From Sneathia vaginalis (GTDB taxonomy: Bacteria; Fusobacteriota; Fusobacteriia; Fusobacteriales; Leptotrichiaceae): 64,000 nt of DNA. The notes beneath the pieces are model-generated. The model was not told where the DNA came from. It did no database searches and was given only the letters and a program-made list of their open reading frames with translations. How positions within the stretch are numbered: position 1 is the stretch's first letter; every line of letters starts with the position of its first letter. The position numbers and the translations under genes were made by a program. Below, in pieces: positions 1 to 64,000 of this stretch. The DNA is taken from positions 460,642 through 524,641 of the forward strand of contig NZ_CP011280.1 of NCBI RefSeq assembly GCF_000973085.1, read 5' to 3'.

Positions 1-1
1 A

Positions 2-1783
2 AGACACGCAGGTGTTATAACTGGTTTACCAGATGCATATGGAAGAGGAAGAATAATAGGTGACTACAGAAGAGTTGCTTTATATGGTGTTGACTACTTA
101 ATTGAAAAGAAACAAGAAGACTTCGATAAGATAGATGGAAATGACATGACAGCTGATATGGTTAGAGATAGAGAAGAAATATTTGACCAAATAGCTGCAT
201 TAAAAGCATTAAAGAGAATGGCTGAAGGATATGGATTCGATATTTCTAAACCAGCTACAACAGCTAAAGAAGCTATACAATGGTTATACTTTGGATATTT
301 AGGAGCTGCTAAAGACCAAAATGGTGCTGCCATGAGTATGGGAAGAACTTCTACATTCTTAGACATCTTTATTCAAAGAGACTTAGAAGAAGGAAGAATA
401 AATGAAAAACAAGCACAAGAATATATAGATCACTTCATCATGAAGTTAAGAATTATAAGATTCTTAAGAACACCTGAATATGATGCATTATTCAGTGGAG
501 ACCCAGTTTGGGTAACTGAATCAATCGGTGGTATAGGAAGAGATGGAAGATCATTAGTTACTAAGAACTCATTCAGAATTTTACATACATTATATAACTT
601 AGGACCAGCTCCAGAACCAAACTTAACAGTATTATGGTCAGAAAAATTACCTAAACCTTGGAAGAAATTCTGTGCTCAAGTTTCAATCGATACATCATCA
701 TTACAATATGAAAATGACGATTTAATGAGACCAGAATTTGGTACTGACTATGGTATCGCATGTTGTGTATCACCTATGACAATAGGTAAACAAATGCAAT
801 TCTTTGGTGCCAGAGTTAACTTACCAAAAGCATTATTATATGCTATAAACGGTGGTAAAGATGAAGTTAAAGGAACTCAAGTTACACCACTTGGAGAATT
901 TGAACCAATTAAAGGAGACTACTTAAACTTCGAAGAAGTTTGGGAAAAATATGATAAGATGCTAGACTGGTTAGCAACTACATATGTTAAAGCATTAAAC
1001 ATCATTCACTATATGCATGACAAATATTCATATGAAGCATTTGAAATGTCATTACATGATTCTAAGATAAAGAGAACAGAAGCATTTGGTATCGCAGGAT
1101 TATCAATTGTTGCTGACTCATTAGCTGCTATTAAACATGGTAAAGTTAGAATTATAAGAGATGAAAATGGTGTTGCAATAGACTATAAGAACGAAGGAGA
1201 AGACTACGTTCCATTCGGTAATAACAATGACGAAACTGACCAATTTGCAGTAGATATAGTTAAGATCTTCATGAACAAGATAAGAACACACAAGATGTAC
1301 AGAAACGCAATACCTACTCAATCAGTATTAACAATAACTTCAAATGTTGTATACGGTAAGAAGACAGGTAATACACCAGATGGTAGATTAGCTGGTAAAC
1401 CATTCGGACCAGGTGCAAACCCAATGCACGGAAGAGATACTAGTGGAGCAGTTGCATCATTAGCATCAGTTGCTAAGATACCGTTTGAAGATGCAAATGA
1501 TGGTATTTCATACACATTCGCAATTACACCAGGTACTTTAGGAAAAGATAGAGATGAAAAACAAGAAAATCTAGTAGGATTATTAGATGGATATATGCAT
1601 CAAACAGGACACCACTTAAATGTTAACGTATTTGGTAGAGAATTACTTGAAGATGCTATGGAACACCCAGAAAAATACCCACAATTAACTATAAGAGTTT
1701 CAGGATATGCTGTAAACTTTGTAAGATTGACAAGAGAACAACAATTAGATGTTATAAACAGAACAATATCTGACAAGATGTAG
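2..1783 (+). CDS. pflB: Formate C-acetyltransferase (pyruvate formate-lyase), 5' end cut off by window edge
   Basis: Converts pyruvate and CoA to acetyl-CoA and formate in the cytoplasm, the main anaerobic fate of pyruvate. The frame is open from base 2 and already encodes family sequence ([15 protein letters not shown]), so the gene starts before the window; about 593 C-terminal residues are present. The two catalytic cysteines sit in GIACCVSPM (near base 765) and the glycyl radical site in RVSGYAV (near base 1705), both intact. The activating enzyme pflA follows after a terminator-like hairpin. Identification is certain; only the N-terminus and promoter are missing. Confidence 0.97.
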
Positions 1784-1798
1784 TTATATTATATATTT

Positions 1799-1826
1799 AG
1801 GTGCAAGATTTCTCTTGCACCTTTAT
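1799..1826 (+). terminator. Hairpin between pflB and pflA
   Basis: The arms GTGCAAG (1801-1807) and CTTGCAC (1814-1820), extended by G1800/C1821, are followed by CTTTATT. The U-tract is short, so this may be a leaky terminator that lowers pflA expression relative to pflB. Confidence 0.6.
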
Positions 1827-1845
1827 TATAAGGGGTGAATATTTT

Positions 1846-2580
1846 ATGAAGGGTTTTATACATTCGTTTGAAAGTTTTGGAACAAAGGATGGACCAGGAA
1901 TAAGATTTGTATTATTTATGCAAGGTTGCCCTTTAAGATGTTTATATTGTCATAATGTGGATACATGGAATATTAAAGATAGAAAAAAGATATTGGAACC
2001 AGAAGAAGTATTTCACGAAATTGAAAAAGTTCAGGGATTTATACGTACAGGTGGTGTAACAATATCAGGTGGAGAACCACTTGTTCAACCAGATTTCATA
2101 AAAGAAGTATTTAAATTATGTAAAGAACACGGTATTCATACAGCTTTAGATACATCTGGATATATTTTTACACAAAGAGCAAAAGAAGTATTAGAATACG
2201 TTGACTTAGTATTGCTTGATATCAAGCATATAAATCCTGATAAGTACAAGATATTAACATCTGTAAATTTAGCACCAACATTAAAGTTTGCAGAATATCT
2301 AAAGGAAATAAATAAGCCAGTTTGGTTGAGATATGTATTAGTGCCTGGATATACTGATGGCGAAGAAGATCTCCATAAATGGGGAGAATATTGCTCAAAA
2401 TTAACAAATGTACAAAGAGTAGATGTATTACCATTTCACCAAATGGGAGCACCCAAATGGGAAATGATGAAAAGGGTTTATGTCTTAAAAAATAATCCTA
2501 CACCAACTCCAGAACAAGTAAGAAAAGCTGAAGATATATTTAAATCTTATGGATTACCTGTAAGATTAACCAATAGATAA
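1846..2580 (+). CDS. pflA: Pyruvate formate-lyase activating enzyme (radical SAM)
   Basis: A radical SAM enzyme that installs the glycyl radical on PflB. The 244-residue length matches E. coli PflA closely. The iron-sulfur motif is C28-x3-C32-x2-C35 (GCPLRCLYC), and the GGE-type SAM-binding motif appears as SGGEPL. I place the start at ATG 1846, preceded by AAGGGGTG. The frame stays open back to a GTG at 1801, but that upstream stretch codes through the terminator hairpin and is unlikely to be translated. It lies just downstream of pflB, as in most anaerobes. Certain call. Confidence 0.96.
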   Translation: MKGFIHSFESFGTKDGPGIRFVLFMQGCPLRCLYCHNVDTWNIKDRKKILEPEEVFHEIEKVQGFIRTGGVTISGGEPLVQPDFIKEVFKLCKEHGIHTALDTSGYIFTQRAKEVLEYVDLVLLDIKHINPDKYKILTSVNLAPTLKFAEYLKEINKPVWLRYVLVPGYTDGEEDLHKWGEYCSKLTNVQRVDVLPFHQMGAPKWEMMKRVYVLKNNPTPTPEQVRKAEDIFKSYGLPVRLTNR

Positions 2581-2581
2581 A

Positions 2582-2609
2582 AAAATCGTCTTTTACGGGA
2601 CGATTTTTT
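2582..2609 (+). terminator. Rho-independent terminator after pflA
   Basis: The arms AAAATCGTC (2582-2590) and GACGATTTT (2599-2607) enclose an 8-base loop and run into a T-tract. Confidence 0.85.
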
Positions 2610-2620
2610 AAATAAAAGTG

Positions 2621-2650
2621 TTGAAAAATATGCGTATTTTGTGCTAAAAT
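2621..2650 (+). promoter_or_regulatory. Sigma70-type promoter of fba
   Basis: TTGAAA (2621-2626), an 18-base spacer and TAAAAT (2645-2650), lying directly after the pflA terminator and about 30 bases before the fba start. Confidence 0.65.
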
Positions 2651-2681
2651 TATATATATAGAATATAGGAGGATTTAAAAC

Positions 2682-3674
2682 ATGGAAATGAAGTATAACT
2701 ATAAAGATTTCGGTTTAGTTAATACTAGAGAAATGTTTGCTAAGGCAAATAAAGAAGGATATGCAGTTCCAGCTTTCAATTTCAATAACTTAGAACAATT
2801 ACAAGCTATAATTGAAGCATGTGTTGAAATGGGAGCACCAGTAATTCTTCAAGTTTCATCAAGTGCAAGAAATTATATCGGTAGAGACATGATTCCTTGG
2901 TTAGGTAGAGCAGCAGTTGAATACGTTAAGGCAGCAGGTTCAGATATACCAGTTGCATTACACCTTGATCATGGTCCAAGCTACGAAATAGCTGAAGACT
3001 GTATTTTAAATGGTTTCTCATCAGTTATGATAGATGCATCTAAATATGATTATGATGAAAATGTAGCAATTTCAAAGAAAGTTGCTGACTTTGCACATAA
3101 ATATGATGTAACAGTTGAAGCTGAATTAGGAGTTTTAGCTGGTATAGAAGACGAAGTACACGCTGAAGAACATATCTTTACTCGTCCAGAAGAAGTAGAA
3201 GATTTCGTATCTAAGACAGGTGTAGATTCATTAGCTATCGCTATAGGAACATCACATGGTGCATACAAGTTCAAACCAGGTGACAATCCACATATAAGAT
3301 TAGATATCTTAAAAGAAATTGAAAAGAGAATACCAGGATTCCCTATCGTATTACACGGTTCATCATCAGTACCTCAACAATATGTTAGAATCATAAATGA
3401 AAACGGTGGTAAGATCGAAGATGCTTTAGGAATACCAGATGAACAATTACATATGGCATCTAAATCTGCAGTTGCTAAGATAAACGTAGATACAGACGGA
3501 AGATTAGCATTCACAGCAGGAGTTAGAAAAGCATTTGCTGACGATCCAACAGTATTTGACCCAAGAAAATACTTAGCTAAGGGTAGAGAATTCATGAAGA
3601 AATACTATAAAGAAAAGATAGTAGATGTTTATGGAGCTGAAGGAGCTTACAAAAAAGGTAAAGAAAGAAAGTAA
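2682..3674 (+). CDS. fba: Class II fructose-1,6-bisphosphate aldolase
   Basis: A zinc-dependent glycolytic aldolase that cleaves fructose-1,6-bisphosphate to DHAP and glyceraldehyde-3-phosphate. The 330-residue protein carries the zinc-site and substrate motifs of the class: ALHLDHGPS, EAELGVLAGIEDEV, IGTSHGAYKF and VLHGSSSVP. ATG 2682 follows TAGGAGG at a normal distance; the internal ATG two codons on is less well placed. It is a single-gene unit with its own promoter and terminator. Base composition and codon use match pflB, consistent with high expression. Tagatose-bisphosphate aldolase is the main alternative in this superfamily, but location and length favour Fba. Confidence 0.93.
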   Translation: MEMKYNYKDFGLVNTREMFAKANKEGYAVPAFNFNNLEQLQAIIEACVEMGAPVILQVSSSARNYIGRDMIPWLGRAAVEYVKAAGSDIPVALHLDHGPSYEIAEDCILNGFSSVMIDASKYDYDENVAISKKVADFAHKYDVTVEAELGVLAGIEDEVHAEEHIFTRPEEVEDFVSKTGVDSLAIAIGTSHGAYKFKPGDNPHIRLDILKEIEKRIPGFPIVLHGSSSVPQQYVRIINENGGKIEDALGIPDEQLHMASKSAVAKINVDTDGRLAFTAGVRKAFADDPTVFDPRKYLAKGREFMKKYYKEKIVDVYGAEGAYKKGKERK

Positions 3675-3685
3675 GATAAATAATT

Positions 3686-3707
3686 GAGTCGCTTATGCGA
3701 CTCTTTT
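3686..3707 (+). terminator. Rho-independent terminator after fba
   Basis: The arms GAGTCGC and GCGACTC around the tetraloop TTAT are followed by TTTT. Confidence 0.85.
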
Positions 3708-3723
3708 AGTATAAGGAATAATA

Positions 3724-4185
3724 ATGTTAAAATATATATGTGTATTTTTAATATCAATGGTTCCATTGATAGAGTTAAGAGGTGCTGTTATTTACGGTGT
3801 AGCACTTAAATTAGATATAATGAAAATAATGATAATTTCCGTTATAGGTAATATGCTAGTTGTACCAATAATATTCTTGTTTGCAAGAAGAGTCTTAGAA
3901 TGGGGTAAAGAATTTAAATATACTAGTAAGGTATTTAAGTATTTTTTAGAAAAAGGGCATAATGCAGGTAAAAAGTTAGAATCTAGTTCAAAATACGGTG
4001 TTTATGTTGCCCTATTTTTATTTGTTGGAATACCATTACCAGGTACTGGAGCATGGACAGGTACTTTAGCCGCAAGCTTATTAGATCTTGATTTTAAAAA
4101 GACAGTAATCTCAGTTCTATTTGGGGTAGTATTAGCTTTTTTAATAATGAGCTGTGTTAGCATAGGATTTAGAAGTTTAATATGA
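3724..4185 (+). CDS. Small integral membrane protein of the COG2426/Sm_multidrug_ex family
   Basis: A 153-residue membrane protein. Typical family landmarks are visible: VPLIELRGAVIYG near the N-terminus and GIPLPGTGAWTGTLAASLLDLD near residue 100, with about four hydrophobic segments. The family is annotated as putative small multidrug export protein (PF06695), but I know of no solid transport evidence, so substrate and direction are unknown. The start ATG 3724 has a short AAGGA site. It follows the fba terminator closely and has the transglutaminase-like gene 18 bases downstream, so these two and the ClC gene may be cotranscribed. Confidence 0.75.
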   Translation: MLKYICVFLISMVPLIELRGAVIYGVALKLDIMKIMIISVIGNMLVVPIIFLFARRVLEWGKEFKYTSKVFKYFLEKGHNAGKKLESSSKYGVYVALFLFVGIPLPGTGAWTGTLAASLLDLDFKKTVISVLFGVVLAFLIMSCVSIGFRSLI

Positions 4186-4203
4186 GAAGTTGGTGTAAAA
4201 AGA

Positions 4204-5151
4204 GTGAAGAAACTATTAATTATATATTTTTTGTCTATTAATATATTTTCAAATACATTGAATTTAAAAGAGAAAATAAGGCAAAGTTTTTTGAATTTTG
4301 ATACTGATATACAGTTTGTATTTACTGAGAATATATCACCTAATGAGATAGATTCAGATGTAGAACAAGTGATGAAAGAGGATGATATAAAGAATCTTTT
4401 AGTTAGTACTAGTATAGAAGTAAAGGAAAATAAAGAGAATATACGTGCTAATATACATGTTAAATATTCAGTAAAAAAAGAAGACTACATATTAGCAGAA
4501 AAGAAAATAGATGAGTGGGCTAAGAAGAATATCAAAAAAAATATGAGTGATTACGATAAAGCCAAGACAATACATGACTATATTATACAAAATATTACAT
4601 ATAGTAGTACTGGTAAATATGATACTAGAACGTATATAAGTGGTATTTTAGATAAAAAAGCTGCTTGTGAAGGATATGCAAATTTATTCTATAAATTAGC
4701 AAAAAAATCAAAGTTAGAAGTTAATATATTAGCAGGAATGTCTAGAGGACTAAGACATGCATGGAATCAAGTAAAAATTAATGGAAAATGGTATAATGTG
4801 GATGTAACATTTGATGATCCATTAGGAGATAGAGGTAATAATTATTCATATTTTTTAAGAAGCAATAAGTACTTTTCTAAAAATCATGAATTAACAGATA
4901 AAAGATTAAAACCTGCACCATCAGATTATGATAGAAAGAAGATAATAGGTAATTATATAGAAAATGAAAAAGACCTTATTAAATATATAAATAAAAATAT
5001 TCGTAAAGGTGTAATAAAGATAAATTATGGTGGTACTTTTGACTTAAAGAAATTAAGAGATATTATAAGTCAAGGATATACAGTTAGAAAAGTGATTTTT
5101 GATGATTATGAATACATTGAAATAAATTTAAGAGGAGATGTTTCTAAGTGA
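4204..5151 (+). CDS. Secreted transglutaminase-fold protein
   Basis: A 315-residue protein with an N-terminal signal-like segment (MKKLLIIYFLSINIFSNT) and a transglutaminase-like core. A complete catalytic triad can be placed: C155 in KAACEGYA, H185 in LRHAWN and D200 in NVDVTFDDP. The upstream region (about 30-110) resembles the N-terminal domain of secreted transglutaminase-like proteins; the C-terminal 80 residues are of unknown fold. The predicted location is periplasmic or surface; peptidase or crosslinking activity is possible, but the substrate is unknown. The start is GTG 4204 with a weak ribosome site. Its stop overlaps the start of the ClC gene by 4 bases, implying translational coupling. 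Confidence 0.75.
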   Translation: MKKLLIIYFLSINIFSNTLNLKEKIRQSFLNFDTDIQFVFTENISPNEIDSDVEQVMKEDDIKNLLVSTSIEVKENKENIRANIHVKYSVKKEDYILAEKKIDEWAKKNIKKNMSDYDKAKTIHDYIIQNITYSSTGKYDTRTYISGILDKKAACEGYANLFYKLAKKSKLEVNILAGMSRGLRHAWNQVKINGKWYNVDVTFDDPLGDRGNNYSYFLRSNKYFSKNHELTDKRLKPAPSDYDRKKIIGNYIENEKDLIKYINKNIRKGVIKINYGGTFDLKKLRDIISQGYTVRKVIFDDYEYIEINLRGDVSK

Positions 5152-6437
5152 AGAATAAGCGAAAATGGATACAAATTAGTATGAGATCTCTTTTATTTTT
5201 TGTTATAACAGGTATAATATGCGGTTTTGTAATAACAATGTATAAATTGGGTATAAATCATTTTGCAAAATTTATGCTATCCTACTTAAAGGTATGTAAC
5301 AAGACAATATATGGTAAGATATGTTTTGTTTTAACCTTTATTGTATTAGGTACAGTAATATATTTTATGAATAATTTAGATTCAATGATAAAGGGTTCTG
5401 GAATACCAGTAGTATATGGTATTATAGACGCTAAATTTAAAGTTAATTGGAAAAAGACTTTGGTGTATAAATTTGTATCAAGCGTATTAACAGTTGGATC
5501 AGGTATGACATTAGGAAGAGAAGGTCCATCTGTTCAAATAGGAGGGCTTGTAGGAGAAGCTGTACATAAGCTTTCAAAAGAAAGTGAAGAAGATGAAAGA
5601 TATTATGTAGGTGCATCAGCAGGTGCAGGGCTTGCAGTTGCATTTAATGCACCAATAACAGGGGTTCTTTTTTCAGTGGAAGAAATATTTAAAAAGACTA
5701 ATAGAAAGGTGTTTTTAAGTGCATCTGTAATAGTATTTTGTGCAGTAATAACATCAAATCTATTGTTAGGTAATCACCCTACATTAGTAGATATGCCAAA
5801 AATTGCAGCATTAAATATGCATACATACATTTATGTTGCACTAATAGGGATATTATCTGGTATTTCAGGTGTGTTGTTTAATTATATAATAATAGACAGA
5901 AAAGATGTATTCAATAAAGTATTACCTTTGAATAAATATTTTAAGTTTTTAGTTCCCTTTGTTGTAACTGCAATAATATTATTAATTGATGGTACAACAT
6001 TTGGAGCAGGTGAACATTTTTTATCTATGAATATGTATGGTAGTTACTCTATACAAAAAATAGTAGTGTTGTACCTATTAAAAATATTCTTACTTTATTT
6101 ATCATTTGCAGTAGGAGTTCCTGGAGGAAGCTTAGTTCCTTTATTGGTAATAGGAGCATTACTAGGTAATTTTTATGCAAGTATTTTATGTACTTTAGGT
6201 ATAATACCACCTAGTATGGTAATAGTATTTGTAATGCTTGCAATGTGTGGACATTTTTCTTCAATAGTAAGAGCACCAATTGCTGGAATAATACTAATAC
6301 TTGAAATGACTGGTGGTTCATTTGAATATCTATTAAGTCTTGCAATAGTTAGTTTACTAGCATATACAATAGCAGAAGCTTTAGGTAAGAAGCCATTCTA
6401 TGAAGACTTATACGAAAGAATGCTAGGAAATAGGTAA
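5148..6437 (+). CDS. ClC-family chloride/proton exchanger
   Basis: A 429-residue inner-membrane protein with about ten or more hydrophobic segments. Selectivity-filter motifs of the ClC family are present: GSGIP, GREGPSVQ and GGSLVP. The external gating glutamate is E125 in GREGP, and an acidic pair equivalent to the internal proton glutamate is present in FSVEEIF. By family knowledge that favours a H+/Cl- antiporter over a channel. There are no C-terminal CBS domains, as usual for short bacterial forms. The GTG start overlaps the upstream stop. A likely role is acid tolerance or charge balance; this is inferred. Confidence 0.9.
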   Translation: MKNKRKWIQISMRSLLFFVITGIICGFVITMYKLGINHFAKFMLSYLKVCNKTIYGKICFVLTFIVLGTVIYFMNNLDSMIKGSGIPVVYGIIDAKFKVNWKKTLVYKFVSSVLTVGSGMTLGREGPSVQIGGLVGEAVHKLSKESEEDERYYVGASAGAGLAVAFNAPITGVLFSVEEIFKKTNRKVFLSASVIVFCAVITSNLLLGNHPTLVDMPKIAALNMHTYIYVALIGILSGISGVLFNYIIIDRKDVFNKVLPLNKYFKFLVPFVVTAIILLIDGTTFGAGEHFLSMNMYGSYSIQKIVVLYLLKIFLLYLSFAVGVPGGSLVPLLVIGALLGNFYASILCTLGIIPPSMVIVFVMLAMCGHFSSIVRAPIAGIILILEMTGGSFEYLLSLAIVSLLAYTIAEALGKKPFYEDLYERMLGNR

Positions 6438-6446
6438 ATAATTTGG

Positions 6447-6470
6447 GCATGCAATGGCATGCTTTTTTTT
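6447..6470 (+). terminator. Rho-independent terminator after the ClC gene
   Basis: A GCATGC / GCATGC stem with loop AATG followed by eight T. Confidence 0.85.
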
Positions 6471-6533
6471 GTACAAATTATTTCCAAAAAAACAGTAAAA
6501 AAACTTTCATAAAAAAGTGATAAGGTTTATATA

Positions 6534-6561
6534 TTGAAACTTAGTTGTTAATGAATATAAT
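6534..6561 (+). promoter_or_regulatory. Promoter of the PTS/aldolase/DhaKL operon
   Basis: TTGAAA (6534-6539), a 16-base spacer and TATAAT (6556-6561), 21 bases before the regulator gene start. It appears to be the only promoter before the terminator at 12969-13000. Confidence 0.65.
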
Positions 6562-6582
6562 AGTATAAAAGAAGGTGAGAAA

Positions 6583-8610
6583 ATGATTTTAAATGAGCGT
6601 GAAATAAAGATATTAGAAAAATTCTATAACAAATCAGAACTTAGCATATATGAGTTAGCAAAAGAATTTAATGTATCAGAAAGAATGATACGTTATAACA
6701 TAGATAGAATAAATGATGTATTGAGCTTTATTAGGATATCACCTATAAAAAAATCTTCTAAAGGTACAATAATTTTAAATATAGAGGGTAAAGAAAACAA
6801 GATATTGGAGATAATAAAAAAATTAGAACCTTTGGATAAAAATAAAAAAATAACAATTATACAGTGGTTAATCTTATTCTCAAAAGAAAAAATAACAATA
6901 ACTTATTTAACAAAATATTTTGATTTATCAAGGGGTACAATAATAAATTACCTGAATGAATTAAAGAAAAGATTAGAAGTAAAGGGAATAAAAATTGAAA
7001 ATGATAATGGTCTTTATTTAAAAGGGGATAGAGAAAATTTAGAAAATTATAGATTCAATATATTGTTTGATGATATAAAGTACATTTATAAAGAAGATGA
7101 TAATGAGATTTCTGTAAAGTTAAATGAAATAATATTTCAAAACATAGACAAAAATACATTTAAGTCCATTAAACAATTTATAGATGAGATAATAAGTGAT
7201 TTTAAATTAAGTGTTAATGATATAAATTACAGAATTTTATTTACTCGTTTTCTAATTATATTTATCGAAAAATCTAAAAGTACAAAAGAGTATGTGATAA
7301 AAGAGTCTGATAAAAAATATGTTTTGAATAAACTAAGATTATTAAATTTAACTAGTAAAGTAACAAAACAAATGCTAGAGCAAATTATAGATCTTGTAGC
7401 ATGGATAAAACAAAGTGATAATTATCAGGAAAAAGATGTGAATATAGGTGTAGTTGTTAAAAATATAATTAGTCAGGTAGAAGCTAAGATAAATAAGAAT
7501 ATAACAAAAGATAAATTATTATTTGAATTTTTATTACAACATGTAAATGCATTAATTAACAGAATAGATAACGGATATATGCTTGATGTACAAACGTTAG
7601 ATGAAAGCTATAAAAAGAAAGATGCTTTCTTCTATATTATAAAAGACTCTATGGGGTTATTAAATAATGTATTAAATAAAAAAATTGATGATGATGAAAT
7701 ACACTTATTAAAGATACATTTTTTAGCATCAATAGAACGTATAAATAGATTAGAATTAAAACCTGTAGAAGTTGCGGTTATAACATCATTTGGAAGTGGT
7801 AGTAATAAAATATTAGTAGATAATATACAAAATAGATTTTATATAAAAGTATCATATGTAGGATCTATATATAACTTTAATAAGGCTTTAAAAAATAATT
7901 TAAATATTAAATATATATTGACTACAGTAAAATTAGATGAAAAAGAATATGAAGATAAAATTATTGTTAATATAAGCCCAGTTATAACTGAAAAAGAAAG
8001 GCAAACATTACTTAAATTAGGTTTTAAGAGCAATATTAATAAAATACTTCTATCAAACATAGTAGATATAGTAAGAAGAAGTTCAGAGAAATTAGATTAT
8101 GAAAAATTTATATCCGAGTTATTAAATAATTTTGGCGACAAGATAGTTAATGATATAGAAATATTAGACGAGTATGAAAATATTTTAAAAGAAGAAAATA
8201 TCATATTTAACTATGATGCAAAAGATATTTATGATGCCTTAGAAAAAGGATGCAGCTTATTAGAAGGAGAATTTACAGATAAGAGTTATACAAAAGATAT
8301 ATTAAGTATATATGAAAAAAATAATTCACATATCATTCGATATAATGGCTTGATATTACCACATACAAAGAATAATAATAATGTTCATAAGACGGGAGTT
8401 TCAATAATAAGTTTAAAAGAACCTGTTAATATAAAAGAAACGGGTGAAATGATAGATACAGTAGTAAGTTTTTCTATAAAAGATGAAAAGAAATCATTGG
8501 ACATTATTAGTAATTTAATAAATATGGTATTTAAGAGTGAATTTAAAGAAATACTTAATGAGAAAAATAAATATAAAATAGTAGAATATTTAAAAAATTA
8601 TAAACTATAG
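6583..8610 (+). CDS. PRD-containing transcriptional regulator (BglG/MtlR-type) with EIIB-like and EIIA domains
   Basis: A 675-residue regulator whose activity should be set by PTS phosphorylation. Apparent order: N-terminal HTH (ELSIYELAKEFNVSERMIRYNID, about 15-40) and a second HTH (TYLTKYFDLSRGTIINYLNEL), two PRD domains (about 180-400), an EIIB-Gat-like domain (about 405-490) where the phospho-cysteine is replaced (ITSFGSGS), and a C-terminal EIIA domain with GLILPHTK carrying a candidate histidine. This is the MtlR-type activator architecture, DNA-binding rather than RNA-binding. As first gene of the operon it very probably controls it and perhaps itself. The inducing sugar is unknown. 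Confidence 0.87.
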   Translation: MILNEREIKILEKFYNKSELSIYELAKEFNVSERMIRYNIDRINDVLSFIRISPIKKSSKGTIILNIEGKENKILEIIKKLEPLDKNKKITIIQWLILFSKEKITITYLTKYFDLSRGTIINYLNELKKRLEVKGIKIENDNGLYLKGDRENLENYRFNILFDDIKYIYKEDDNEISVKLNEIIFQNIDKNTFKSIKQFIDEIISDFKLSVNDINYRILFTRFLIIFIEKSKSTKEYVIKESDKKYVLNKLRLLNLTSKVTKQMLEQIIDLVAWIKQSDNYQEKDVNIGVVVKNIISQVEAKINKNITKDKLLFEFLLQHVNALINRIDNGYMLDVQTLDESYKKKDAFFYIIKDSMGLLNNVLNKKIDDDEIHLLKIHFLASIERINRLELKPVEVAVITSFGSGSNKILVDNIQNRFYIKVSYVGSIYNFNKALKNNLNIKYILTTVKLDEKEYEDKIIVNISPVITEKERQTLLKLGFKSNINKILLSNIVDIVRRSSEKLDYEKFISELLNNFGDKIVNDIEILDEYENILKEENIIFNYDAKDIYDALEKGCSLLEGEFTDKSYTKDILSIYEKNNSHIIRYNGLILPHTKNNNNVHKTGVSIISLKEPVNIKETGEMIDTVVSFSIKDEKKSLDIISNLINMVFKSEFKEILNEKNKYKIVEYLKNYKL

Positions 8611-8624
8611 AACAGGAGATTGGT

Positions 8625-9080
8625 ATGTTATTTAATAAAGAAGATATATATTTTAATGTAGAAGCAGAAAATAGAGAAGACCTAATTAGAAAAATGTCCA
8701 AAATTTTTAAAGAACAAGGATATATTAAAGATGGTTATGAAGAATCATTAATTGAGAGAGAAAAAAATTATCCAACAGGATTAAATTTTGAAAAGTACTT
8801 CGTTGCAATACCTCATACAACATATTCATTAATAAATAGTCAAAGAATAGTGTTTGTTAGGTTAAAAAATGAAGTTGAGTTTGGAGAAATGGGTACAAAT
8901 GAAAAACAATTAAAAGTTAAAGTAGTCCTATTCCTATTAATCAAAAAAGGTGAAGAACAAGTAACCGTCTTATTAAACTTAATGAAAATTTTAGGCGATG
9001 AAGATTGCTATAATACACTAGAAAAAAGTGAAGATAAAGAAGAAGTATATAACATATTAGTAAATAAATATGGAAAATAA
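8625..9080 (+). CDS. PTS EIIA component, galactitol/fructose type
   Basis: A 151-residue soluble phosphotransfer protein. The phosphorylated histidine is H64 in FVAIPHTTY, typical of the PTS EIIA type 2 family. It passes phosphate from HPr to the adjacent EIIB. It starts at ATG 8625 with AGGAGA, 14 bases after the regulator, and is followed 12 bases later by EIIB. The order EIIA-EIIB-EIIC as separate genes is that of the Gat family; the name gatA would describe the family, not a proven substrate. Confidence 0.88.
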   Translation: MLFNKEDIYFNVEAENREDLIRKMSKIFKEQGYIKDGYEESLIEREKNYPTGLNFEKYFVAIPHTTYSLINSQRIVFVRLKNEVEFGEMGTNEKQLKVKVVLFLLIKKGEEQVTVLLNLMKILGDEDCYNTLEKSEDKEEVYNILVNKYGK

Positions 9081-9092
9081 TAGGAGGTATAT

Positions 9093-9371
9093 ATGAAAAG
9101 AATAGTAGTAGCATGCGGTTCAGGAATAGCAACATCACAAACAGTTGCATCAAAGATTAATTCAATGTTAGAAGATGATGGGATTAGTGCAACAGTAGAA
9201 TCTGTTGATATAAAGGCATTAGAAAATATTATATCACAAGTTGATATTTATGTAACAATAGTTCCAGGATCAGAAACATATGGTAAGCCAACAATAAATG
9301 GTATTAAATTTTTAACAGGTCTAGGTATGGAAGAAGAATACGAAAAATTAAAAGAATTAATTGCAAAGTAG
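9093..9371 (+). CDS. PTS EIIB component, galactitol type
   Basis: A 92-residue EIIB protein starting MKRIVVACGSGIATSQ; the phospho-acceptor is C8 in the P-loop-like ACGSG motif. It transfers phosphate to the sugar bound by EIIC. There is a strong ribosome site AGGAGG just upstream. The length is normal for GatB (about 94). It is soluble and cytoplasmic, working with the flanking EIIA and EIIC. Confidence 0.9.
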   Translation: MKRIVVACGSGIATSQTVASKINSMLEDDGISATVESVDIKALENIISQVDIYVTIVPGSETYGKPTINGIKFLTGLGMEEEYEKLKELIAK

Positions 9372-9384
9372 AAGAGGAGTATTT

Positions 9385-10719
9385 ATGTTAAAACAAGTAG
9401 TAGACTATATTTTAGGACTAGGTCCAGCAATATTTTTACCAATAATTATGATAATAATTGGTATAATAATCAGAATGAAAATTAAAAGAGCAATTTTAGC
9501 AGGTATAACTTTGGGTATAGCATTTACTGGTATGTCATTGATACTAGGTTTCATGTTTGAAACAATAAGCCCAGTTGCTGCAAAATTCGTTGAAACAACA
9601 GGTATACATTTAAATACAGTAGATGTAGGATGGGCACCAATGTCAGCAATAGCTTGGGCATGGCCATATGCATTATTAATGTTCCCTATTCAAATAGTTA
9701 TTAACCTAATACTATTAGGATTTAACTTTACAAATGTATTAAATGTAGATATGTGGAATGTTTGGGGTAAAATTTTTACAGCAACAATGGTTATAGCTAT
9801 AACTCATAGCTTAATATTAGGATTTGTAGCTGCAGTTATACAAATAATATTAGAATTAAAAACAGCAGAAGTTACTCAAAAGAGAATATATAAAATAACT
9901 AGTATTCCTGGTGTAACTTGTACACACTATATGACATTACAATGTGCAATGATGGAACCAATTAATAAGGTATTAGACTTAATACCTGCAATAAAAAACA
10001 GTACATTTGATTCAGAAAAATTAAAATCAAAAATAGGTGTATTTGGTGAAAATTCAGTTATGGGATTCATAATAGGTGGTCTATTTGCATTGGTTGCAAG
10101 ATACTCAGTAAGTGAAACATTACAAATAGCAATTAAAGTTTCTGCATCACTAGTTCTATTCCCTATGGTAGCAAAATTATTCATGCAATCATTAGCACCA
10201 ATTGCAGATGCAGCAGGTGCATACATGAAGAATAAATATAAAGATAGAGAAATATATATAGGTCTAGACTGGCCATTCTTAGCAGGGCAAGCAGAATTAT
10301 GGGTTATCTCTATCTTAATAGTACCAGTATCAATAGTACTAGCATTAGTATTTTCAAAATTAAATCTAAATACAATATTACCTCTAGCAGGTATAGTAAA
10401 TGTAATAGTTGTTGTACCAGCAATGATCGTTAGTAAAAAGAATTTAATAAAGATGTTCATATTAAGTGTAATATTTACACCAGCATATCTAATAGTATCA
10501 TCAAGTTTTGCACCTTATGTTACAGAACTTGCAAGACAAGTAGGAACTATTGATATACCAAGTGGACAAATGATTAGTTACTTTGGTGTAGAAGCTCCAA
10601 TATTTAGATGGGTGTTAGCAAATGGCTTAGCACTTAGATGGCAAGGATTATTAGGTGTTGTTATATTTATAGTCCTATACGCAGTATTCTATATCACAAT
10701 GAGAAAGGAAAATGAATGA
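9385..10719 (+). CDS. PTS EIIC component, galactitol family permease
   Basis: A 444-residue permease with roughly nine or more hydrophobic segments; GatC-family landmarks include GPAIFLPIIMIIIGI near the N-terminus and FWGVEAP-like YFGVEAPIFRW near the C-terminus. I set the start at ATG 9385, which follows GAAGAGGAG; the open frame extends to 9361 but that would overlap gatB. It imports an unidentified sugar or polyol, phosphorylating it at C1 by analogy with galactitol. Its stop overlaps the aldolase start by 4 bases, so uptake and cleavage are translationally coupled. Confidence 0.88.
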   Translation: MLKQVVDYILGLGPAIFLPIIMIIIGIIIRMKIKRAILAGITLGIAFTGMSLILGFMFETISPVAAKFVETTGIHLNTVDVGWAPMSAIAWAWPYALLMFPIQIVINLILLGFNFTNVLNVDMWNVWGKIFTATMVIAITHSLILGFVAAVIQIILELKTAEVTQKRIYKITSIPGVTCTHYMTLQCAMMEPINKVLDLIPAIKNSTFDSEKLKSKIGVFGENSVMGFIIGGLFALVARYSVSETLQIAIKVSASLVLFPMVAKLFMQSLAPIADAAGAYMKNKYKDREIYIGLDWPFLAGQAELWVISILIVPVSIVLALVFSKLNLNTILPLAGIVNVIVVVPAMIVSKKNLIKMFILSVIFTPAYLIVSSSFAPYVTELARQVGTIDIPSGQMISYFGVEAPIFRWVLANGLALRWQGLLGVVIFIVLYAVFYITMRKENE

Positions 10720-11372
10720 ACGAAGAATTAAAAAAAGAATTATTAGAAGTTGCAAGACAAGCACAAAGAATAGGCTTATGTAAACACAAATCAGGTAATT
10801 TTAGTGTTAGAATACCTGGAACAAATAAGCTATATGTCACACCATCTGCAATTGATAGAGAAGAATTAACTGAAGATGATTTATGTATAATGGACTTAGA
10901 TGGTAACGTTCTTTATCATAAAGAAGGAGTTAAGCCATCAAGTGAAACTATGATGCATTTGGAAATATATAAAGAAAGAGAAGATGTAAAAGCTATAGTT
11001 CATACACATTCTAAAATGGCAACAGCATTTGCTGTATTAGCAAAACCTATACCAGGTGTAATATTCGAAGCAGCAACATTAGGTTTAAAAGAAGGTTATG
11101 TACCAGTTGCAAAATACGCAAGACCTGGTACAGTTGAATTATCTAAATCTGTAATAGAACCTATAAGAATATCTGATATGGTATTATTAGAAAAACATGG
11201 AGTTGTAGCAGTAGGATGCGATATAAAAGATGCATTTTTAAAAGCACAATATGTAGAAGAAATAGCAGAAATATACTATATGACATTAATGATAAATAAA
11301 GGAGTTGAACCGCCAAGATTTTCAGTTGAAGAATTAAACAAGTGGAAATATCCAGAAAAATTTTCAAAATAA
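10716..11372 (+). CDS. Class II aldolase/epimerase, L-fuculose-phosphate-aldolase type
   Basis: A 218-residue zinc enzyme of the AraD/FucA family. The ligands line up with FucA: E77 (PSSE), H96 and H98 (VHTHS), H161 (LEKHGVVAVG). FucA cleaves L-fuculose-1-phosphate to DHAP and lactaldehyde, while related enzymes act on other ketose-1-phosphates or epimerise ribulose phosphates. Because the upstream PTS would deliver a 1-phosphorylated sugar and there is no dehydrogenase or isomerase gene in the operon, direct aldol cleavage of an imported ketose-1-phosphate is the simplest reading. The exact substrate is not deducible. Confidence 0.85.
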   Translation: MNEELKKELLEVARQAQRIGLCKHKSGNFSVRIPGTNKLYVTPSAIDREELTEDDLCIMDLDGNVLYHKEGVKPSSETMMHLEIYKEREDVKAIVHTHSKMATAFAVLAKPIPGVIFEAATLGLKEGYVPVAKYARPGTVELSKSVIEPIRISDMVLLEKHGVVAVGCDIKDAFLKAQYVEEIAEIYYMTLMINKGVEPPRFSVEELNKWKYPEKFSK

Positions 11373-11384
11373 AGAGGTTGTGTG

Positions 11385-12371
11385 ATGAAAAAAATAATAA
11401 ACAAAAAGGAAGACTACGTTAAAGAATTGGTAAATGGAATAGTAAAAGCTCATAGTGATAAAGTAAAATTATTAAACGATGACTTTAGAATTTTAGTTAA
11501 AAAGGAAAAATCACAAGATAAAGTAGGGCTTGTAACTGGAGGTGGAAGTGGACATTTACCATTGTTTCTAGGTTATGTAGGAGAAGGAATGTTGGATGCC
11601 TGTGCTATAGGTAATGTATTTGCATCACCATCAAGTAAAAAGATGTATGAAGCAATAAAGTACGTTGACTCAGGGAAAGGTGTATTATGCGTATATGGAA
11701 ACTATGGTGGAGACAAGATGAATTTTTCTATGGCAAGAGATGAAAGTAGTTTTGATGATATTGAAGTTGAAGAAGTAATAGTTAGTGATGATATTGCTTC
11801 ATCAAATGATAAAAAATCAAGAAGAGGAGTCGCAGGATTAGTATATGCATATAAGATAGCAGGGACATTAGCAAAAAAAGGATATACTTTAAAAGAAGTA
11901 AAGTCTAAAACAGAAAAAGCGTTAGAAAATATTAGAACTATGGGTATTGCACTAACACCATGCATAGTTCCAGAAGTAGGAAAACCTACATTTACCATCT
12001 TAGAAAATGAAATGGAAATAGGTATGGGTATACATGGTGAAAAAGGAATTAATACTACTAATATGAAAACAGCAAAAGAAATTGTTGATATTATACTAAA
12101 TAAAATAGAAACAGAAATAAAATTAGAAAAAGGAGATAAAATTTCTGTATTAGTTAATGGTTTAGGTGCTACATCATTAGATGAGCTATATATAGTATAT
12201 AATGAAATATATGATAGATATAGCAAAATAGGTGTTAATATATTAAAACCACTTATAGGTGAATATGCAACTTCAATGGAAATGGCAGGATTATCAATAA
12301 CAGTATTTAAGTTGGATAATGAAACTGAAGAATTACTTTTAAGTGAAGATGAATTAACATTTATGAAATGA
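11385..12371 (+). CDS. dhaK: Dihydroxyacetone kinase subunit DhaK
   Basis: A substrate-binding subunit of the two-component dihydroxyacetone kinase. Visible features: GGGSGHLP (52-59), the NYGGDK loop with D110, and the covalent substrate-binding H217 in GMGIHGEKG, matching His218 of E. coli DhaK. I prefer ATG 11385 (7 bases after AGAGG) to the GTG just before it. DhaL follows; no DhaM is visible in the operon, so either DhaM is encoded elsewhere or the phosphoryl donor differs. Related DhaK proteins act on tetruloses and other C3-C4 ketoses, so the substrate could be a product of the aldolase rather than dihydroxyacetone itself. Confidence 0.92.
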   Translation: MKKIINKKEDYVKELVNGIVKAHSDKVKLLNDDFRILVKKEKSQDKVGLVTGGGSGHLPLFLGYVGEGMLDACAIGNVFASPSSKKMYEAIKYVDSGKGVLCVYGNYGGDKMNFSMARDESSFDDIEVEEVIVSDDIASSNDKKSRRGVAGLVYAYKIAGTLAKKGYTLKEVKSKTEKALENIRTMGIALTPCIVPEVGKPTFTILENEMEIGMGIHGEKGINTTNMKTAKEIVDIILNKIETEIKLEKGDKISVLVNGLGATSLDELYIVYNEIYDRYSKIGVNILKPLIGEYATSMEMAGLSITVFKLDNETEELLLSEDELTFMK

Positions 12372-12380
12372 GGCATAATA

Positions 12381-12968
12381 ATGAGCGTTGATATAAAAGA
12401 AATATTTAAAAAAATTTATGGCAATATACATACTAATAAAGAATATTTAATTAAATTAGATCAAGAATTTGGAGATGGAGACTTAGGTTTAACTATGGAT
12501 GAAGGATTTAATGCAGTATGTGATTATGTACAAAAAAATGAAATAGCTGATAAAGGTATATTATTTAAGGATATAAGCAGTTCATTTAACGAAGCAGCAC
12601 CTTCATCATTAGGAACAATAATTTCTATGTTTTTCATGGGAATGGCAAGGGAATTAAAAGGTAAGACTGATCCTACAAAGGAAGAATATATATATTCATT
12701 ACAAAAAGGATTAGAATACTTGAAATCTAAAATAGATACTAAATTAGGTGATAAGACAATTTTAGACTCATTAGAACCAGCTATTGTAGAATTTAATAAA
12801 ACTAAGGATAAAATAAAGGCATATGAAAGTGCAAAAGAAGGAATGGAAGAAACAAAAAATATGATTTCTAATCAAGGTAGAGCAAAGTATCATGGAGAAA
12901 AAACATTAGGTCATATAGATGGTGGAGCTTATGTGTCATACTTGGTATTTAAGAGTATTTCCGAATAA
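12381..12968 (+). CDS. dhaL: Dihydroxyacetone kinase ADP-binding subunit DhaL
   Basis: The nucleotide-binding subunit pairing with DhaK. The two-magnesium aspartates D27, D32 and D34 (LDQEFGDGDLG) correspond to the D-x4-D-x-D motif of DhaL, and the family C-terminal segment appears as YHGEKTLGHIDGGA. The 195-residue length is slightly short of E. coli DhaL (210). In PTS-dependent systems DhaL keeps bound ADP that is rephosphorylated by DhaM; whether that applies here is open because no DhaM gene is present. Last gene of the operon. Confidence 0.92.
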   Translation: MSVDIKEIFKKIYGNIHTNKEYLIKLDQEFGDGDLGLTMDEGFNAVCDYVQKNEIADKGILFKDISSSFNEAAPSSLGTIISMFFMGMARELKGKTDPTKEEYIYSLQKGLEYLKSKIDTKLGDKTILDSLEPAIVEFNKTKDKIKAYESAKEGMEETKNMISNQGRAKYHGEKTLGHIDGGAYVSYLVFKSISE

Positions 12969-13000
12969 AAAAAGCTAGGATTAAAATCCTAGTTTTTTTT
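12969..13000. terminator. Bidirectional terminator between dhaL and the purine permease
   Basis: CTAGGATT (12975-12982) and AATCCTAG (12985-12992) flanked by an A-run on the left and a T-run on the right, so it can end transcription from both converging units. Confidence 0.85.
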
Positions 13001-13031
13001 TCCAAATTATTTATATAAAAGGGCTTATGGA

Positions 13032-14342
13032 CTAAATAAATGCTTCAATAATATATCTTAATACAAATATTATTGCTAATATATAAACAACTAATGATAC
13101 TTGTTTTCCTTTTCCAGTTATTAATTTAATAATAGCATAAGAAACTATACCGAATACTATACCATTTGCAATAGAGTATGATAAAGGCATCATAATTATT
13201 GCTAAGAATGCTGGTAGACCTTCAGTGAAATCAGAGAAGTCTATTTTCAAGATATTACCTATCATGAAAAGTCCAACAACTATTAATGCTGATGCTGTAG
13301 CACATGGAGGTATGATTGCAAATATAGGTTCAAATATTAGAGCTACTATAAACAATATAGCTGTAACTATTGCAGTTAAACCTGTTTTACCACCTTCAGC
13401 AACACCAGCTGCACTTTCAACGAATGTAGTAACAGTTGAAGTACCAAGGCAAGCACCTATTGATGTACCTATTGCATCTGCAAGTAAAGCTTGTCTTGCT
13501 TTAGGTAAGTTACCATTTTCATCTAACATATCAGCTTTTGATGCAACACCAACTAATGTTCCTACTGTATCAAATAAGTCTACGAATAAGAATGCAAATA
13601 TAGCAATAACCATATTAAATGTTAATATATTATGAAATTCAAACTTAAAGAATATTGGTGATATACTTGATGGTAAACCTATTATTGAACTAGGTAATTT
13701 TGTAACACCAAAAGGTATAGCAAGTAAAGTAGTAATTAACATACCTAATAATATTCCACCAGGTATTCTTTTAACTAATAGGAATAAAGTAATAAATATT
13801 CCAAAAATTGTAAGTATTGCAACAGGGCTCATAATATTACCTAATGTTAAAGGTATACCCTTTGCAGGAACAACTAAACCTGATTGAATTAAACCAATGA
13901 AGGCAATAAATATACCAATACCAGCACTTACTGCATTCTTTAATGACATAGGTATAGAGTTAACTATAGTTTCACGAACCTTAGTCATTGTAAGAACTAT
14001 GAAAATTAAACCTTCAATTAAAACTGCTGTTAGTGCAAATTGCCAACTTAGACCCTTACCAAGTACAATAGTATATGCAAAGTATGCATTAAGTCCCATA
14101 CCAGGAGCAAGTGCGAATGGATAATTAGCATATATACCCATAACTACGGTAGCAATAAAAGCTGAAATAGCTGTTGTAGTAAATACAGCACCATGGTTCA
14201 TACCAGCATCAGATAATACTGCAGGGTTGACTATTAAAATGTACGCCATAGTCATAAAAGTTGTGATACCTGCTAAAATTTCAGTTTTAACAGTAGTGTT
14301 ATTTTCTTTAAGTTTAAAGAAATTTTCTAAAAATGTTTTCAT
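13032..14342 (-). CDS. NCS2-family (AzgA/PbuG-like) purine base permease
   Basis: A 436-residue membrane protein with many hydrophobic segments. Landmarks of the guanine/hypoxanthine/adenine permease branch: LAGITTFMTMAYILIVNPAVLSDAGM at the N-terminus, ALAPGMGLNAYFAYTIV, LFVDLFDTVGTLVGVA and GTSTVTTFVESAAGVAEGGKTGL. It imports a purine base by proton symport in known members. ATG 14342 is preceded by TAGGAGG; an in-frame extension to 14384 lacks a ribosome site. It sits behind a ykkC-class riboswitch leader of about 210 bases, so expression should respond to a purine-linked metabolite. Confidence 0.92.
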   Translation of the reverse strand: MKTFLENFFKLKENNTTVKTEILAGITTFMTMAYILIVNPAVLSDAGMNHGAVFTTTAISAFIATVVMGIYANYPFALAPGMGLNAYFAYTIVLGKGLSWQFALTAVLIEGLIFIVLTMTKVRETIVNSIPMSLKNAVSAGIGIFIAFIGLIQSGLVVPAKGIPLTLGNIMSPVAILTIFGIFITLFLLVKRIPGGILLGMLITTLLAIPFGVTKLPSSIIGLPSSISPIFFKFEFHNILTFNMVIAIFAFLFVDLFDTVGTLVGVASKADMLDENGNLPKARQALLADAIGTSIGACLGTSTVTTFVESAAGVAEGGKTGLTAIVTAILFIVALIFEPIFAIIPPCATASALIVVGLFMIGNILKIDFSDFTEGLPAFLAIIMMPLSYSIANGIVFGIVSYAIIKLITGKGKQVSLVVYILAIIFVLRYIIEAFI

Positions 14343-14401
14343 AAAACAAATCCTCCTATAGATCTTTCTTAAAAAAAAACTCAAAAGGAAACTTGTCCAC
14401 T

Positions 14402-14451
14402 AAATATAAAGCCTAGAAGGGTAGGCTTCAAGCGAAACCTACCTCCTAGGC
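14402..14451 (-). terminator. Expression-platform hairpin of the riboswitch
   Basis: On the minus strand GCCTAGGAGG-TAGGTTTC pairs with GAAGCCTA-C-CCTTCTAGGC around loop GCTT, about 18 pairs with one bulge, followed by TTTATATTT. Its 5' arm is the conserved 3' end of the aptamer, so aptamer folding and this hairpin exclude each other. Confidence 0.65.
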
Positions 14452-14525
14452 TTTTATCCTTTAGGTGTAGTGCAAATATATATGCACCTGTGTCGCTCGG
14501 TCACATGAAAGAACCCTAGACACAC
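14441..14525 (-). promoter_or_regulatory. ykkC-class riboswitch aptamer upstream of the purine permease
   Basis: Conserved ykkC blocks can be read in order on the minus strand: GTGTGTCTAGGGTTC (14524-14510), ACCGAGCGACAC (14501-14490), a GGTGCA...TGCACT side hairpin, then AAGGATAAAAGCCTAGGAGG (14461-14442). ykkC RNAs include the guanidine-I class and the subtype-2 classes for ppGpp, PRPP and (d)ADP. The purine permease downstream makes a purine-related subtype (PRPP or ppGpp) more likely than guanidine, but ligand-specific bases need alignment. Ligand binding is expected to block the overlapping terminator, giving an ON switch. Confidence 0.8.
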
Positions 14526-14560
14526 TTTCTCTTTTGAGTTTATTATTCATTAACAAGTAA

Positions 14561-14589
14561 ATGATAGCAGAGAAAAAAGTATTTGTCAA
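14561..14589 (-). promoter_or_regulatory. Promoter of the riboswitch/permease transcript
   Basis: On the minus strand a perfect TTGACA (14589-14584), a 17-base spacer and TATCAT (14566-14561), starting transcription just before the enclosing stem of the leader. Confidence 0.75.
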
Positions 14590-14600
14590 GGATAAATAAG

Positions 14601-14668
14601 TAGGTATTAAGAATTTGCAAAAAATAGCATATATAGGTATATATATGTAATAAAAATTTTAATACCTA
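14601..14668. repeat. Perfect 10-bp inverted repeat in the divergent promoter region
   Basis: TAGGTATTAA (14601-14610) and its exact complement TTAATACCTA (14659-14668) are 48 bases apart, with a third TAGGTAT-like copy at about 14635. It lies between the permease promoter and the antiporter gene and may be an operator. Confidence 0.4.
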
Positions 14669-14754
14669 TTAAAAAGTTTCAGATTGTGAAAAACAACTAG
14701 CTTTTATTTACGATAAGATATATAATATTAAAAAAAGAAAAAGACGAGGTAAAC

Positions 14755-16068
14755 ATGAAATACAAGATAAAATCAAATGGAAAAGCACTAATACCTTTTA
14801 TTATTTTCATAGGAATGTATCTTTTTACAGGATTTTACTTAACTTATTCTGGAGAGAAGTTAGCGTTTTACAAAGTAAATTCCCCTATATTCGTAATACT
14901 AGGTATAATATCAGCATTTATACTCTTTAAAGGAGATATATCAAGTAAATTTAATAATTTAATAAAGGGTTGCGGAGATGAAAATATTTTAATAATGTGT
15001 CTTATCTATCTATTAGCAGGAGCATTTGCAAGTGTTACAAAAGCAACAGGTAGTGTAGAATCAACCGTTAACTTAGGTATGAGTATTATTCCAGTTAAAT
15101 ATTTAGTTGCAGGAATATTTTTAATGGCATCATTTATATCTATTTCAACAGGTACATCTGTTGGAACAATAGTAACTGTTGGACCATTAGCTATAGGTTT
15201 ATCTGAAAAATCAGGAATATATTTACCATTAGTATTAGGAGCTCTAGTAGGTGGAGCAATGTTTGGCGATAATTTATCAATAATATCAGATACAACCATT
15301 GCAGCAACAAGAACACAAAATGTTAATATGAGTGATAAATTTAAAATGAATTTAAAAATTGCATTACCAGCAGCTATAATAACATTTTTGATATATATGT
15401 TTAGTTTAAATAATATAAATACTGTAAATATTGGTTCTGTAAATTATAGTCTTATTAAAGTAGTACCATATATATTAGTATTGGTACTAGCGGTATCAGG
15501 AGTAAATGTTTTTGTAACATTGACTATAGGAACAGTATTTTGCGGGATTATAGGGATTAGCACTAATGTATTTGGTGTAGTTGGATACTGTTCTAAAATA
15601 TATGAAGGCTTTAATAATATGTTTGAAATCTTCTTATTATCTTTTCTAACAGGAGGTTTAGCATATATGGTTAGAAAAGAAGGAGGTATAGACTATATCA
15701 TAGAAAAAGCAAAGAAGTGCTTAAAAGGTAGTAAAACAGCAGAATTAGGTATATCAGCTTTAATTTCAATTCTAGATATTGCAGTGGCTAATAATACAGT
15801 TGCTATAATAATAGCAGGGCCTGTAGCAAAAGAAATATCAAATGAATATAATGTGGATCCAAGAAGAGTAGCATCGTTATTAGATGTATTCTCATGTGTA
15901 TTCCAAGGTTTAATTCCATATGGAGCACAAATATTAATAGCAACAAGTTTAACAAAGGGTATGCTTAGTCCCTTTGCACTAATACCATATTTCTGGTATC
16001 AGTTTATACTAGCAGTTTTTGCTATTTTATCAATCTACATACCATATTCTAATTTAAAAAATAACTGA
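14755..16068 (+). CDS. NhaC-family Na+/H+ antiporter
   Basis: A 437-residue inner-membrane protein with about eleven hydrophobic segments. NhaC-type landmarks: SISTGTSVGTIVTVGPLAIGLS, LGALVGGAMFGDNLSIISDTTIAATRTQN and the C-terminal repeat half IAVANNTVAIIIAGPVAKEIS. It exports sodium, or exchanges related cations or a dicarboxylate, for protons; members have varied substrates, so the ion is uncertain. ATG 14755 follows GACGAGGTAAAC. It is monocistronic, with a clear terminator after it. A TATAAT lies at 14721-14726, but I see no convincing -35. Confidence 0.87.
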   Translation: MKYKIKSNGKALIPFIIFIGMYLFTGFYLTYSGEKLAFYKVNSPIFVILGIISAFILFKGDISSKFNNLIKGCGDENILIMCLIYLLAGAFASVTKATGSVESTVNLGMSIIPVKYLVAGIFLMASFISISTGTSVGTIVTVGPLAIGLSEKSGIYLPLVLGALVGGAMFGDNLSIISDTTIAATRTQNVNMSDKFKMNLKIALPAAIITFLIYMFSLNNINTVNIGSVNYSLIKVVPYILVLVLAVSGVNVFVTLTIGTVFCGIIGISTNVFGVVGYCSKIYEGFNNMFEIFLLSFLTGGLAYMVRKEGGIDYIIEKAKKCLKGSKTAELGISALISILDIAVANNTVAIIIAGPVAKEISNEYNVDPRRVASLLDVFSCVFQGLIPYGAQILIATSLTKGMLSPFALIPYFWYQFILAVFAILSIYIPYSNLKNN

Positions 16069-16099
16069 AAAAATTAAATTAATTATTAAGCTATATAAG

Positions 16100-16127
16100 T
16101 AGAAGGTTATAAACCTTCTATTTTTTT
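16100..16127 (+). terminator. Terminator after the NhaC gene
   Basis: TAGAAGGTT (16100-16108) and AACCTTCTA (16112-16120) with a 3-base loop and seven T. Confidence 0.88.
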
Positions 16128-16145
16128 ATACCCTAATAAAGTTTA

Positions 16146-16174
16146 TTGAAAAAAAAGTCTTATCGTGTTAGTAT
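16146..16174 (+). promoter_or_regulatory. Promoter of the metal-binding protein gene
   Basis: TTGAAA (16146-16151), a 17-base spacer and TAGTAT (16169-16174), about 20 bases before the start codon. Confidence 0.5.
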
Positions 16175-16194
16175 CTTAAAAGAGGTGTTAAAAG

Positions 16195-17064
16195 ATGAAA
16201 AAAATATTAGTTTATTTATGCATGTTAATAAGTTTTACAGGGTTTTCAAAATTAAGAGTTGGTATAACAATGTTACCATATTATTGTTTTGTATCAAATA
16301 TAGTTGGAGATAAAATGGATGTAGTTCCATTAGTGCCAGCAAATGTTAATGCACATACTTATGATGCAACAGCACAAGATATTAAGAGATTAAATACAGT
16401 AAATGTTGTAGTTGCAAATGGAGTAGGGCATGATATGTTTTTAAACAAAATGTTAAGAGCAACTAAAAAAAATATACCAGTAATTAATGCAAATAAAAGA
16501 ACAACACTTATGCACATAGCAGGGCAAAGAAGAAGTGGTATAGTAAATCCACATACATTTATTTCAGTTACACAAAGTATACAACAAGTAAATTATATCG
16601 CATCTGAATTAGCAAGAATAGATTCAAAAAATGCAGGATATTATAGACAAAATGCTTCAAGATATATAGCAAAATTAAGAAGTATAAAAACAGAAGCATT
16701 AAGAAAAGTTAAAGGTAAATCAAGAAATATTAGAATTGCTACAACACATGGAGGATATGACTATTTATTAAACGAATTTGGTCTAAGTGTTACTACTGTT
16801 GTAGAACCTTCATATGTTCAAAGTCCAAGTTTGACAGATGCTAAGATAGCAATTAATAAGATGAAGTCAAATAAGGTTAAAATACTATTTGACGAACAAG
16901 TTTCAAACCATAAATTAGCAAATACTATACAAAGAGAAACTGGTGTACATATAGCTGTATTAAATCATATGACAAATGGAGCATACAAAAAGGATGCATT
17001 TGAAAAAGCACTTAGAGAAAATATGAATGCAGTATGTAACGCAATACAAAAGGTAGCAAAATGA
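16195..17064 (+). CDS. Zinc/manganese ABC-transporter substrate-binding protein (ZnuA/TroA cluster A-I)
   Basis: A 289-residue exported metal-binding protein. The signal peptide (MKKILVYLCMLISFTGFS) lacks a clear lipobox, so a soluble periplasmic form is likely. Candidate ligands in family order: H54 (NAHTYD), H120 (NPHTF), H185 (TTHGGYDYLL) and D233/E234 (LFDEQ). The histidine-rich loop of many zinc-specific members is absent. No permease or ATPase gene for this transporter is next to it, which is unusual; partners must be elsewhere or the protein works as a metal buffer. The downstream ybaK overlaps by 4 bases and is functionally unrelated. Confidence 0.85.
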   Translation: MKKILVYLCMLISFTGFSKLRVGITMLPYYCFVSNIVGDKMDVVPLVPANVNAHTYDATAQDIKRLNTVNVVVANGVGHDMFLNKMLRATKKNIPVINANKRTTLMHIAGQRRSGIVNPHTFISVTQSIQQVNYIASELARIDSKNAGYYRQNASRYIAKLRSIKTEALRKVKGKSRNIRIATTHGGYDYLLNEFGLSVTTVVEPSYVQSPSLTDAKIAINKMKSNKVKILFDEQVSNHKLANTIQRETGVHIAVLNHMTNGAYKKDAFEKALRENMNAVCNAIQKVAK

Positions 17065-17528
17065 AAAAAACAAATGCAATGAGAATTTTAGATTCTAAAA
17101 AGATAGCATATGATGAAATAGAATATGACACAAGTAAAGGTATATCAGGTGTTGATGTTGCAATAAGTACAGGTGAAAATCCTGCAAATGTTTACAAGAC
17201 ACTAGTTACATATTCAAAAGATAAAGAATACTTTGTATTTGTAGTTCCAGTAGGTTGTGAATTAGATTTAAAAAAGGCTGCAAATGTAGCGAAAACAAAA
17301 AAGATTGATATGTTACCACAAAAAGAACTATTAAATCTTACAGGATATGTACATGGAGGTTGTTCACCTATAGGAATGAAAAAGCTATTTAAAACATTTA
17401 TAGATATAAGTGCCAAAGGCAAGGAATATATATTTGTTAGTGGTGGCAAGGTAGGACTTCAAGTAAAGATTAATCCAGATGATATATTGAAAGTAACGAA
17501 TGTAAAATATGAAGATATAGTAAAATAA
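17061..17528 (+). CDS. ybaK: Cys-tRNA(Pro)/Cys-tRNA(Cys) deacylase, YbaK/EbsC family
   Basis: A 155-residue editing protein that hydrolyses mischarged Cys-tRNA(Pro). Family motifs: VYKTLVTY with the catalytic-type lysine, FVVPVGCELDLKKAA, and the C-terminal GYVHGGCSPIG followed by VSGGKVGLQV. Its ATG overlaps the stop of the metal-binding protein gene (ATGA), so it is translated from the same message. Free-standing, cytoplasmic, normal length. Confident at family level. Confidence 0.92.
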   Translation: MKKTNAMRILDSKKIAYDEIEYDTSKGISGVDVAISTGENPANVYKTLVTYSKDKEYFVFVVPVGCELDLKKAANVAKTKKIDMLPQKELLNLTGYVHGGCSPIGMKKLFKTFIDISAKGKEYIFVSGGKVGLQVKINPDDILKVTNVKYEDIVK

Positions 17529-17529
17529 G

Positions 17530-17562
17530 AAAAAATCTCCCAATTTTTTGAGAGATTTTTTT
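17530..17562. terminator. Bidirectional terminator between ybaK and the rsmC-like gene
   Basis: AAAAATCTC and GAGATTTTT arms with A- and T-runs on both outer sides, at a convergent gene junction. Confidence 0.75.
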
Positions 17563-18169
17563 ATAACCCTTTTTTTGTTGCCATATATACCCTATAACCC
17601 TCGCATATATTAAGGCAAAAAACTTCTTGGAATATATTTTTTAATTCTTTTTCAGTTGATTTTGCTCCATGCTTTGTCATAATAACACAGAAAAATACTC
17701 CATTTTCATTTAAGTGTTCATAGCTTTTTTGATATAGTTCAAATATTAGCTTTTTACCAGCTCTAATTGGAGGGTTAGATATAATCAAATCAAAAGTATC
17801 AGAAATATTTTCATAAAGATTTGATTTAGTAATATTAAACTTATTAATATTGTTTTTTTCTAAATTTACACTAGATAAATCAAGTGCACGTTCATTAATA
17901 TCAGATAGTGTAATAGTGCATGTAGGATAAAATGTCTTTATTATAGTCCCAACAACACCATATCCACAACCAATATCAAGTACACTAAAGTCTTTATTAG
18001 AATAATTTTTAATGATTTCTTTTAATAAGATTAGTGTACCTAAATCAACATGATTTTTTGAAAATATACCATTATCAGTTGTAAAGATAAAATCTTTATC
18101 TAGAAAATTTAAAAATATATCTTTTCTTTTTGAAATTGTATCAGGTTTTTCACTGAAGTAATGTTGCAT
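17561..18169 (-). CDS. RsmC/YbxB-like class I SAM methyltransferase
   Basis: A 202-residue methyltransferase of the COG2813 type. SAM-binding motif I is VLDIGCGYGVVG (about 63-74); the catalytic motif is SNPPIRAGK, the form characteristic of RsmC-type N2-guanine methylases acting on 16S rRNA (G1207 in E. coli). It lacks the N-terminal inactive domain of E. coli RsmC, as do the short Firmicutes YbxB forms. It starts one base after the GNAT gene stop (TAATG). Exact rRNA target not proven. Confidence 0.82.
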   Translation of the reverse strand: MQHYFSEKPDTISKRKDIFLNFLDKDFIFTTDNGIFSKNHVDLGTLILLKEIIKNYSNKDFSVLDIGCGYGVVGTIIKTFYPTCTITLSDINERALDLSSVNLEKNNINKFNITKSNLYENISDTFDLIISNPPIRAGKKLIFELYQKSYEHLNENGVFFCVIMTKHGAKSTEKELKNIFQEVFCLNICEGYRVYMATKKGL

Positions 18170-18606
18170 TATTTTTCCTTTCTCATTAAAAATCTTTTTT
18201 CATTATCAAAATATTCATTATCTAAGTTTTTTGTAATCTTAAATCCTAAAGAGCTATATAGCCTTATTGCATAAGTATTACTACAAGTAACAGTTAATTC
18301 AAAAATTGAAATATCTTTTAAGTCAGAAAACATAAAGTTCATTAACATTCTAGCATATCCCTTATTTTGAAATTTTTCATTTGTTGATACACCATATATA
18401 TATGCTATATTATCTCTAGAAAAAATAACTTCAATTACTGAAATAATATCTGTATCATTAAAAATTGCATAAGTACTACCATATTTTGTAAAGGGCGATA
18501 TATTGTATTGTCCAACACCAGCAGTTCCAAATATTTTTTCTTCATACAGATATATTCTTTTAAGAATATCCCTATCAAGAGTAGCATCTAATTTTTTAAT
18601 TATCAT
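18169..18606 (-). CDS. GNAT-family N-acetyltransferase
   Basis: A 145-residue acetyltransferase. The acetyl-CoA loop appears as VSTNEKFQNKGYARMLMNFMF (Q/R-x-x-G-x-G/A pattern), followed by FELTVTCSNTYAIRLYSSLGF, the usual C-terminal GNAT signature. The substrate is unknown. It overlaps truA by 11 bases and abuts the rsmC-like gene, so it belongs to the same minus-strand message of translation-related genes. A ribosomal-protein or small-molecule substrate is equally possible. Confidence 0.82.
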   Translation of the reverse strand: MIIKKLDATLDRDILKRIYLYEEKIFGTAGVGQYNISPFTKYGSTYAIFNDTDIISVIEVIFSRDNIAYIYGVSTNEKFQNKGYARMLMNFMFSDLKDISIFELTVTCSNTYAIRLYSSLGFKITKNLDNEYFDNEKRFLMRKEK

Positions 18607-19315
18607 AACATACCTCTTTTAGGTATAGACCATTAGGGGATAATATTTTTTTAGGTCCATTACCTATACCGTTAAGCTTATTTATTATAGTTTTTTCATC
18701 TTCATATATGCAAGAAGCTACAATTAGTCTTATCATAGATTTTAAAAAACTATTACCTTTTATTATAATCTGAAACTCATCATTAATTTTTACACAATTA
18801 GCAGAATAAATCTTTCTGACTGGATTTTTTTGGTCTTTATCAGATTTAGAATAAAGTGTAAAATCATGTTCACCAACAAATAAAGCTAGTTTTTTATTTA
18901 TTTTTTCAATATCAATATCTTTTCGTATTTCAGATATATATGAAGCTTCAAAAGGTGATATATCATCAATATATTTTAATCTATATAAATATGTTCTGTA
19001 AGTAGCCATATATCTAGAATTAAAGTCTTTATCTACAATATCAATGTTATAGACCTTTATTTTACCATAAAGAGCTTTATTAAGTTGCTTTTTAATAGCA
19101 ATAGGAGGGATAGTTTTAGATATTTTAAAATTTGATACTTGCATTAATGCGTGTACACCTCTATCAGTTCTTCCAGAGCTAATTAAGTTTATTTTCTCAT
19201 TGAAAACTTCAAATATTACTCTTTCTATTTCACCTTGAACTGTAATCTTATTCTTTTGTCTTTGCATACCATAGAATTTACTTCCATCATAAGAGTATAC
19301 CATCCTTATATCCAT
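18596..19315 (-). CDS. truA: tRNA pseudouridine(38-40) synthase
   Basis: A 239-residue TruA. The catalytic aspartate is D51 in SSGRTDRGVHALMQV, the family hallmark; N-terminal MVYSYDGSKFYGMQRQ and the region RTYLYRL also match. It modifies the anticodon stem of many tRNAs. The length is typical (about 245). Its start overlaps the HAD gene by 10 bases and its stop overlaps the GNAT gene, so it is inside a coupled operon. Confidence 0.95.
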   Translation of the reverse strand: MDIRMVYSYDGSKFYGMQRQKNKITVQGEIERVIFEVFNEKINLISSGRTDRGVHALMQVSNFKISKTIPPIAIKKQLNKALYGKIKVYNIDIVDKDFNSRYMATYRTYLYRLKYIDDISPFEASYISEIRKDIDIEKINKKLALFVGEHDFTLYSKSDKDQKNPVRKIYSANCVKINDEFQIIIKGNSFLKSMIRLIVASCIYEDEKTIINKLNGIGNGPKKILSPNGLYLKEVCYDN

Positions 19316-19902
19316 CTATCCAACCACCCATTCTTTTTAGGTAAGCCTAACACCTTATTTCCTTTATTTATACTAATTTTCTTTTTTGCTATGTTGAATA
19401 AGGGAAGATCAGATAAGCTATCAGAGTAAAAGCAAAGCACATCAAAACTTCCTAATTCATTTAATCTTTTTAGTTTTTCATCTTTTTTACAATTTTTTCC
19501 AATAAGAGTAAAGTTTGAATATTTTGTTGATATTAATATATCAAAGCCTAATTTTTTGTAAATGGGTTCTAGTAAAAAATCGGGAGATGCAGATATTAGG
19601 ATTAATAAGTCGGCATCCTTCCTATTTTCCTTTATTTCTTCAAAAAAATATGGATAAATATTTTTTATTTCATTTTCCCAGAATAAATTAATATCATTTT
19701 CTATATCCATTCCTTTAAATATACTAAAAAATATATTTTTTACTTTTTTTAAATCCTTAATATTAAAAAGTATTATGGTAAGGTTTAATATGAATTTTGG
19801 TATAAGGTATCTATGACGTTTTAAGAAAAAAAACATAAAAGCCATGCTTGTTTCCTTACTGTATATTGTTTTATCAAAGTCATAGATTATAGCCTTTTTC
19901 AT
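19306..19902 (-). CDS. HAD-IB family phosphatase
   Basis: A 198-residue haloacid-dehalogenase phosphatase. Motif I is D8-F-D10-K-T (nucleophile D8), motif II is the serine in LILISASPDFL, and motif III/IV appear as KKDEKLKRL and FYSDSLSDLPLF. This pattern is shared with phosphoserine phosphatase and phosphatidylglycerophosphatase-like members. A hydrophobic patch (MAFMFFFLKRHRYLIPKFILNL) suggests a cap or membrane contact. The substrate is unknown. The start overlaps the ATPase gene by 23 bases. Confidence 0.82.
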   Translation of the reverse strand: MKKAIIYDFDKTIYSKETSMAFMFFFLKRHRYLIPKFILNLTIILFNIKDLKKVKNIFFSIFKGMDIENDINLFWENEIKNIYPYFFEEIKENRKDADLLILISASPDFLLEPIYKKLGFDILISTKYSNFTLIGKNCKKDEKLKRLNELGSFDVLCFYSDSLSDLPLFNIAKKKISINKGNKVLGLPKKNGWLDRWI

Positions 19903-20914
19903 TACAGTCCTCCATCATTGTTTTAAAGTCTAGTTTTTTTAATTCATGTAGTATATCAGAATTTAATGTATATCTTGAAAATATATCTTTTTCTTTCTCT
20001 TGCATGTATAAGACTTCATTTATCATTATTCTATCTTTTATTAATTTATTATCATTTGAACAAAGTAATCTTTGAGATACTATCATCACAACAGAATCTA
20101 GTAGTAAATATTTAGGAATTGACATATCGATAAGTCTTGCAAAACTTGTAATACAATCATTAGTATGTAGAGTTGCAAGTACAAGGTGACCAGTAAGAGC
20201 TGCACGAATTGCAATTTTTGCTGTTAATTCATCACGAATTTCTGAAATTATTATTATATCAGGATCAGATCTTAGTGAACTTCTTAAAATACATGGAAAA
20301 CTTAAACCTATTTCTTCATTAACCTGTACTTGTATTATACCATTTACCTTATTTTCTACAGGATCTTCAATTGTTATTATCTTTTTATTACCTGTATTTA
20401 ATAGATGTGTAAAGGATAGTAGAGTGGTAGACTTACCACTACCTGTTGGACCAGTTACAAGGATTAAGCCATGTGATTTAGATAATGCCTTTTTTATCTT
20501 ACTAATATTATTTTCATTAAATCCCAATGTTTTTAATGATATATCTGATAAGGTAGAATTTAGTATTCTAATAACAACATTTTCACCTGTTATACTAGGC
20601 ATTACACAGACTCTTAAATCGTGATTTTCAAATGTAATATTACCATCTTGTGGTAACCTTTTTTCAGCAACATTCATTTTAGCCATTATCTTTATACGTG
20701 ATATTAATTCACTCGCATTGTTTAAAGTATTATCTAATTTTATTACCCCATTTACCCTATATTCTATGAGGCATTTTCCATAATAATCTTGTATGTGTAT
20801 GTCACTTGCTTTTAATGCAATTCCTCTTCGAATTATATCATTTGCTTCTAAAATTATATTGTGAGTTATAAAGACATTGCTAGAAGCAATGTCTTTAGTT
20901 GTAGTATTTCCCAT
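19880..20914 (-). CDS. GspE/PilB/ComGA-type secretion ATPase
   Basis: A 344-residue type II secretion/type IV pilus family ATPase. Walker A is VTGPTGSGKSTT, the Asp box ITIEDPVEN, Walker B IIIISEIRDELTA and the His box LATLHTND. An N2-like segment (KASDIHIQDYYGKCLIEYRVNGVI) is present, but the long N1 domain of PilB is missing and the four-cysteine zinc motif is reduced to one cysteine, so the protein resembles short ComGA-type ATPases. It would power a pseudopilus or DNA-uptake pilus. No other pilus gene is next to it; it lies in a housekeeping run. ATG 20914 has a GGGGG ribosome site. Confidence 0.85.
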   Translation of the reverse strand: MGNTTTKDIASSNVFITHNIILEANDIIRRGIALKASDIHIQDYYGKCLIEYRVNGVIKLDNTLNNASELISRIKIMAKMNVAEKRLPQDGNITFENHDLRVCVMPSITGENVVIRILNSTLSDISLKTLGFNENNISKIKKALSKSHGLILVTGPTGSGKSTTLLSFTHLLNTGNKKIITIEDPVENKVNGIIQVQVNEEIGLSFPCILRSSLRSDPDIIIISEIRDELTAKIAIRAALTGHLVLATLHTNDCITSFARLIDMSIPKYLLLDSVVMIVSQRLLCSNDNKLIKDRIMINEVLYMQEKEKDIFSRYTLNSDILHELKKLDFKTMMEDCNEKGYNL

Positions 20915-20936
20915 TATATACCCCCGTTTAAAATTG

Positions 20937-21395
20937 TTATTTTTTATTCAAAATTTCTTTTAATAATAATTCATTTTGTGCTTTAACTGAAGAAAATAAT
21001 ACTTTTTTTATTATATTGTAGAACTTAAGTTGTTGTTTTTGATTTTCAACTTCTTTTATCATAGATTTAATTTGTAAAACTAAGAAATCTTGTTCTTCAT
21101 ATGAAAGATTAAAAGTCTTTAATTTTTCTCTTTTTTGTCCTTTTTCAACATGTACTTGTTTTCTTATATAATCAAAAAAGCTTTGAATATTAGGTAAAAC
21201 TGCATTGTTAGCTTCCATTTGTTTTTTTAGTTCAGTTATAACTTGATCTAGGTATCTTTGTGAACCTTTAGATAGGTGTACTTCTATTTTTCTTTTACCT
21301 TTACCAATTTTTTGAACAGCAGAAGCCATTTTCATTTGTTGTTTCATGTTAAATACGTCCATGTCGTTAATTTTGTTAGCATTAACCATTTTCAT
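20937..21395 (-). CDS. Conserved-looking helical protein of unknown function
   Basis: A 152-residue protein I do not recognise. It is rich in lysine, glutamine and methionine, has no membrane segment, and most of it should be alpha-helical with coiled-coil-like stretches (EEQDFLVLQIKSMIKEVENQKQQ). I choose ATG 21395, eight bases after GGAGGAG; the frame is open to 21428 but that would overlap tsaC by 47 bases. It overlaps tsaC by 14 bases and precedes the GspE-like ATPase gene by 22 bases, so a link to either is possible but unproven. Confidence 0.7.
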   Translation of the reverse strand: MKMVNANKINDMDVFNMKQQMKMASAVQKIGKGKRKIEVHLSKGSQRYLDQVITELKKQMEANNAVLPNIQSFFDYIRKQVHVEKGQKREKLKTFNLSYEEQDFLVLQIKSMIKEVENQKQQLKFYNIIKKVLFSSVKAQNELLLKEILNKK

Positions 21396-21987
21396 TAGTT
21401 TCTCCTCCAATCTTAAGTATTTCTTCAAAATTAATTTGGCCTTGTCTTATCAAACTATATTTACCATCAAGATATGACACTATTGTTGAGGGAATGCCAG
21501 ATAAATTTTTATCTGTTGTGATTATTAGAGGAACATTTTTTAAAAGTTCATCTGATATATTGCTAATATTTGTGACAGGGGGTTCGCCAGATATATTAGC
21601 ACTAGTAGTCATAAGTATTCCACCAACTCTTCGTATAATATCTCTTGTTAAGTCATTATCAGGTATTCTTATTCCAACAGTAGGACCTAGTAAGTCAACA
21701 AATTCTTTTTTTGTCTTACATACAATACTTAATGCACCTGGTAGAAAATGTTTGATAAGATTTAAGTCAATATCGTCTGTTAATTTAAAAAAATCATTAT
21801 AATCAGATACTAAAGCCAAAATCTTTTTATTTTTATCTCTTTTTTTTAAGAGATATAGTTGTTCTATTGCTTTTTTTGTAGGTATTGCACCTAAACCATA
21901 AACAGTATCAGTTGGTACTATTATACAACGACCTTCTAGTAATAACTTAATACCATCTTCTATCTTATTTTTATTCATTTGATTCAT
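21382..21987 (-). CDS. tsaC: Threonylcarbamoyl-AMP synthase (Sua5/YrdC/TsaC)
   Basis: A 201-residue enzyme that makes threonylcarbamoyl-AMP for the essential t6A37 tRNA modification. Family landmarks: IIVPTDTVYGLGAIPTKKA near residue 20, LKKRDKNKK, FLPGALSIVCK, VGIRIPDN and MTTSANISGEPP. It has the short TsaC form without the C-terminal Sua5 domain. Its start overlaps the end of prs by 17 bases; an internal ATG at 21978 is an alternative start. Cytoplasmic. Confidence 0.92.
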   Translation of the reverse strand: MNQMNKNKIEDGIKLLLEGRCIIVPTDTVYGLGAIPTKKAIEQLYLLKKRDKNKKILALVSDYNDFFKLTDDIDLNLIKHFLPGALSIVCKTKKEFVDLLGPTVGIRIPDNDLTRDIIRRVGGILMTTSANISGEPPVTNISNISDELLKNVPLIITTDKNLSGIPSTIVSYLDGKYSLIRQGQINFEEILKIGGETNENG

Positions 21988-22948
21988 CTATATCATGAGG
22001 AAGAGCAAATAGGTCGCTTATAGGTTCTTCATTATATATTCTATGTATAGTTTCAGCAAACATAGTGCTAGCAGAAACTATAGATAATTTATCAAATAAT
22101 TGTTCTTCTTTTAATTGAATTGAATCAGTTACAATAATCTTTTTAAAAGCAGAATCTTTTAGTCTTTGTACAGCTTGTCCAGAGAATACTGGGTGAGTAG
22201 CACATGCATAAACTTCAGTAGCACCAGCTTCTTTTAGTGCAACAGCAGCGTTACATATAGTACCAGCTGTATCGATTATATCATCTATTATTATTGCTTT
22301 TTTACCTTCAACGTTACCTATAATATTCATTACTTCACAAACATTAGCTTGTGGTCTACGTTTGTCTATTATGGCAAGTGGTGTATGTAGCCATGTAGCA
22401 AGATTTCTTGCTCTTTTAACTCCACCAACGTCTGGAGATACAACTACAGTATCGTTAGGCGTAAATCCTTGGTTTATAAAATACTTTGCAAATATAGGTA
22501 AAGCTTCCATATGATCAACTGGTATATCGAAGAATCCTTGTATTTGTTTTGCGTGTAAATCCATTGTAACAACTCTTGTTGCTCCAGCGGTTGTTAATAA
22601 ATCTGCTACTAATTTAGCTGTGATTGGTTCACGAGGACTAGCTTTTCTATCTTGTCTTGCGTAACCATAGTATGGAATAACTGCTATTATTTCAGAAGCA
22701 GAAGCTCTTTTTAATGAGTCTATAAACACTAATAATTCCATTAAACTTTGATTTACTGGTTTTGAAGTTGATTGCACTACGAATACTTTACAACCTCTAA
22801 CAGTGCAATTGGCTTTAACAAAAGTTTCTCCATCAGCGAAACTTATGATATCTCTATCACCAAGCTTAGTACCCAATTTATCGGCTATTTTACTTGCAAG
22901 TTTAGCACTAGATGTACCAGCAAAAATTTTTATTTCGTGTTCTTTCAT
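21971..22948 (-). CDS. prs: Ribose-phosphate pyrophosphokinase (PRPP synthetase)
   Basis: Makes PRPP from ribose-5-phosphate and ATP for purine, pyrimidine, NAD and histidine synthesis. Signature stretches are intact: IAVIPYYGYARQDRKASPREPITAKL, VVTMDLHAKQIQGFFDIPVDH, and the PRPP-binding loop AIIIDDIIDTAGT. I place the start at ATG 22948 (protein MKEHEIKIFAG, 325 residues); a GTG four codons upstream is the alternative. It sits 19 bases downstream of glmU. If the ykkC RNA at 14441-14525 senses PRPP, this enzyme makes its ligand. Confidence 0.95.
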   Translation of the reverse strand: MKEHEIKIFAGTSSAKLASKIADKLGTKLGDRDIISFADGETFVKANCTVRGCKVFVVQSTSKPVNQSLMELLVFIDSLKRASASEIIAVIPYYGYARQDRKASPREPITAKLVADLLTTAGATRVVTMDLHAKQIQGFFDIPVDHMEALPIFAKYFINQGFTPNDTVVVSPDVGGVKRARNLATWLHTPLAIIDKRRPQANVCEVMNIIGNVEGKKAIIIDDIIDTAGTICNAAVALKEAGATEVYACATHPVFSGQAVQRLKDSAFKKIIVTDSIQLKEEQLFDKLSIVSASTMFAETIHRIYNEEPISDLFALPHDIDESNE

Positions 22949-22967
22949 CTTTTCTAACACTCTCTTT

Positions 22968-24293
22968 CTATTTTTTATTAATTATAACTTGTCTTGCACG
23001 ACCAAATGCTATTTTATTATCATCTACATTTTTTGTAATTACACTACCTGCTGCAGTTAGAACATTATCTCCAACTTTTACAGGTGCTACAAATATTGAA
23101 TTACTTCCAATAAATGCATCTTTTCCTATGAAGGTCTTATTCTTATTAACACCATCATAGTTACATGTAATAGTTCCAGCACCTATATTAGTATTTGCTC
23201 CTATAACAGAGTCTCCTAAATATGTTAAGTGTCCAGATTTTACACCTTCATTAAGTGTTGAGTTTTTAACTTCAACAAAGTTTCCTATATGCACCTTCTT
23301 ATTAAGAACAGTTCCTTTTCTTAAGTGTGCAAAAGGACCTATTGAAACTTCGTCTTCTAAAATAGAGCTTTCAATGACGCTATTATCAATTTTAACATTA
23401 TCTTTTATTGTACTATCTTCAATTCTTGATGAAAATATTGTACAGTTTTGCCCTATAATAGTTTTTCCTTTTATTATTGTATTTGGGTAAATAGTAGTAT
23501 CACATCCAATAACTACATCTTCTTCTATGTAAGTATTATTAGGATCTATGATATTAACACCATCTTCCATTAATTGATCTAATTTTTTTAAGGTTAATAT
23601 CTTTGATACAAGAGCTAAGTCTTTTTTAGAATTAATTCCTATCATTTCATTTTTATCTTTAAGTAATAAGCTATCAGATGTATAACCTAAATTGTTTAAT
23701 ATTTTTATAGCATCAGTTAAGTAATATTCGCCCTTGCTATTTTTATTATCAATTTTATCAATAACATCAAGTAGTGCCTTAGTTTTAAATAAGTAAACAC
23801 CTACATTAATTTCATTAATTTTTTTAATATCTTCGCTTGCTTCTTTCTCTTCTATTATGTCAACGACCTTGCCCATATCATTTTTTATTATTCTACCATA
23901 ACCCATAGGGTCATCTAATTTACAAGTTAAAAGTAAACAATCAAGATTATTTTTTATAAATTTATCTTTCATTTTTTCTATTGTGTACTTTGATAATAAG
24001 GGACCATCACCATAAGTTACTAGAACTAAGTCTGAATCTTTGAATTTGTCTTTTGCTATTTTTATAGCATGACCAGTTCCGAATTGTTCTTCTTGAACAA
24101 CGTAGTCATATTCTGGAAAATCTTTTATAATCTCCTCTTTCTTATAACCCAATATAAGTAGAACATCACCAAAATCTTTAGTTGTATTAATAACTTTTTG
24201 TAACATTTTTTCGCCATTAACTTTATGCAATACTTTAGGAATACTAGATTTCATTCTAGTACCTTTTCCAGCTGCAAGAATTATTGATAACAT
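22968..24293 (-). CDS. glmU: Bifunctional UDP-GlcNAc pyrophosphorylase / glucosamine-1-phosphate acetyltransferase
   Basis: A 441-residue GlmU catalysing the last two steps to UDP-GlcNAc for peptidoglycan and other glycans. The N-terminal uridyltransferase has LAAGKGTRMKSSIPKVLH and TYGDGPLL; the C-terminal half is a left-handed beta-helix of hexapeptide repeats (about 250-430) with SGHLTYLGDSVIGANTNIGAGT. TTGGAGG precedes ATG 24293. A possible promoter with TATAAT at 24323-24318 (minus strand) lies in the short gap to ldh, but its -35 is weak. Confidence 0.95.
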   Translation of the reverse strand: MLSIILAAGKGTRMKSSIPKVLHKVNGEKMLQKVINTTKDFGDVLLILGYKKEEIIKDFPEYDYVVQEEQFGTGHAIKIAKDKFKDSDLVLVTYGDGPLLSKYTIEKMKDKFIKNNLDCLLLTCKLDDPMGYGRIIKNDMGKVVDIIEEKEASEDIKKINEINVGVYLFKTKALLDVIDKIDNKNSKGEYYLTDAIKILNNLGYTSDSLLLKDKNEMIGINSKKDLALVSKILTLKKLDQLMEDGVNIIDPNNTYIEEDVVIGCDTTIYPNTIIKGKTIIGQNCTIFSSRIEDSTIKDNVKIDNSVIESSILEDEVSIGPFAHLRKGTVLNKKVHIGNFVEVKNSTLNEGVKSGHLTYLGDSVIGANTNIGAGTITCNYDGVNKNKTFIGKDAFIGSNSIFVAPVKVGDNVLTAAGSVITKNVDDNKIAFGRARQVIINKK

Positions 24294-24345
24294 ATTTCCT
24301 CCAAAAAAAATTATTTCATATATTATACCATAAAATTATACGAAA

Positions 24346-25281
24346 TTATAGAGAAAAACCATCTATAGTTTCTTTTAATATTTTTTTAGATGCATCTAAT
24401 TTTTGAGTTTCTTCTTCGTTTAAATCAGGACAAATCTTCATTATTTGACCTTGTCTACCTACTATATTAGGTACTGAGTAGTAAACATCACTAATAGGGT
24501 TGTAAGTAGAAATAGTTAAGATAGATTTTTCATCTCTTAATATTGCTTCAACTATTCTTCTAACAGATATTCCTATTGCATAGTTAGTATATCCCTTTTT
24601 ATTAATTATTTCATATGCAGCATTTTTAACGCTATTAGTTACTGATTCTTTTAATTCATTTAATTCAACATTTTCACGTTTACAATATTCGTCTATAGAT
24701 AAAGGACCAATACTTAATGCAGACCATACTGGAAATTCACTGTCACCATGTTCACCTATCATGTAACCATGAACACTTTTAGCATCTATATCAAAAATTT
24801 GTGAAAGTGTATATTTTAATCTTGAAGTATCAAGAACTGTACCACTACCTATAACTCTAGTTGCAGGGAAACCTGATAACTTGTATGTAAAGTAAGTTAA
24901 AACGTCTACTGGATTTGCAACTACTAATAGGATACTGTTAGGTGAGTATCTAACAATCTTAGGAACCATTTGCTTAAATATTGATAAGTTTTTACCAATA
25001 AGATCTAGTCTTGTTTCACCAGGTTTTTGACCAGCACCTGCTGTAATAATTACTATATCAGAATCAGCAGTATCTTTGTAGTCACCTGCTGTTATTTCAA
25101 CAGATTTCATAAATGCAGCACCATGTGCAATATCTAAAGCTTCTCCTTGTGCCTTATCCTTGTTAATGTCTACAAGTACAATGTGAGATGCAAGCCCTGA
25201 TTCAGCAACTGCTAATGTAGTAGCAGATCCAACGAATCCTGCTCCTATAATTGATACTTTGTTTGTTTTTCTCATACTCAT
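24346..25281 (-). CDS. ldh: L-lactate dehydrogenase
   Basis: A 311-residue NAD-dependent lactate dehydrogenase reducing pyruvate to L-lactate. The dinucleotide-binding motif is IIGAGFVGS; glutamine in the loop AGAGQKPGETR indicates lactate rather than malate specificity (malate dehydrogenases have arginine there). The catalytic histidine is in GYMIGEHGDSEFPVWS. The start overlaps the stop of the ABC ATPase gene by 4 bases and has a GGAGGA site. With pflB this gives the cell two pyruvate sinks, mixed formate/acetate and lactate. Confidence 0.95.
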   Translation of the reverse strand: MSMRKTNKVSIIGAGFVGSATTLAVAESGLASHIVLVDINKDKAQGEALDIAHGAAFMKSVEITAGDYKDTADSDIVIITAGAGQKPGETRLDLIGKNLSIFKQMVPKIVRYSPNSILLVVANPVDVLTYFTYKLSGFPATRVIGSGTVLDTSRLKYTLSQIFDIDAKSVHGYMIGEHGDSEFPVWSALSIGPLSIDEYCKRENVELNELKESVTNSVKNAAYEIINKKGYTNYAIGISVRRIVEAILRDEKSILTISTYNPISDVYYSVPNIVGRQGQIMKICPDLNEEETQKLDASKKILKETIDGFSL

Positions 25282-25904
25282 ATATGTTCCTCCATTTTTA
25301 ATATTGTGTTTGAAATCTTTTTTACTATTTGTAAGTCGTGCGATATGAAAATAAATGTTGTCATATATTTTTCATTAAAAAACTTTATTAATTCTATGAT
25401 TTGCTCTTGTATAGTTAAATCAAGAGAAGCTATAGGCTCATCACAAATTACAAGTTTTGGTTTTAATATCATAGCAGCACCGACTATAACTCTTTGTCTT
25501 TGACCACCAGATAGTTCACTAGGATATCTATCTTTAAAATGAGTTAATTTTAAAAATTCTAACATTTCATCAACTCTTTTAGAAATATCTTTCTGCTTAT
25601 TAACTATTAATGGCTCAGATAAAATCTCATTAACAGTCATTTCTTCATTTAGTGCACTATATGGATCTTGAAAAATCATCTGTATATCAGATATTTTGCG
25701 TAAATTAAGGTCTTTATTCTCAAATAGAATTTTACCAGAACTAGGCTTAATAATACCTAATATAATTTTTGCAATGGTGGATTTTCCAATACCAGATCTA
25801 CCGACTATAGAAAAAATTTCGCCTTTTTTTACTTCAAAAGATAGGTTTGAAAATATAGTTTCATGACCGTATCTTTTTGACACATTTTCTAGTTTTAAAA
25901 TCAT
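25278..25904 (-). CDS. Orphan Opp/Dpp-type ABC transporter ATP-binding protein
   Basis: A 208-residue ATPase. Walker A is VGRSGIGKST, Q-loop MIFQDPYSALN, signature LSGGQRQRV, Walker B LVICDEPIASLD and H-loop FISHDL. The FQDPYSALN form is typical of peptide/nickel transporter ATPases (OppF/DppF/NikE), but the C-terminal extension of those proteins is missing and the usual second ATPase, permeases and binding protein are absent nearby. It is coupled to ldh by a 4-base overlap. It could serve a transporter encoded elsewhere or be a remnant that still looks intact in all motifs. Confidence 0.85.
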   Translation of the reverse strand: MILKLENVSKRYGHETIFSNLSFEVKKGEIFSIVGRSGIGKSTIAKIILGIIKPSSGKILFENKDLNLRKISDIQMIFQDPYSALNEEMTVNEILSEPLIVNKQKDISKRVDEMLEFLKLTHFKDRYPSELSGGQRQRVIVGAAMILKPKLVICDEPIASLDLTIQEQIIELIKFFNEKYMTTFIFISHDLQIVKKISNTILKMEEHI

Positions 25905-25967
25905 ACTACCACTTCAAATTTTACAATAAAATAGTTAAAAAATCTAGTGAAAAGCTAAATATATATG

Positions 25968-25995
25968 AAAAAAAGCTAGTTTTAAGCTAGCTTTT
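25968..25995 (-). terminator. Terminator after tpx
   Basis: On the minus strand AAAGCTAG and CTAGCTTT arms around a 7-base loop lead into a T-run. Confidence 0.75.
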
Positions 25996-26022
25996 AATAA
26001 GTTTTCTCATACACTGAAACCT

Positions 26023-26499
26023 TTAAATGAATTTAAGAGCATTTTCATAGTCAGGTTCATCAGATACTTCGTGTAGGTATTCTGTATATATAACCTTATT
26101 GTTTTCATCAACTATTATTACTGAACGAGTTAAAATACCTAATTCTTTAATATATGTTCCAGTAGCCTTTCCGTAGTTCTTGTACTTTACATCACTTAAA
26201 AAGTGTATATTTTCATTTATATTAGTATAAAGCTTTGTAAATACAAATGGTAAATCAAGCGATATAATATAGCACGTAATCCCTTTATCTTTAAGATAAT
26301 TTTTAAATTTTGATATTTCAGTAGAACATGTATCTGTAACAAGCGACGGGATAGTTAAAAAAATTCTTTTTCCATGCGTTTTATTTAAAGTTACTTTATT
26401 AAAATTACTATCAATTAATCTGAAATCTGGGAAATCATCATCAACTTTTAATTTTGTGCCTGTTAATGTAACAGGGTTACCCAAAAATTCTACTTTCAT
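26023..26499 (-). CDS. tpx: Thiol peroxidase (Tpx-type peroxiredoxin) lacking the usual resolving cysteine
   Basis: A 158-residue atypical peroxiredoxin reducing hydroperoxides. The peroxidatic cysteine is C58 in IPSLVTDTCSTEISKF. In E. coli Tpx the resolving cysteine follows the DLPF motif (SRFC); here the equivalent position is Y91 (DLPFVFTKLY), so the standard intramolecular disulfide cannot form. C76 lies just before DLPF, close to a non-resolving cysteine of E. coli. The enzyme may therefore work as a 1-Cys type or with an external thiol. The GGGGAGA site supports ATG 26499. Confidence 0.88.
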   Translation of the reverse strand: MKVEFLGNPVTLTGTKLKVDDDFPDFRLIDSNFNKVTLNKTHGKRIFLTIPSLVTDTCSTEISKFKNYLKDKGITCYIISLDLPFVFTKLYTNINENIHFLSDVKYKNYGKATGTYIKELGILTRSVIIVDENNKVIYTEYLHEVSDEPDYENALKFI

Positions 26500-26516
26500 T
26501 ATTTCTCCCCTTTACT

Positions 26517-28421
26517 TTAATTTAAATATTTATTAAACCAATCTACCATATTTTGTAGTCTTGATATTCTAGCTTTAGGCTTACCACTTCTTGATAATTC
26601 ATGGTTTTCACCTTTAAATACGACCATTTTAGCATCTATCCCCATATCAAGTAGAGCCGTTAACATTTGGTATCCTTGATCTATAGGGCATCTATAATCA
26701 CAGTCAGAATGAATAATTAATAATGGTGTCTTGCACGACTTTATGTATTTTAGTGGCGAGTGATTCCATAATACATTGAAAAAGTTTTCGTCATTAAATT
26801 TTGTCTTGTTTTGATCGTCGCTGAAGTAATACCCTATATCACTTACACCATACATAGATATCCAATTTGAAATAGACCTTTGTGTTACAGCACATTTAAA
26901 TCTATCTGTATGAGTTACTATCCAATTTGTCATAAATCCACCATATGAGCCACCAGTAACCCCTATATTCTCAGTATCTATACTATACTTTTCTATAACC
27001 GCATCTACAAAGTTCATAAGGTCTTCATAGTCAATAGAACCATATTTTCCACGTATATCTGCAAATAAGTTACCACGACCTGATGAACCATGAGGATTAG
27101 TGTACATAACAATGTATCCAAGACTAGTTAAAACTTGCATTTCATGATAGTAAATAGGTGAATAAACTGTCATTGGACCACCATGTATATCTAATATTGC
27201 CTTATACTTCTTGTTTTTATCATAATTTTGTGGCAAGAGTACAAAGCCTTTAATTTTAGCATTGTTAGAAATAAAGTCTACTTCATTCGCCTTAGAAATA
27301 TATCTATTTTTAAAGACCTCATCATTAAATGAAGTGATTTTTTCTAAATTAGTTCCCATATATATTTCAGCTATTTTACCATCTACAAAAGATAGTGTAT
27401 AAAGTGTGTTGTCTATATACACATAACCATCAATAGAACCCATAAATTCTAGTATCGTAGTAATATTCTTATTTGAATACAAAGAGAGCCTAGTATGGTT
27501 TTCTACAGTTTGTACAAAGTAAAAGCTGTTGTCAGTATAATTAACAAGAACAGTTTCATTATGACCTAGTCTTGCATCACTTCCAGTTGAATTTCCATAG
27601 TCTATATCTTCATTTATCTCAATATTAAGTTCGTGTGTTTTTCTATCTAAGTAGTATACCTTTTCAAGTTCATTTATACCAAATTTTTTCATATCTGAAC
27701 CGAATAAAAGGATAGAGTCTTTTAGATATTTACAAGAATTAAATGATATATCTGCACAACACAAAGTTGTAGTTATATTTTTTTCTAAATCATATTCATA
27801 TACATTAGAGTATAGTTGCATTTTATTCTCAAAAATATTACCAAGATAAACAACCTTCATACTATTTTTATCAATATCAAAATCTATAACATTAAAGTTA
27901 ACATCTTCTGAAATTTTTTTTAATTCATTAGTTGTACTATCATATACAAAGAGTTGGTTTCTCTTGTAGTTAGTATAAGAAGCACCATTAGAAAAGAATG
28001 GTATTTGTTCTATAACAACACTAAAATCTTCATCTTTTTTTAATGTCTTTTCAATTGATAAAATATATTTTGTATCTGATATTTTTTTAATACTATTTAC
28101 TGGATAGGGTATGCTAAATATCTTTTTAGATTCACCTTCACCTAGCGTAAGGTTATAGAATTGTGTGATATTTTTATCTTTTTCATCATTTTTTGAGATT
28201 AATAAACTTTTGTCGGTTAGCCAACCATGAAAATTAAAAGATTGCTTTTCAATTAAGCATATATTTTTCTTATCTTTATATATATAAAGGCTAGTATCAT
28301 ACGTATTCTTATCTAAATTAACATTTTTTACTATATATGCAAAAGCATCTTTTTTAGGATTTGATTGTAAACCAGAAATATATTTAAAGTCATTAAGTAA
28401 GTCTAAATTAATATTTTCCAT
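26517..28421 (-). CDS. S9-family serine peptidase (prolyl oligopeptidase/acylaminoacyl-peptidase type)
   Basis: A 634-residue cytoplasmic peptidase with an N-terminal beta-propeller-like half (to about 370) and a C-terminal alpha/beta hydrolase half. The catalytic serine is in GVTGGSYGGFMTNW, the aspartate in HSDCDYRCPIDQ and the histidine in GENHELSRSG. The oxyanion region DIHGGPMTVYSP is also typical. No signal peptide is visible. It would degrade short peptides, fitting an amino-acid-fermenting lifestyle. It follows the small HTH gene with 9 bases between. Confidence 0.92.
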   Translation of the reverse strand: MENINLDLLNDFKYISGLQSNPKKDAFAYIVKNVNLDKNTYDTSLYIYKDKKNICLIEKQSFNFHGWLTDKSLLISKNDEKDKNITQFYNLTLGEGESKKIFSIPYPVNSIKKISDTKYILSIEKTLKKDEDFSVVIEQIPFFSNGASYTNYKRNQLFVYDSTTNELKKISEDVNFNVIDFDIDKNSMKVVYLGNIFENKMQLYSNVYEYDLEKNITTTLCCADISFNSCKYLKDSILLFGSDMKKFGINELEKVYYLDRKTHELNIEINEDIDYGNSTGSDARLGHNETVLVNYTDNSFYFVQTVENHTRLSLYSNKNITTILEFMGSIDGYVYIDNTLYTLSFVDGKIAEIYMGTNLEKITSFNDEVFKNRYISKANEVDFISNNAKIKGFVLLPQNYDKNKKYKAILDIHGGPMTVYSPIYYHEMQVLTSLGYIVMYTNPHGSSGRGNLFADIRGKYGSIDYEDLMNFVDAVIEKYSIDTENIGVTGGSYGGFMTNWIVTHTDRFKCAVTQRSISNWISMYGVSDIGYYFSDDQNKTKFNDENFFNVLWNHSPLKYIKSCKTPLLIIHSDCDYRCPIDQGYQMLTALLDMGIDAKMVVFKGENHELSRSGKPKARISRLQNMVDWFNKYLN

Positions 28422-28430
28422 ATTATTGCC

Positions 28431-28637
28431 TCAAATAAAGAATAATTCTTCAAATTTGTAATCTAAAGCTCTACAGATTAATAAAGCTAGCTTAGCAGAT
28501 GGATTAAATTGCCCATTTTCTATGTAACAAATAGTTTGTCGTGAAACACCCACAATATGAGCTAATTGTTCTTGAGATATCTTTTTCTCAACTCTAGCAG
28601 ACTTTATGCGATTTTTTAAAATCAAATCATAGTTCAA
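28431..28637 (-). CDS. Small XRE-family HTH regulator
   Basis: A 68-residue Cro/C1-type DNA-binding protein consisting of the HTH only: RIKSARVEKKISQEQLAHIVGVSRQTICYIENGQFNPS. I use a TTG start at 28637, which has GAGGAG at the right distance and gives the standard length of this family; the frame is open to 28694 but lacks a ribosome site there. Such stand-alone regulators are often near membrane proteins; here it precedes the S9 peptidase gene and may control it. Target unknown. Confidence 0.8.
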   Translation of the reverse strand: MNYDLILKNRIKSARVEKKISQEQLAHIVGVSRQTICYIENGQFNPSAKLALLICRALDYKFEELFFI

Positions 28638-28689
28638 TGTAATCACTCCTCGTTTTTTTACCATAATTATATTATAAATACAAAAAATT

Positions 28690-28718
28690 TTCAAATTCTT
28701 TTAAATGTGTGATATAAT
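28690..28718 (+). promoter_or_regulatory. Promoter of the trmR-digH-uvrB-xseA-dCMP deaminase operon
   Basis: TTCAAA (28690-28695), a 17-base spacer and TATAAT (28713-28718), with TG just before the -10 (TGTGATATAAT). The same extended -10 form recurs before infA. Confidence 0.75.
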
Positions 28719-28740
28719 TTATTAAGAATGGAGAAAAAAC

Positions 28741-29349
28741 GTGATAGAGAATTTTTTAGAAGCTAGCATTTATGCAAGAGAGCTTTTTATTGACGATGAA
28801 GAAATACTAAGTATTAAAGAAAAAGCATTAGATGATAATGTCCCTATAATAACCGATGAGGTATTAGCGTACATGATATATATGATAAAGTTATTAAAAC
28901 CTAAAAATGGGTTGGAAATAGGTACAGCAGTTGGTTATTCAACATACTATTTATCAAAATATATGAAGACAACAACAATAGAAATTGATGAAGAAAGATA
29001 TAATATTGCAAAAGAAAACTTAAAAGGTAGAAATGTAGATATGTATCTAGGTGATGCCTTAGAAGTTTTACCTAGTATAGATCAAAAATTTGATTTCATT
29101 TTTATTGATGCTGCAAAAGGTAAGTATAAGGATTTTTTCGATCTTTGCTATGAGAAATTAAGCGATAATGGTCTCATATTTATAGATAACCTATTATTCA
29201 GAGGTTATGTAACAGGGGATGAGTATCCTAAGAGATATAAGACTATTGTTAGAAATTTAAAAGAATTTGTTAAATATTTAAGGAAATATAATTTTGTGCT
29301 ATTACCATTTGGTGATGGTGTAGGATTAGTAAGAAAGGATGAGAAATGA
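28741..29349 (+). CDS. trmR: TrmR-like tRNA (5-hydroxyuridine) O-methyltransferase
   Basis: A 202-residue SAM-dependent O-methyltransferase of the catechol/caffeoyl-CoA family. SAM motif: GLEIGTAVGYSTYYL; DAAKGKYKDFFD and FIDNLLFRGYV carry the metal-binding residues of the YrrM/TrmR group, which makes 5-methoxyuridine in the tRNA wobble position of Gram-positives. GTG start at 28741 after GGAG. Family assignment is strong; the exact substrate is inferred from the bacterial YrrM-type motif. Confidence 0.8.
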   Translation: MIENFLEASIYARELFIDDEEILSIKEKALDDNVPIITDEVLAYMIYMIKLLKPKNGLEIGTAVGYSTYYLSKYMKTTTIEIDEERYNIAKENLKGRNVDMYLGDALEVLPSIDQKFDFIFIDAAKGKYKDFFDLCYEKLSDNGLIFIDNLLFRGYVTGDEYPKRYKTIVRNLKEFVKYLRKYNFVLLPFGDGVGLVRKDEK

Positions 29350-30608
29350 AAAATAAAATAAAAATTTTATCTTCAATAGGGATATTAATGTTTTTAATGT
29401 CTTGTTCTACAACAAAACCTGATTTAGTAGAAATAGTAGGAAAAAGAAAAACAGAAAATATTTCTAATTTAGAAAATAATAGAATATTAAATGATAAAGA
29501 ATTAGAAAGTAAGGTATTTGACAGAAAGTATAGAAATGTTAATAAGAATTTAAGAGGTGTGTGGGTTAGTACAGCATTTAATCTAGATTTTCCACATACA
29601 ACTCCATATAATATGCAAAAACAAAAAGAAGAAATAGATGAAATAGTAGCAAATACAAAAAAATGGGGATTAAATGCAATATTCCTACAAGTTAAACCTT
29701 TTGATTCTGTAATATACCCATCAAAAGAACATCCATTTGATAAAAGTATAACAGGGTATAAGGGAGCAGATCCTGGTTATGATGTATTACAATATTTCAT
29801 AACTAAAGCACATGAAAATGGAATAGAACTACATGCATGGTTAAATCCATACAGAGCAACTCCTACAACAGACTTATCTAAAGTTTCTAGTAAAAATGTA
29901 GCTAATTTACACAAGGATTGGGTATTTAGTTATGGTGGAAAATATTATCTAAATCCAGCTAAAAGAGAAGTTGTTGAAAGATTATACAAAAATATAGAAG
30001 AAATTGTTAAAAACTATGATGTAGATGGACTACATTTAGATGACTACTTCTATCCTTACCCATATAATGGTGAAAAATTACCAGAATTTGATAGAAAAGA
30101 ATTTGAAGCACAAAATAAATATGCAACAATAGGAGATTTTAGAAGGGCAAATGTCGATGAATTAATAAAGAATTTATCAGTTTCAGTACATAAAATAAAG
30201 CCAAGACTATCATTTGGTATAAGCCCATTTGGAATTTACAGAAATATTTCTAGTGATGAAAGAGGATCATTTACATCTGGACTTCAAACATATGATACAC
30301 TATACGCAGATGTAGTTAAATGGATGGAAAATGGATGGATAGATTATGTAGCACCACAAATATATTGGAAAATTGGAAACAAAGCAGCCGATTACGCTAC
30401 ATTAGTTAATTGGTGGTCAAACATTTCAAGAAAAACTGATACTCCTTTATACATAGGAGAAGGTGTATATAAAGAAGATACATGGCCAAAAGGTGAAATT
30501 AAAAGACATGGAGAATTTAGAAAGAAAACTCCTAATGTAGATGGATACATACTATTTAGATATGGAGTACTTAAGAAAAACCCTAGTATAGTAGAGGATA
30601 TACGATAA
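29346..30608 (+). CDS. DigH/YngK-like glycoside-hydrolase-fold lipoprotein (GHL10)
   Basis: A 420-residue predicted lipoprotein: hydrophobic signal and lipobox LMSC with the acylated cysteine near residue 20. From about 70 the GHL10 (DUF187) fold begins: LRGVWVSTAFNLDFP, FLQVKPFDSVIYPS, HAWLNPYR, VDGLHLDDYFYPY with catalytic-type acids, and APQIYWKIG. E. coli DigH of this family cleaves denuded peptidoglycan glycans, so an outer-membrane lipoprotein acting in cell separation is likely. ATG overlaps the trmR stop by 4 bases. Confidence 0.87.
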   Translation: MKNKIKILSSIGILMFLMSCSTTKPDLVEIVGKRKTENISNLENNRILNDKELESKVFDRKYRNVNKNLRGVWVSTAFNLDFPHTTPYNMQKQKEEIDEIVANTKKWGLNAIFLQVKPFDSVIYPSKEHPFDKSITGYKGADPGYDVLQYFITKAHENGIELHAWLNPYRATPTTDLSKVSSKNVANLHKDWVFSYGGKYYLNPAKREVVERLYKNIEEIVKNYDVDGLHLDDYFYPYPYNGEKLPEFDRKEFEAQNKYATIGDFRRANVDELIKNLSVSVHKIKPRLSFGISPFGIYRNISSDERGSFTSGLQTYDTLYADVVKWMENGWIDYVAPQIYWKIGNKAADYATLVNWWSNISRKTDTPLYIGEGVYKEDTWPKGEIKRHGEFRKKTPNVDGYILFRYGVLKKNPSIVEDIR

Positions 30609-32569
30609 TGGACTTTAAATTACATTCAAAATTTAAACCCACAGGTGATCAGCCTAAGGCTATAAAGTTTTTATGTGAAAATTTAAAAAATGGTATATAT
30701 GAGCAAATCTTGTTAGGTGTTACAGGTAGTGGGAAGACTTTTACTATTGCAAATGTAATAGAAAAGTTAAATAGACCAGCATTAATCCTAGCACCTAATA
30801 AGACTTTAGCTGCACAGTTGTACAATGAGTACAAAAAGTTTTTCCCAGAAAATGCAGTTGAATATTTTGTATCATATTATGACTATTATCAACCAGAAGC
30901 ATATATACCAAGCACAGATACATATATAGAAAAAGATTCTAGTATAAATGATGAAATAGACAAGCTACGTCATGCTGCAACAGCAGCACTATTAAATAGA
31001 AGGGATGTAATAATAGTTGCATCCGTTTCTGCTATATATGGGTTAGGTTCTAAAAAGGCATATAAAGAAAACTCTATACCCATTGATGTTAGTGTTGGTA
31101 TAAAAAGAAGTGACTTTATTAAAAGATTGATAGATTTAAGATATGAGAGAAATAATGTAGTCTTAGAAAGAGGTAAATTTAAGGTTAAAGGAGAAGTAAT
31201 AGATGTTTTACCTCCATATCAAGAAACAGCCTATAGATTTACTTTTTTTGATGAAGACTTAGAAAGTATTTCTGAAATAAATGCAATAAGTTGTAAGAAA
31301 ATTAAGAGTGTAAAAAGAATTACAATAATGCCTGCTACACACTATTTATCAGTTCTTGATAAAGAAGATATATTTAATGAAATAAAAGATGAGCTAAAAG
31401 ATAGGGTTAACTTCTTTGAAAAAGAAAACAAGATATTAGAAGCACAGAGAATAAAGCAAAGAACTGAATATGATATGGAAATGATAAAAGAAATAGGATA
31501 TTGTAAAGGCATAGAAAATTATTCAAGATACTTAAGTGGTAAAAATCAAGGTGAAGCACCTGATACATTATTAGAATATTTCCCAAAAGACTTTCTTCTA
31601 TTTATAGACGAATCCCATATTACAGTACCACAAATAGGGGGTATGTATAATGGAGACCATGCAAGAAAACAAGTTTTAATAGAAAATGGTTTTAGACTAC
31701 CATCTGCTTTTGATAATAGACCACTAAAAAAAGAAGAGTTCTTTGATAGAATAGGTCAAGTTGTGTATGTTTCAGCTACACCGAGTGACTATGAATTAAG
31801 TCATGCTAAAAATGAAATAGTTGAACAGTTGATAAGACCTACAGGTATAACAGAACCTAAGATAATTATTAAAAAAACTAAAAATCAGGTTGATGATTTA
31901 TTAGATGAAATACAGTATGAGATAAAAAATAAGAGAAGAGTACTAGTTACAACTCTAACTAAAAAAATGGCTGAAGAATTAACTTCATACTATTTAGAAT
32001 ATGGTCTAAAAGTTAAGTATATGCACTCAGAAATAGATACAATAAAAAGGGTGGAAATAATTAAGGGACTAAGAAAAAAAGAGTTTGATGTATTAATTGG
32101 TATAAACTTATTAAGAGAAGGTCTTGATATACCAGAAGTAGGACTTGTTGCAATATTAGAAGCAGATAAAGAAGGTTTTTTAAGATCTAGAAGATCTTTA
32201 ATACAAACAATGGGTAGAGCAGCAAGAAATGTAGATGGGCGTTGTATACTTTATGCAGATATAATGACAGATTCTATAAAAGAATCGGTTAAAGAGGTAG
32301 AAAGAAGACGAAAGTATCAAGAAGAATATAATACAAAGAATGGAATAATACCTAAAAATACTATTAATAGTGAAATAGACTCTCTAAATGGTATTATTGA
32401 ACAGGAAGACACTAAGCAAGAATTTAATAGTATAGAAGAAATAAATAGTCGTATAAAGAAATTAGAAGTGCGTATGAAGGAATTTTCAAAAGATTTAGAC
32501 TTTGAAAATGCAATAAAAGTAAGAGATGAAATTAAGTATTTAAAGAATGTATTAATGGAGTTGATGTAA
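30608..32569 (+). CDS. uvrB: Excinuclease ABC subunit B
   Basis: A 653-residue UvrB of nucleotide excision repair. Helicase motifs: Walker A GVTGSGKTFT (about 40), the beta-hairpin region YYDYYQPEAYIP that inserts between DNA strands, DESHITVPQIGGMYNGD, and motif VI QTMGRAARN. A C-terminal UvrC-binding UVR domain is present (LEVRMKEFSKDLDFENAIKVRDEI). It loads UvrA-detected lesions for UvrC incision. Its start shares one base with the upstream stop. Confidence 0.97.
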   Translation: MDFKLHSKFKPTGDQPKAIKFLCENLKNGIYEQILLGVTGSGKTFTIANVIEKLNRPALILAPNKTLAAQLYNEYKKFFPENAVEYFVSYYDYYQPEAYIPSTDTYIEKDSSINDEIDKLRHAATAALLNRRDVIIVASVSAIYGLGSKKAYKENSIPIDVSVGIKRSDFIKRLIDLRYERNNVVLERGKFKVKGEVIDVLPPYQETAYRFTFFDEDLESISEINAISCKKIKSVKRITIMPATHYLSVLDKEDIFNEIKDELKDRVNFFEKENKILEAQRIKQRTEYDMEMIKEIGYCKGIENYSRYLSGKNQGEAPDTLLEYFPKDFLLFIDESHITVPQIGGMYNGDHARKQVLIENGFRLPSAFDNRPLKKEEFFDRIGQVVYVSATPSDYELSHAKNEIVEQLIRPTGITEPKIIIKKTKNQVDDLLDEIQYEIKNKRRVLVTTLTKKMAEELTSYYLEYGLKVKYMHSEIDTIKRVEIIKGLRKKEFDVLIGINLLREGLDIPEVGLVAILEADKEGFLRSRRSLIQTMGRAARNVDGRCILYADIMTDSIKESVKEVERRRKYQEEYNTKNGIIPKNTINSEIDSLNGIIEQEDTKQEFNSIEEINSRIKKLEVRMKEFSKDLDFENAIKVRDEIKYLKNVLMELM

Positions 32570-33756
32570 TGGAAGTATATACAGTAAGTCAAATTAATGC
32601 TATTATAAAAAACTATGTAGAAAGCAATGAGTTTTTTAGAAGTGTATGTATAGAAGCAGAAGTATCAAATATTACATATCAATTAAAACATATGTATATG
32701 AGTTTAAAAGATAGTAATGCTAGAATAAAATGTGCTTGTTTTAGTTATAGATATAATGATATACCACTAGATCTAAAAGAAGGAGATAAAGTTAAGGTAT
32801 ATGGTGATATAAATGTATATTCAGTTGATGCAAGTGTACAAATAATAGCTAAAAGAGTAGAAAAACAGGATATGCTGGGTGAGTTATACAAAAAATTAGA
32901 ACTATTAAAAAAAGAATATCAAGAAAAAGGGTATTTTGATGAAGGTATAAAAAAGAAATTACCTAGTTTTCCTAGAAGAATAGGAGTTGTTACATCAGAC
33001 ACAGGAGATGCTATAAGAGATATTATTAGAAATACACATAATAGAGATCCTAAAGTAGAGATAATTCTGTACCCAGCAAAAGTTCAAGGTAAGGATGCAG
33101 AGTATAGCATAGCAAGAGGAATAGAGTTTTTTAATAAACATAAAGAATTAGAAGTTGAATGCCTAATAATAGGAAGAGGTGGAGGAAGTATAGAAGATTT
33201 ATGGGCCTTTAATGAAAGAGCTGTAATAGAGGCTGTTCATGAATCAAGTTTACCTATAATTTCAGCAGTAGGACATGAAGCAGATAACTTGTTATCAGAC
33301 TTAGTAGCTGATAAAAGAGCTTCTACACCCACACATGCACCTCATTGTTTAATTAAGAATAGAAAAGACATAGATGAAAAATTAAATGAGTATAAAAAGA
33401 GATTAGATAATTTATTAGTTCAAAGAGTAAAATTAATGAAAACTAGGTTAGAAAGTATAGAACAAAGCTATATAATACAAAAATTCTATGAAAACACTAT
33501 TTTAAATAGACAACAAAGACTAGATGAAATTAATTCTAAATTAGATGATAATATCTCAAAATATTTATACGAAAAAAGAGTTTTACTTGAAAAGATAAGA
33601 CTTAATACAGAAAAGTATGATAATATGAGTATATTAAAAAGAGGGTATACTGTAACTTATGTAGACGGTAAACTATTAAAAGAAACGAAAGTTAAAAAGG
33701 GGAGCATTTTAAAGACAGTTAGTTCAAACGATGAAGTTATTAGTGAGGTGAAATAA
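32569..33756 (+). CDS. xseA: Exodeoxyribonuclease VII large subunit
   Basis: A 395-residue XseA. The N-terminal OB fold includes VCIEAEVSNITY..KHMYMSLKD; the catalytic core has RIGVVTSDTGDAIRDI, LIIGRGGGSIEDLWAFNERAV and SAVGHEADNLLSDLVADKRASTPTHA; a long coiled coil follows (about 260-350). It degrades single-stranded DNA together with XseB, whose gene is not next to it. Its first base overlaps the last base of uvrB, so the genes are tightly coupled in a DNA repair operon. Confidence 0.95.
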   Translation: MEVYTVSQINAIIKNYVESNEFFRSVCIEAEVSNITYQLKHMYMSLKDSNARIKCACFSYRYNDIPLDLKEGDKVKVYGDINVYSVDASVQIIAKRVEKQDMLGELYKKLELLKKEYQEKGYFDEGIKKKLPSFPRRIGVVTSDTGDAIRDIIRNTHNRDPKVEIILYPAKVQGKDAEYSIARGIEFFNKHKELEVECLIIGRGGGSIEDLWAFNERAVIEAVHESSLPIISAVGHEADNLLSDLVADKRASTPTHAPHCLIKNRKDIDEKLNEYKKRLDNLLVQRVKLMKTRLESIEQSYIIQKFYENTILNRQQRLDEINSKLDDNISKYLYEKRVLLEKIRLNTEKYDNMSILKRGYTVTYVDGKLLKETKVKKGSILKTVSSNDEVISEVK

Positions 33757-34241
33757 TGTATAAAAGAGAAGGATATATTTCATGGGATGAATATTTTATG
33801 GGATTAGCTTTTTTATCAGGAAAAAGAAGTAAAGATCCTGTTACACAAGTTGGTGCTTGTATAGTTAAAGATAAGAAGATTATAGGTATAGGTTATAATG
33901 GTTTTCCTAAGGGAAGTGATGATGATGAATTGTCATGGGGTAAAACAAGTAATAATATTTTAGATACTAAATACCCTTATGTAGTTCATGCAGAATTAAA
34001 TGCTATATTAAATAGTATAATGAAATTAAATGGAAGTACTATTTATGTAACACACTATCCATGCAATGAATGTGCAAAAGCAATAGTGCAATCTGGAATA
34101 AGTAAGGTTGTATATTATTCTGATAAGCATAAACATCACGAGTTAACAAAGGCTTCTACAATAATAATGGAAAATGCAGGAATAGAAATACAAAAGTATG
34201 AAGAAAGAGATCAAGAAATTTTAATAAAATTTTGTGATTAA
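33756..34241 (+). CDS. dCMP deaminase (ComEB-type)
   Basis: A 161-residue zinc-dependent deoxycytidylate deaminase producing dUMP for dTMP synthesis. Zinc ligands: histidine in VHAELNAIL with the catalytic glutamate, and two cysteines in PCNECAKAIVQSG. The N-terminal WDEYFMGLAFLSGKRSKDPVTQVGACIV and IGIGYNGFPKG are family signatures. The protein is a stand-alone enzyme of normal length. The gene ends the operon, followed immediately by a terminator. Confidence 0.9.
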   Translation: MYKREGYISWDEYFMGLAFLSGKRSKDPVTQVGACIVKDKKIIGIGYNGFPKGSDDDELSWGKTSNNILDTKYPYVVHAELNAILNSIMKLNGSTIYVTHYPCNECAKAIVQSGISKVVYYSDKHKHHELTKASTIIMENAGIEIQKYEERDQEILIKFCD

Positions 34242-34269
34242 AAAAATCTAGAAAACACTAGATTTTTTT
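34241..34269 (+). terminator. Terminator after the dCMP deaminase gene
   Basis: AAATCTAG and CTAGATTT arms around AAAACA, followed by a T-run. Confidence 0.85.
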
Positions 34270-34278
34270 TGATATGTG

Positions 34279-34287
34279 TGATATACT
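34279..34287 (+). promoter_or_regulatory. Extended -10 promoter of the infA-rpmJ-rpsM-rpoA-rplQ cluster
   Basis: TGATATACT (extended -10 form TGnTATACT) about 55 bases before infA; no strong -35. A second candidate, TTGCAT (34295) with TATTAT (34319-34324), overlaps it downstream. Confidence 0.45.
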
Positions 34288-34342
34288 GTAAAAGTTGCAT
34301 ACATATGTAACGTTTTTATATTATATGATTCGAGGTGATTTA

Positions 34343-34561
34343 ATGGCTAAACAAGATGTTCTAGAACTAGAAGGAGAAATATTAGAAGCTCTTCCAAATG
34401 CTATGTTTCAAATAAAACTTGAAAACGGGCATACAGTGTTAGGACATATATCAGGTAAAATGAGAATGAATTACATTAAAATTTTACCAGGTGATAAGGT
34501 AACTGTAGAAATATCACCGTATGATTTATCGCGTGGTAGAATCGTATACAGAAAAAAATAA
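34343..34561 (+). CDS. infA: Translation initiation factor IF-1
   Basis: A 72-residue OB-fold protein that occupies the A site of the 30S subunit during initiation. [22 protein letters not shown] and [19 protein letters not shown] are the standard family sequence. ATG 34343 follows CGAGGTGA; an in-frame extension upstream to 34295 would cover promoter sequence and is rejected. First gene of a conserved infA-rpmJ-rpsM-rpsK-rpsD-rpoA-rplQ order. Confidence 0.97.
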
Positions 34562-34574
34562 AGGAGGTTTTCAG

Positions 34575-34688
34575 ATGAAAGTTAAAGCATCTGTTAAATG
34601 TATTTGTGACAAATGTAAGATTATTAAAAGATCTGGCGTTGTTAGAGTAATATGTGAAAACCGTAAACATAATCAAAAACAAGGATAG
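34575..34688 (+). CDS. rpmJ: Ribosomal protein L36 (bL36)
   Basis: A 37-residue protein read directly from the sequence, starting [15 protein letters not shown] and ending RKHNQKQG. Zinc ligands of the C+ form are present: C11, C14, C27 and H32. A strong AGGAGG precedes ATG 34575. It lies 13 bases after infA, the usual position, and is too short for most ORF cut-offs. Part of the 50S subunit near the peptidyl transferase centre. Confidence 0.95.
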
Positions 34689-34845
34689 TAATATTAAAGA
34701 ACATTATTGATAATTTTTATACATACCTAGTAGATATAAAAATTGTAAAGATATGTTTGGCCGTAGAGCTTATTCTTATCGCTGATTATTTAAGGTAATA
34801 AGGCATATTGAAGAAGGTAATATCGAAATTAAAGGAGGAAAAAAT
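34689..34845 (+). promoter_or_regulatory. Structured leader before rpsM, candidate S4-responsive (alpha-operon type) element
   Basis: A 157-base gap inside an otherwise tight cluster. Complementary segments: AATTTTTATA (34712-34721) with TATAAAAATT (34735-34744); ATATG (34751-34755) with CATAT (34804-34808); GCTTATT (34768-34774) with AATAAG (34797-34802). In E. coli the same position (before rpsM) holds the S4-binding alpha-operon pseudoknot. Function here is inferred from position and pairing only. Confidence 0.5.
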
Positions 34846-35211
34846 TTGGCTAGAATAGCAGGAGTGGATATACCAAGAAACAAAAGAATTGAAATCTCAC
34901 TTACATACATTTTTGGTGTAGGTAGAAGTACTTCAAATGAAATATTAAAAAAAGCTGGAGTAGACAAAGACATTAAAGTTAAGGATTTAACTGAAGAAGA
35001 TTTAGGTAAAATCAGAAAAATAATGGATGACTACAAAATTGAAGGTGAACTAAGAAAAGAAATTAGACTTAACATAAAGAGATTAACAGATATAAAATGT
35101 TATAGAGGTCTAAGACATAAAATGGGATTACCTGTAAGAGGTCAAAAGACTAAGACAAATGCAAGAACAAGAAAAGGTCCAGCAAGAATGGCTGTAGCTA
35201 AGAAGAAATAA
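34846..35211 (+). CDS. rpsM: Ribosomal protein S13 (uS13)
   Basis: A 121-residue 30S head protein contacting the P-site tRNA and the 50S subunit. The start is a TTG (34846) after AAAGGAGG; the protein begins [21 protein letters not shown], the family start, so the TTG is firm. H2TH region and the basic tail [19 protein letters not shown] are intact. A rare start codon combined with the upstream structured leader suggests translational control, as for GUG-started rpsM in E. coli. Confidence 0.97.
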
Positions 35212-35233
35212 AAGGAACAGGAGGAAAGCGTAA

Positions 35234-35620
35234 GTGGCTAAGAAAACAGTAGTTTCAAAGAAGAAAAAAGCAAAAAACATACCTAATGGTATTGCATATA
35301 TACATTCAACTTTCAATAATACAGTTGTTACTATTACAGATACAGAAGGTAAAGTAATAGCTTGGAAATCAGGAGGTACTTCAGGATTTAAAGGTACTAA
35401 AAAAGGAACTCCATTTGCAGCACAAATAGCAGCTGAACAAGCAGCTCAAGTGGCTATAGATAATGGAATGAAAAAAATCGAAATAAAGATTAAAGGGCCT
35501 GGATCTGGAAGAGAAGCTTCAATAAGATCTATACAAGCAACTGAATTAGAGGTAACAAGAGTAGTAGATATAACTCCAGTGCCTCACAATGGTGCAAGAC
35601 CACCTAAGAAAAGAATATAA
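35234..35620 (+). CDS. rpsK: Ribosomal protein S11 (uS11)
   Basis: A 128-residue platform protein of the 30S subunit. Family sequence includes [37 protein letters not shown] and the C-terminal [17 protein letters not shown]. It begins with GTG at 35234 (AGGAGG 14 bases upstream). It is the usual gene between rpsM and rpsD. Standard length, no anomalies. Confidence 0.97.
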
Positions 35621-35646
35621 TTTAGGGTAAGGAGGAAAATAAACAG

Positions 35647-36234
35647 ATGGCAAGAAATATGCAACCAGTTCTAAAGAAATGTAGAACACTTGGATTAGAT
35701 CCAGTAGCATTAGGAGTAAATAAAAAATCAAATAGAAATATTAGACCAAATGCAAATAAGAAATTAACAGAATATGGAACACAATTAAGAGAAAAACAAA
35801 AGGCAAAATTCGTATATGGAGTTATGGAAAAACAATTCTACAAATTATATGAAGAAGCAACAAGAAAAGAAGGAGTTACTGGTGAGTTACTACTTCAATA
35901 TCTTGAAAGAAGATTAGATAATGTAGTTTACAGATTAGGTTTAGGGTCAACAAGAAGACAAGCTAGACAATTAGTAAACCATGGACATATATTAGTAAAT
36001 GGTAAAAAAGTTAATATTGTATCATATAGAGTAAAACAAGGAGATGTTATCGAAGTTAGAGAAAGCTCTAAAGATTTAGAAGTAATTAAGGAAGCAATAG
36101 GTAAGAGAACTATACCTGGTTGGTTAGAACTTGATGAAACTAAAAAGATTGGAAGAGTTTTAGAAGATCCAACTAGAGATGTAGTTGATTTTGAAGTTGA
36201 TGAAGCAATGATAATAGAATTCTATTCTAGATGA
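35647..36234 (+). CDS. rpsD: Ribosomal protein S4 (uS4)
   Basis: A 195-residue primary 16S-binding protein; in many bacteria it represses its own operon by binding the leader mRNA. The S4 RNA-binding domain is in RLDNVVYRLGLGSTRRQARQLVNHGHILVNGKKVNI. The N-terminus (MARNMQPVLKKCRTLGLDP) has a single cysteine, so it is the zinc-free C-minus type. ATG 35647 after AGGAGG. Its presence directly downstream of the structured gap before rpsM fits autoregulation. Confidence 0.97.
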   Translation: MARNMQPVLKKCRTLGLDPVALGVNKKSNRNIRPNANKKLTEYGTQLREKQKAKFVYGVMEKQFYKLYEEATRKEGVTGELLLQYLERRLDNVVYRLGLGSTRRQARQLVNHGHILVNGKKVNIVSYRVKQGDVIEVRESSKDLEVIKEAIGKRTIPGWLELDETKKIGRVLEDPTRDVVDFEVDEAMIIEFYSR

Positions 36235-36281
36235 TAGTTTGTGTAGTTAGTTTATTAAATCAATGCAAGGAGTGATTTAGC

Positions 36282-37238
36282 TTGTTAAATATAGAAAAGA
36301 TAGCTAAGAATATTAAGTTAACGGAAGAAAAGGTAAATCAATACTCAGCAATTTACACATTAGAACCTTTATATAGAGGATATGGTAATACAATAGGAAA
36401 TGCTTTAAGAAGAATTTTATTATCGTCAATACCTGGATCTGCTATAAAGGGTATTAAAATAGATGGTGTTTTAAATGAATTCACAACTTTAGATGGTGTA
36501 AAAGAAGCTGTTACTGATATTATTTTAAATGTTAAAGAAATAATAATAGAGCTTGATGAACCCGGTGAAAAAAGAATGTCGTTATCAGTTAAGGGTCCAA
36601 AAGTTGTAACTGCAGCAGATATAAAAACAGAAATGGGAATAAATATAATAAACCCTGATCAAGTTATAGCAACTTTAACAACTGACAGAGAATTCAATAT
36701 GGAATTTTTAGTAGATTCTGGAGAAGGATTCGTAGTTTCAGATGAAATTGATAAAGAAGGTTGGGAAATAAATTTCTTGGCAATTGATGCGATATATACA
36801 CCAATAAAAAAAGTAAATTATATAGTAAAAGATACAATGGTTGGACGTGTAACTAATTATGATAAGTTGATACTTGAAATAGAAACAGATGGAAGTGTAG
36901 AAATACATGATGCACTATCATATGCAGTTGAACTATTAATAACACACGTAAATCCATTTACAAATATTGGAAATTCAATGTCTAAATATAGAAAAGATGA
37001 CGAAGAAGAAGAATTAGTTGCACCAAGAGGTGAAATAAATTCTTATGCAGATTTAAGAATAGATGAATTACAATTATCTGTTAGAGCAAGTAATGGTTTA
37101 AAGAGAGCTAAAATAAATACTATAGGAGATTTATCTAAGATGAGTTTAGCTGAACTTGAAAAAGTTAAGAATCTAGGTAAGGTATCACTAAAGGAAATTA
37201 TTGAAAAGCTTAAGGAATACGGCTTTAACATCGAATAA
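36282..37238 (+). CDS. rpoA: RNA polymerase alpha subunit
   Basis: A 318-residue alpha subunit. The N-terminal dimerisation domain includes EPLYRGYGNTIGNALRRILLSSIPGSAI; the C-terminal domain that contacts UP elements and activators (about 245-315) includes IDELQLSVRASNGLKRAKINTIGDL. The start is TTG 36282 with AAGGAG upstream. It is in its standard place between rpsD and rplQ. Along with rpsM (TTG) and rpsK (GTG), three genes in this cluster use rare starts. Confidence 0.97.
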   Translation: MLNIEKIAKNIKLTEEKVNQYSAIYTLEPLYRGYGNTIGNALRRILLSSIPGSAIKGIKIDGVLNEFTTLDGVKEAVTDIILNVKEIIIELDEPGEKRMSLSVKGPKVVTAADIKTEMGINIINPDQVIATLTTDREFNMEFLVDSGEGFVVSDEIDKEGWEINFLAIDAIYTPIKKVNYIVKDTMVGRVTNYDKLILEIETDGSVEIHDALSYAVELLITHVNPFTNIGNSMSKYRKDDEEEELVAPRGEINSYADLRIDELQLSVRASNGLKRAKINTIGDLSKMSLAELEKVKNLGKVSLKEIIEKLKEYGFNIE

Positions 37239-37260
37239 GAGATTGGAGGGTAGACAGTAG

Positions 37261-37635
37261 ATGAATCATAGAAAATCATACAGAAAGCTTGGGAGAAGAA
37301 CTGATCACAGATTAGCAATGTTAAAAAATATGACAATTTCTCTAATAAAAGCTGAAAGAATCGAAACAACTGTAACAAGAGCAAAAGAATTAAGAAAATT
37401 TGTAGAAAAATTAATAACTTTAGGAAAGAAATTTAATTCAACTGATGAAGTTGCAAAACAAATACATTTAAGAAGACAAGCATTTGCATTTTTAAGAAAT
37501 GAAGAAGCTGTAGTTAAAGCATTCAAGGAAATAGCACCTAAATACATGGAAAGAAACGGTGGTTATACTAGAATAGTTAAGACTGATGTTAGACGTGGAG
37601 ATTCTTCTGAAATGGCAATAATCGAATTAGTTTAA
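37261..37635 (+). CDS. rplQ: Ribosomal protein L17 (bL17)
   Basis: A 124-residue 50S protein near the exit tunnel. The opening [21 protein letters not shown] and the motif [26 protein letters not shown] are diagnostic. ATG 37261 follows TTGGAGGG. Last gene of the cluster, with a strong terminator seven bases later. Normal length. Confidence 0.97.
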
Positions 37636-37641
37636 TTATAC

Positions 37642-37669
37642 AAGTGCTTCGAATGAGGCACTTTTTTTT
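37642..37669 (+). terminator. Terminator after rplQ
   Basis: AAGTGCTTC (37642-37650) and GAGGCACTT (37655-37663) around GAAT, nine pairs including a wobble, followed by a T-run. Confidence 0.88.
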
Positions 37670-37678
37670 GGGGGAATA

Positions 37679-38125
37679 ATGCAAGTAAGTATAAGAAATA
37701 TTGAAGAAAGTGACAGATCACTTTATTTACAATTTGCAGATACCTTCTATAATTCTAGTGCATGTTTACACACAGTGCCAGCAGAAAATTTTGAAAAATC
37801 ATTTAATTTTATGCTACATAGCAAAGTATACGCAGAACTATTTATGATAGAATGTGATGATGAGGTTATAGGTTACTGTATGATATCAAAGACATATTCA
37901 CAAGAAGCTGCATCTATGGTCCTATTAGTAGAAGAATTGTACATAGTAGAAGAACATAGATCAAAAGGTGTAGCAACAAAAGTATTTAAATATTTATTTG
38001 ATAAATATGGAAAATTTGGAAGAATTAGACTAGAAGTAGTGGAAGATAATTATAGGGCAAGAAAGTTATACGAAAGATTAGGATTTGAATATCTTAACTA
38101 TATGCAAATGATAATTGATAGATGA
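37679..38125 (+). CDS. GNAT-family N-acetyltransferase
   Basis: A 148-residue acetyltransferase. The acetyl-CoA-binding loop is EELYIVEEHRSKGVATKVFKYLF (R-S-K-G-V-A form of the Q/R-x-x-G-x-A/G motif), followed by RLEVVEDNYRARKLYERLGFEYL. The substrate is unknown. The ribosome site GGGGG (37670-37674) is directly after the T-run of the rplQ terminator, so no promoter fits between; expression probably depends on readthrough. It has its own terminator downstream. Confidence 0.85.
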   Translation: MQVSIRNIEESDRSLYLQFADTFYNSSACLHTVPAENFEKSFNFMLHSKVYAELFMIECDDEVIGYCMISKTYSQEAASMVLLVEELYIVEEHRSKGVATKVFKYLFDKYGKFGRIRLEVVEDNYRARKLYERLGFEYLNYMQMIIDR

Positions 38126-38137
38126 AATATAAAAAAC

Positions 38138-38170
38138 ATAGCGATGATAAAAAAAGTCGCTATTTTTTTT
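38138..38170 (+). terminator. Terminator after the GNAT gene
   Basis: ATAGCGA (38138-38144) and TCGCTAT (38157-38163) followed by eight T. Confidence 0.85.
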
Positions 38171-38179
38171 GTAAAAGAC

Positions 38180-38208
38180 TTGATTTTTAAAAAAAAATGT
38201 AGTATAAC
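38180..38208 (+). promoter_or_regulatory. Promoter of mraZ
   Basis: TTGATT (38180-38185), a 17-base spacer and TATAAC (38203-38208), just upstream of the triple GTGG repeat. Confidence 0.7.
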
Positions 38209-38216
38209 TTTACTAG

Positions 38217-38240
38217 GTGGATAAAAGTGGTGAATTGTGG
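38217..38240 (+). promoter_or_regulatory. MraZ-box operator: three GTGG repeats with 10-bp period
   Basis: GTGG occurs at 38217-38220, 38227-38230 and 38237-38240, exactly 10 bp apart, between the -10 and the ribosome site of mraZ. MraZ is known to bind short G-rich direct repeats with one helical turn spacing upstream of its own gene, so this is very likely its autoregulatory site. Confidence 0.85.
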
Positions 38241-38252
38241 AGGAAGTAGGTG

Positions 38253-38687
38253 ATGACGATGCTATTTATGGGTGAATATAATTGTAAGATAGATAGTAAG
38301 GGAAGAATAACATTTCCAGCTAAGCTAAGAGAACAATTAGAAGGTCAAAATTTCGTCATTACTAGAGGTCTTGATAAGTGTATAGACCTATTCCCTATGG
38401 ACAAATGGAATGAAAAAATGAAAAAATTAGAAAACATTAAAACTACTGACATTAAACAAAGAACCTATGTTAGATTTCTTTTATCTGCAGCCACTGAATT
38501 AGATTTTGATGCACAAGGTAGAATAAATATACCTCAATCATTAAAAACTTATTCTGAACTAGAAAAAGAAGTAGTCGTTATAGGTCAAAATGGTAGAATG
38601 GAAATATGGTCTAAGAGTAGATGGGATTCATTTATGAGCGATTCACTAGAAAATATTGCAGATATTGCACAAGAGCTTGACTTATAG
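38253..38687 (+). CDS. mraZ: Transcriptional regulator MraZ
   Basis: A 144-residue AbrB-like regulator of the division/cell-wall (dcw) cluster. Two swapped-hairpin repeats are visible: MGEYNCKIDSKGRITFPAKLREQ and LDFDAQGRINIPQSLK, with DxxGR in each. Several in-frame starts exist (GTG 38250, ATG 38253, 38259, 38268); ATG 38253 is best spaced from GGAGG (38239-38243). It is the first gene of a three-gene unit with rsmH and an ftsL-like gene, preceded by its own GTGG repeat operator. Confidence 0.95.
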   Translation: MTMLFMGEYNCKIDSKGRITFPAKLREQLEGQNFVITRGLDKCIDLFPMDKWNEKMKKLENIKTTDIKQRTYVRFLLSAATELDFDAQGRINIPQSLKTYSELEKEVVVIGQNGRMEIWSKSRWDSFMSDSLENIADIAQELDL

Positions 38688-38695
38688 GAGGAAGA

Positions 38696-39610
38696 ATGTA
38701 TCATAAACCAGTACTTTACAATGAAGTTATGGAAAATATTGTAAATGATAAATATATGACATATGTTGATTGTACACTAGGTGGTGGAGGACATTCTGAG
38801 GGCATACTTAAAAGAAGTAAAGGCTATTTAATAGCGATAGATCAAGATAGCGATGCAATAGAATATGCTACTAAAAGACTTAGTGAGTATAAAGACAGAC
38901 TTAAGATATTTAAGAATAATTTTAAAGATATTAAGTATGTAGTATATATGGCAGGATATGAAAAAGTAGATGCAATTTTGATGGATATTGGAGTTTCATC
39001 ATATCAATTAGATGATGCCAAAAGAGGATTTTCATACAAGTATGAAGCAAGGCTAGATATGAGAATGAATAAAGATTTAAAAGTTTCTGCTTATGAGGTA
39101 ATTAATGATTTTACTGAAAAGGAGATAGCTGATATCATATTCAAATATGGACAAGATCCTAAAGCAAGAAGAATTGCAAAATATATATGTTTTGAAAGAC
39201 AAAAGGGAGAAATAAAGACAACTACACAATTAGCGGATATAGTAATTAGGGCAGTTGGTAAAAAGATGAAAAAACATCCTGCTAAAAGAACATTTCAAGC
39301 ATTAAGAGTATTTGTTAATAGTGAATTAGATGTATTGAAAAAAACAATAGATGATGCGATAGAATTATTAAATCCAGGTGGAAGGTTGTTAATAATTACA
39401 TTTCAGTCATTAGAAGATAAGATAGTAAAAGAAAGATTTAGATATTATGAAAACCCATGTATATGTCCAAAGGATATACCTATATGTGTATGTGGCAAGA
39501 AACCTATGGGAAAGATAATAAATAAAAAGGCAATATGTGCATCAGAAAAAGAATTAAAGGAAAATAACAGGGCACATAGTGCACAATTAAGAATATTTGA
39601 AAGGATTTGA
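38696..39610 (+). CDS. rsmH: 16S rRNA m4C1402 methyltransferase
   Basis: A 304-residue RsmH (MraW). Signature segments: YHKPVLYNEVMENI at the start, VDCTLGGGGHSEGIL (SAM binding), ILMDIGVSSYQLDDAKRGFSYKYEARLDMRM, HPAKRTFQALRVFVNSELD and RLLIITFQSLEDKIVKERF. It methylates N4 of C1402 in the decoding centre. It starts 8 bases after mraZ with AGGAGG overlapping the mraZ stop. Standard length and position. Confidence 0.97.
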   Translation: MYHKPVLYNEVMENIVNDKYMTYVDCTLGGGGHSEGILKRSKGYLIAIDQDSDAIEYATKRLSEYKDRLKIFKNNFKDIKYVVYMAGYEKVDAILMDIGVSSYQLDDAKRGFSYKYEARLDMRMNKDLKVSAYEVINDFTEKEIADIIFKYGQDPKARRIAKYICFERQKGEIKTTTQLADIVIRAVGKKMKKHPAKRTFQALRVFVNSELDVLKKTIDDAIELLNPGGRLLIITFQSLEDKIVKERFRYYENPCICPKDIPICVCGKKPMGKIINKKAICASEKELKENNRAHSAQLRIFERI

Positions 39611-39615
39611 GAGTT

Positions 39616-39939
39616 ATGTATAGAACTAGAACAATAAATAGGGTAAGAAGTAGAAAAGTATTAAGGGTATTTGGTGTTGCAGTACCAGCAACAGTACAAG
39701 AAATAAGTGTTAGTGTACTATTAGTATTATCATTTACTGTAGTTAATATTTTTTCATACTCTTCACTATATGCTAGTGCTAGACATAATGAAATGCTAAA
39801 AGAACAATTGGTAGCACTTAAAAAAGAAAATTCTAGTTTAGAAGAAACTAAGGCAAATATGGTTAATATTAAAGAAATACAAAATAAGGCAGAATCACTT
39901 GGCTTTGTTCATAATAATTCTGTTAACTATATTAAGTAG
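39616..39939 (+). CDS. ftsL: FtsL-like septum protein
   Basis: A 107-residue bitopic membrane protein: a short basic cytoplasmic tail, one hydrophobic segment (ISVSVLLVLSFTVVNIFSYSSLY, about 35-57) and a coiled coil (MLKEQLVALKKENSSLEETKANM). The FtsL/DivIC-like topology and the position directly after rsmH support FtsL, which joins FtsB and FtsQ at the divisome. Sequence identity in this family is always poor, so the name rests on topology and synteny. ATG 39616 is assumed; TTG 39607 overlapping the rsmH stop is possible. The usual next dcw genes (ftsI, mur) do not follow. Confidence 0.72.
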   Translation: MYRTRTINRVRSRKVLRVFGVAVPATVQEISVSVLLVLSFTVVNIFSYSSLYASARHNEMLKEQLVALKKENSSLEETKANMVNIKEIQNKAESLGFVHNNSVNYIK

Positions 39940-39962
39940 ATTTCAATATCTACTTTTTTTTT
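39935..39962 (+). terminator. Terminator ending the short dcw unit
   Basis: AGTAGAT (39935-39941) and ATCTACT (39948-39954) with nine T; the ftsL stop codon lies in the left arm. Confidence 0.85.
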
Positions 39963-40013
39963 ACTCTCATTGTTCTATACAAGGATTATACAATAAAAAA
40001 ATTCCATTGTCAA

Positions 40014-40036
40014 TAAACTTTTTAATAAAAAGTTTA
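40014..40036. repeat. Inverted repeat upstream of the pullulanase gene
   Basis: TAAACTTTTT (40014-40023) and AAAAAGTTTA (40027-40036) around a 3-base centre, about 55 bases upstream of a TATAAT (40092-40097) and 100 bases upstream of pulA. Candidate operator; no U-tract follows it. Confidence 0.4.
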
Positions 40037-40137
40037 CTAAGAATAAATAGCAAGAAAAGACTAAAATAATGTACTTTTTTAAAATTCAAGATATAATAAA
40101 TATGTAGGATACAAAAACATTGAAAGGAAGTAAACAG

Positions 40138-43100
40138 ATGAAAAAGTTTGGTTTTGCTATAATATCTCTTTTATTAGCATCTAATGTTTTTTTTACAAAC
40201 ATTTCATATGCAGATAATGTAGCTAATACTCAAAGTATTACTAATAATAAATCTACAAAAATAGAAGAAGGATATATTAGAATACATTTTGAAAATATTA
40301 AAAATGGTACAGGTTTATGGATTTGGGGAGGTGTCGATAAACCAAGTAATGATTGGCCTAATGGTCAATTAAAGTTTGACTATAGTAAAAAAGATGCTTA
40401 TGGTCAATATATAGATGTTAAAAAGAGTGCTAAATTACAAGATATAGGCTTTATAGTCTTAAGTGGAGGTAATAAGGTACACGAAAATGATAAGACTATA
40501 AAATTACCTAGTGAAAAAATAAATGAAGTTTGGGTTGATAGTAACTTTAATGTACATCTAGATGAACCACTTAAAGAAAAGAATATATTTAGAATATACT
40601 ATAAAAGAGCTGACAAAAATTATTCTAAGTTACAACTATGGGCATGGGACGATGTAGATGTTAAATTAGGTGAATGGCCAAATGGACTAGATTTTAAGCA
40701 AGGTAATGGACAAATTTATGTAGATGTAAAATTAAAAAAAGATGCTAAAAAGATAGGATTTTTAATACTAGATAGAAAGAAAAAAGATGATAATTGCAAA
40801 GTCTTTAGTGATGACTTTAAATTTGAAGATGTAGAAAATACAAAACAAATATTTATTAAAGATTTAGATAAAAATATTTACAATAACCATTACTATATCA
40901 GTGATGTAAGATTATTAAAAGTTACTCAATTAAGTGAAGCTAAACTTAATTTAGCCTTTACAACATTAAAAAATACTGGACGTGAAGATATTAAGGATAA
41001 GTTAAAAGTATTTGATAAAAATGGTAAAGAAGTTAAAATAGATGATATTGATATAGAAGGTAATAACTGTGTAATAAAGGGTGAATTTAATGATAAAACT
41101 GGTCCATACACAGTAAAATATGATGATAACAGTATCAAATCTGAAAAAGGTTGGCAATTTAAAGATAATATGTATAGCTATGATGGACCATTAGGAACAT
41201 ACTTATCTAAAAATGGTAGTGTAGTAGATGCGTATCTATGGTCACCTAGTGCTGATAGTGTAAAAATATTAATATATGATAAAAAAGATGTAAATAAGTT
41301 AGTTGAAAGTGTAGAACTTGAAAAAGGTAAAAGAGGAGTATGGCACAAAAAATTAACTTCAAATAAGGAAATAAGTAATTATACAGACTATTTATACAGC
41401 TATGAAATAACTAGAGGTAATGAAAAGGTAATGGCATTAGACCCATATGCAAAATCTTTAGGAGCATGGAATAAAAGCAGTAAGCAACAATTTGCAAAAG
41501 CAGCCTTTGTAAATCCAGATAAAATTGGTACTAAATTAAATTTTGCTAAAATAAAGGGATATAGAAATAGAGAAGATGCTATAATCTATGAAGTACATGT
41601 AAGAGATTTCACTTCAGATAAGAACCTTAAATTAAAAGCACCTTATGGTACTTTTAAGGCGTTTATAGAAAAATTAGACTACCTAAAAAAATTAGGTGTA
41701 ACACATATACAATTACTACCAGTTTTAAGTTGCTATAATATAGATGAATCAAATAGAAAAAGATCAGATGATTATTTACAAAAGAAAGCAAACTATAACT
41801 GGGGATATGATCCACAAAACTACTTCTCATTATCAGGAATGTATTCAACTAATCCAGATAATCCAGAAACACGTATAAAAGAATTTAAGGATCTTGTAAA
41901 TGAAATACATAAAAGAGGTATGGGTGTAATATTAGATGTTGTGTATAACCATACAGCAAATGTAGATATTTTTGAAAACTTAGAACCAAAATATTATCAT
42001 TTTATGACAAAAGATTCTAAGCCAAAAACAAATTATGGTGGTGGAAGATTAGCAAGTACACACTATATGACAAGAAGACTAATGTTAGATTCAATAAAAT
42101 ATTTAATGAATGAATACAAGGTTGATGGATTTAGATTTGACATGATGGGTGATCATGATGCATTAACTATGGAAAAAATAGCAGATGAAGCTACAAAGAT
42201 AAATAAGAATGTATTGATTCTAGGAGAAGGATGGAAAACTTATGTTGGTGATGATGGTATAAAAGTTAAACCATCTGACCAAGGATTTGTGAATGAAACA
42301 AATAGTGTTTCAGTGTTCTCAGATGATATTAGAAATGCTTTAAAATCAGGATTTCCTGATGAAGGTAAACCAGCATTTTTAACAGGTAAAAAAGAAAATA
42401 TTAATAGAGTGTTTAATAATATTAAAGCAAATCCTACTAACTTTTTAGCAGATGATCCAGGAGATGTAATTCAATACATAGCAGCACATGATAACTTAAC
42501 TTTATTCGATACAATAGCTGTATCAACTATGAAAGATCCAGGCAAGAAAGAAGATTTTGCTGAAATAGAAAAAAGAGCCTTATTAGGTAATATGATAATA
42601 TTAACTTCACAAGGTATACCATTTATACATGCAGGACAAGAATATGGAAGAACAAAGCAATATAAAGTAAATGTACCAGATAAAAATTCAATAGAAAAAT
42701 TATTCTATGTACAAGGATTTAAATATCCATGCTTTAACAAAGATTCATATAATGCACCAGATGCAATAAATCACATAGATTGGGAAAGAATAAAAGATAG
42801 TAGAATGGTTCCATATGTAGAAGGGTTAATAAAGATAAGAAAATCAAGTGATGCATTTAGATTAACAACTAAGAAAGATGTAGATAAAAATGTTAAATTA
42901 ATTGCAAATAGAACAACTGATAATGCAATAGGTTATGAAGTTAAAGGAAAGAAAGATATCTTTGTTGTATTTGTTAACGCAGATAATGTAGAAAGAGAAT
43001 TTAAATATGATAAGTTAAAGAATGCAAAAGTATTAGCTGATCAAAATAGTGCAGGTACAACTAGAATTATTAGTCCAAAAGGTGTAAAAATTAAAGGCGA

Positions 43101-43149
43101 TAAGATTATACTAGCACCATTAACAGGAACAATATTAAAAATTAAATAA
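40138..43149 (+). CDS. pulA: Secreted type I pullulanase
   Basis: A 1003-residue exported debranching enzyme hydrolysing alpha-1,6 links of glycogen and pullulan. ATG 40138 opens a signal peptide (MKKFGFAIISLLLASNVFFTNISYA); AAAGGAAG lies before it. Two starch-binding CBM41-like repeats follow (LWIWGGVDKPSNDWPNG and LQLWAWDDVDVKLGEWPNG), then an Ig-like linker, a CBM48-like domain (about 350-450) and the GH13 barrel. YNWGYDPQNYF is the type I hallmark; the catalytic residues are D668, E697 and D785. No wall or membrane anchor is visible, so it is probably released or in the periplasm. Host glycogen would be a natural substrate. Confidence 0.95.
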   Translation: MKKFGFAIISLLLASNVFFTNISYADNVANTQSITNNKSTKIEEGYIRIHFENIKNGTGLWIWGGVDKPSNDWPNGQLKFDYSKKDAYGQYIDVKKSAKLQDIGFIVLSGGNKVHENDKTIKLPSEKINEVWVDSNFNVHLDEPLKEKNIFRIYYKRADKNYSKLQLWAWDDVDVKLGEWPNGLDFKQGNGQIYVDVKLKKDAKKIGFLILDRKKKDDNCKVFSDDFKFEDVENTKQIFIKDLDKNIYNNHYYISDVRLLKVTQLSEAKLNLAFTTLKNTGREDIKDKLKVFDKNGKEVKIDDIDIEGNNCVIKGEFNDKTGPYTVKYDDNSIKSEKGWQFKDNMYSYDGPLGTYLSKNGSVVDAYLWSPSADSVKILIYDKKDVNKLVESVELEKGKRGVWHKKLTSNKEISNYTDYLYSYEITRGNEKVMALDPYAKSLGAWNKSSKQQFAKAAFVNPDKIGTKLNFAKIKGYRNREDAIIYEVHVRDFTSDKNLKLKAPYGTFKAFIEKLDYLKKLGVTHIQLLPVLSCYNIDESNRKRSDDYLQKKANYNWGYDPQNYFSLSGMYSTNPDNPETRIKEFKDLVNEIHKRGMGVILDVVYNHTANVDIFENLEPKYYHFMTKDSKPKTNYGGGRLASTHYMTRRLMLDSIKYLMNEYKVDGFRFDMMGDHDALTMEKIADEATKINKNVLILGEGWKTYVGDDGIKVKPSDQGFVNETNSVSVFSDDIRNALKSGFPDEGKPAFLTGKKENINRVFNNIKANPTNFLADDPGDVIQYIAAHDNLTLFDTIAVSTMKDPGKKEDFAEIEKRALLGNMIILTSQGIPFIHAGQEYGRTKQYKVNVPDKNSIEKLFYVQGFKYPCFNKDSYNAPDAINHIDWERIKDSRMVPYVEGLIKIRKSSDAFRLTTKKDVDKNVKLIANRTTDNAIGYEVKGKKDIFVVFVNADNVEREFKYDKLKNAKVLADQNSAGTTRIISPKGVKIKGDKIILAPLTGTILKIK

Positions 43150-43160
43150 GTATACTGGAG

Positions 43161-43190
43161 AGCAACTTTTTTTTAAAAAAGTTGCTTTTT
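43161..43190 (+). terminator. Terminator after pulA
   Basis: AGCAACTTTTTT and AAAAAAGTTGCT arms (12 pairs) followed by TTTT. Confidence 0.87.
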
Positions 43191-43200
43191 AGTAAAAAAT

Positions 43201-43220
43201 ATAGTAAAGTATAGTAAAGT
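43201..43220 (+). repeat. Perfect tandem 10-bp repeat before the XRE repressor
   Basis: ATAGTAAAGT occurs twice in direct succession (43201-43210 and 43211-43220), overlapping the TATAGT promoter-like elements just upstream of the repressor start. One-turn spacing suggests an operator for the repressor itself. Confidence 0.5.
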
Positions 43221-43230
43221 AGGTGATATA

Positions 43231-43614
43231 GTGAATATAGGGGAAAGAATAAAGAAAATACGTAAACAAAAGAAATTAACACTTGTAGAATTGGGTGAAA
43301 AGATAGGTTTAAAAAAATCTACAATTTCACGTTATGAAAAAAATGACATTAATATACCTAGTGATAAGCTAGAAAAGATAGCTCATGCATTGAATGTTAG
43401 TCCACAATATTTATTAGGCTTTGAAGAAGTGCAAAATGATATTGATACAAGTATGTTATCAGATAGTCAATTAAAAGAATTAGATTTAATATTATCAACT
43501 AATAATATTATGTTTTTTAAGGGGAATAAGAGTAGTAAAGAAAGCTATGAAATGCTAAAAAACTCTATTACTAAGGTATATATTAATATGTTGAAGGATA
43601 ATAACGAATTATGA
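43231..43614 (+). CDS. XRE-family repressor (ImmR/phage CI-like)
   Basis: A 127-residue regulator: N-terminal HTH (GERIKKIRKQKKLTLVELGEKIGLKKSTISRYEKND, 3-40), then LEKIAHALNVSPQYLLGFEE, and a C-terminal helical region that may dimerise and be cut. GTG start at 43231 with AGGTGA. The next gene encodes an ImmA/IrrE-type protease and overlaps its stop by 4 bases. In ICEBs1 and in Deinococcus (DdrO/IrrE) such pairs act as repressor and inducible anti-repressor. No integrase or phage structural gene is nearby. Confidence 0.85.
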   Translation: MNIGERIKKIRKQKKLTLVELGEKIGLKKSTISRYEKNDINIPSDKLEKIAHALNVSPQYLLGFEEVQNDIDTSMLSDSQLKELDLILSTNNIMFFKGNKSSKESYEMLKNSITKVYINMLKDNNEL

Positions 43615-44012
43615 TAAAAGAAACTATAGAATTTTCACTGGAGTATAAAAAGGCTCACGGTAAAAGTATAGTAGGTATATTAAAAGATGAGGGTGTAAGT
43701 ATAATAGAAGATGAGATAGGAGATATAGTTTCATATACTATAAAGATTAGGGATAAAAATATTATTGTAATAGATGAGAATTTAGATGAAATAGAGTACA
43801 ACTTTGTTTTATGTCATGAATTTTATCATATACTAAAGCATGATGAAGTAAATAGATGTTTTAGTAATATTATGGGTACAGACAGGTTTGAAATAGAGGC
43901 TAATATTTTTGCTACCATATTCCTTAATCTAGAAAATTTTATGGATAATAGTACTAGAATTAATAGGACTATAAATTCAACTATATCAGTAATTAAGAAT
44001 GCAGTAATTTAG
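43611..44012 (+). CDS. ImmA/IrrE-type zinc metallopeptidase
   Basis: A 133-residue COG2856 protein. Zinc motif H69-E70-x-x-H73 (LCHEFYHILKH) and the third ligand E96 in FEIEANIFATIFL are intact, so it should be catalytically active. By analogy with ImmA and IrrE it cleaves the repressor encoded just upstream on a stress or quorum signal. No sensory domain is present; activation would need another factor. It ends at a terminator, making a two-gene regulatory unit. Confidence 0.87.
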   Translation: MIKETIEFSLEYKKAHGKSIVGILKDEGVSIIEDEIGDIVSYTIKIRDKNIIVIDENLDEIEYNFVLCHEFYHILKHDEVNRCFSNIMGTDRFEIEANIFATIFLNLENFMDNSTRINRTINSTISVIKNAVI

Positions 44013-44023
44013 CATTCTTTTTT
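43995..44023 (+). terminator. Terminator after the ImmA-like gene
   Basis: AAGAATGC (43995-44002) and GCATTCTT (44012-44019) followed by T. Confidence 0.82.
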
Positions 44024-44032
44024 GATATTAGT

Positions 44033-44061
44033 TTGAAAAAAATATAATTATTTAGTATAAT
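44033..44061 (+). promoter_or_regulatory. Promoter of the M20-rlmD-plsY-gpsA-sigma-dnaN-EIIB operon
   Basis: TTGAAA (44033-44038), a 17-base spacer and TATAAT (44056-44061). No other terminator is seen before 50701, so it may serve seven genes. Confidence 0.7.
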
Positions 44062-44088
44062 AAGTTATAACTGTTTAGGAGTAAAAAG

Positions 44089-45249
44089 TTGAATAAAAAA
44101 ATATTTTATATAGTTGAAAAAAATTTAGATTGGGTAATATCAACAAGAAGACATTTACATGAATACCCAGAATTAAGTGAAGAAGAATTTAATACACAAA
44201 AATATATAATTGATTTCCTTGAAAGTTATAATATTGAGTATGAAAAGATAGCTAATACAGGAATATATGCTCGTATAAGAAATGGTAAAGGACGTAAATT
44301 AGCATTTAGAGCAGATATGGATGCACTTCCATTAGTAGAAGACAATAACCTAGAGTTTAAATCTAAGAACAAAGGAGTTATGCATGCGTGTGGACATGAT
44401 GTTCATATGGCAGTACAAATGGGGGTTATAAAATCATTAGTAGAAAACAAGGATTTATGGAAGGGTGAAGCTCATTTTTTCTTCCAACCAGCAGAAGAAA
44501 CAGTTGGAGGAGCTAAAAGAATGCTAAATGAAGGTGCAAATAGAGAAAAAATTGATAATTTAATATCTTTTCATAGTGCACCAGAAATTAAAGCAGGGAA
44601 GATAGGAGTAAAATACGATAAATTACACGCAACATCTATGGTATTTACTATGGATATATTAGGTAAGGCAACTCATGGTGCATTACCTTTTAATGGTATA
44701 GATAGTATAGTAGTTGGTGCAAAGGTAGTTGACTATATTCAAACAATAGTTTCAAGAAGAATAGATGCAAGAGATTGTGCTGTAATAACTGTAGGTAAGT
44801 TTGAAGCAGGTACTGCTGAGAATATAGTAGCAGACAAGGCAACTCTTACAGGTACAGTTCGTACCTTAACACAAGATATGAAACAATACATATTAAATAT
44901 ATTTAAAACAGATTTAAAAAAATTTGTTGAATCTTTTGGTGCAAAATTAGAACTTCATATACGGGATAGCTATGCACCTGTTATTAATAACAAAGAATTT
45001 ACAGATTTTTTGTATAAGAATGCAGTAGATATTTTAGGAAAAGATAATATTGAATTAATTAGTGTTCCAAGAATGGATGTAGAAGATATAGGGTTCTTCC
45101 TAGAAGAAATACCAGGTTCATTTTATAGACTAGGTGTTGCAGGTGATAAGTTTACTGAATTACATACAACTAACTTTATGGTCGATGAAACAGCTCTAAG
45201 AACAGGCTTATTAATACAATTAAAAAATGCATTGGAGTATCTATGTTAA
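44089..45249 (+). CDS. M20D-family amidohydrolase
   Basis: A 386-residue metal-dependent hydrolase of N-acyl or N-acetyl amino acids, peptides or hippurate-like amides. Motifs: RRHLHEYPELSEEE, RADMDALPL, VMHACGHDVHMA with metal-binding cysteine and histidine, QPAEETVGGA, and a C-terminal histidine in ELHTTNF. It starts at TTG 44089 with TAGGAG. Cytoplasmic. Candidates include N-acetyl-diaminopimelate deacetylase and amino-acylases; substrate is not decidable from sequence. It overlaps the next gene by 7 bases. Confidence 0.87.
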   Translation: MNKKIFYIVEKNLDWVISTRRHLHEYPELSEEEFNTQKYIIDFLESYNIEYEKIANTGIYARIRNGKGRKLAFRADMDALPLVEDNNLEFKSKNKGVMHACGHDVHMAVQMGVIKSLVENKDLWKGEAHFFFQPAEETVGGAKRMLNEGANREKIDNLISFHSAPEIKAGKIGVKYDKLHATSMVFTMDILGKATHGALPFNGIDSIVVGAKVVDYIQTIVSRRIDARDCAVITVGKFEAGTAENIVADKATLTGTVRTLTQDMKQYILNIFKTDLKKFVESFGAKLELHIRDSYAPVINNKEFTDFLYKNAVDILGKDNIELISVPRMDVEDIGFFLEEIPGSFYRLGVAGDKFTELHTTNFMVDETALRTGLLIQLKNALEYLC

Positions 45250-46601
45250 AAGTAAATGATGTAATAACAGTAACTATTGAAAAAATTGTCTTTGGTGGTG
45301 AAGGTCTTGCTAGATATGAGGATATAGTTGTGTTTGTACCCATGTCATGTATAGGAGATAAATTAGAAGTTAAAGTAATATCAGTTAAAAAAACATATGT
45401 AAGAGCTTTAATTCAAAAAGTGTTAGTTCCATCAGAAGATAGAAAAGAACATAATAAGATAAGTTTTGAAGAAAATTCTGGTTGTGATTTTAATCATATA
45501 AAGTATGAAAAGCAATTGGAGTATAAGGATATTATGCTAAAAGATATGCTAAAGAGTATATCAAAACTTGATGTATCTAATATATATGAAAATATTATAG
45601 GTGCAAGTAATGTAACGAATTATAGGAATAAAGTGGCAACACCATTTTTTGTGCAAGATGGAAAGATAAAAGTAGGCTTTTACAAAAGAAAATCGCATAC
45701 AAAATTTAGCATAGAAGAAGATTATTTAAAGTCTATAGTTGCAAGTAAAATAGAGGAAATAATATTAAAAGAATTAAATGATAATAAGTTTACAGTATAT
45801 AACGAAGATACTGATACTGGTTTTCTAAGATGCCTTATAATCCGTAACAACACTAAGGGCGAAGCTATGGTTTGCATAGTTGTAAATAAAAATAAGGAAC
45901 TAGATAAATTAAAAGTAGTTTTAAAAAAGGTTTATGATGAGGTAGATTTTCTTAAATCTGTTTATGTGTCTGTAAAAAATCAAAAGAATAATATAATACT
46001 TGGAGAAAAAAATATACATTTATTTGGTGATGAATATATAAGTGAAAATATATTTTCAATAGACTTTAAAATTTATGTTGATTCATTCTTCCAAATAAAT
46101 ATAGAACAAGTTAAAAAGCTATATAAGCTTGCAATAAGTTTTCTAGATAATACATCTAATGTTATAGATGCTTTTAGTGGTACTGGAACTATAGGAATGA
46201 TATTAGCTAAAAATGTAAATAAGGTATATTGTATAGAAAGTGTTAAAAGTGCAGTATTATCTGGAAAAAAGACAGCTAAAAAGAATGATATAAAGAACAT
46301 AGAATTCATATGTAATAGAGTGGAAAAAAGTATAGCTAGTATTTTAAGTAAAGATAAGATAGATAGTATAGTTTTTGATCCACCTAGAAAAGGTATAGAA
46401 GAAAGTGTAATAAAAGAGGTATGTAGTAATAATATTAGGCAAATAGTCTATATATCATGTGAACCATCAAGATTTGCACGAGACTTGAATATCTTTAGAC
46501 AATTAGGATATGAATTAAAAAGAATTGCTTCAGTAGATATGTTTCCTAATACACATCATATTGAAAGTGTAGCATTAATAGAAAAAAAGAAAGAGGATTA
46601 A
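45243..46601 (+). CDS. RlmD/RumA-type 23S rRNA (uracil-5-)-methyltransferase
   Basis: A 452-residue TrmA-superfamily methylase. An N-terminal TRAM domain (1-60) is followed by a methyltransferase with VIDAFSGTGTIGMILAKNV, FDPPRKGIEESV and the catalytic cysteine in YISCEPSRFARDL. Most RumA-like proteins carry four cysteines for a 4Fe-4S cluster just after TRAM; here only one (SGCDFNHIKYEKQLEYK) remains, so the cluster is probably lost. Target is U747 or U1939 of 23S rRNA by analogy; which one is unclear. Confidence 0.87.
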   Translation: MLKVNDVITVTIEKIVFGGEGLARYEDIVVFVPMSCIGDKLEVKVISVKKTYVRALIQKVLVPSEDRKEHNKISFEENSGCDFNHIKYEKQLEYKDIMLKDMLKSISKLDVSNIYENIIGASNVTNYRNKVATPFFVQDGKIKVGFYKRKSHTKFSIEEDYLKSIVASKIEEIILKELNDNKFTVYNEDTDTGFLRCLIIRNNTKGEAMVCIVVNKNKELDKLKVVLKKVYDEVDFLKSVYVSVKNQKNNIILGEKNIHLFGDEYISENIFSIDFKIYVDSFFQINIEQVKKLYKLAISFLDNTSNVIDAFSGTGTIGMILAKNVNKVYCIESVKSAVLSGKKTAKKNDIKNIEFICNRVEKSIASILSKDKIDSIVFDPPRKGIEESVIKEVCSNNIRQIVYISCEPSRFARDLNIFRQLGYELKRIASVDMFPNTHHIESVALIEKKKED

Positions 46602-46602
46602 A

Positions 46603-47193
46603 GTGATTAAAGTTATATTATTAGTGTTTTCATATATTTTAGGTAGCATACCTAATGCATTATGGATAGGTAAAGTATTTAAAAAAGTGGATGTACGACA
46701 ATATGGTAGTGGAAATGTTGGTTCAACTAATGCAGCAAGAGTATTGGGATATAGATATGGTATTATGACTTTAGTATTAGATATATTAAAGGGACTAATT
46801 CCAACATATTTGGGATATAAGTTTGGAGGTAATATAGGAATACTATGTGGAATGTTAGCGATAATTGGGCATACCTATTCTATATTTTTGAAATTTAAAG
46901 GTGGTAAGGCAGTTGCAACGACTGTTGGTGTTTTTATCGTAATATCACCATTTTCAATATTAACACTATTAGTTGTCTTTTTATTAGTTACAATAATAAG
47001 TGGATATGTTTCGCTAGGATCTATGGTATCAGCATCTTTACTTTTTATAGCAGTTTATTTATATAAAGGTAATATTTATGAGGTTATTTTTTCCTTGTTA
47101 ATAGGAATTTTAGTTATATATAGACATAAATCTAATATAAAGAATTTATTAGAACATAAGGAAGCAAAATTTTTTGATAGGGTGAAAAAATAA
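46603..47193 (+). CDS. plsY: Glycerol-3-phosphate acyltransferase
   Basis: A 196-residue membrane enzyme transferring acyl from acyl-phosphate to glycerol-3-phosphate, the first step of phospholipid synthesis. Motifs: LGSIPNALWIGK, DVRQYGSGNVGSTNAARVLG and GHTYSIFLKFKGGKAVATTVGV; about five membrane segments. GTG start one base after the upstream stop. The next gene gpsA makes its substrate, the usual pairing. Confidence 0.95.
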   Translation: MIKVILLVFSYILGSIPNALWIGKVFKKVDVRQYGSGNVGSTNAARVLGYRYGIMTLVLDILKGLIPTYLGYKFGGNIGILCGMLAIIGHTYSIFLKFKGGKAVATTVGVFIVISPFSILTLLVVFLLVTIISGYVSLGSMVSASLLFIAVYLYKGNIYEVIFSLLIGILVIYRHKSNIKNLLEHKEAKFFDRVKK

Positions 47194-47201
47194 GGAGTAA
47201 T

Positions 47202-48197
47202 ATGGAGAAAGTTTTAACAATAGGTGCTGGAAGTTGGGGAACAGCATTAACAATATTATTAGCTTCTAAAGGGTATGAATGTTATCTTTGGGAGCATGAT
47301 GAAGAAAATAGAAAATTGTTGCGTAAGGATAGGGAAAATAAGACATTTTTACCAAATCATAAATTATTAGACAATATTCATGTAATAGATGATTTTAATG
47401 AATTTAGTGATGAATGTTCTGTTATTTTACTTGCTACACCTACACAATTTATTAGACCAGTTTTAAAGAATTTAAAGAAGTTAAAACCAGGTAAGATAAT
47501 AGTAAATGTAGCAAAGGGTCTTGAAATTGGTAGTTTAAAGAGAATATCAGAAATAGTAAGTGAGGAATTAAAAGAAAAAAATTATCATTATGTTCATTTT
47601 GCAGGACCAACACATGCAGAAGAAGTATCAAATAAGGTGCCATCAGCGATAGTATCAGTTTGTGAAGAAGAAGAAATAGCAAAAAAAGTACAAAATATGT
47701 TTAGTACATCATATTTACGTGTATATACAGGAACAGATTTAATAGGAGCTGAGCTTGCAGGAGCATTAAAAAATTGCATTGCAATAGCTGCTGGTATATC
47801 AGATGGTTTAGGCTATGGAGATAATACAAAAGCTGCACTTATGACAAGAGGTATAGGAGAAATGATGATTATAGGTAAGTTCTATAACGCAGATCCTAAG
47901 ACCTTCATAGGATTAACAGGGTTTGGTGACTTAGTTGTAACTTGTACAAGTAAATACAGTAGAAATAGATATTTAGGTGAAAAGATTGGTAGTGGTATGA
48001 GTGTAGATGAAGTCATGGGTCATATGAAGATGGTTTCAGAAGGTGCATATACAATAAAGGCTTTAAAGGAAATTATAGAAAAGAATAACTTAAGAACGCC
48101 AATTTTTATTGAGTTATATAACATATTGTATAATAATCAATCTACATCAACAATAACAGAAATATTTATGAATAGAAATTTAAGGTCAGAATTCTAG
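47202..48197 (+). CDS. gpsA: Glycerol-3-phosphate dehydrogenase [NAD(P)+]
   Basis: A 331-residue enzyme reducing DHAP to glycerol-3-phosphate for lipid synthesis. The nucleotide-binding motif is IGAGSWGTALTILLA; other signatures are LATPTQFIRP, VNVAKGLEIG, FAGPTHAEEV, LAGALKNCIAIAAGISDGLGYGDNTKAALMTRG and LTGFGDLVVTC. It is preceded by AAGGAG 8 bases after plsY. Cytoplasmic, standard length. Its DHAP substrate could also come from the fucose-type aldolase operon. Confidence 0.96.
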   Translation: MEKVLTIGAGSWGTALTILLASKGYECYLWEHDEENRKLLRKDRENKTFLPNHKLLDNIHVIDDFNEFSDECSVILLATPTQFIRPVLKNLKKLKPGKIIVNVAKGLEIGSLKRISEIVSEELKEKNYHYVHFAGPTHAEEVSNKVPSAIVSVCEEEEIAKKVQNMFSTSYLRVYTGTDLIGAELAGALKNCIAIAAGISDGLGYGDNTKAALMTRGIGEMMIIGKFYNADPKTFIGLTGFGDLVVTCTSKYSRNRYLGEKIGSGMSVDEVMGHMKMVSEGAYTIKALKEIIEKNNLRTPIFIELYNILYNNQSTSTITEIFMNRNLRSEF

Positions 48198-48206
48198 GAG
48201 GTTATT

Positions 48207-49040
48207 ATGGAAGAACAAAATGAGTTAAATTTAATTTCCTTATATCTATCAGATTTAAGAAAACATGATTTACTCGATAAAGATGAAGAGCTTGAACTTT
48301 TAAGACGCATAAAAGAGAATAATGACGAAGAGGCGAAAAATAAGCTAATACTATCGAATTTAAGACTTGTAATTTCAGTTGCAAAAAAATCTTCTGGTAG
48401 TGGATTACCATTAATAGATTTAATAAGTGAAGGAAATTTAGGATTGCTTAAAGCAATTGAAAAATTTGATTGTAATAAGGGTCACAGATTTAGTACATAT
48501 GCTGTTTGGTGGATAAGACAAGCGATAAAGAAGTCTATAATCAACATGGGACGTGATATTAGAATACCGTCATATAAGCATGAACAATTGGCTAAGGTTA
48601 ATAAATTAATAAATGAATATACAACAGAACATGGTGAAAATCCACCTGTAGAGTACATAGCTAAAAAGTTAAATTTAAAGACAAGTAAAGTTGTACTTCT
48701 ACTTAATGAGTTCCAAGATGTAATATCATTTAACGAAACAATAGGTGATAATATCTTCTTAGAAGATGTAATAGGAAAAGAAGATGATGTAGAAGATAAT
48801 ATCATTAAAGAAGAACAAATACATGAAATGCGTGACCTATTGGAAACAATATTGACAGATAGAGAAAGAGAAATTTTAGAATTAAGATATGGATTAAATA
48901 ATACTAAGCATACTTTGAAAGAAATAGGAGAAATATTAAATATTACAAGAGAACGTGTAAGACAAATAGAAAAGAAAGCAATAACAAAATTAAAGCGTCA
49001 CCTTGAAAAAGATAAAGGAGTGGAAGATGTTAGATATTAA
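48207..49040 (+). CDS. Sigma-70 family RNA polymerase sigma factor (group 1/2, RpoD-like, short)
   Basis: A 277-residue sigma factor. Region 1.2 begins at LYLSDLRKHDLLDKDEE; region 2 has NLRLVISVAKKSSGSGLPLIDLISEGNLGLLKAIEKFD, HRFSTYAVWWIRQAI; region 3 around 130-200; region 4 ends LKEIGEILNITRERVRQIEKKAITKLKRHL. The acidic region 1.1 and the long non-conserved insert of primary sigma factors are missing. It may be a group 2 (alternative housekeeping-like) sigma factor, or a minimal primary one; a search of the rest of the genome for another RpoD would decide. It overlaps dnaN by 14 bases. Confidence 0.85.
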   Translation: MEEQNELNLISLYLSDLRKHDLLDKDEELELLRRIKENNDEEAKNKLILSNLRLVISVAKKSSGSGLPLIDLISEGNLGLLKAIEKFDCNKGHRFSTYAVWWIRQAIKKSIINMGRDIRIPSYKHEQLAKVNKLINEYTTEHGENPPVEYIAKKLNLKTSKVVLLLNEFQDVISFNETIGDNIFLEDVIGKEDDVEDNIIKEEQIHEMRDLLETILTDREREILELRYGLNNTKHTLKEIGEILNITRERVRQIEKKAITKLKRHLEKDKGVEDVRY

Positions 49041-50136
49041 AGTAAAAACTAAAGATTTTTTACGAGCTATAAGGATAGTTGAAAATGCCATAACTGATGA
49101 TACTAAGGGTGGTATATATATTGAAACTACTGAGGATAATAAGTTAGAATTTAAAGCTATAGGGTATAATCTATTTATTAAATGTTATTGTGATGCTTTT
49201 ATTATAAACGAAGGTAAAATATTAATTAAGCATAAATTAATAGAAGAATTCTTACGTAAGGTTAAAGATGAAGAAGTTGAAATAAAAGAAGAAAATAAAA
49301 AGATTAAATTAATCACTAGTGATAGCGTTTCAAATTATAGTCTGATAGAATATGAACAAACACAAGATATAGATATAATAAATGGAGTAGAATATACATT
49401 AGATAAGAAGACATTATTAGAAAATATAGAAAATACTCAATTTGCAGCTTCATCAGATATTGAAAAGCCAAAGATTAATTGTATTAAATTTGATGTTGAA
49501 GAAAAAACATTAAAATTAGTAGCAACTGATTCATATAGATTAATGTACAGAGAAGTTGAAATTTTAGAAAATGACACTAATGAAAATATTAGTGTAAGTA
49601 TACCATTAAAAATTACGCAAGCATTACTTAAGATATTTAGAGAAACAACTTTAAATAAAGTGATATTTAGATCAGAAGGGACTAGAGTATTATTTAAACT
49701 AGATGATATAGAAGTAATAACAAAAGTTACTGAATTGCAATTTCCCGATTATGTTGGTATACTAAATAATGTAAAGGTGGATAAAAAAGTTAAGATCAAC
49801 AAGTCCGATTTACATACAGCATTAGAAAAGGTTCAAATATTTGTAAGAGATAAAAAAGAAAAGAAAGACGTAGCAGAATTTTTGTTTACAGGAGATAAGT
49901 TAAGAATTTCAGGTTTTGGAGAATATGGTAGCACTAGTTCAGATGTGTTGATTGTTAAAGATTGTCCAGATATTAAAATTTATTTAAATGTTAAGTTCAT
50001 AATTGAATATTTAGCATCTGTAAAAAATGCAGATATATTAGAAATTAATATGTCTGATGAAATATCAGCAGTGTTAATAAAGGAAGATGGTAATAAGAAC
50101 AATAATGTATACTTAACAATGCCGCTTAAAATTTAA
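49027..50136 (+). CDS. dnaN: DNA polymerase III beta sliding clamp
   Basis: A 369-residue clamp with three similar domains of about 120 residues; domain 2 starts near DIINGVEYTLDKKTLLENIENTQFAASSDIEKPKINCIKFDVEEKTLKLVATDSYRLMYREVE, with family motif TDSYRL. ATG 49027 (GGAGTGGA before it) lies inside the end of the sigma gene; the frame extends further upstream but not sensibly. dnaN is usually beside dnaA near the origin; neither dnaA nor recF is here. The C-terminal sequence VYLTMPLKI matches the usual MPL ending. Confidence 0.93.
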   Translation: MLDIKVKTKDFLRAIRIVENAITDDTKGGIYIETTEDNKLEFKAIGYNLFIKCYCDAFIINEGKILIKHKLIEEFLRKVKDEEVEIKEENKKIKLITSDSVSNYSLIEYEQTQDIDIINGVEYTLDKKTLLENIENTQFAASSDIEKPKINCIKFDVEEKTLKLVATDSYRLMYREVEILENDTNENISVSIPLKITQALLKIFRETTLNKVIFRSEGTRVLFKLDDIEVITKVTELQFPDYVGILNNVKVDKKVKINKSDLHTALEKVQIFVRDKKEKKDVAEFLFTGDKLRISGFGEYGSTSSDVLIVKDCPDIKIYLNVKFIIEYLASVKNADILEINMSDEISAVLIKEDGNKNNNVYLTMPLKI

Positions 50137-50152
50137 TTTGAAAGGAGAATAT

Positions 50153-50701
50153 ATGTTTAAGTTTGGTAATAAGAAAGAAGATTACAAAGAAATTGCTGAC
50201 AAGATTGTAAAGGGTTTAGGTGGAAGAGAAAATATTATCACAATTGACAACTGTGTTTCAAGATTAAGATTAGAATTACATGAAACTGCTAAAATCAATA
50301 AAGATGAATTGAAAGATGCAGGTGCAGTTGAAGTAATAGTACAAGATAAAAATTCAGTTCAAATTATTATTGGACCTAAAGTACAATTTATCGCTGAAGA
50401 AATGAAAAAGAAGGAATGTGCATGTTCTTCAAAAATAGAAACTGAATCTACAAGTAAAAAGGACTTTTCTGAAATAGCAAGTGAAGTAATAAAAGGATTA
50501 GGTGGAAAGGAAAATATTATTACAATTGACAACTGTATAACAAGATTAAGAATGGAATTAAGAGATTCTAACTTAGTTGATAAAGTAGTCTTAAAACAAG
50601 CTGGAGCAGTTGACACTGTTGTAGTAGACGAACATTCAGTACAAGTAATAATAGGGTCTGATGTACAAGAAGTAGCAGATGAAATGAGAAAACAAATATA
50701 A
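50153..50701 (+). CDS. Free-standing tandem PTS EIIB domains, glucose/sucrose family
   Basis: A 182-residue protein made of two copies of the glucose-type EIIB domain (PF00367-like). Copy 1 (about 10-85) has IDNCVSRLRLEL with C34; copy 2 (about 104-180) has IDNCITRLRMEL with C128; both keep the phospho-cysteine and the C-terminal SVQIIIG/SVQVIIG strand. A linker with CAC (89-91) joins them. There is no EIIC or EIIA domain and no membrane segment, so it cannot transport alone. ATG 50153 has AAAGGAG upstream. It may complement EIIC proteins coded elsewhere or act as a phosphate-sensing switch. Last gene of the operon. Confidence 0.85.
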   Translation: MFKFGNKKEDYKEIADKIVKGLGGRENIITIDNCVSRLRLELHETAKINKDELKDAGAVEVIVQDKNSVQIIIGPKVQFIAEEMKKKECACSSKIETESTSKKDFSEIASEVIKGLGGKENIITIDNCITRLRMELRDSNLVDKVVLKQAGAVDTVVVDEHSVQVIIGSDVQEVADEMRKQI

Positions 50702-50729
50702 AATATAGCACAAGCGTGCTATATTTTTT
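50701..50729 (+). terminator. Terminator after the tandem EIIB gene
   Basis: AATATAGCAC and GTGCTATATT arms around AAGC followed by T-run. Confidence 0.88.
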
Positions 50730-50753
50730 CTTGATATGTTAGGGGGCAAGTAG

Positions 50754-51524
50754 TTGAAAATAAGAAGAGTAGTCCTATTATTAATAGTTATATTATTTAT
50801 TTGGCTAATGTTGCCATATAATATATTAATACTAGGAAGTGACGCAAGAACTGAAAATTTAAAAGGGTCAAGAACAGATGGAATAGTTTTAGTAAAGGTT
50901 ATACCTTTATTATTTACAATAAAAATGGTTTCTATACCAAGAGACTCATATGTAAGTATCTATGGTAAAGATAAATATGATAAAATAACACATGCTTTTG
51001 CTTTTGGTGGTAAAGAATGCAGTATCAAGACTGTTGAGAATTTTTTAGATACTCGTGTAAACTATAGCGTAGTATTTAGATTTGAAGATATAGTAAATAT
51101 TACGGATATATTAGACGGTGTTGATATAGTATCAAACCATACATTTGTGCAAGACGGATGGAGTTTTAAGAAAGATCAAAAATATACAGTAAAAGGTGAT
51201 AGTGCCTTAGCGTATGCAAGACATAGAAAATCAGACAGTGATTTTAAGAGAGAAGAAAGACAAAGACAATTAATGAAGAGTATAATATTCAAGTTAATAA
51301 GTCCAAGTGGAGTAAAAAAGATACCTAATGTATTTAGTTATGCATACAATAATATGCAAATTAGTTATAATCCTTTAAAGATTTTACCATCATTTTTAGG
51401 TTTATTTAACATACAACAATACGAAATAAAAGGAGAATCTACTAGAAAGAATGGAATATACTACTTTGTACCAAGCGAAGATAGTGTAAATGACATAAAA
51501 AGTAAATTTAAAATAATGATATAG
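50754..51524 (+). CDS. LytR-CpsA-Psr (LCP) family protein
   Basis: A 256-residue membrane-anchored enzyme: one N-terminal hydrophobic segment (VVLLLIVILFIWLML), then an LCP domain with ILILGSDAR, SRTDGIVLVKV, VSIPRDSYVSI and ALAYARHRKSDSDFKREERQRQLM, whose arginines and aspartates bind the prenyl-pyrophosphate. LCP enzymes attach glycopolymers to peptidoglycan or proteins. In a diderm such as the inferred host the acceptor is not obvious. TTG start 50754 after AGGGGG. Confidence 0.87.
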   Translation: MKIRRVVLLLIVILFIWLMLPYNILILGSDARTENLKGSRTDGIVLVKVIPLLFTIKMVSIPRDSYVSIYGKDKYDKITHAFAFGGKECSIKTVENFLDTRVNYSVVFRFEDIVNITDILDGVDIVSNHTFVQDGWSFKKDQKYTVKGDSALAYARHRKSDSDFKREERQRQLMKSIIFKLISPSGVKKIPNVFSYAYNNMQISYNPLKILPSFLGLFNIQQYEIKGESTRKNGIYYFVPSEDSVNDIKSKFKIMI

Positions 51525-51539
51525 GAGGATTAAGGATTT

Positions 51540-52340
51540 ATGTATAAATTAATTGCAACAGATATGGATGGAACTTTATTGACAAATAAAAGTTTGATAC
51601 CTGAAAATAATAAGGATGCTATAATAAAAGCACAACAAAAAGGATGTAAGTTTGCATTGGCTAGTGGTAGACCTATAGAAGCAATGAAATCTTTTGCAAA
51701 AGAATTAAAAATGAAAGATTATGAAGGATATATAGTAGCATTTAATGGAGGTCAAATATTTGATTGTAAGACAGAAGAAACAATATTCTTAAAGGGTCTA
51801 TCAAGAGAAGATGTAATCTATTTCTATAATTTAGCAAAAAAACTTGGTGTAACAATAGTTACTTATATAGATAAATTTATTTATACTGATTGTATTAATG
51901 AATATAGTAAAATAGAGTCAAGAATAACAAAACTAGAATTAAAGGAAATAGAAGATATATATAAACTTGATTTAAGTGCAATTGTAAAATGTATGTTTAT
52001 ATCATCTGAAAGTAAGATAAAACAATGCTATGACAAATTAGCAAAAGAAATAGGTGATAAATACTATCTAGCAATATCAGATCCACACTTTATTGAAATA
52101 GCTAATAAAGATATAAGCAAAGGGGTAGCAATAAAAAAATTATGTGATATAATAAATATTAATTTAAACGATGTAATAGCTTGTGGAGATTCATACAATG
52201 ATTTAGCAATGTTAGAAGAGGTTGGTTTACCTGTTGCAGCTGGTAACTCTAATGAGGATATCAAGAAAAAATGTAAATATACAGCAGTTACTAATGAAGA
52301 TGGTGTTCTAGCAGATGTTATAGATAAATTTATAATCTAA
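51540..52340 (+). CDS. Cof-type HAD-IIB hydrolase
   Basis: A 266-residue phosphatase of the Cof/YidA group. Motif I is IATDMDGTLLT (D8, D10), motif II ALASGRPIEAM, motif III lysine in ISKGVAIKKL, motif IV VIACGDSYNDLAML. A C2B cap occupies about 85-185. Such enzymes dephosphorylate sugar phosphates, flavin or pyridoxal phosphates with broad specificity. AGGAGG precedes ATG 51540, which is 15 bases after the LCP gene; cotranscription is likely. Confidence 0.9.
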   Translation: MYKLIATDMDGTLLTNKSLIPENNKDAIIKAQQKGCKFALASGRPIEAMKSFAKELKMKDYEGYIVAFNGGQIFDCKTEETIFLKGLSREDVIYFYNLAKKLGVTIVTYIDKFIYTDCINEYSKIESRITKLELKEIEDIYKLDLSAIVKCMFISSESKIKQCYDKLAKEIGDKYYLAISDPHFIEIANKDISKGVAIKKLCDIININLNDVIACGDSYNDLAMLEEVGLPVAAGNSNEDIKKKCKYTAVTNEDGVLADVIDKFII

Positions 52341-52368
52341 TTTTAAGTAGTGTGTATTATACTAATCC

Positions 52369-52397
52369 TTGCAATTAAGAAAAAAATATGATACACT
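52369..52397 (+). promoter_or_regulatory. Promoter of tpiA-secG-hup
   Basis: TTGCAA (52369-52374), a 17-base spacer and TACACT (52392-52397), with an extended TGA before the -10. Confidence 0.65.
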
Positions 52398-52430
52398 TTA
52401 CAAGTAAAATAGATAGTTGGAGGCATGATG

Positions 52431-53183
52431 ATGAGAAAAACAATTATTGCAGGAAATTGGAAAATGAACAAAACTTGTTCAGAAACTAAAGAGTTTTTCA
52501 CAAAACTTTTACCACTTGTAAAAGGATTAGATAGAAATGTTATAGTAGGTGTTCCATTTACATCACTACAAACTGCAGTTGATATGACAAAAGGTAGCAT
52601 AATTAAGATAGCAGCAGAAAATATGAACCCAAAAGAAAGTGGAGCATATACTGGAGAAGTGTCACCTTTAATGTTAACTGATTTAGGTGTAGAATATGTA
52701 ATTTTAGGTCACTCTGAAAGAAGAGCATACTATCACGAAACAGATGCATTTATTAACGAAAAAGTTAAGTCAGCTTTAAAACATGGACTTAAACCAATAT
52801 TATGTATAGGTGAAAAATTAGAAGAAAGAGAAAAAGGAATAACTAAAGACGTTGTAAAAGAACAAATAGTTGAAGGTTTAAAAGGACTAAGTTCTGATGA
52901 AATGTTAAATGTAGTTATAGCATATGAACCAATATGGGCTATAGGAACTGGTAAAACAGCAACTCCAGAAATGGCTCAAGAAGTACATAAATTTATAAGA
53001 AACCTATTAGAATCTCTATACTCAAAAGAAGTAGCAAATGAAGTTACAATACAATATGGTGGTTCAATGAAGCCATCAAATGTTGTTGACTTATTAGCTC
53101 AAGAAGATATAGATGGAGGATTAATAGGTGGGGCAAGCTTAGACCCAGAATCATTTATTGAGCTTATTAAAGCTGGTAAATAG
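52431..53183 (+). CDS. tpiA: Triose-phosphate isomerase
   Basis: A 250-residue glycolytic enzyme interconverting DHAP and glyceraldehyde-3-phosphate. The catalytic residues are present: N9 and K11 in AGNWKMN, histidine in ILGHSERR, glutamate in AYEPIWAIGTG, and the phosphate loop GGSMKPSN. Three consecutive ATG codons (52425, 52428, 52431) occur; the last is best spaced from GGAGG and gives the standard N-terminus. It also handles the DHAP produced by the aldolase/DhaKL operon. Confidence 0.96.
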   Translation: MRKTIIAGNWKMNKTCSETKEFFTKLLPLVKGLDRNVIVGVPFTSLQTAVDMTKGSIIKIAAENMNPKESGAYTGEVSPLMLTDLGVEYVILGHSERRAYYHETDAFINEKVKSALKHGLKPILCIGEKLEEREKGITKDVVKEQIVEGLKGLSSDEMLNVVIAYEPIWAIGTGKTATPEMAQEVHKFIRNLLESLYSKEVANEVTIQYGGSMKPSNVVDLLAQEDIDGGLIGGASLDPESFIELIKAGK

Positions 53184-53191
53184 GAGGATAT

Positions 53192-53392
53192 ATGAACGGT
53201 TTATTCGTAGCATTCATGGTAGTTTTATCAATTATACTAGTAGCTGTAATATTAATGCAACCAGATAAAAGTCAAACTGTTGCTAAGACTGAAAGTATCT
53301 TAGACCAAGAAAAAGATGGAATAGAAAAATTTACAGAATATGTAGCAGTATTATTTTTAGTATCAGCAGTAGTTTACAGCGTTATTAGATAA
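53192..53392 (+). CDS. secG: Preprotein translocase subunit SecG
   Basis: A 66-residue membrane protein with two hydrophobic segments (FVAFMVVLSIILVAVILMQP and VAVLFLVSAVVYSVI) separated by a polar loop, the SecG topology. The motif VILMQPDKSQ is a variant of the family VLLQ-S/G-K stretch. It enhances SecYEG translocation. It follows tpiA by 8 bases, a conserved neighbourhood in many bacteria. Short but well supported. Confidence 0.87.
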   Translation: MNGLFVAFMVVLSIILVAVILMQPDKSQTVAKTESILDQEKDGIEKFTEYVAVLFLVSAVVYSVIR

Positions 53393-53418
53393 AATAATTT
53401 TTAGGAGGATACAAAGAG

Positions 53419-53697
53419 ATGTCAAAGAAGGAATTTGTAGAAGCATACGCAGCTAAAACAGGTGAAAGTAAAAAAAGATCTGAAGAATTAGTAAATGAAT
53501 TTTTACAATTAGTAGAAGAAAGTTTAGTAGCAGGTAAGGATGTACAATTTGTTGGATGGGGAACATTTGCAACTAAAGATAAAGAAGCAAGAAAAGGAAG
53601 AAACCCTAAAGACGGTACAGAAATTGAAATACCAGCTAAAACAGTTGTTAAATTTAAAGTTGGTAAGAAATTAGCTGACGCAGTAAGTGCAAGATAA
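53419..53697 (+). CDS. hup: HU-family DNA-binding protein
   Basis: A 92-residue histone-like protein. The core QFVGWGTFATKDKEARKGRNPKDGTEIEIPAKTVVKFKVGKKL matches HU/IHF; the arm motif GRNP with the DNA-intercalating proline is intact. The N-terminus MSKKEFVEAYAAKTGESKKRSEELV is standard HU. It compacts and bends DNA non-specifically. AGGAGG precedes ATG 53419. A strong terminator follows. IHF specificity is unlikely but not excluded. Confidence 0.94.
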   Translation: MSKKEFVEAYAAKTGESKKRSEELVNEFLQLVEESLVAGKDVQFVGWGTFATKDKEARKGRNPKDGTEIEIPAKTVVKFKVGKKLADAVSAR

Positions 53698-53706
53698 GTG
53701 AAGTAT

Positions 53707-53748
53707 TCGGTGTAATTAAATATTTTTGTAATTATGCCGATTTTTTTT
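53707..53748 (+). terminator. Terminator after hup
   Basis: TCGGTGTAATTA and TAATTATGCCGA arms (12 pairs with two wobbles) followed by eight T. Confidence 0.87.
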
Positions 53749-53764
53749 ATATAAGGAGGAAATA

Positions 53765-55342
53765 TTGAAAGAGTTACAATCATATTTTAAGGAGAATATT
53801 TTTAAGCAGATAAGCTTATGTTTTTTCATCTTTTTAAAAGCATTCCTATTCATCTTTAAAACAATGTTAGGTATGTTTATACTAAATAATGTTTTAAAGA
53901 AGGATTTAAGGGGGACAGTCTTTTATATTGCAATAGAGTTTTTTGTAATAATACTATCTGCCATTATTGATTATGCATATCTTGTATTAAGAGAAGGATA
54001 TTTAGAAAATATAAAATTATCTATTATTAATGATCTTTCCCATAAAATAATTAATCAAAAAAACTCCAAATTAAAAGAAAAAGAAAAGTATATATCATGG
54101 CTAGTAAATGATATGAATAGTATAAAAGAAGAATATTTTAAAAATGTATATATATTTTTATACGATGTTTTAATAGTTCTTTTTACTGGAAGTATGATAT
54201 TATGGTTTAATATATATATTTTCATATTTAACTTAATAGGGTTTGCATTAATGTTTAAATTTTCAGATAAATTGTCTTCAAAAATAGAAACAATACAATA
54301 TGACATTTCAAAAGAAAAAGAAAAAAATGTTAAGTATGTTACTAATTTATATGAAAATGTGTATAAATTTTTCTTTGAGAATAAAATAAAAAATTTTGCA
54401 GATAAACAAAATGAATATAATAATAACTACCTTAAAGTATATTATAACCTAAACAAAAAATTTCATTTGGTAATAAGTGAACTAACAATATTAAGTGTTT
54501 TAATACAGATACTAAATGCTAGTATAACTACTGTGTATATAATAAACAATAAACTCCCTATATCAGCATTTTTCCCTATTTGTACATTTTGTGCATATTT
54601 TTGTAACACCATAAATGAAATTGTAGGAAAATATATATCATTAAAAAATTCTAAAAAGGTTTATGAAAAATATGATAATGAAATAGAATTAGAAGAAAGC
54701 TATGATAAAATATCAGATATATCTATTATAGAATTTAAGGATGTTTGTTTAGATGGAATAATAAATAACTTTAATTTATCACTAAATAAAGGAGATAAGT
54801 GCTTAATAATCGGGGAATCAGGTAGTGGTAAATCTACAATAATAAATCTATTATTAAAAAACATTTCTAATTATAGTGGGGAAATTTTAATAAATTCTAA
54901 GGATATAAAAAGTGTTGATAAATATTCGATTTATTCTGAAATTGAGTATATAAATTCAGAAAATTTCATTTTTTATTCAAATATATATGATAATGTTTCA
55001 ATATACGATGAAAATTGTGATAAGGCATTAGTTAATAGTATTTTAAATGAACTAGAAATTTCTACAATTGATAAAGAAGTAAAAGATGATAATTTATCAT
55101 TAGGTCAAAAACAAAGATTAAATCTAGCTAAGGTATTCTATAATAGAAAAAATATAGTAATATTAGATGAAGCTACCTCAAATTTAGATGAAAAAAATAG
55201 ATATAATATAGAAAACAAGTTAATTAATTCAGATAAGACTTTAATTTTAATAACACATCATTATGATGATGAATATTTAAAACAGTTTGATAAGGTAATA
55301 TATTTAAAAAAAGGTGAGGTAGTACAATATGAAGGTGAATAA
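53765..55342 (+). CDS. ABC transporter, fused permease-ATPase, first half of a heterodimer
   Basis: A 525-residue type IV exporter half: about six membrane segments (1-300) then an ATPase domain. Walker A GESGSGKST, signature LSLGQKQRL, Walker B IVILDEATSNLD and H-loop ITHH. TTG start 53765 with AAGGAGG. It overlaps the second half by 14 bases. The substrate is unknown; no peptide, toxin or two-component gene is adjacent. Codon use is even more AT-rich than neighbours, possibly reflecting relaxed constraint or transfer. Confidence 0.87.
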   Translation: MKELQSYFKENIFKQISLCFFIFLKAFLFIFKTMLGMFILNNVLKKDLRGTVFYIAIEFFVIILSAIIDYAYLVLREGYLENIKLSIINDLSHKIINQKNSKLKEKEKYISWLVNDMNSIKEEYFKNVYIFLYDVLIVLFTGSMILWFNIYIFIFNLIGFALMFKFSDKLSSKIETIQYDISKEKEKNVKYVTNLYENVYKFFFENKIKNFADKQNEYNNNYLKVYYNLNKKFHLVISELTILSVLIQILNASITTVYIINNKLPISAFFPICTFCAYFCNTINEIVGKYISLKNSKKVYEKYDNEIELEESYDKISDISIIEFKDVCLDGIINNFNLSLNKGDKCLIIGESGSGKSTIINLLLKNISNYSGEILINSKDIKSVDKYSIYSEIEYINSENFIFYSNIYDNVSIYDENCDKALVNSILNELEISTIDKEVKDDNLSLGQKQRLNLAKVFYNRKNIVILDEATSNLDEKNRYNIENKLINSDKTLILITHHYDDEYLKQFDKVIYLKKGEVVQYEGE

Positions 55343-56870
55343 AATTAAGATTACATATTTATCAGTTATATATGCTGGAGAATCATTAATTAAAGCTATT
55401 TTGCCCTTATTTTTTGTAAATATATTCAACTATATTGTTAAAAAAGAATATAAGATGGCAATGATTTTACTTGTTATACAACTTATAGGATACATAATGT
55501 ATGTAATATATAATAATGTGTTAAATAATACAGATGCTAAAATAAAAGAAGAAATTAAAAATGAAATAAAGTATAACTTAGCGTTGAAAATAAATGATCA
55601 AAAAGCAAAAGATATAGATTCAAATAAGGTATTATCTTGGACTATAAACGATGTTGAGGATATTATTAATAACTATATAGGTGGTATATGCGAAATAGTT
55701 GGTTGTATATCATTAATAGTATTTTCTGTTATAACACTAGTATACTATAGCTACATACTATTTTTAGCTTGTGTAATACTTTCAATATTTACTTACTATA
55801 TCCCTCAATTATTCGTTAAAACTCTAGAAAAGAAACAAAAAGATCTTAATACTGCAGAGGGTATATATTTAAAGAAGATAAAAAATATATTATACGGTAT
55901 CATGAATTTTATCTATTCTAATAAGCAAAATAACTTCATTTTTGCAATAGATAGAACTAGTACTAAGTTAAAAGAAGAATACCTTAAAACATTCAAGTTT
56001 AATAAGAAGTATAATGTCTTTATTAATTTTGTTATTGCACTATCCAATGTAATTCTATACTCCATAGTATATATAATGATTTACTATAACTACGTATCTT
56101 TAGGACTATTTACAGCTATAACAGATGTATTTAATAATTTTAATCAGTCAATAATTTCATTTTCTTCTTTGATTGCGAAAATAAAGGTAGGTAAGTCAAT
56201 ATTAAATAAATTTGATAAAGAATTAGTATGCGATTTAGTAGAAAAGAAGGATGTTAAAAAGATAGATAACATTACCTTTGATGATTTCGGTTTAAACTTT
56301 CAAGAAAGAACTATTATTAAAAATTTTTCATTTAAAATTAATAAAGATGAAAAATATATAATTTTAGGTAAAAGTGGAAGTGGAAAATCTAGCTTAATTA
56401 AAAGTATTTTAGGTCTAATAACATATGACGGTATTATTAAAATAAATGACGAGGATATAAATACATTTAATATGAAAAGCATATATAATAATATTACATA
56501 TATAAGTGATGAAAATAAAATAATATATGCAAATATTTATGATAATATAGCTCTTTTTTCAAAATATGATAAAAAGAAAATGGATGAAATATTAAAAAAT
56601 TTAAAATTAGAACATATAGATAAAGATAAGACCTTAGATGAATCAATTCTTTCAACTGGTGAAATTCAGAGAATAAATTTAGCTAGAGTTTTATACAATC
56701 AAAAAAATATTTTAATTTTAGATGAAGCACTAGCTAATATAGACGCTGAAAATAGAAATAATATTATTGAATATATAAACTCAAAACCTTTAACATTACT
56801 ATATATAACCCACCATATTGACGATAATATTAAATATGATTATAAACTAAAAATACCCAATCTTAATTAG
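55329..56870 (+). CDS. ABC transporter, fused permease-ATPase, second half of a heterodimer
   Basis: A 513-residue partner of the preceding gene with the same layout. Walker A is GKSGSGKSS and Walker B ILILDEALANID, but the signature is altered to LSTGEIQRI instead of LSGGQ. The first gene has LSLGQ, so both signature motifs are non-canonical, as in asymmetric heterodimeric exporters where one nucleotide site is weak. The gene ends in the bidirectional hairpin shared with the convergent CorC gene. Substrate unknown; drug, lipid or peptide export are all possible. Confidence 0.87.
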   Translation: MKVNKIKITYLSVIYAGESLIKAILPLFFVNIFNYIVKKEYKMAMILLVIQLIGYIMYVIYNNVLNNTDAKIKEEIKNEIKYNLALKINDQKAKDIDSNKVLSWTINDVEDIINNYIGGICEIVGCISLIVFSVITLVYYSYILFLACVILSIFTYYIPQLFVKTLEKKQKDLNTAEGIYLKKIKNILYGIMNFIYSNKQNNFIFAIDRTSTKLKEEYLKTFKFNKKYNVFINFVIALSNVILYSIVYIMIYYNYVSLGLFTAITDVFNNFNQSIISFSSLIAKIKVGKSILNKFDKELVCDLVEKKDVKKIDNITFDDFGLNFQERTIIKNFSFKINKDEKYIILGKSGSGKSSLIKSILGLITYDGIIKINDEDINTFNMKSIYNNITYISDENKIIYANIYDNIALFSKYDKKKMDEILKNLKLEHIDKDKTLDESILSTGEIQRINLARVLYNQKNILILDEALANIDAENRNNIIEYINSKPLTLLYITHHIDDNIKYDYKLKIPNLN

Positions 56871-56887
56871 ATTGGGCATCTTTTTTT
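56853..56887. terminator. Bidirectional terminator between the ABC pair and the CorC-like gene
   Basis: CCCAATCT (56856-56863) and AGATTGGG (56869-56876) with T-rich flanks on either strand, overlapping both stop codons. Confidence 0.75.
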
Positions 56888-58137
56888 ATTAATACTTTTT
56901 GAATCTTCTTATTCTTTACCTTTAGCACTTTAAAGCAAGCACCATCTATGTAGATGTCATCGATATTGGCATTATCATCAGGGATGTAGCCTATATGCTC
57001 TATTACAAGTCCTCCAACAGAATCATAGTGTTCAGAGTAGAAATCTGTCTTTAAAAAGTCATTTAAGTCATTAATTGATAAATCACCATTTACAAGATAC
57101 TTATTCTTCCCTATTTCAACTATATTATATATCTTCTTATCGTATTCATCCGTAATATCACCTACAAGTTCTTCTAGTAGGTCTTCTAGTGTTACAATTC
57201 CTGAAACACCACCATATTCATCTATTAATATTGCCATATGATTGTTGTTAGTCTTCATTTCCATGAATAGTTGACTTACTTTTTTTGTATCAGGTACAAA
57301 ATATGCTTCTTTCATAAGTGATTCTGCAGTAACAGATCTATCTTGTAATAGAAGTAAATCTTTAATATGCAGTATACCTATAACATCATCAAGGTCTTCG
57401 TCATAGACTGGGACTCTAGAGTATGTAGTAATATTTTTTTTACTCAATAAGCTTTCTATTGTTTCATTTTTTTGTATTGCAAATATATTAGGTCTTGGAA
57501 TCATGACTTCACGAGCAAGTAATTCATCGAAGTCTATAATATTTTCCATCATTTCTTTTTCAGGTTTTTCTAAATTACCATTATTTAAAACAGCAATCAT
57601 TTCTTCTTTACTTAAATCATCGCTCTCCTTATTTTTACTAAATCCTAGAATAAATACCATAGCATTTGTAGATACAGTTAGTATAAATATTAGAGGAGTA
57701 AAAATTATTGAAAATATATTTAATATTCCAACTAATGATAGAGAAATTCCTAATGATTTTTGTAAACCTATTCTTTTTGGTACTAATTCACCTAGAACTA
57801 ATGAAAGATATGAAAGTATAAGTGTTACTATAACAACAGATAATTCACGAGCATAAGGTAAATTAGTTAATGAATGTTCTAGCTTGTTAGATAAGCTAAT
57901 AGCAGCAGATGCTGATGCAAAGAAGTTAGCAAGTGTTATTGCAACTTGTATTGTAGATAAAAGTTTACTAGGACTTTCTATCATTTTAAGTAATAATTTT
58001 GCTCTTTTATCTCCATTTTCAACTAGTGCTAATATCTTGTTTTTATTCACCGAGAATATTGCAATTTCTGCACATGAGAAAAATGCATTAACAAGTATAA
58101 GGAAAAATATTAGCATCAATTTGGGCACTATGTCCAA
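56863..58137 (-). CDS. HlyC/CorC-family CNNM-CBS membrane protein
   Basis: A 424-residue protein: an N-terminal CNNM (DUF21) domain with about four membrane segments (1-190, including FFSCAEIAIFSVNKNK and LVLGELVPKRIGLQ), a pair of CBS domains (about 205-325, with MIPRPNIFAI and MAILIDEYGGVSGIVTLEDLLEELVGDI), and a C-terminal CorC_HlyC domain. The family covers magnesium exporters such as MpfA/CorC and was historically called hemolysin-like; magnesium or cobalt efflux is the best guess. TTG start 58137 after GGAGGG. Confidence 0.88.
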   Translation of the reverse strand: MDIVPKLMLIFFLILVNAFFSCAEIAIFSVNKNKILALVENGDKRAKLLLKMIESPSKLLSTIQVAITLANFFASASAAISLSNKLEHSLTNLPYARELSVVIVTLILSYLSLVLGELVPKRIGLQKSLGISLSLVGILNIFSIIFTPLIFILTVSTNAMVFILGFSKNKESDDLSKEEMIAVLNNGNLEKPEKEMMENIIDFDELLAREVMIPRPNIFAIQKNETIESLLSKKNITTYSRVPVYDEDLDDVIGILHIKDLLLLQDRSVTAESLMKEAYFVPDTKKVSQLFMEMKTNNNHMAILIDEYGGVSGIVTLEDLLEELVGDITDEYDKKIYNIVEIGKNKYLVNGDLSINDLNDFLKTDFYSEHYDSVGGLVIEHIGYIPDDNANIDDIYIDGACFKVLKVKNKKIQKVLIKKDAQSN

Positions 58138-58167
58138 TGTGATCCCTCCATTAATATTGATACAAAT

Positions 58168-58196
58168 ATTTTACCATCAATTTATTTATTTGTAAA
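58168..58196 (-). promoter_or_regulatory. Promoter of the CorC-like gene
   Basis: On the minus strand TTTACA (58196-58191), a 17-base spacer and TAAAAT (58173-58168), 30 bases before the start. Confidence 0.6.
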
Positions 58197-58280
58197 TTCA
58201 ATATATAAATAAAGTATTACTTAGGATGCTTTTTTTTGAAATAAAGTGTATAATATACAAAACGAGAATGGGGTGAGAGT

Positions 58281-59180
58281 ATGATACCAGTAATAATAGA
58301 TACAGATCCAGGTATTGATGATGCAATAGCTATAGCACTTGCAATTAAGTGTTCTAAACTAGATATACGGTTAATAACAACAGTAGCAGGTAATGTAGGT
58401 ATAGAAAATACAACAAGAAATGCATTAAATTTAGTCAGTTTTTTTGGTAGACCAGATATACAGGTTGCGAAAGGTTCTAGTAAGCCACTAATGCAAAAAT
58501 TTGTAGATGGAAGTGAATTTCATGGTAAAAGTGGACTTGGAAGTATAGTGCTAAAAGAATCATTGAATAAGGCAAAAGATAATGCGGTAGAAGAAATGAA
58601 AAATGTGATATTAAATAGTAATGAAAAGATTAGTATAATAGCTTTAGGACCATTAACAAATATCGCCTTACTATTAAAGTCGTATCCAAGTGTAAAAGAG
58701 AATATTGAAAAGATAGTATTAATGGGTGGAGCTATTGGAAGAGGTAATATGAGTCCATTAGTTGAATTTAATATAGGGGCAGATCCTAATGCAGCTAAGA
58801 TAGTATTTAATGAAGGTATTGATATTACTATGATAGGTCTTGAAATGGGTGATAATGCAAGAATTAGTGAAGATGATTTAAAAGATTCAAAGACAGAAAT
58901 AGGTAAGTTTTGTCATCAAGCAATAGTGGATTATAGGGGAGGGAAAGTAGGTAAAATGGCATCAATTTATGATGCAACAGCAGTAGCCTATTTAGTTAAT
59001 CCTAATTTATTTAAAACTAGAAAGCTTTTTGTGGATATAGAAATACAAGGACAGTATACAAGAGGAGCAACAGTAGTAGATTTAAATGGGGTGTATAAAA
59101 AAGAACCTAATACTACAGTCGCACTTGAGATAAATAATAATGAATTTAGAAATTGGCTTATAAAAAAATTGTCGCAATAG
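58281..59180 (+). CDS. Ribonucleoside hydrolase (IunH/RihC type)
   Basis: A 299-residue nucleosidase splitting nucleosides to base and ribose. The calcium-binding aspartate cluster is DTDPGIDDAIA (about 7-17), a further aspartate lies in FNIGADPNAAK, and IVLMGGAIGRGN and YDATAVAYL are typical. Purine- versus pyrimidine-preference cannot be told. A TATAAT lies at 58249-58254 but without a good -35. It could feed the purine permease/PRPP economy through base salvage. The stop codon sits in the loop of the terminator hairpin. Confidence 0.92.
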   Translation: MIPVIIDTDPGIDDAIAIALAIKCSKLDIRLITTVAGNVGIENTTRNALNLVSFFGRPDIQVAKGSSKPLMQKFVDGSEFHGKSGLGSIVLKESLNKAKDNAVEEMKNVILNSNEKISIIALGPLTNIALLLKSYPSVKENIEKIVLMGGAIGRGNMSPLVEFNIGADPNAAKIVFNEGIDITMIGLEMGDNARISEDDLKDSKTEIGKFCHQAIVDYRGGKVGKMASIYDATAVAYLVNPNLFKTRKLFVDIEIQGQYTRGATVVDLNGVYKKEPNTTVALEINNNEFRNWLIKKLSQ

Positions 59181-59190
59181 CGACAATTTT
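59165..59190. terminator. Bidirectional terminator between nucleoside hydrolase and glgP
   Basis: AAAATTGTCGC (59165-59175) and GCGACAATTTT (59180-59190) around AATA, at a convergent junction. Confidence 0.85.
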
Positions 59191-61657
59191 ATTTTATATA
59201 ATTTTCAGGTTTACAAGGTTTAATATTCCAAATATCATTTGCATATTCTTCAATTGTTCTGTCTGAAGAGAACTTACCAGCATTTGCAATATTCTTTAAT
59301 GCCATTTTAGCCCAATTTTCTTTTTGAGCAAAGGCTTTAGATATTTTAGCTTGTGTAGCTCTATATTGTGGGAAGTCTTTCAAGACATAGTAAACATCTG
59401 GTCTATTTCCATCTACACCATAAAGTATAGAATCACGAATTTCTTTGAATAATCCTGTATGATTATCATCATATGTACCATCTGTTAATTGGTCAACAAC
59501 TTTTTGTAGACCATCTACAACATAGTATTCTTCCATAGGATCATATTTACCATATTCATTTAATCTTTCAACTTCATCAGCTGTTAGACCGAATATAAAT
59601 TCATTTTCTTTACCAGCTTCTTCAACTATTTCGATATTAGCACCATCCATAGTTCCTAATGTAATTGCACCATTAACCATGAATTTCATATTACCAGTAC
59701 CACTAGCTTCCTTACCAGCTGTTGAAATTTGTTCAGATATATCAGCAGCAGGGAATATTCTTTCTGCTAATGAAACTCTATAGTTTTCAAGGAATACAAC
59801 TTTAATCTTTCCATTGATACTTGCATCATTATTAATAACTTGTGCAATAGAGTTTATTAATTTAATTATACCCTTAGCTCTTCTATATCCAGGAGCTGAT
59901 TTAGCAGCAAATATGAATGTTCTTGGATATACATCTAATAAAGGATTTTCCTTTAATTTGTTGTATAAGTCCATTATATGGAATACATTTAGCAATTGAC
60001 GTTTGTATTCATGTAATCTTTTAACTTGAATATCAAATATTGATGTAGGATCAACTTCAATACCAGTTGTATCTAGTATATATTTTGCTAATTTTTTCTT
60101 GTTATTTAACTTGATTTCCATAATATCATGTAGGACTTTTTCGTCATCAATATATTTTTCTAATTTCTTTAATTCACTTAAGTTTGTTATCCACTTATCT
60201 GAACCAATTAATTTTGTAATATATTCTGATAATTCAGGGTTTGCTTTTAATACCCATCTTCTTTGTGTAATTCCATTAGTCTTGTTTTGGAATTTATCAG
60301 GGTATAGTTCATACCAATCTTTTAATTCTTGATGTTTTAATATTTCAGTATGTAATGTTGCAACACCATTTACAGTATGTGATGCAACTATTGCAAGCCA
60401 TGCCATTTTAACTTGCCCATTAGAAATTATACTCATTCTATTTATTCTATCAAAGTCACTAGGATATTTTTCTCTTAATTCATTTACAAATCTTCTGTTG
60501 ATTTCTTCTATTATTTGATAAATTCTAGGTAATAGAGGTTGAATTAATGAGATATCCCATTTTTCAAGTGCTTCTGATAAAATTGTGTGGTTAGTGTATG
60601 CAAATACTTTTTTACAAATATTCCAAGCTTCATCCCAACCTAATTTTTCATAGTCTAATAATATTCTCATAAGTTCAGGTATTGCTACAACTGGGTGAGT
60701 ATCATTTAATTGTATAGCAATTTTATCACTAAACTTATCAAAGTTATTACCATATATTGATTTATATCTTCTAACTATATCTTGTAATGATGCTGATGTG
60801 AAGAAGTATTGTTGTTTTAATCTTAACCATTTACCACTTCTTTCAGTATCATTTGGATAAAGAACTCTTGATATATCTTCAGCTTCTATTTCTTTTTCTG
60901 ATGCTGCAAGATATCTTTGAGCGTTGAATAGTTGTAAATCAAATCCTTCCATAGATTGTGCTTCCCATAATCTTAAAGTATTTACAACACCATTTCCATA
61001 TCCTATAACTGGAACATCATAAGCAATAGCTTTTACATTTTCAGTATTAACTCTCTTGTAGTATTCTTTTCCAACTTCGTCTTTATGGATTTCTACATTA
61101 CCACCAAATTTAACTTCAAATGTTCTATCAAGTCTTTTTATGTCCCAAGGAGTACCAAATTTTGTCCAATCATCAGGATATTCAACTTGGAATCCATTTT
61201 CTATTTTTTGTTCAAATAAACCATATTTATATCTTAAACCATAACCATGTCCTGGTAAGCTAAGAGTTGCTAATGAATCAAGGAAACAAGCAGCTAATCT
61301 ACCAAGTCCACCATTACCAAGTCCTGTATCCATTTCTTTATCTTCAATTAAGCTTAAGTCTATATTAAGATCATCTAACACTTCTTTAATAATCTTATCA
61401 TATTGTAAGTTTATTAAATTATTTCCTAAGTATCTACCCATTAAAAATTCTGCTGAGAAGTAGTACATTTGCTTAACTTGTTTTTTAGCATAAGTCTTTT
61501 TAGTGTTGTACCATTTTTCAACAACGTCATCCATAACAGCACTTGAAACAGCGTAGTAGATTTCATAATTTTTAGCTTCTTCAAGAGTTTTCCCGTATTG
61601 ACGTCTTAGAGCTAATTTAATTTTTTCCTTTAATTGCTCTTTAGTGATTTTTTGCAT
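59189..61657 (-). CDS. glgP: Glycogen/maltodextrin phosphorylase
   Basis: An 822-residue GT35 phosphorylase releasing glucose-1-phosphate from alpha-1,4-glucans. Signatures: YYFSAEFLMGRYLGNNL, GLGNGGLGRLAACFLDSLATL, NGITQRRWVLKANPELSEYI and the pyridoxal-phosphate site EASGTGNMKFMVNGAITLGTMDGAN. I choose ATG 61657 with GGAGGT before it; an in-frame extension would overlap the upstream gene. It works with the secreted pullulanase at 40.1 kb to use alpha-glucans. It lies only 17 bases downstream of two CheA-like genes, so it may share their message. Confidence 0.95.
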   Translation of the reverse strand: MQKITKEQLKEKIKLALRRQYGKTLEEAKNYEIYYAVSSAVMDDVVEKWYNTKKTYAKKQVKQMYYFSAEFLMGRYLGNNLINLQYDKIIKEVLDDLNIDLSLIEDKEMDTGLGNGGLGRLAACFLDSLATLSLPGHGYGLRYKYGLFEQKIENGFQVEYPDDWTKFGTPWDIKRLDRTFEVKFGGNVEIHKDEVGKEYYKRVNTENVKAIAYDVPVIGYGNGVVNTLRLWEAQSMEGFDLQLFNAQRYLAASEKEIEAEDISRVLYPNDTERSGKWLRLKQQYFFTSASLQDIVRRYKSIYGNNFDKFSDKIAIQLNDTHPVVAIPELMRILLDYEKLGWDEAWNICKKVFAYTNHTILSEALEKWDISLIQPLLPRIYQIIEEINRRFVNELREKYPSDFDRINRMSIISNGQVKMAWLAIVASHTVNGVATLHTEILKHQELKDWYELYPDKFQNKTNGITQRRWVLKANPELSEYITKLIGSDKWITNLSELKKLEKYIDDEKVLHDIMEIKLNNKKKLAKYILDTTGIEVDPTSIFDIQVKRLHEYKRQLLNVFHIMDLYNKLKENPLLDVYPRTFIFAAKSAPGYRRAKGIIKLINSIAQVINNDASINGKIKVVFLENYRVSLAERIFPAADISEQISTAGKEASGTGNMKFMVNGAITLGTMDGANIEIVEEAGKENEFIFGLTADEVERLNEYGKYDPMEEYYVVDGLQKVVDQLTDGTYDDNHTGLFKEIRDSILYGVDGNRPDVYYVLKDFPQYRATQAKISKAFAQKENWAKMALKNIANAGKFSSDRTIEEYANDIWNIKPCKPENYIK

Positions 61658-61674
61658 TATATTTACCTCCGAAC

Positions 61675-62748
61675 TCATTGTAATACATTTCCAAATTCAA
61701 TGTTATACTTCCGTCTTAAATATTCTAACATTTGTAAGCCTAAAAAGTCAATATCTAGTGAGTATAAAATCTCAGAAATGTTTTTATCTATTAGAATACT
61801 ACCTATTATTTTCTTAATGTTTGTAATGTTTTTTGAATTAAGACCAGCTGGCAAGAAAATTCTTACTTCTCTATCACTAATTTTCTTTATGGTAACAAGG
61901 TTTATATTCTTATCTTTCATTTTTAATAAGGGTTCTAGCAAATATCTTTGGTTTTTAGATTCTATATATGTATCATAGTAATTTCTATAATGAACAATGT
62001 CTAAAAAATTAAAATTAGGCATGAAAAGACAAGAGTTTTCATTGACTTCTTCATTAATGTAAAATTTTAGATTATATATATTGTGATCTATATGTATTTT
62101 ATATATCTCATATTTTTTTATAGCAGCATCATTTTCTTTTAGATACTTGAATATATTTTCAACATCTACATTTTTATCGACCTTATAGTCCATTATAAAG
62201 TAGGTGTATAAGTCGTCATCTAATATATCAGGTGTATAATTATATGGATTACCAAATTGTAGTAAGTATCTAAGTATAGTTCTTCTAGATAAGTAAAAAT
62301 ATGGTACAGTACTATCTAAAGTTAGTTTTATGTAGTAGTAGTTTTTAGACTCATTTTTTTTATTTAGTATATCTTGTATATTTTTTGTAATAGAATGAAT
62401 TTCATTTTCTATATTAACTATATTATTCTTTTTTTCATTTACACCAGTTTTTAAGTAGGCGATATATAGATTTTCAAATGCTTTAAAACATTTAAATATA
62501 TTATTCTTGTACTCATAATATGTCTTTTTATTTCTATCGATAATAGAAAAAATCTTTTTTAAAAGGCTTATAGTATCAATATCGTAAATATTTTTTAAAA
62601 AGAATGTATCATTTTCCAGTTCATTTAATTTTTTAACACAAAATTGAAAGTCTTCTTTTTCAATAGAATTAATATGTAGTAAAAATTCTAAGATTTCTTT
62701 TATAATAGACAGATCTTTAGATATAGTATTTGATATTTTGTTATCCAT
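61675..62748 (-). CDS. CheA P2-like protein with possible C-terminal STAS-like domain
   Basis: A 357-residue cytoplasmic protein, not a recognised housekeeping family. Residues about 10-110 are helical, with no phosphorylatable histidine motif of a CheA P1 (Hpt) domain. Residues about 136-220 (YYYIKLTLDSTVPYF, then RRTILRYLLQFGNPYNYTPD, then DLYTYFIMDYKVDKN) follow the pattern of the CheY-binding P2 domain of CheA: conserved start strand, R..-L..-G-x-x-x-x-P turn and final strand. The last 80 residues (NINLVTIKKISDREVRIFLP..., DIDFLGLQMLEYL) resemble a STAS fold. It starts one base after the upstream stop. Domain calls are by eye; a search is needed. Confidence 0.6.
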   Translation of the reverse strand: MDNKISNTISKDLSIIKEILEFLLHINSIEKEDFQFCVKKLNELENDTFFLKNIYDIDTISLLKKIFSIIDRNKKTYYEYKNNIFKCFKAFENLYIAYLKTGVNEKKNNIVNIENEIHSITKNIQDILNKKNESKNYYYIKLTLDSTVPYFYLSRRTILRYLLQFGNPYNYTPDILDDDLYTYFIMDYKVDKNVDVENIFKYLKENDAAIKKYEIYKIHIDHNIYNLKFYINEEVNENSCLFMPNFNFLDIVHYRNYYDTYIESKNQRYLLEPLLKMKDKNINLVTIKKISDREVRIFLPAGLNSKNITNIKKIIGSILIDKNISEILYSLDIDFLGLQMLEYLRRKYNIEFGNVLQ

Positions 62749-62749
62749 A

Positions 62750-64000
62750 TTACCTTCTTTCTAGATATGATGCAAGATTTAATATATACGCTTTTTTAGT
62801 ATCTTTTAATAGACATTCACCTATAAAGTTATTATTATCGTTTTCTATAGGTCGTACAAATATCTTTTCTTCATAAAGTACATCGTTAACTAAAAGTATG
62901 AAATTTTGCAATTTTATACAAATTTGTATAGCAAATTTTGGGTTAGTAACTGAATTTAAAATTGGCATCTCAAATGAAGAAATTTTAAAATACTTTACGT
63001 TATTTATTGATACAACATTATTCTTATTATATTTAAATACATTTATTACTTTAGTCTTATCTATTGCAAAATATCCTAGAGCTGTTTTTATTATATAGCA
63101 ATTAAGTGTTAAAAAGTTAAGTGGAAGTTTTGTTACTATATTTGAATCTTCATCTATGTATAAACGCCCATCTTTTGATTCTATAATATGCTTATAGTTC
63201 AAAAATGATAATTCTAGTTCATTTTCTTTTATAGAATAGAAGTCATTTTTTGCAATATTAGTATATGCAAGATTGTATTGTATATTAGGATTGTTGATTA
63301 TTATCTTTATCTTGTTAAAATCTTGTATAAAGTTAATAGAGACTATAAATTCCTTTTTTTCTATATTTCTTTGTCTTTTTTCATTTTCTTCATGTATAAA
63401 AGCATAAAGTAGGGATATAAGAGAGGGTTTAATAGCAAAAAATAGTATTTTATCCATAGTAATAGTATTGTTAATATCATAGTTAAGTTGAAAGTCTATT
63501 CCAAAAGTTTTTGCATATTCTACCAAACGACTTTGTATATTTTGTAGTTCATTTGTAACATTAATCATACGTAGATTAAATGTTTCATCTTTTAGATAAT
63601 ACTTTGTTAGTGAAAGGTTTTTAATAAGTCTATAATACTCATCTTTTTTATCTTTACGAATAAATCTACTCATTTCTTGTAAGTCTTTTCTAATGTAGAA
63701 AAGTTTGTCTATATTATTAACCAGATTATTTATCTGTGATGAATTTATTGAAAACTCATCTTTTTTACTTTCAACTTCAGATAATTTTATTAGTATGTAG
63801 TCTAGTATAAAGTCAAAGTCTGATAAAAATTTTTTAATAAGTTCATCAATATTATTACCATCAAATGAAATGATAAACTCTAGAAAACAATTTATTTTAT
63901 CGGGAACATAGTCATTAAATGATACATTATTATCTAAAAAAACATATTCCTTGCTTATAACATTAAAAGACTCCTTTATATTCTTAAAGAAGTCCAATAT
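62750..64000 (-). CDS. Degenerate CheA-like protein (P3-P4-P5 order), 5' end beyond window
   Basis: At least 416 residues, open to the window edge (a TTG at 63997 is the first possible start inside). The order matches CheA after P2: a dimerisation-like helix pair (about 80-160, with NLRMINVTNELQNIQSRLVEYAKTFG aligning to the CheA LRM-P...RLVRDLA stretch), a kinase-like region (about 165-290) in which the N-box becomes SLISLLYAFIHEENEKRQ and the glycine-rich ATP-lid motifs are not recognisable, a return to CheA-type LPLNFLTLN, and a CheW-like P5 domain (about 300-415: GYFAIDKTKVINVF, IQICIKLQNFILLVNDVLYEEKIFVRPI, KKAYILNLASYL). It looks like a pseudokinase scaffold. By-eye homology; function unknown. 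Confidence 0.62.
   Translation of the reverse strand: MLDFFKNIKESFNVISKEYVFLDNNVSFNDYVPDKINCFLEFIISFDGNNIDELIKKFLSDFDFILDYILIKLSEVESKKDEFSINSSQINNLVNNIDKLFYIRKDLQEMSRFIRKDKKDEYYRLIKNLSLTKYYLKDETFNLRMINVTNELQNIQSRLVEYAKTFGIDFQLNYDINNTITMDKILFFAIKPSLISLLYAFIHEENEKRQRNIEKKEFIVSINFIQDFNKIKIIINNPNIQYNLAYTNIAKNDFYSIKENELELSFLNYKHIIESKDGRLYIDEDSNIVTKLPLNFLTLNCYIIKTALGYFAIDKTKVINVFKYNKNNVVSINNVKYFKISSFEMPILNSVTNPKFAIQICIKLQNFILLVNDVLYEEKIFVRPIENDNNNFIGECLLKDTKKAYILNLASYLERR

Follow-up and report, generated by a model that had tools for sequence, protein, structure and literature searches.

The window analysed here, a stretch of 64,000 nucleotides from Sneathia vaginalis, contains on the + strand, between positions 6583 and 12968, seven genes whose products fall, in order, into the HTH_11/Mga/PRD, PTS_EIIA_2, PTS_IIB, EIIC-GAT, Aldolase_II, Dak1 and Dak2 families. 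These genes, their families and the sites flanking them bear out the original prediction of a seven-gene PTS/aldolase/DhaKL operon lying between one promoter and one terminator, and establish its gene content:

6445-6464: terminator ending the upstream gene
6534-6561, + strand: promoter-like TTGAAA-16-TATAAT, a consensus match only (11 of 12 positions)
6583-8610, + strand: PRD-type transcriptional regulator, with HTH_11, Mga, PRD and a C-terminal EIIA-like domain (His594)
8625-9080, + strand: PTS EIIA (PF00359), active-site His64
9093-9371, + strand: PTS EIIB, galactitol-like, active-site Cys8
9385-10719, + strand: PTS EIIC, EIIC-GAT family, best start ATG 9385
10716-11372, + strand: FucA-like class II aldolase, its start overlapping the EIIC stop by 4 bases
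11385-12371, + strand: DhaK of the "L-type" clade (GSGHLP), with His57, Asp110 and His217; best start ATG 11385
12381-12968, + strand: DhaL of the "L-type" clade (GDGDLG, PSSLGT), with Asp27/Asp32/Asp34
12975-13000, + strand: terminator, CTAGGATTAAAATCCTAG stem at 12975-12992 followed by T8; bidirectional, working on the - strand too

Promoter-like matches numbered 41, against 54 expected in shuffled sequences, a count that is not significant; the value of the candidate promoter is its position, just 5' of the first ATG. Genes for RpiB, a tetrulose-phosphate isomerase, a dehydrogenase, a transaldolase or a transketolase are all absent from the operon.

The aldolase and the PTS components

The operon aldolase belongs to the same class II fold family as E. 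coli FucA (1FUA), with which it shares 32% identity, and retains the equivalents of Glu73, of the metal-binding His triad and of the C-terminal Tyr209. It differs from FucA at three positions, Thr26 being replaced by Lys, Phe131 by Pro and Tyr113 by Phe. The first two are unlike FucA throughout the aldolase clade (Lys/Arg and Pro, respectively), while the equivalent of Tyr113 is a Tyr in 8 out of 8 clade relatives. The catalytic residues of the operon are thus kept, but to call all active sites intact, as had been done, was a slight overstatement in view of this Phe. The protein falls far below the FucA cut-off (115 vs 400 bits), and no fucose isomerase or kinase lies near the operon, unlike in the FucA system.

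Since the superfamily also includes epimerases, dehydratases and decarboxylases, the protein might belong to one of these and perform no retro-aldol cleavage, in which case the pathway would be a different one. The Phe and the clade-wide changes at positions 26 and 131 are compatible with such a role, which we regard as very improbable: metal ligands, Glu73 and C-terminal Tyr are retained, and a different AraD-like protein, which has the Asp and shares 63% identity with E. coli AraD, is encoded in an ascorbate-type locus of the genome. The operon aldolase and its entire clade carry the FucA-type Glu where AraD has Asp76. An AraD-type epimerase is therefore disfavoured and, judging from this residue, the operon protein is probably not an epimerase.

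EIIA, EIIB and EIIC are all of the galactitol family, like GatABC, but score well under the respective equivalog cut-offs (62.7 vs 139 bits for EIIA, 40.1 vs 95 for EIIB and 281.7 vs 542.2 for EIIC, the last against TIGR00827). Galactitol systems include GatY, GatZ and GatD; neither the galactitol-1-phosphate dehydrogenase GatD nor the GatYZ aldolase is found in the operon, and a galactitol pathway is disfavoured. The operon EIIC shares one supported clade with EIICs from loci of E. faecalis and E. faecium, which have a 1-PFK-family kinase where the operon has DhaKL, and of L. salivarius, with an AKR/ADH at that place. Because the aldolase of these loci is a different one, 20-25% identical, the comparison is indirect.

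A kinase clade independent of DhaM

A genome-wide family search identified the operon DhaK as the sole Dak1 gene of the genome. DhaK and DhaL are homologous to the DhaKLM components of E. coli and L. lactis: His57, Asp110 and His217, equivalent to His56, Asp109 and His218 of DhaKLM-type DhaK, are all present, as are the DhaL Asp residues. Both proteins score below the DHA-kinase cut-offs (382.8 vs 406.25 bits for DhaK, 123.9 vs 138.3 for DhaL). Where DhaKLM proteins feature the signatures GSGH-E-P and GD[GAS]D-H-G, the operon pair has GSGH-L-P and GDGD-L-G, and the phosphate loop of DhaL reads SS-L-GT in place of GGASGP; the operon DhaL thus contains the motifs APSSLGTI and GDGDLG and matches neither GGASGP nor GD.DHG. 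In the tree, the operon DhaK lies in a strongly supported clade, apart from both DhaM-linked and erythritol-locus kinases. Every inspected pair of this clade carries the paired L/L signature, while pairs outside it have E or K with H, bar one divergent pair of loci. In E. coli the two changed sites correspond to the DhaK Glu following His56 and to the DhaL His following the second Asp of GDADHG. Clade, motif and the missing DhaM lead us to reject membership of the DhaKLM-type DHA kinase family.

The absence of DhaM, previously noted, holds for the operon; elsewhere in the genome, 280 kb away, the family search detected a distant, orphan DhaM-like gene (72 bits vs a cut-off of 98). This gene is an unlikely phosphoryl donor: the congener G001 retains it although no DhaK was found there at E<=1e-50, with which PMC13393775 agrees, and DhaM is missing altogether from 12 of the 17 genomes with the L-type clade. 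Among all L-type DhaK clade loci examined, none has an adjoining DhaM. The clade is thus independent of DhaM, and the idea that DhaKL acts after cleavage without it is supported.

The clades nearest in the tree are erythritol-type DhaKLs, from loci containing RpiB and alcohol dehydrogenases. Erythritol/threitol kinases, such as M. smegmatis LerK and its relatives (loci L085 and L086), are likewise DhaKLs without DhaM, encoded in sugar catabolic operons, and LerK is known as an L-erythrulose 1-kinase (cited in PMC10733421). By analogy, the operon DhaKL could act on a C4 compound (erythrose, threose or erythrulose), the imported sugar being a heptulose, or the kinase serving some other reaction. 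We consider this improbable: the L/L signature sets the operon DhaKL apart from erythritol-type kinases, and the operon lacks the accessory enzymes listed above. Loci of the L085/L086 type fall in another clade and contain RpiB, dehydrogenases and transporters, but neither a PTS nor a FucA-like aldolase.

Distribution and neighbourhoods

The EIIABC-aldolase-DhaKL set is conserved as a unit in G008, G025, L003, L004 (the last two contig-cut, part of the PTS lying beyond the readable sequence) and plasmids L073, L075 and L077. Its carriers include two other Leptotrichiaceae, Tissierellia/Eubacteriaceae and Enterobacteriaceae plasmids; spanning several phyla, the set is not the peculiarity of one genome, and this distribution indicates that it is both real and mobile. 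In L002 PTS and aldolase are accompanied by a HAD phosphatase, at the place where DhaKL would be.

Among clade members retrieved solely through their DhaK similarity, DapA-like aldolases adjoin L148, L149, L176 and L182, and HpcH/HpaI aldolases adjoin L108 and L176; a galactonate dehydratase lies next to clade member L185. Three unrelated aldolase families, FucA-like, DapA-like and HpcH/HpaI, are therefore found beside some clade members, and the release of a free short aldehyde is common to KDG-type and FucA-like enzymes. In independently found loci the enrichment for aldolases is modest (5 of 16 clade loci vs 2 of 37 controls, p=0.02; p=0.08 when two other aldolase types count among controls). 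The notion that L-type DhaKLs are exclusive to aldolase operons was dropped, since a search of Bacillota yielded many loci with ABC transporters and no aldolase. About half of the clade loci are of this kind, and there the kinase may therefore act on an imported sugar.

A predicted route for a ketohexose

We propose, with a probability of about one half, that the operon encodes a closed pathway degrading a ketohexose other than D-fructose. EIIABC, sensed by the PRD regulator, would import the sugar and phosphorylate it, most likely at C1; cleavage of the resulting ketose-1-phosphate by the aldolase would yield DHAP together with unphosphorylated glyceraldehyde, which DhaKL would convert into glyceraldehyde-3-phosphate, with ATP rather than DhaM as phosphoryl donor. 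Both triose phosphates would feed lower glycolysis, making an isomerase unnecessary. Phosphorylation at C1, a C6 substrate and glyceraldehyde as kinase substrate are what we infer from the gene set, a ketohexose being favoured because it closes the pathway using exactly the genes of the operon.

The self-contained PTS/aldolase/DhaKL route of the original prediction is thus retained, while L-fuculose, xylulose and ribulose, named there as candidate substrates, are not supported. L-fuculose is rejected on chemical grounds: its cleavage would give lactaldehyde, which offers DhaKL no terminal hydroxyl to phosphorylate. Xylulose and ribulose would yield, along with DHAP, glycolaldehyde, whose phosphate is a dead end, the operon having no onward step and no glycolaldehyde reductase or dehydrogenase. 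FucA-family enzymes do cleave ribulose-1-phosphate, and a halophilic ribulose-1-phosphate aldolase model is among the best NCBIfam matches of the operon aldolase, yet far under its cut-off (130 vs 300 bits); a branched sugar, in turn, could give DHAP and DHA. On balance, a pentulose or branched sugar has a slim chance of being the substrate.

AraD-type enzymes share the aldolase fold and handle substrates with the phosphate on the opposite end. The PTS might accordingly phosphorylate the far end of the ketose, and the aldolase, performing the first half of the AraD reaction, liberate unphosphorylated dihydroxyacetone together with a phosphorylated aldehyde, which would be glyceraldehyde-3-phosphate if the sugar is a ketohexose; DhaKL would then be an ordinary DHA kinase producing DHAP. 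This pathway is likewise closed with the operon genes, DHA is the classical DhaK/DhaL substrate and the His57/Asp110/His217 triad is intact. It appears unlikely, though the most serious of the alternatives: the aldolase carries the FucA Glu instead of the AraD Asp, and DhaKL is placed away from DhaM-linked DHA kinases, clustering with kinases adjoining pyruvate-releasing aldolases, which release a free aldehyde and not DHA.

In agreement with the original prediction, no described pathway with this gene set was found in the open-licence literature searched; an apulose aldolase/kinase route, reportedly described by Carter et al. in 2018, lay outside this comparison.

The proposed ketohexose route follows the logic of the liver fructose-1-phosphate/triokinase (Hers) pathway, in which cleavage is followed by an ATP-dependent DhaK/DhaL-type kinase, human TKFC, and D-glyceraldehyde is phosphorylated by DhaK-type enzymes in humans (PMC6429413). 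In contrast to the liver pathway, import and phosphorylation would be by a PTS, a FucA-like class II aldolase replaces aldolase B, DhaK and DhaL are split chains, and the activity is predicted. The Phe at the Tyr113 equivalent and the HAD phosphatase of L002 count against a Hers-type reading.

More tentatively, L-type DhaKLs may represent unrecognised ATP-dependent aldose (glyceraldehyde) kinases acting after unrelated aldolases, the PTS version being a bacterial Hers pathway for a rare ketohexose, spread horizontally into vaginal Sneathia and enterobacterial plasmids. The L/L signature marks off "dihydroxyacetone kinase" annotations that are probably wrong in Bacillota, Fusobacteriota, Alphaproteobacteria and clinical Klebsiella/E. 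coli plasmids, and substrate and phosphoryl donor of the clade are now directly testable predictions. None of the sugars fructose, galactose, mannose and sucrose is fermented by S. amnii, whose galactitol-type PTS has been described as having an unclear role (PMC3535699). The operon would account for a PTS whose role is unclear in a vaginal species that uses very few sugars, and would hint at which sugar is consumed in the vaginal niche.

Operon layout and proposed route

The window covers bases 460642-524641 of a single-contig genome of 1,330,224 bases. Seven genes, overlapping or separated by short gaps and each preceded by a purine-rich, ribosome-binding-like site, occupy positions 6583-12968 on the + strand, with the following features at their borders:

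6445-6464, terminator closing the upstream gene
6534-6561, promoter-like site
12975-13000, terminator after the operon

The original prediction had proposed this gene set from the sequence, and it is real: Pfam and NCBIfam agree on a PRD regulator, EIIA, EIIB, EIIC, a class II aldolase, Dak1 and Dak2. The EIIC falls in the galactitol family, with a score far under the galactitol cut-offs. The predicted PTS phosphorylation residues are kept (EIIA His64, EIIB Cys8), as are His57, Asp110 and His217 of DhaK and Asp27, Asp32 and Asp34 of DhaL. The aldolase (FucA numbering) retains the metal histidines and the equivalents of Glu73 and Tyr209; Tyr113, conserved in 8 of 8 clade relatives, is replaced by Phe. 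The presence of Glu73 argues for aldolase chemistry rather than that of an AraD-type epimerase. FucA carries Thr at position 26 and Phe at position 131, whereas the aldolase clade features Lys/Arg and Pro. The other close aldolase homologue of this genome is AraD-like and sits in an ascorbate-type PTS locus. The same genome also holds mannose-type PTS sets next to genes resembling glycosidases, and an ascorbate-type PTS accompanied by an AraD-like epimerase (L200 and L199).

The broad reading of the operon was judged reasonable, while the proposed substrates had to be revised towards a ketohexose. The PTS would phosphorylate the sugar at C1, the aldolase would cleave the ketohexose-1-phosphate to DHAP and glyceraldehyde, and the latter would be converted to glyceraldehyde-3-phosphate in an ATP-dependent step. 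As judged from sequence, the seven genes would suffice for this route, which would account for the lack of an isomerase, a dehydrogenase and a second sugar kinase. L-fuculose or rhamnulose would yield lactaldehyde, which offers no terminal hydroxyl to the kinase, and pentuloses would end in glycolaldehyde phosphate, with no onward step. Other loci in the EIIC clade are equipped differently: those of E. faecalis and E. faecium carry a kinase of 1-PFK/LacC type along with a class II aldolase that is more distant, and one in L. salivarius carries reductases. These look like alternative ways of handling the second half of the sugar, by phosphorylation before cleavage or by reduction.

In published tests, glucose, maltose and glycogen were fermented by S. 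amnii, whereas fructose, galactose, mannose and sucrose were not; the same paper describes the function of this species' galactitol-type PTS as unclear (PMC3535699). This PTS is probably that of the window operon; the match is not certain, because the S. vaginalis genome holds two more EIIC-GAT family proteins, one within the ascorbate-type locus.

The DhaK/DhaL clade

The strongest new element of the analysis is a DhaKL clade with a paired signature. In a tree of 53 DhaK proteins, the window DhaK shares a group (support 100/98) with every DhaK linked to an aldolase and with one from Nitratireductor, apart from both the DhaM-linked DHA kinases and the DhaKs of erythritol-type loci, which contain RpiB and alcohol dehydrogenase. 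Every clade pair inspected combines GSGH-L-P in DhaK with GDGD-L-G in DhaL and an S-[ST]-[LMF]-GT-type loop, the exception for the loop being L184 (AATMGT); nearly all pairs outside the clade feature E or K with H, plus a GP/GA loop. The two Leu positions vary jointly, as would fit a contact between the subunits. A profile search found further members in other phyla. A further divergent pair, without the GSGHxP motif, occurs in Fusobacteriaceae (L104, L105), in L105 adjoining a gene that is LsrF-like by eye.

DhaM adjoins DhaK in none of the clade's loci. Of 17 genomes with a clade kinase, 12 gave no DhaM at E<=0.001, two encode a complete DhaM, and three, all Leptotrichiaceae, have a distant orphan DhaM-like gene scoring under the cut-off. 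The predicted absence of DhaM holds for the operon; its genome contains one such orphan:

G000:C1:179971-180357 (L194:7971-8357), orphan DhaM-like gene, 72 bits against a cut-off of 98

It adjoins RimM/TrmD-like and PtsI-like genes, and is also present in two other Leptotrichiaceae (G008, G025) and in the Sneathia congener G001, where DhaK was not found, in agreement with the report that DHA kinases are carried by S. vaginalis only (PMC13393775). In the large Leptotrichiaceae genome G016, a full dhaKLM operon (L098) lies near genes similar to those around the orphan. The orphan may be a relic, or an EIIA that has been repurposed. Given the lack of DhaM beside clade DhaKs and in 12 of the 17 genomes, and the orphan kept in the congener where DhaK was not found, the phosphoryl donor of the clade is most likely ATP.

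In loci found by kinase similarity alone, clade members lie beside aldolases unrelated to FucA, either DapA-like (L148, L149, L176, L182) or HpcH/HpaI (L108, L176); several aldolase-adjoining loci also contain tripartite tricarboxylate transporters, and in L185 the neighbor is a galactonate dehydratase. The keto products of pyruvate-type and FucA-type aldolases differ; both types release a short aldehyde in free form, and glyceraldehyde is the one among these that, once phosphorylated, enters glycolysis directly. In an independent set of loci, 5 of 16 clade loci had a gene of one of the three aldolase families within 6 kb and in the same orientation, versus 2 of 37 for other DhaK loci; p is 0.02, and becomes 0.08 once two further aldolase types among the control loci are counted. 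Many of the remaining clade loci feature ABC transporters and lack an aldolase. Human TKFC, a DhaK-type enzyme, phosphorylates glyceraldehyde (PMC6429413).

In five Bacillota loci (L177, L178, L179, L180, L183) the L-type DhaKL immediately follows ribose-type ABC transporters; L177 and L178 additionally carry ureidoglycolate-lyase-like and tartronate-semialdehyde-reductase-like genes, neighbors which suggest a different substrate route for the clade.

The gene set in other genomes

Aldolase, EIIC and DhaKL recur together, about 65% identical and with an added HPr gene, in G008 and G025; at the chosen cut-offs, these and the window's own genome are the only three among the roughly 100 Fusobacteriota searched. 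A Tissierellia MAG (L003) has the set plus a HAD phosphatase. On the contig of a Eubacteriaceae MAG (L004), the end of the regulator is visible together with the aldolase, DhaKL and one EIIB; in a peptoniphilaceous MAG (L002), PTS and aldolase are accompanied by a HAD phosphatase where DhaKL would be. Plasmids of Klebsiella, E. coli, Citrobacter and Enterobacter also carry the set (aldolase identity 54%), followed downstream by HPr and a second, divergent DhaKL; in E. coli it was found 6 times in 5,426 genomes, plasmid-borne every time.

In two such plasmids (L073:2731-17967 and L075), the cassette lies inside a block with ilvD, ilvA, ilvY, ilvC, fabV (enoyl-ACP reductase) and ppiC. The sugar operon there borders on a large set of genes for branched-chain amino acids. 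Selenomonas features solitary aldolase-clade copies without PTS or DhaKL (L006-L009), with glycolytic genes close by in L006-L008. In the large Leptotrichiaceae genomes G016 (L093) and G009 (L094), galactitol-type PTS operons have a single class II aldolase/epimerase between two EIIC genes; the enzyme belongs to the group with Asp at position 73.

Rather than being unique to this genome, the gene set is a recurring module of other Leptotrichiaceae, MAGs and enterobacterial plasmids. Its distribution is patchy, and the same small clade includes a Bacillota member, a pattern that suggests horizontal transfer.

Follow-up and report, generated by a model that had tools for sequence, protein, structure and literature searches.

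The window, a 64,000-nucleotide stretch of the Sneathia vaginalis genome, carries on its minus strand a purine permease gene preceded by a leader of ykkC type, which raises the question of what ligand this RNA senses, in which direction it controls the gene, and how it came to stand there in a member of the Fusobacteriota. PRPP riboswitches, one of the ykkC subtypes, have so far been reported as a device of Firmicutes, mainly for purine making: the description of the class drew on 257 Firmicutes examples, most of them located before purine synthesis genes and codA, and the main text of that report makes no mention of permease contexts (PMC5912903). A literature search, with most subscription journals outside its reach, returned no report of such an RNA, referred to as subtype 2b, in Fusobacteria or Sneathia. 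The reading that we favor, with a probability of roughly 0.8, is that the leader constitutes a singlet PRPP ON-riboswitch of subtype 2b, acting by antitermination on an AzgA-like permease gene, and that the pair was probably acquired from a Parvimonas-like Firmicute. The RNA class is known; the phylum and the proposed transfer across phyla are new here.

Organization of the leader

All parts of the leader lie on the minus strand, in the order promoter, short leader, aptamer, terminator-like hairpin (T1), U9 tract, AGGAGG, and the ATG at 14342. The promoter, TTGACA-17-TATCAT with an extended -10 element (TG), occupies positions 14589-14561 and matches the consensus at 11 of 12 positions, and the congener displays TTGACA-17-TATTAT at the equivalent place. 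On the other side of this promoter, and adjoining it, a divergent gene coding for an NhaC-like antiporter is found (14755-16068, plus strand). The aptamer (14532-14433) is complete, with the helices P0, P1, P2, and P3, and the three ykkC blocks announced by the first-pass annotation are all present and in order: CTAGGGTTC at 14519-14511, ACCGAGCGACAC at 14501-14490, and GGATAAAAGCCTAGGAG at 14459-14443. The leader as a whole folds with an energy of -65.5 kcal/mol, against -38.9 +/- 4.3 in shuffled sequences (z = -6.2). No tandem guanine aptamer was detected upstream of the 2b aptamer in the leader, nor any in the genome.

Assignment to ykkC subtype 2b

A default Rfam scan of the window gives no ykkC match at the gathering threshold, the only match at that level being an S4-Fusobacteriales ribosomal protein leader located elsewhere (34743-34815, plus strand). 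When the threshold is relaxed, the guanidine-I model RF00442 aligns over its full length with positions 14530-14441 (minus strand) with 47.6 bits and an E value of 1.3e-7. As this score falls below 63 bits, the gathering score set for guanidine-I, the default scan misses the aptamer, and the blank result was therefore rejected as proof of absence; more generally, RNAs of this kind are missed by the Rfam ykkC model at its default threshold.

Subtype models were built from at least 120 loci of named genomes, gathered by the three-block pattern and grouped according to the first protein encoded downstream and the tail following P3; the downstream genes were named by eye, except in the permease cluster, whose link to the window was established by BLAST. 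The 2b model comprises 34 Firmicutes loci preceding purine synthesis genes and permeases, the 2a (ppGpp) model 23 loci preceding ABC transporter, branched-chain amino acid, and glutamate synthase genes, and the 2d model 36 loci, the window and its congener being left out of all three. The window aptamer reaches 93.2 bits with the 2b model (E 2.5e-25), a score that is favored by the partial selection of the 2b set on its tail motif, compared to 65.0 bits with 2a and 43.8 bits with 2d; subtype 2d was ruled out by this score. The first-pass annotation had named a guanidine-I assignment by covariance models as the outcome that would speak against a purine-linked ligand, and the models turned out the other way.

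The ykkC membership itself is borne out by the presence of P1, P2, P3, and the core blocks. In addition, the two ends of the aptamer pair through the P0 helix, GAAA (14529-14526) with UUUC (14437-14434), the latter also lying within the stem of T1. This helix is found in all four leaders compared, those of the window, the congener, and two Parvimonas azgA genes, and is invariant, hence displays no covariation.

Predicted PRPP contacts

For the T. mathranii aptamer, a proven PRPP binder, the solved crystal structure shows A5, G6, G48, C49, C77, C78, G96, A101, G104, and G105 to be ligand contacts (PMC6031431). This numbering was transferred through the Thermoanaerobacter locus L110, an inferred correspondence in which each expected letter fits. 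In the alignment of these positions, a check that the first-pass annotation had proposed, the window shows the equivalents of A5, G6, G48, C49, C77, C78, G96, G104, and G105, the missing one being A101, a pyrophosphate contact lost through a one-base deletion. A101 is a weakly conserved purine in the published consensus and no defining position, and the same gap occurs in about ten other 2b loci, including that of Parvimonas purC, so that it does not exclude the window RNA from the subtype. Besides, 4 of the 47 near-invariant 2b columns differ in the window; none of them is a contact, and two are both halves of one P3 pair.

Two of the retained positions discriminate between ligands. Equivalents of G48 and C49 lie at 14496-14495, placed by alignment within CCGAGCG with their roles taken from PMC6031431, and C49 is the residue that separates subtype 2 from guanidine-I (PMC6031431); the window has this pyrimidine, C, at 14495. 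The equivalent of G96, the residue governing specificity for PRPP versus ppGpp, lies at 14446 (alignment column 118). Replacing G96 by A produces a ~40,000-fold switch in specificity, from PRPP to ppGpp, and ppGpp aptamers have A, C, U, or no residue at this position, not G (PMC6031431). All 34 2b rows have G there, as does the window, compared to a non-G in 21 of 23 ppGpp-type rows. Judged from the sequence, the markers C49 and G96 favor PRPP over ppGpp or guanidine as the ligand, and the aptamer very probably senses PRPP; together with the 2b score, they lend weight to the purine-linked ligand that had been proposed beforehand.

A ppGpp riboswitch of subtype 2a that would raise purine uptake during the stringent response is the nearest competitor in terms of ligand, since a single base distinguishes the two specificities (PMC6031431) and the 2a model still gives 65.0 bits. 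That score is nevertheless 28 bits worse than the 2b one, position 96 is a G, and the gene context fits 2b loci, all of which makes the ppGpp reading improbable.

Compared to known 2b RNAs (Sherlock et al. 2018, PMC5912903; 6CK5, PMC6031431), the window RNA thus shares the P0 architecture, both specificity residues (C49 and G96), and almost the full set of ligand contacts, and has a terminator-like hairpin that likewise overlaps P3. It differs in belonging to the Fusobacteriota and not to the Firmicutes, in preceding an importer gene in a genome devoid of purF, in being a singlet without guanine aptamer, in having an extra long-range helix, and in being one base shorter at A101.

Alternative folds and the proposed switch

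In isolation, the window aptamer folds into P0, P1, P2, and P3 within 0.4 kcal/mol of the minimum, and the isolated aptamers of the window, the congener, and the two Parvimonas leaders all adopt P0-P3 at or at most 1 kcal/mol from it. Downstream, the hairpin T1 (14459-14402), followed by a U-rich tail, contains the P3 3' strand, the G96-G105 segment, and the P0 3' strand of the aptamer, in agreement with the earlier claim of a terminator hairpin reusing the aptamer 3' end. As T1 takes up the P3 and P0 3' strands, the aptamer and T1 folds are mutually exclusive. In all four leaders, once they extend through T1, the T1 fold surpasses the aptamer fold in stability by 17-21 kcal/mol; the ligand must act during transcription.

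Both folds find support when the four leaders are compared. In P1, four compensatory pairs distinguish the leaders of the Sneathia genus from those of Parvimonas. Further, column 109 of alignment A4 has two partners, column 97 in P3 and column 143 in T1, and the three changed together, reading G-C-G in Parvimonas and A-U-A in the Sneathia genus; by this three-way change, the exclusion of P3 by the terminator, a feature of 2b RNAs, is found in these leaders as well. The tail that follows T1 in the window, UUUAUAUUUA, has no clean U-tract, and T1 alone may therefore terminate weakly. Another hairpin (14430-14407), obtained from a terminator scan, was rejected as the terminator; it is part of the 3' half of T1, could arise with the ligand bound, and has a weak tail.

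Known PRPP switches are ON switches with a P3-overlapping terminator, among which the H. modesticaldum purB switch is proven (PMC5912903). On this model, PRPP bound by P0/P3 during transcription would hold the P3 and P0 3' strands and thereby block T1, and RNA polymerase would read through into the permease gene; when PRPP is lacking, T1 would form and transcription would stop.

A second element encloses the aptamer. Its 5' arm, AAACUCAAAAG (14541-14531), pairs with CUUUUGAGUUU (14387-14377) in an 11 bp long-range helix that ends on the U9 tract (14379-14371), the 3' arm and this tract (14387-14371) forming a possible second terminator, T2. This helix is kept in the congener as UAACUUAAAAG/CUUUUAAGUUA, and in Parvimonas the equivalent place is taken by AUAACUC/GAGUUAU, followed by a U-tract; 2 of the 7 shared pairs are compensated among the four leaders. 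With P0 open, the helix could extend through GAAA, the P0 5' strand, and its core is predicted in both states, including that with P0 formed. As a survey of other 2b leaders yielded no consistent equivalent, the helix was rejected as a general feature of PRPP leaders and looks specific to the azgA lineage common to Parvimonas. From the predicted folds, it may act as a second terminator or as a protecting clamp.

This element gives rise to another reading, about as improbable as the ppGpp one, in which the long-range helix with the U9 tract, and not T1, would be the deciding terminator, or in which the leader would work as an OFF switch. The U9 tract is indeed the best U-tract of the window leader, the helix has been kept by two compensatory changes, and with P0 open it would reach through the P0 5' strand. 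Against this, the helix core is predicted with P0 formed as well, other 2b leaders show no consistent equivalent, and the ON direction and P3-overlapping terminator of the known PRPP switches argue for T1.

The permease and purine supply

The permease gene (14342-13032, minus strand) starts with ATG, is preceded by AGGAGG, and codes for a protein of 436 aa. As claimed in the first-pass annotation, it is an NCS2 permease (PF00860, E 3.7e-40), and its closest solved relatives in the PDB, AZG1 and AZG2, place it among the AzgA-type members. A single further NCS2 gene exists in the genome; it has a far higher PF00860 score and is not retrieved as a homologue by the window permease. Converging on the permease gene is an apparent operon for galactitol-type PTS IIA, IIB, and IIC, a class II aldolase, and DhaK/DhaL (8625-12968, plus strand).

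Purine genes of the genome were checked through purF, the two NCS2 genes, and the literature. purF is absent from both the window genome and the congener, the only partial match lying inside a longer protein read as GlmS. Sneathia amnii is reported to lack genes for de novo purine synthesis and to depend on adenosine and hypoxanthine (PMC3535699). A base-starved cell unable to make purines would accumulate PRPP, because its phosphoribosyltransferases would be left without their second substrate, and base uptake would be raised in response. With PRPP expected to build up under base shortage, a PRPP-driven importer would make sense, and the RNA most likely gates purine import in this purF-less genome, PRPP being read as a signal of missing bases and not as a building block. 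A gene for ribose-phosphate diphosphokinase, which makes PRPP, shares the strand of the riboswitch and lies ~7.5 kb away from it (21971-22960, minus strand).

Gene context also bears on the remaining ykkC ligands. A variant sensing an adenine nucleotide, such as the nucleoside-diphosphate-type 2c, would share the P0 extension (PMC5912903), and a nucleotide signal would likewise suit a purine importer; with nearly all PRPP contacts kept, the nearest aptamers preceding purC and azgA, and 2c RNAs reported before NUDIX hydrolase genes (PMC5912903), this reading stands slightly below the two preceding ones. A guanidine-I riboswitch shares the P1-P3 fold and the conserved CUAGGGUUC and AAAAGCC blocks, and RF00442 matches over its full length, but the class has no P0, A and not C at position 49, and another ligand, and since the match is 15 bits under the gathering score, true copies in four other fusobacterial genomes reach 75-87 bits, and the downstream gene is no guanidine gene, its probability is negligible.

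Distribution and origin

Among 98 Fusobacteriota genomes, 2b-type RNA occurs only in the window genome and its congener, hence in the Sneathia genus alone, as fits the unusual phylum pointed out in the first-pass annotation. The other four matches of the 2b model are guanidine-I RNAs, scoring 51-58 bits with it and 75-87 bits with RF00442; these true guanidine-I riboswitches (L002-L005) come from four other genomes in two genera.

The window permease shares 82% identity with the congener protein and 73% with those of Parvimonas, whereas no other permease of the phylum exceeds 59%, and those of its own family lie at about 52%. In a tree of 85 AzgA proteins, the window, the congener, and the two Parvimonas sequences form one clade (100/100), in which the window permease is sister to Parvimonas AzgA, apart from the other members of the window's own family. 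In Parvimonas parva (L236) and Parvimonas sp. oral taxon 393 (L237), the azgA gene is immediately preceded by a 2b RNA in a colinear leader, sharing the promoter, the aptamer, T1, and the long-range helix plus U-tract. Unlike that of the window, the Parvimonas aptamers depart from the consensus at CATAGGG and CCAAGC, and the Parvimonas genomes possess purF and a second 2b RNA before purC. The protein tree alone leaves the direction of transfer unfixed, but the RNA is widespread in Firmicutes and absent from other Fusobacteriota, which points to transfer into the Sneathia genus; on these sequence comparisons, riboswitch and permease most likely entered it together from a Parvimonas-like Firmicute. 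This apparent horizontal acquisition had been overlooked by the first-pass annotation, and with the Parvimonas pair the locus lends itself well to testing whether a riboswitch can move between phyla along with its gene.

The same annotation had presented control of uptake instead of synthesis as out of the ordinary. While the AzgA-type permease supports uptake, the arrangement is not exceptional: a 2b RNA stands directly before an AzgA-type permease gene in at least 10 named non-fusobacterial loci and in at least 17 genomes of the order of Parvimonas, and as the combination recurs in Firmicutes, the gene context of the window is not unique.

The purine (guanine) riboswitch RF00167 typically turns expression off in response to the imported base. 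It is present in 78 of the 98 Fusobacteriota and in none of the Sneathia genus, and at least 21 azgA genes in 19 Fusobacteriota genomes have it within about 400 bases upstream, by coordinate count; there, within one phylum, an unrelated RNA precedes members of this permease family. The regulatory logic would thus differ, an acceptor in excess turning the gene on in Sneathia, versus a base that is present turning it off in its relatives. A relative genus (g6, 13 sampled species) has neither kind of riboswitch, and replacement in the strict sense therefore does not follow. The broader scenario, in which a cross-phylum cassette of riboswitch and transporter gave a host-associated purine auxotroph a precursor-sensing ON switch for uptake, with two successive terminators in one leader, in place of the base-sensing one of many of its relatives, is tentative, and we lean against it in that complete form.

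The wider survey also returned subtype 2-like ykkC RNAs outside the Firmicutes, in MAGs labelled Chloroflexi, Bipolaricaulota, and Armatimonadota (L105, L111, L044, L099). Finally, a group of ykkC 2-type RNAs from Paenibacillus, Cohnella, Brevibacillus, and Alicyclobacillus (L020, L028, L049, L062, L066, L078) precedes a xanthine phosphoribosyltransferase-like gene, several of them following a guanine-aptamer-like end.
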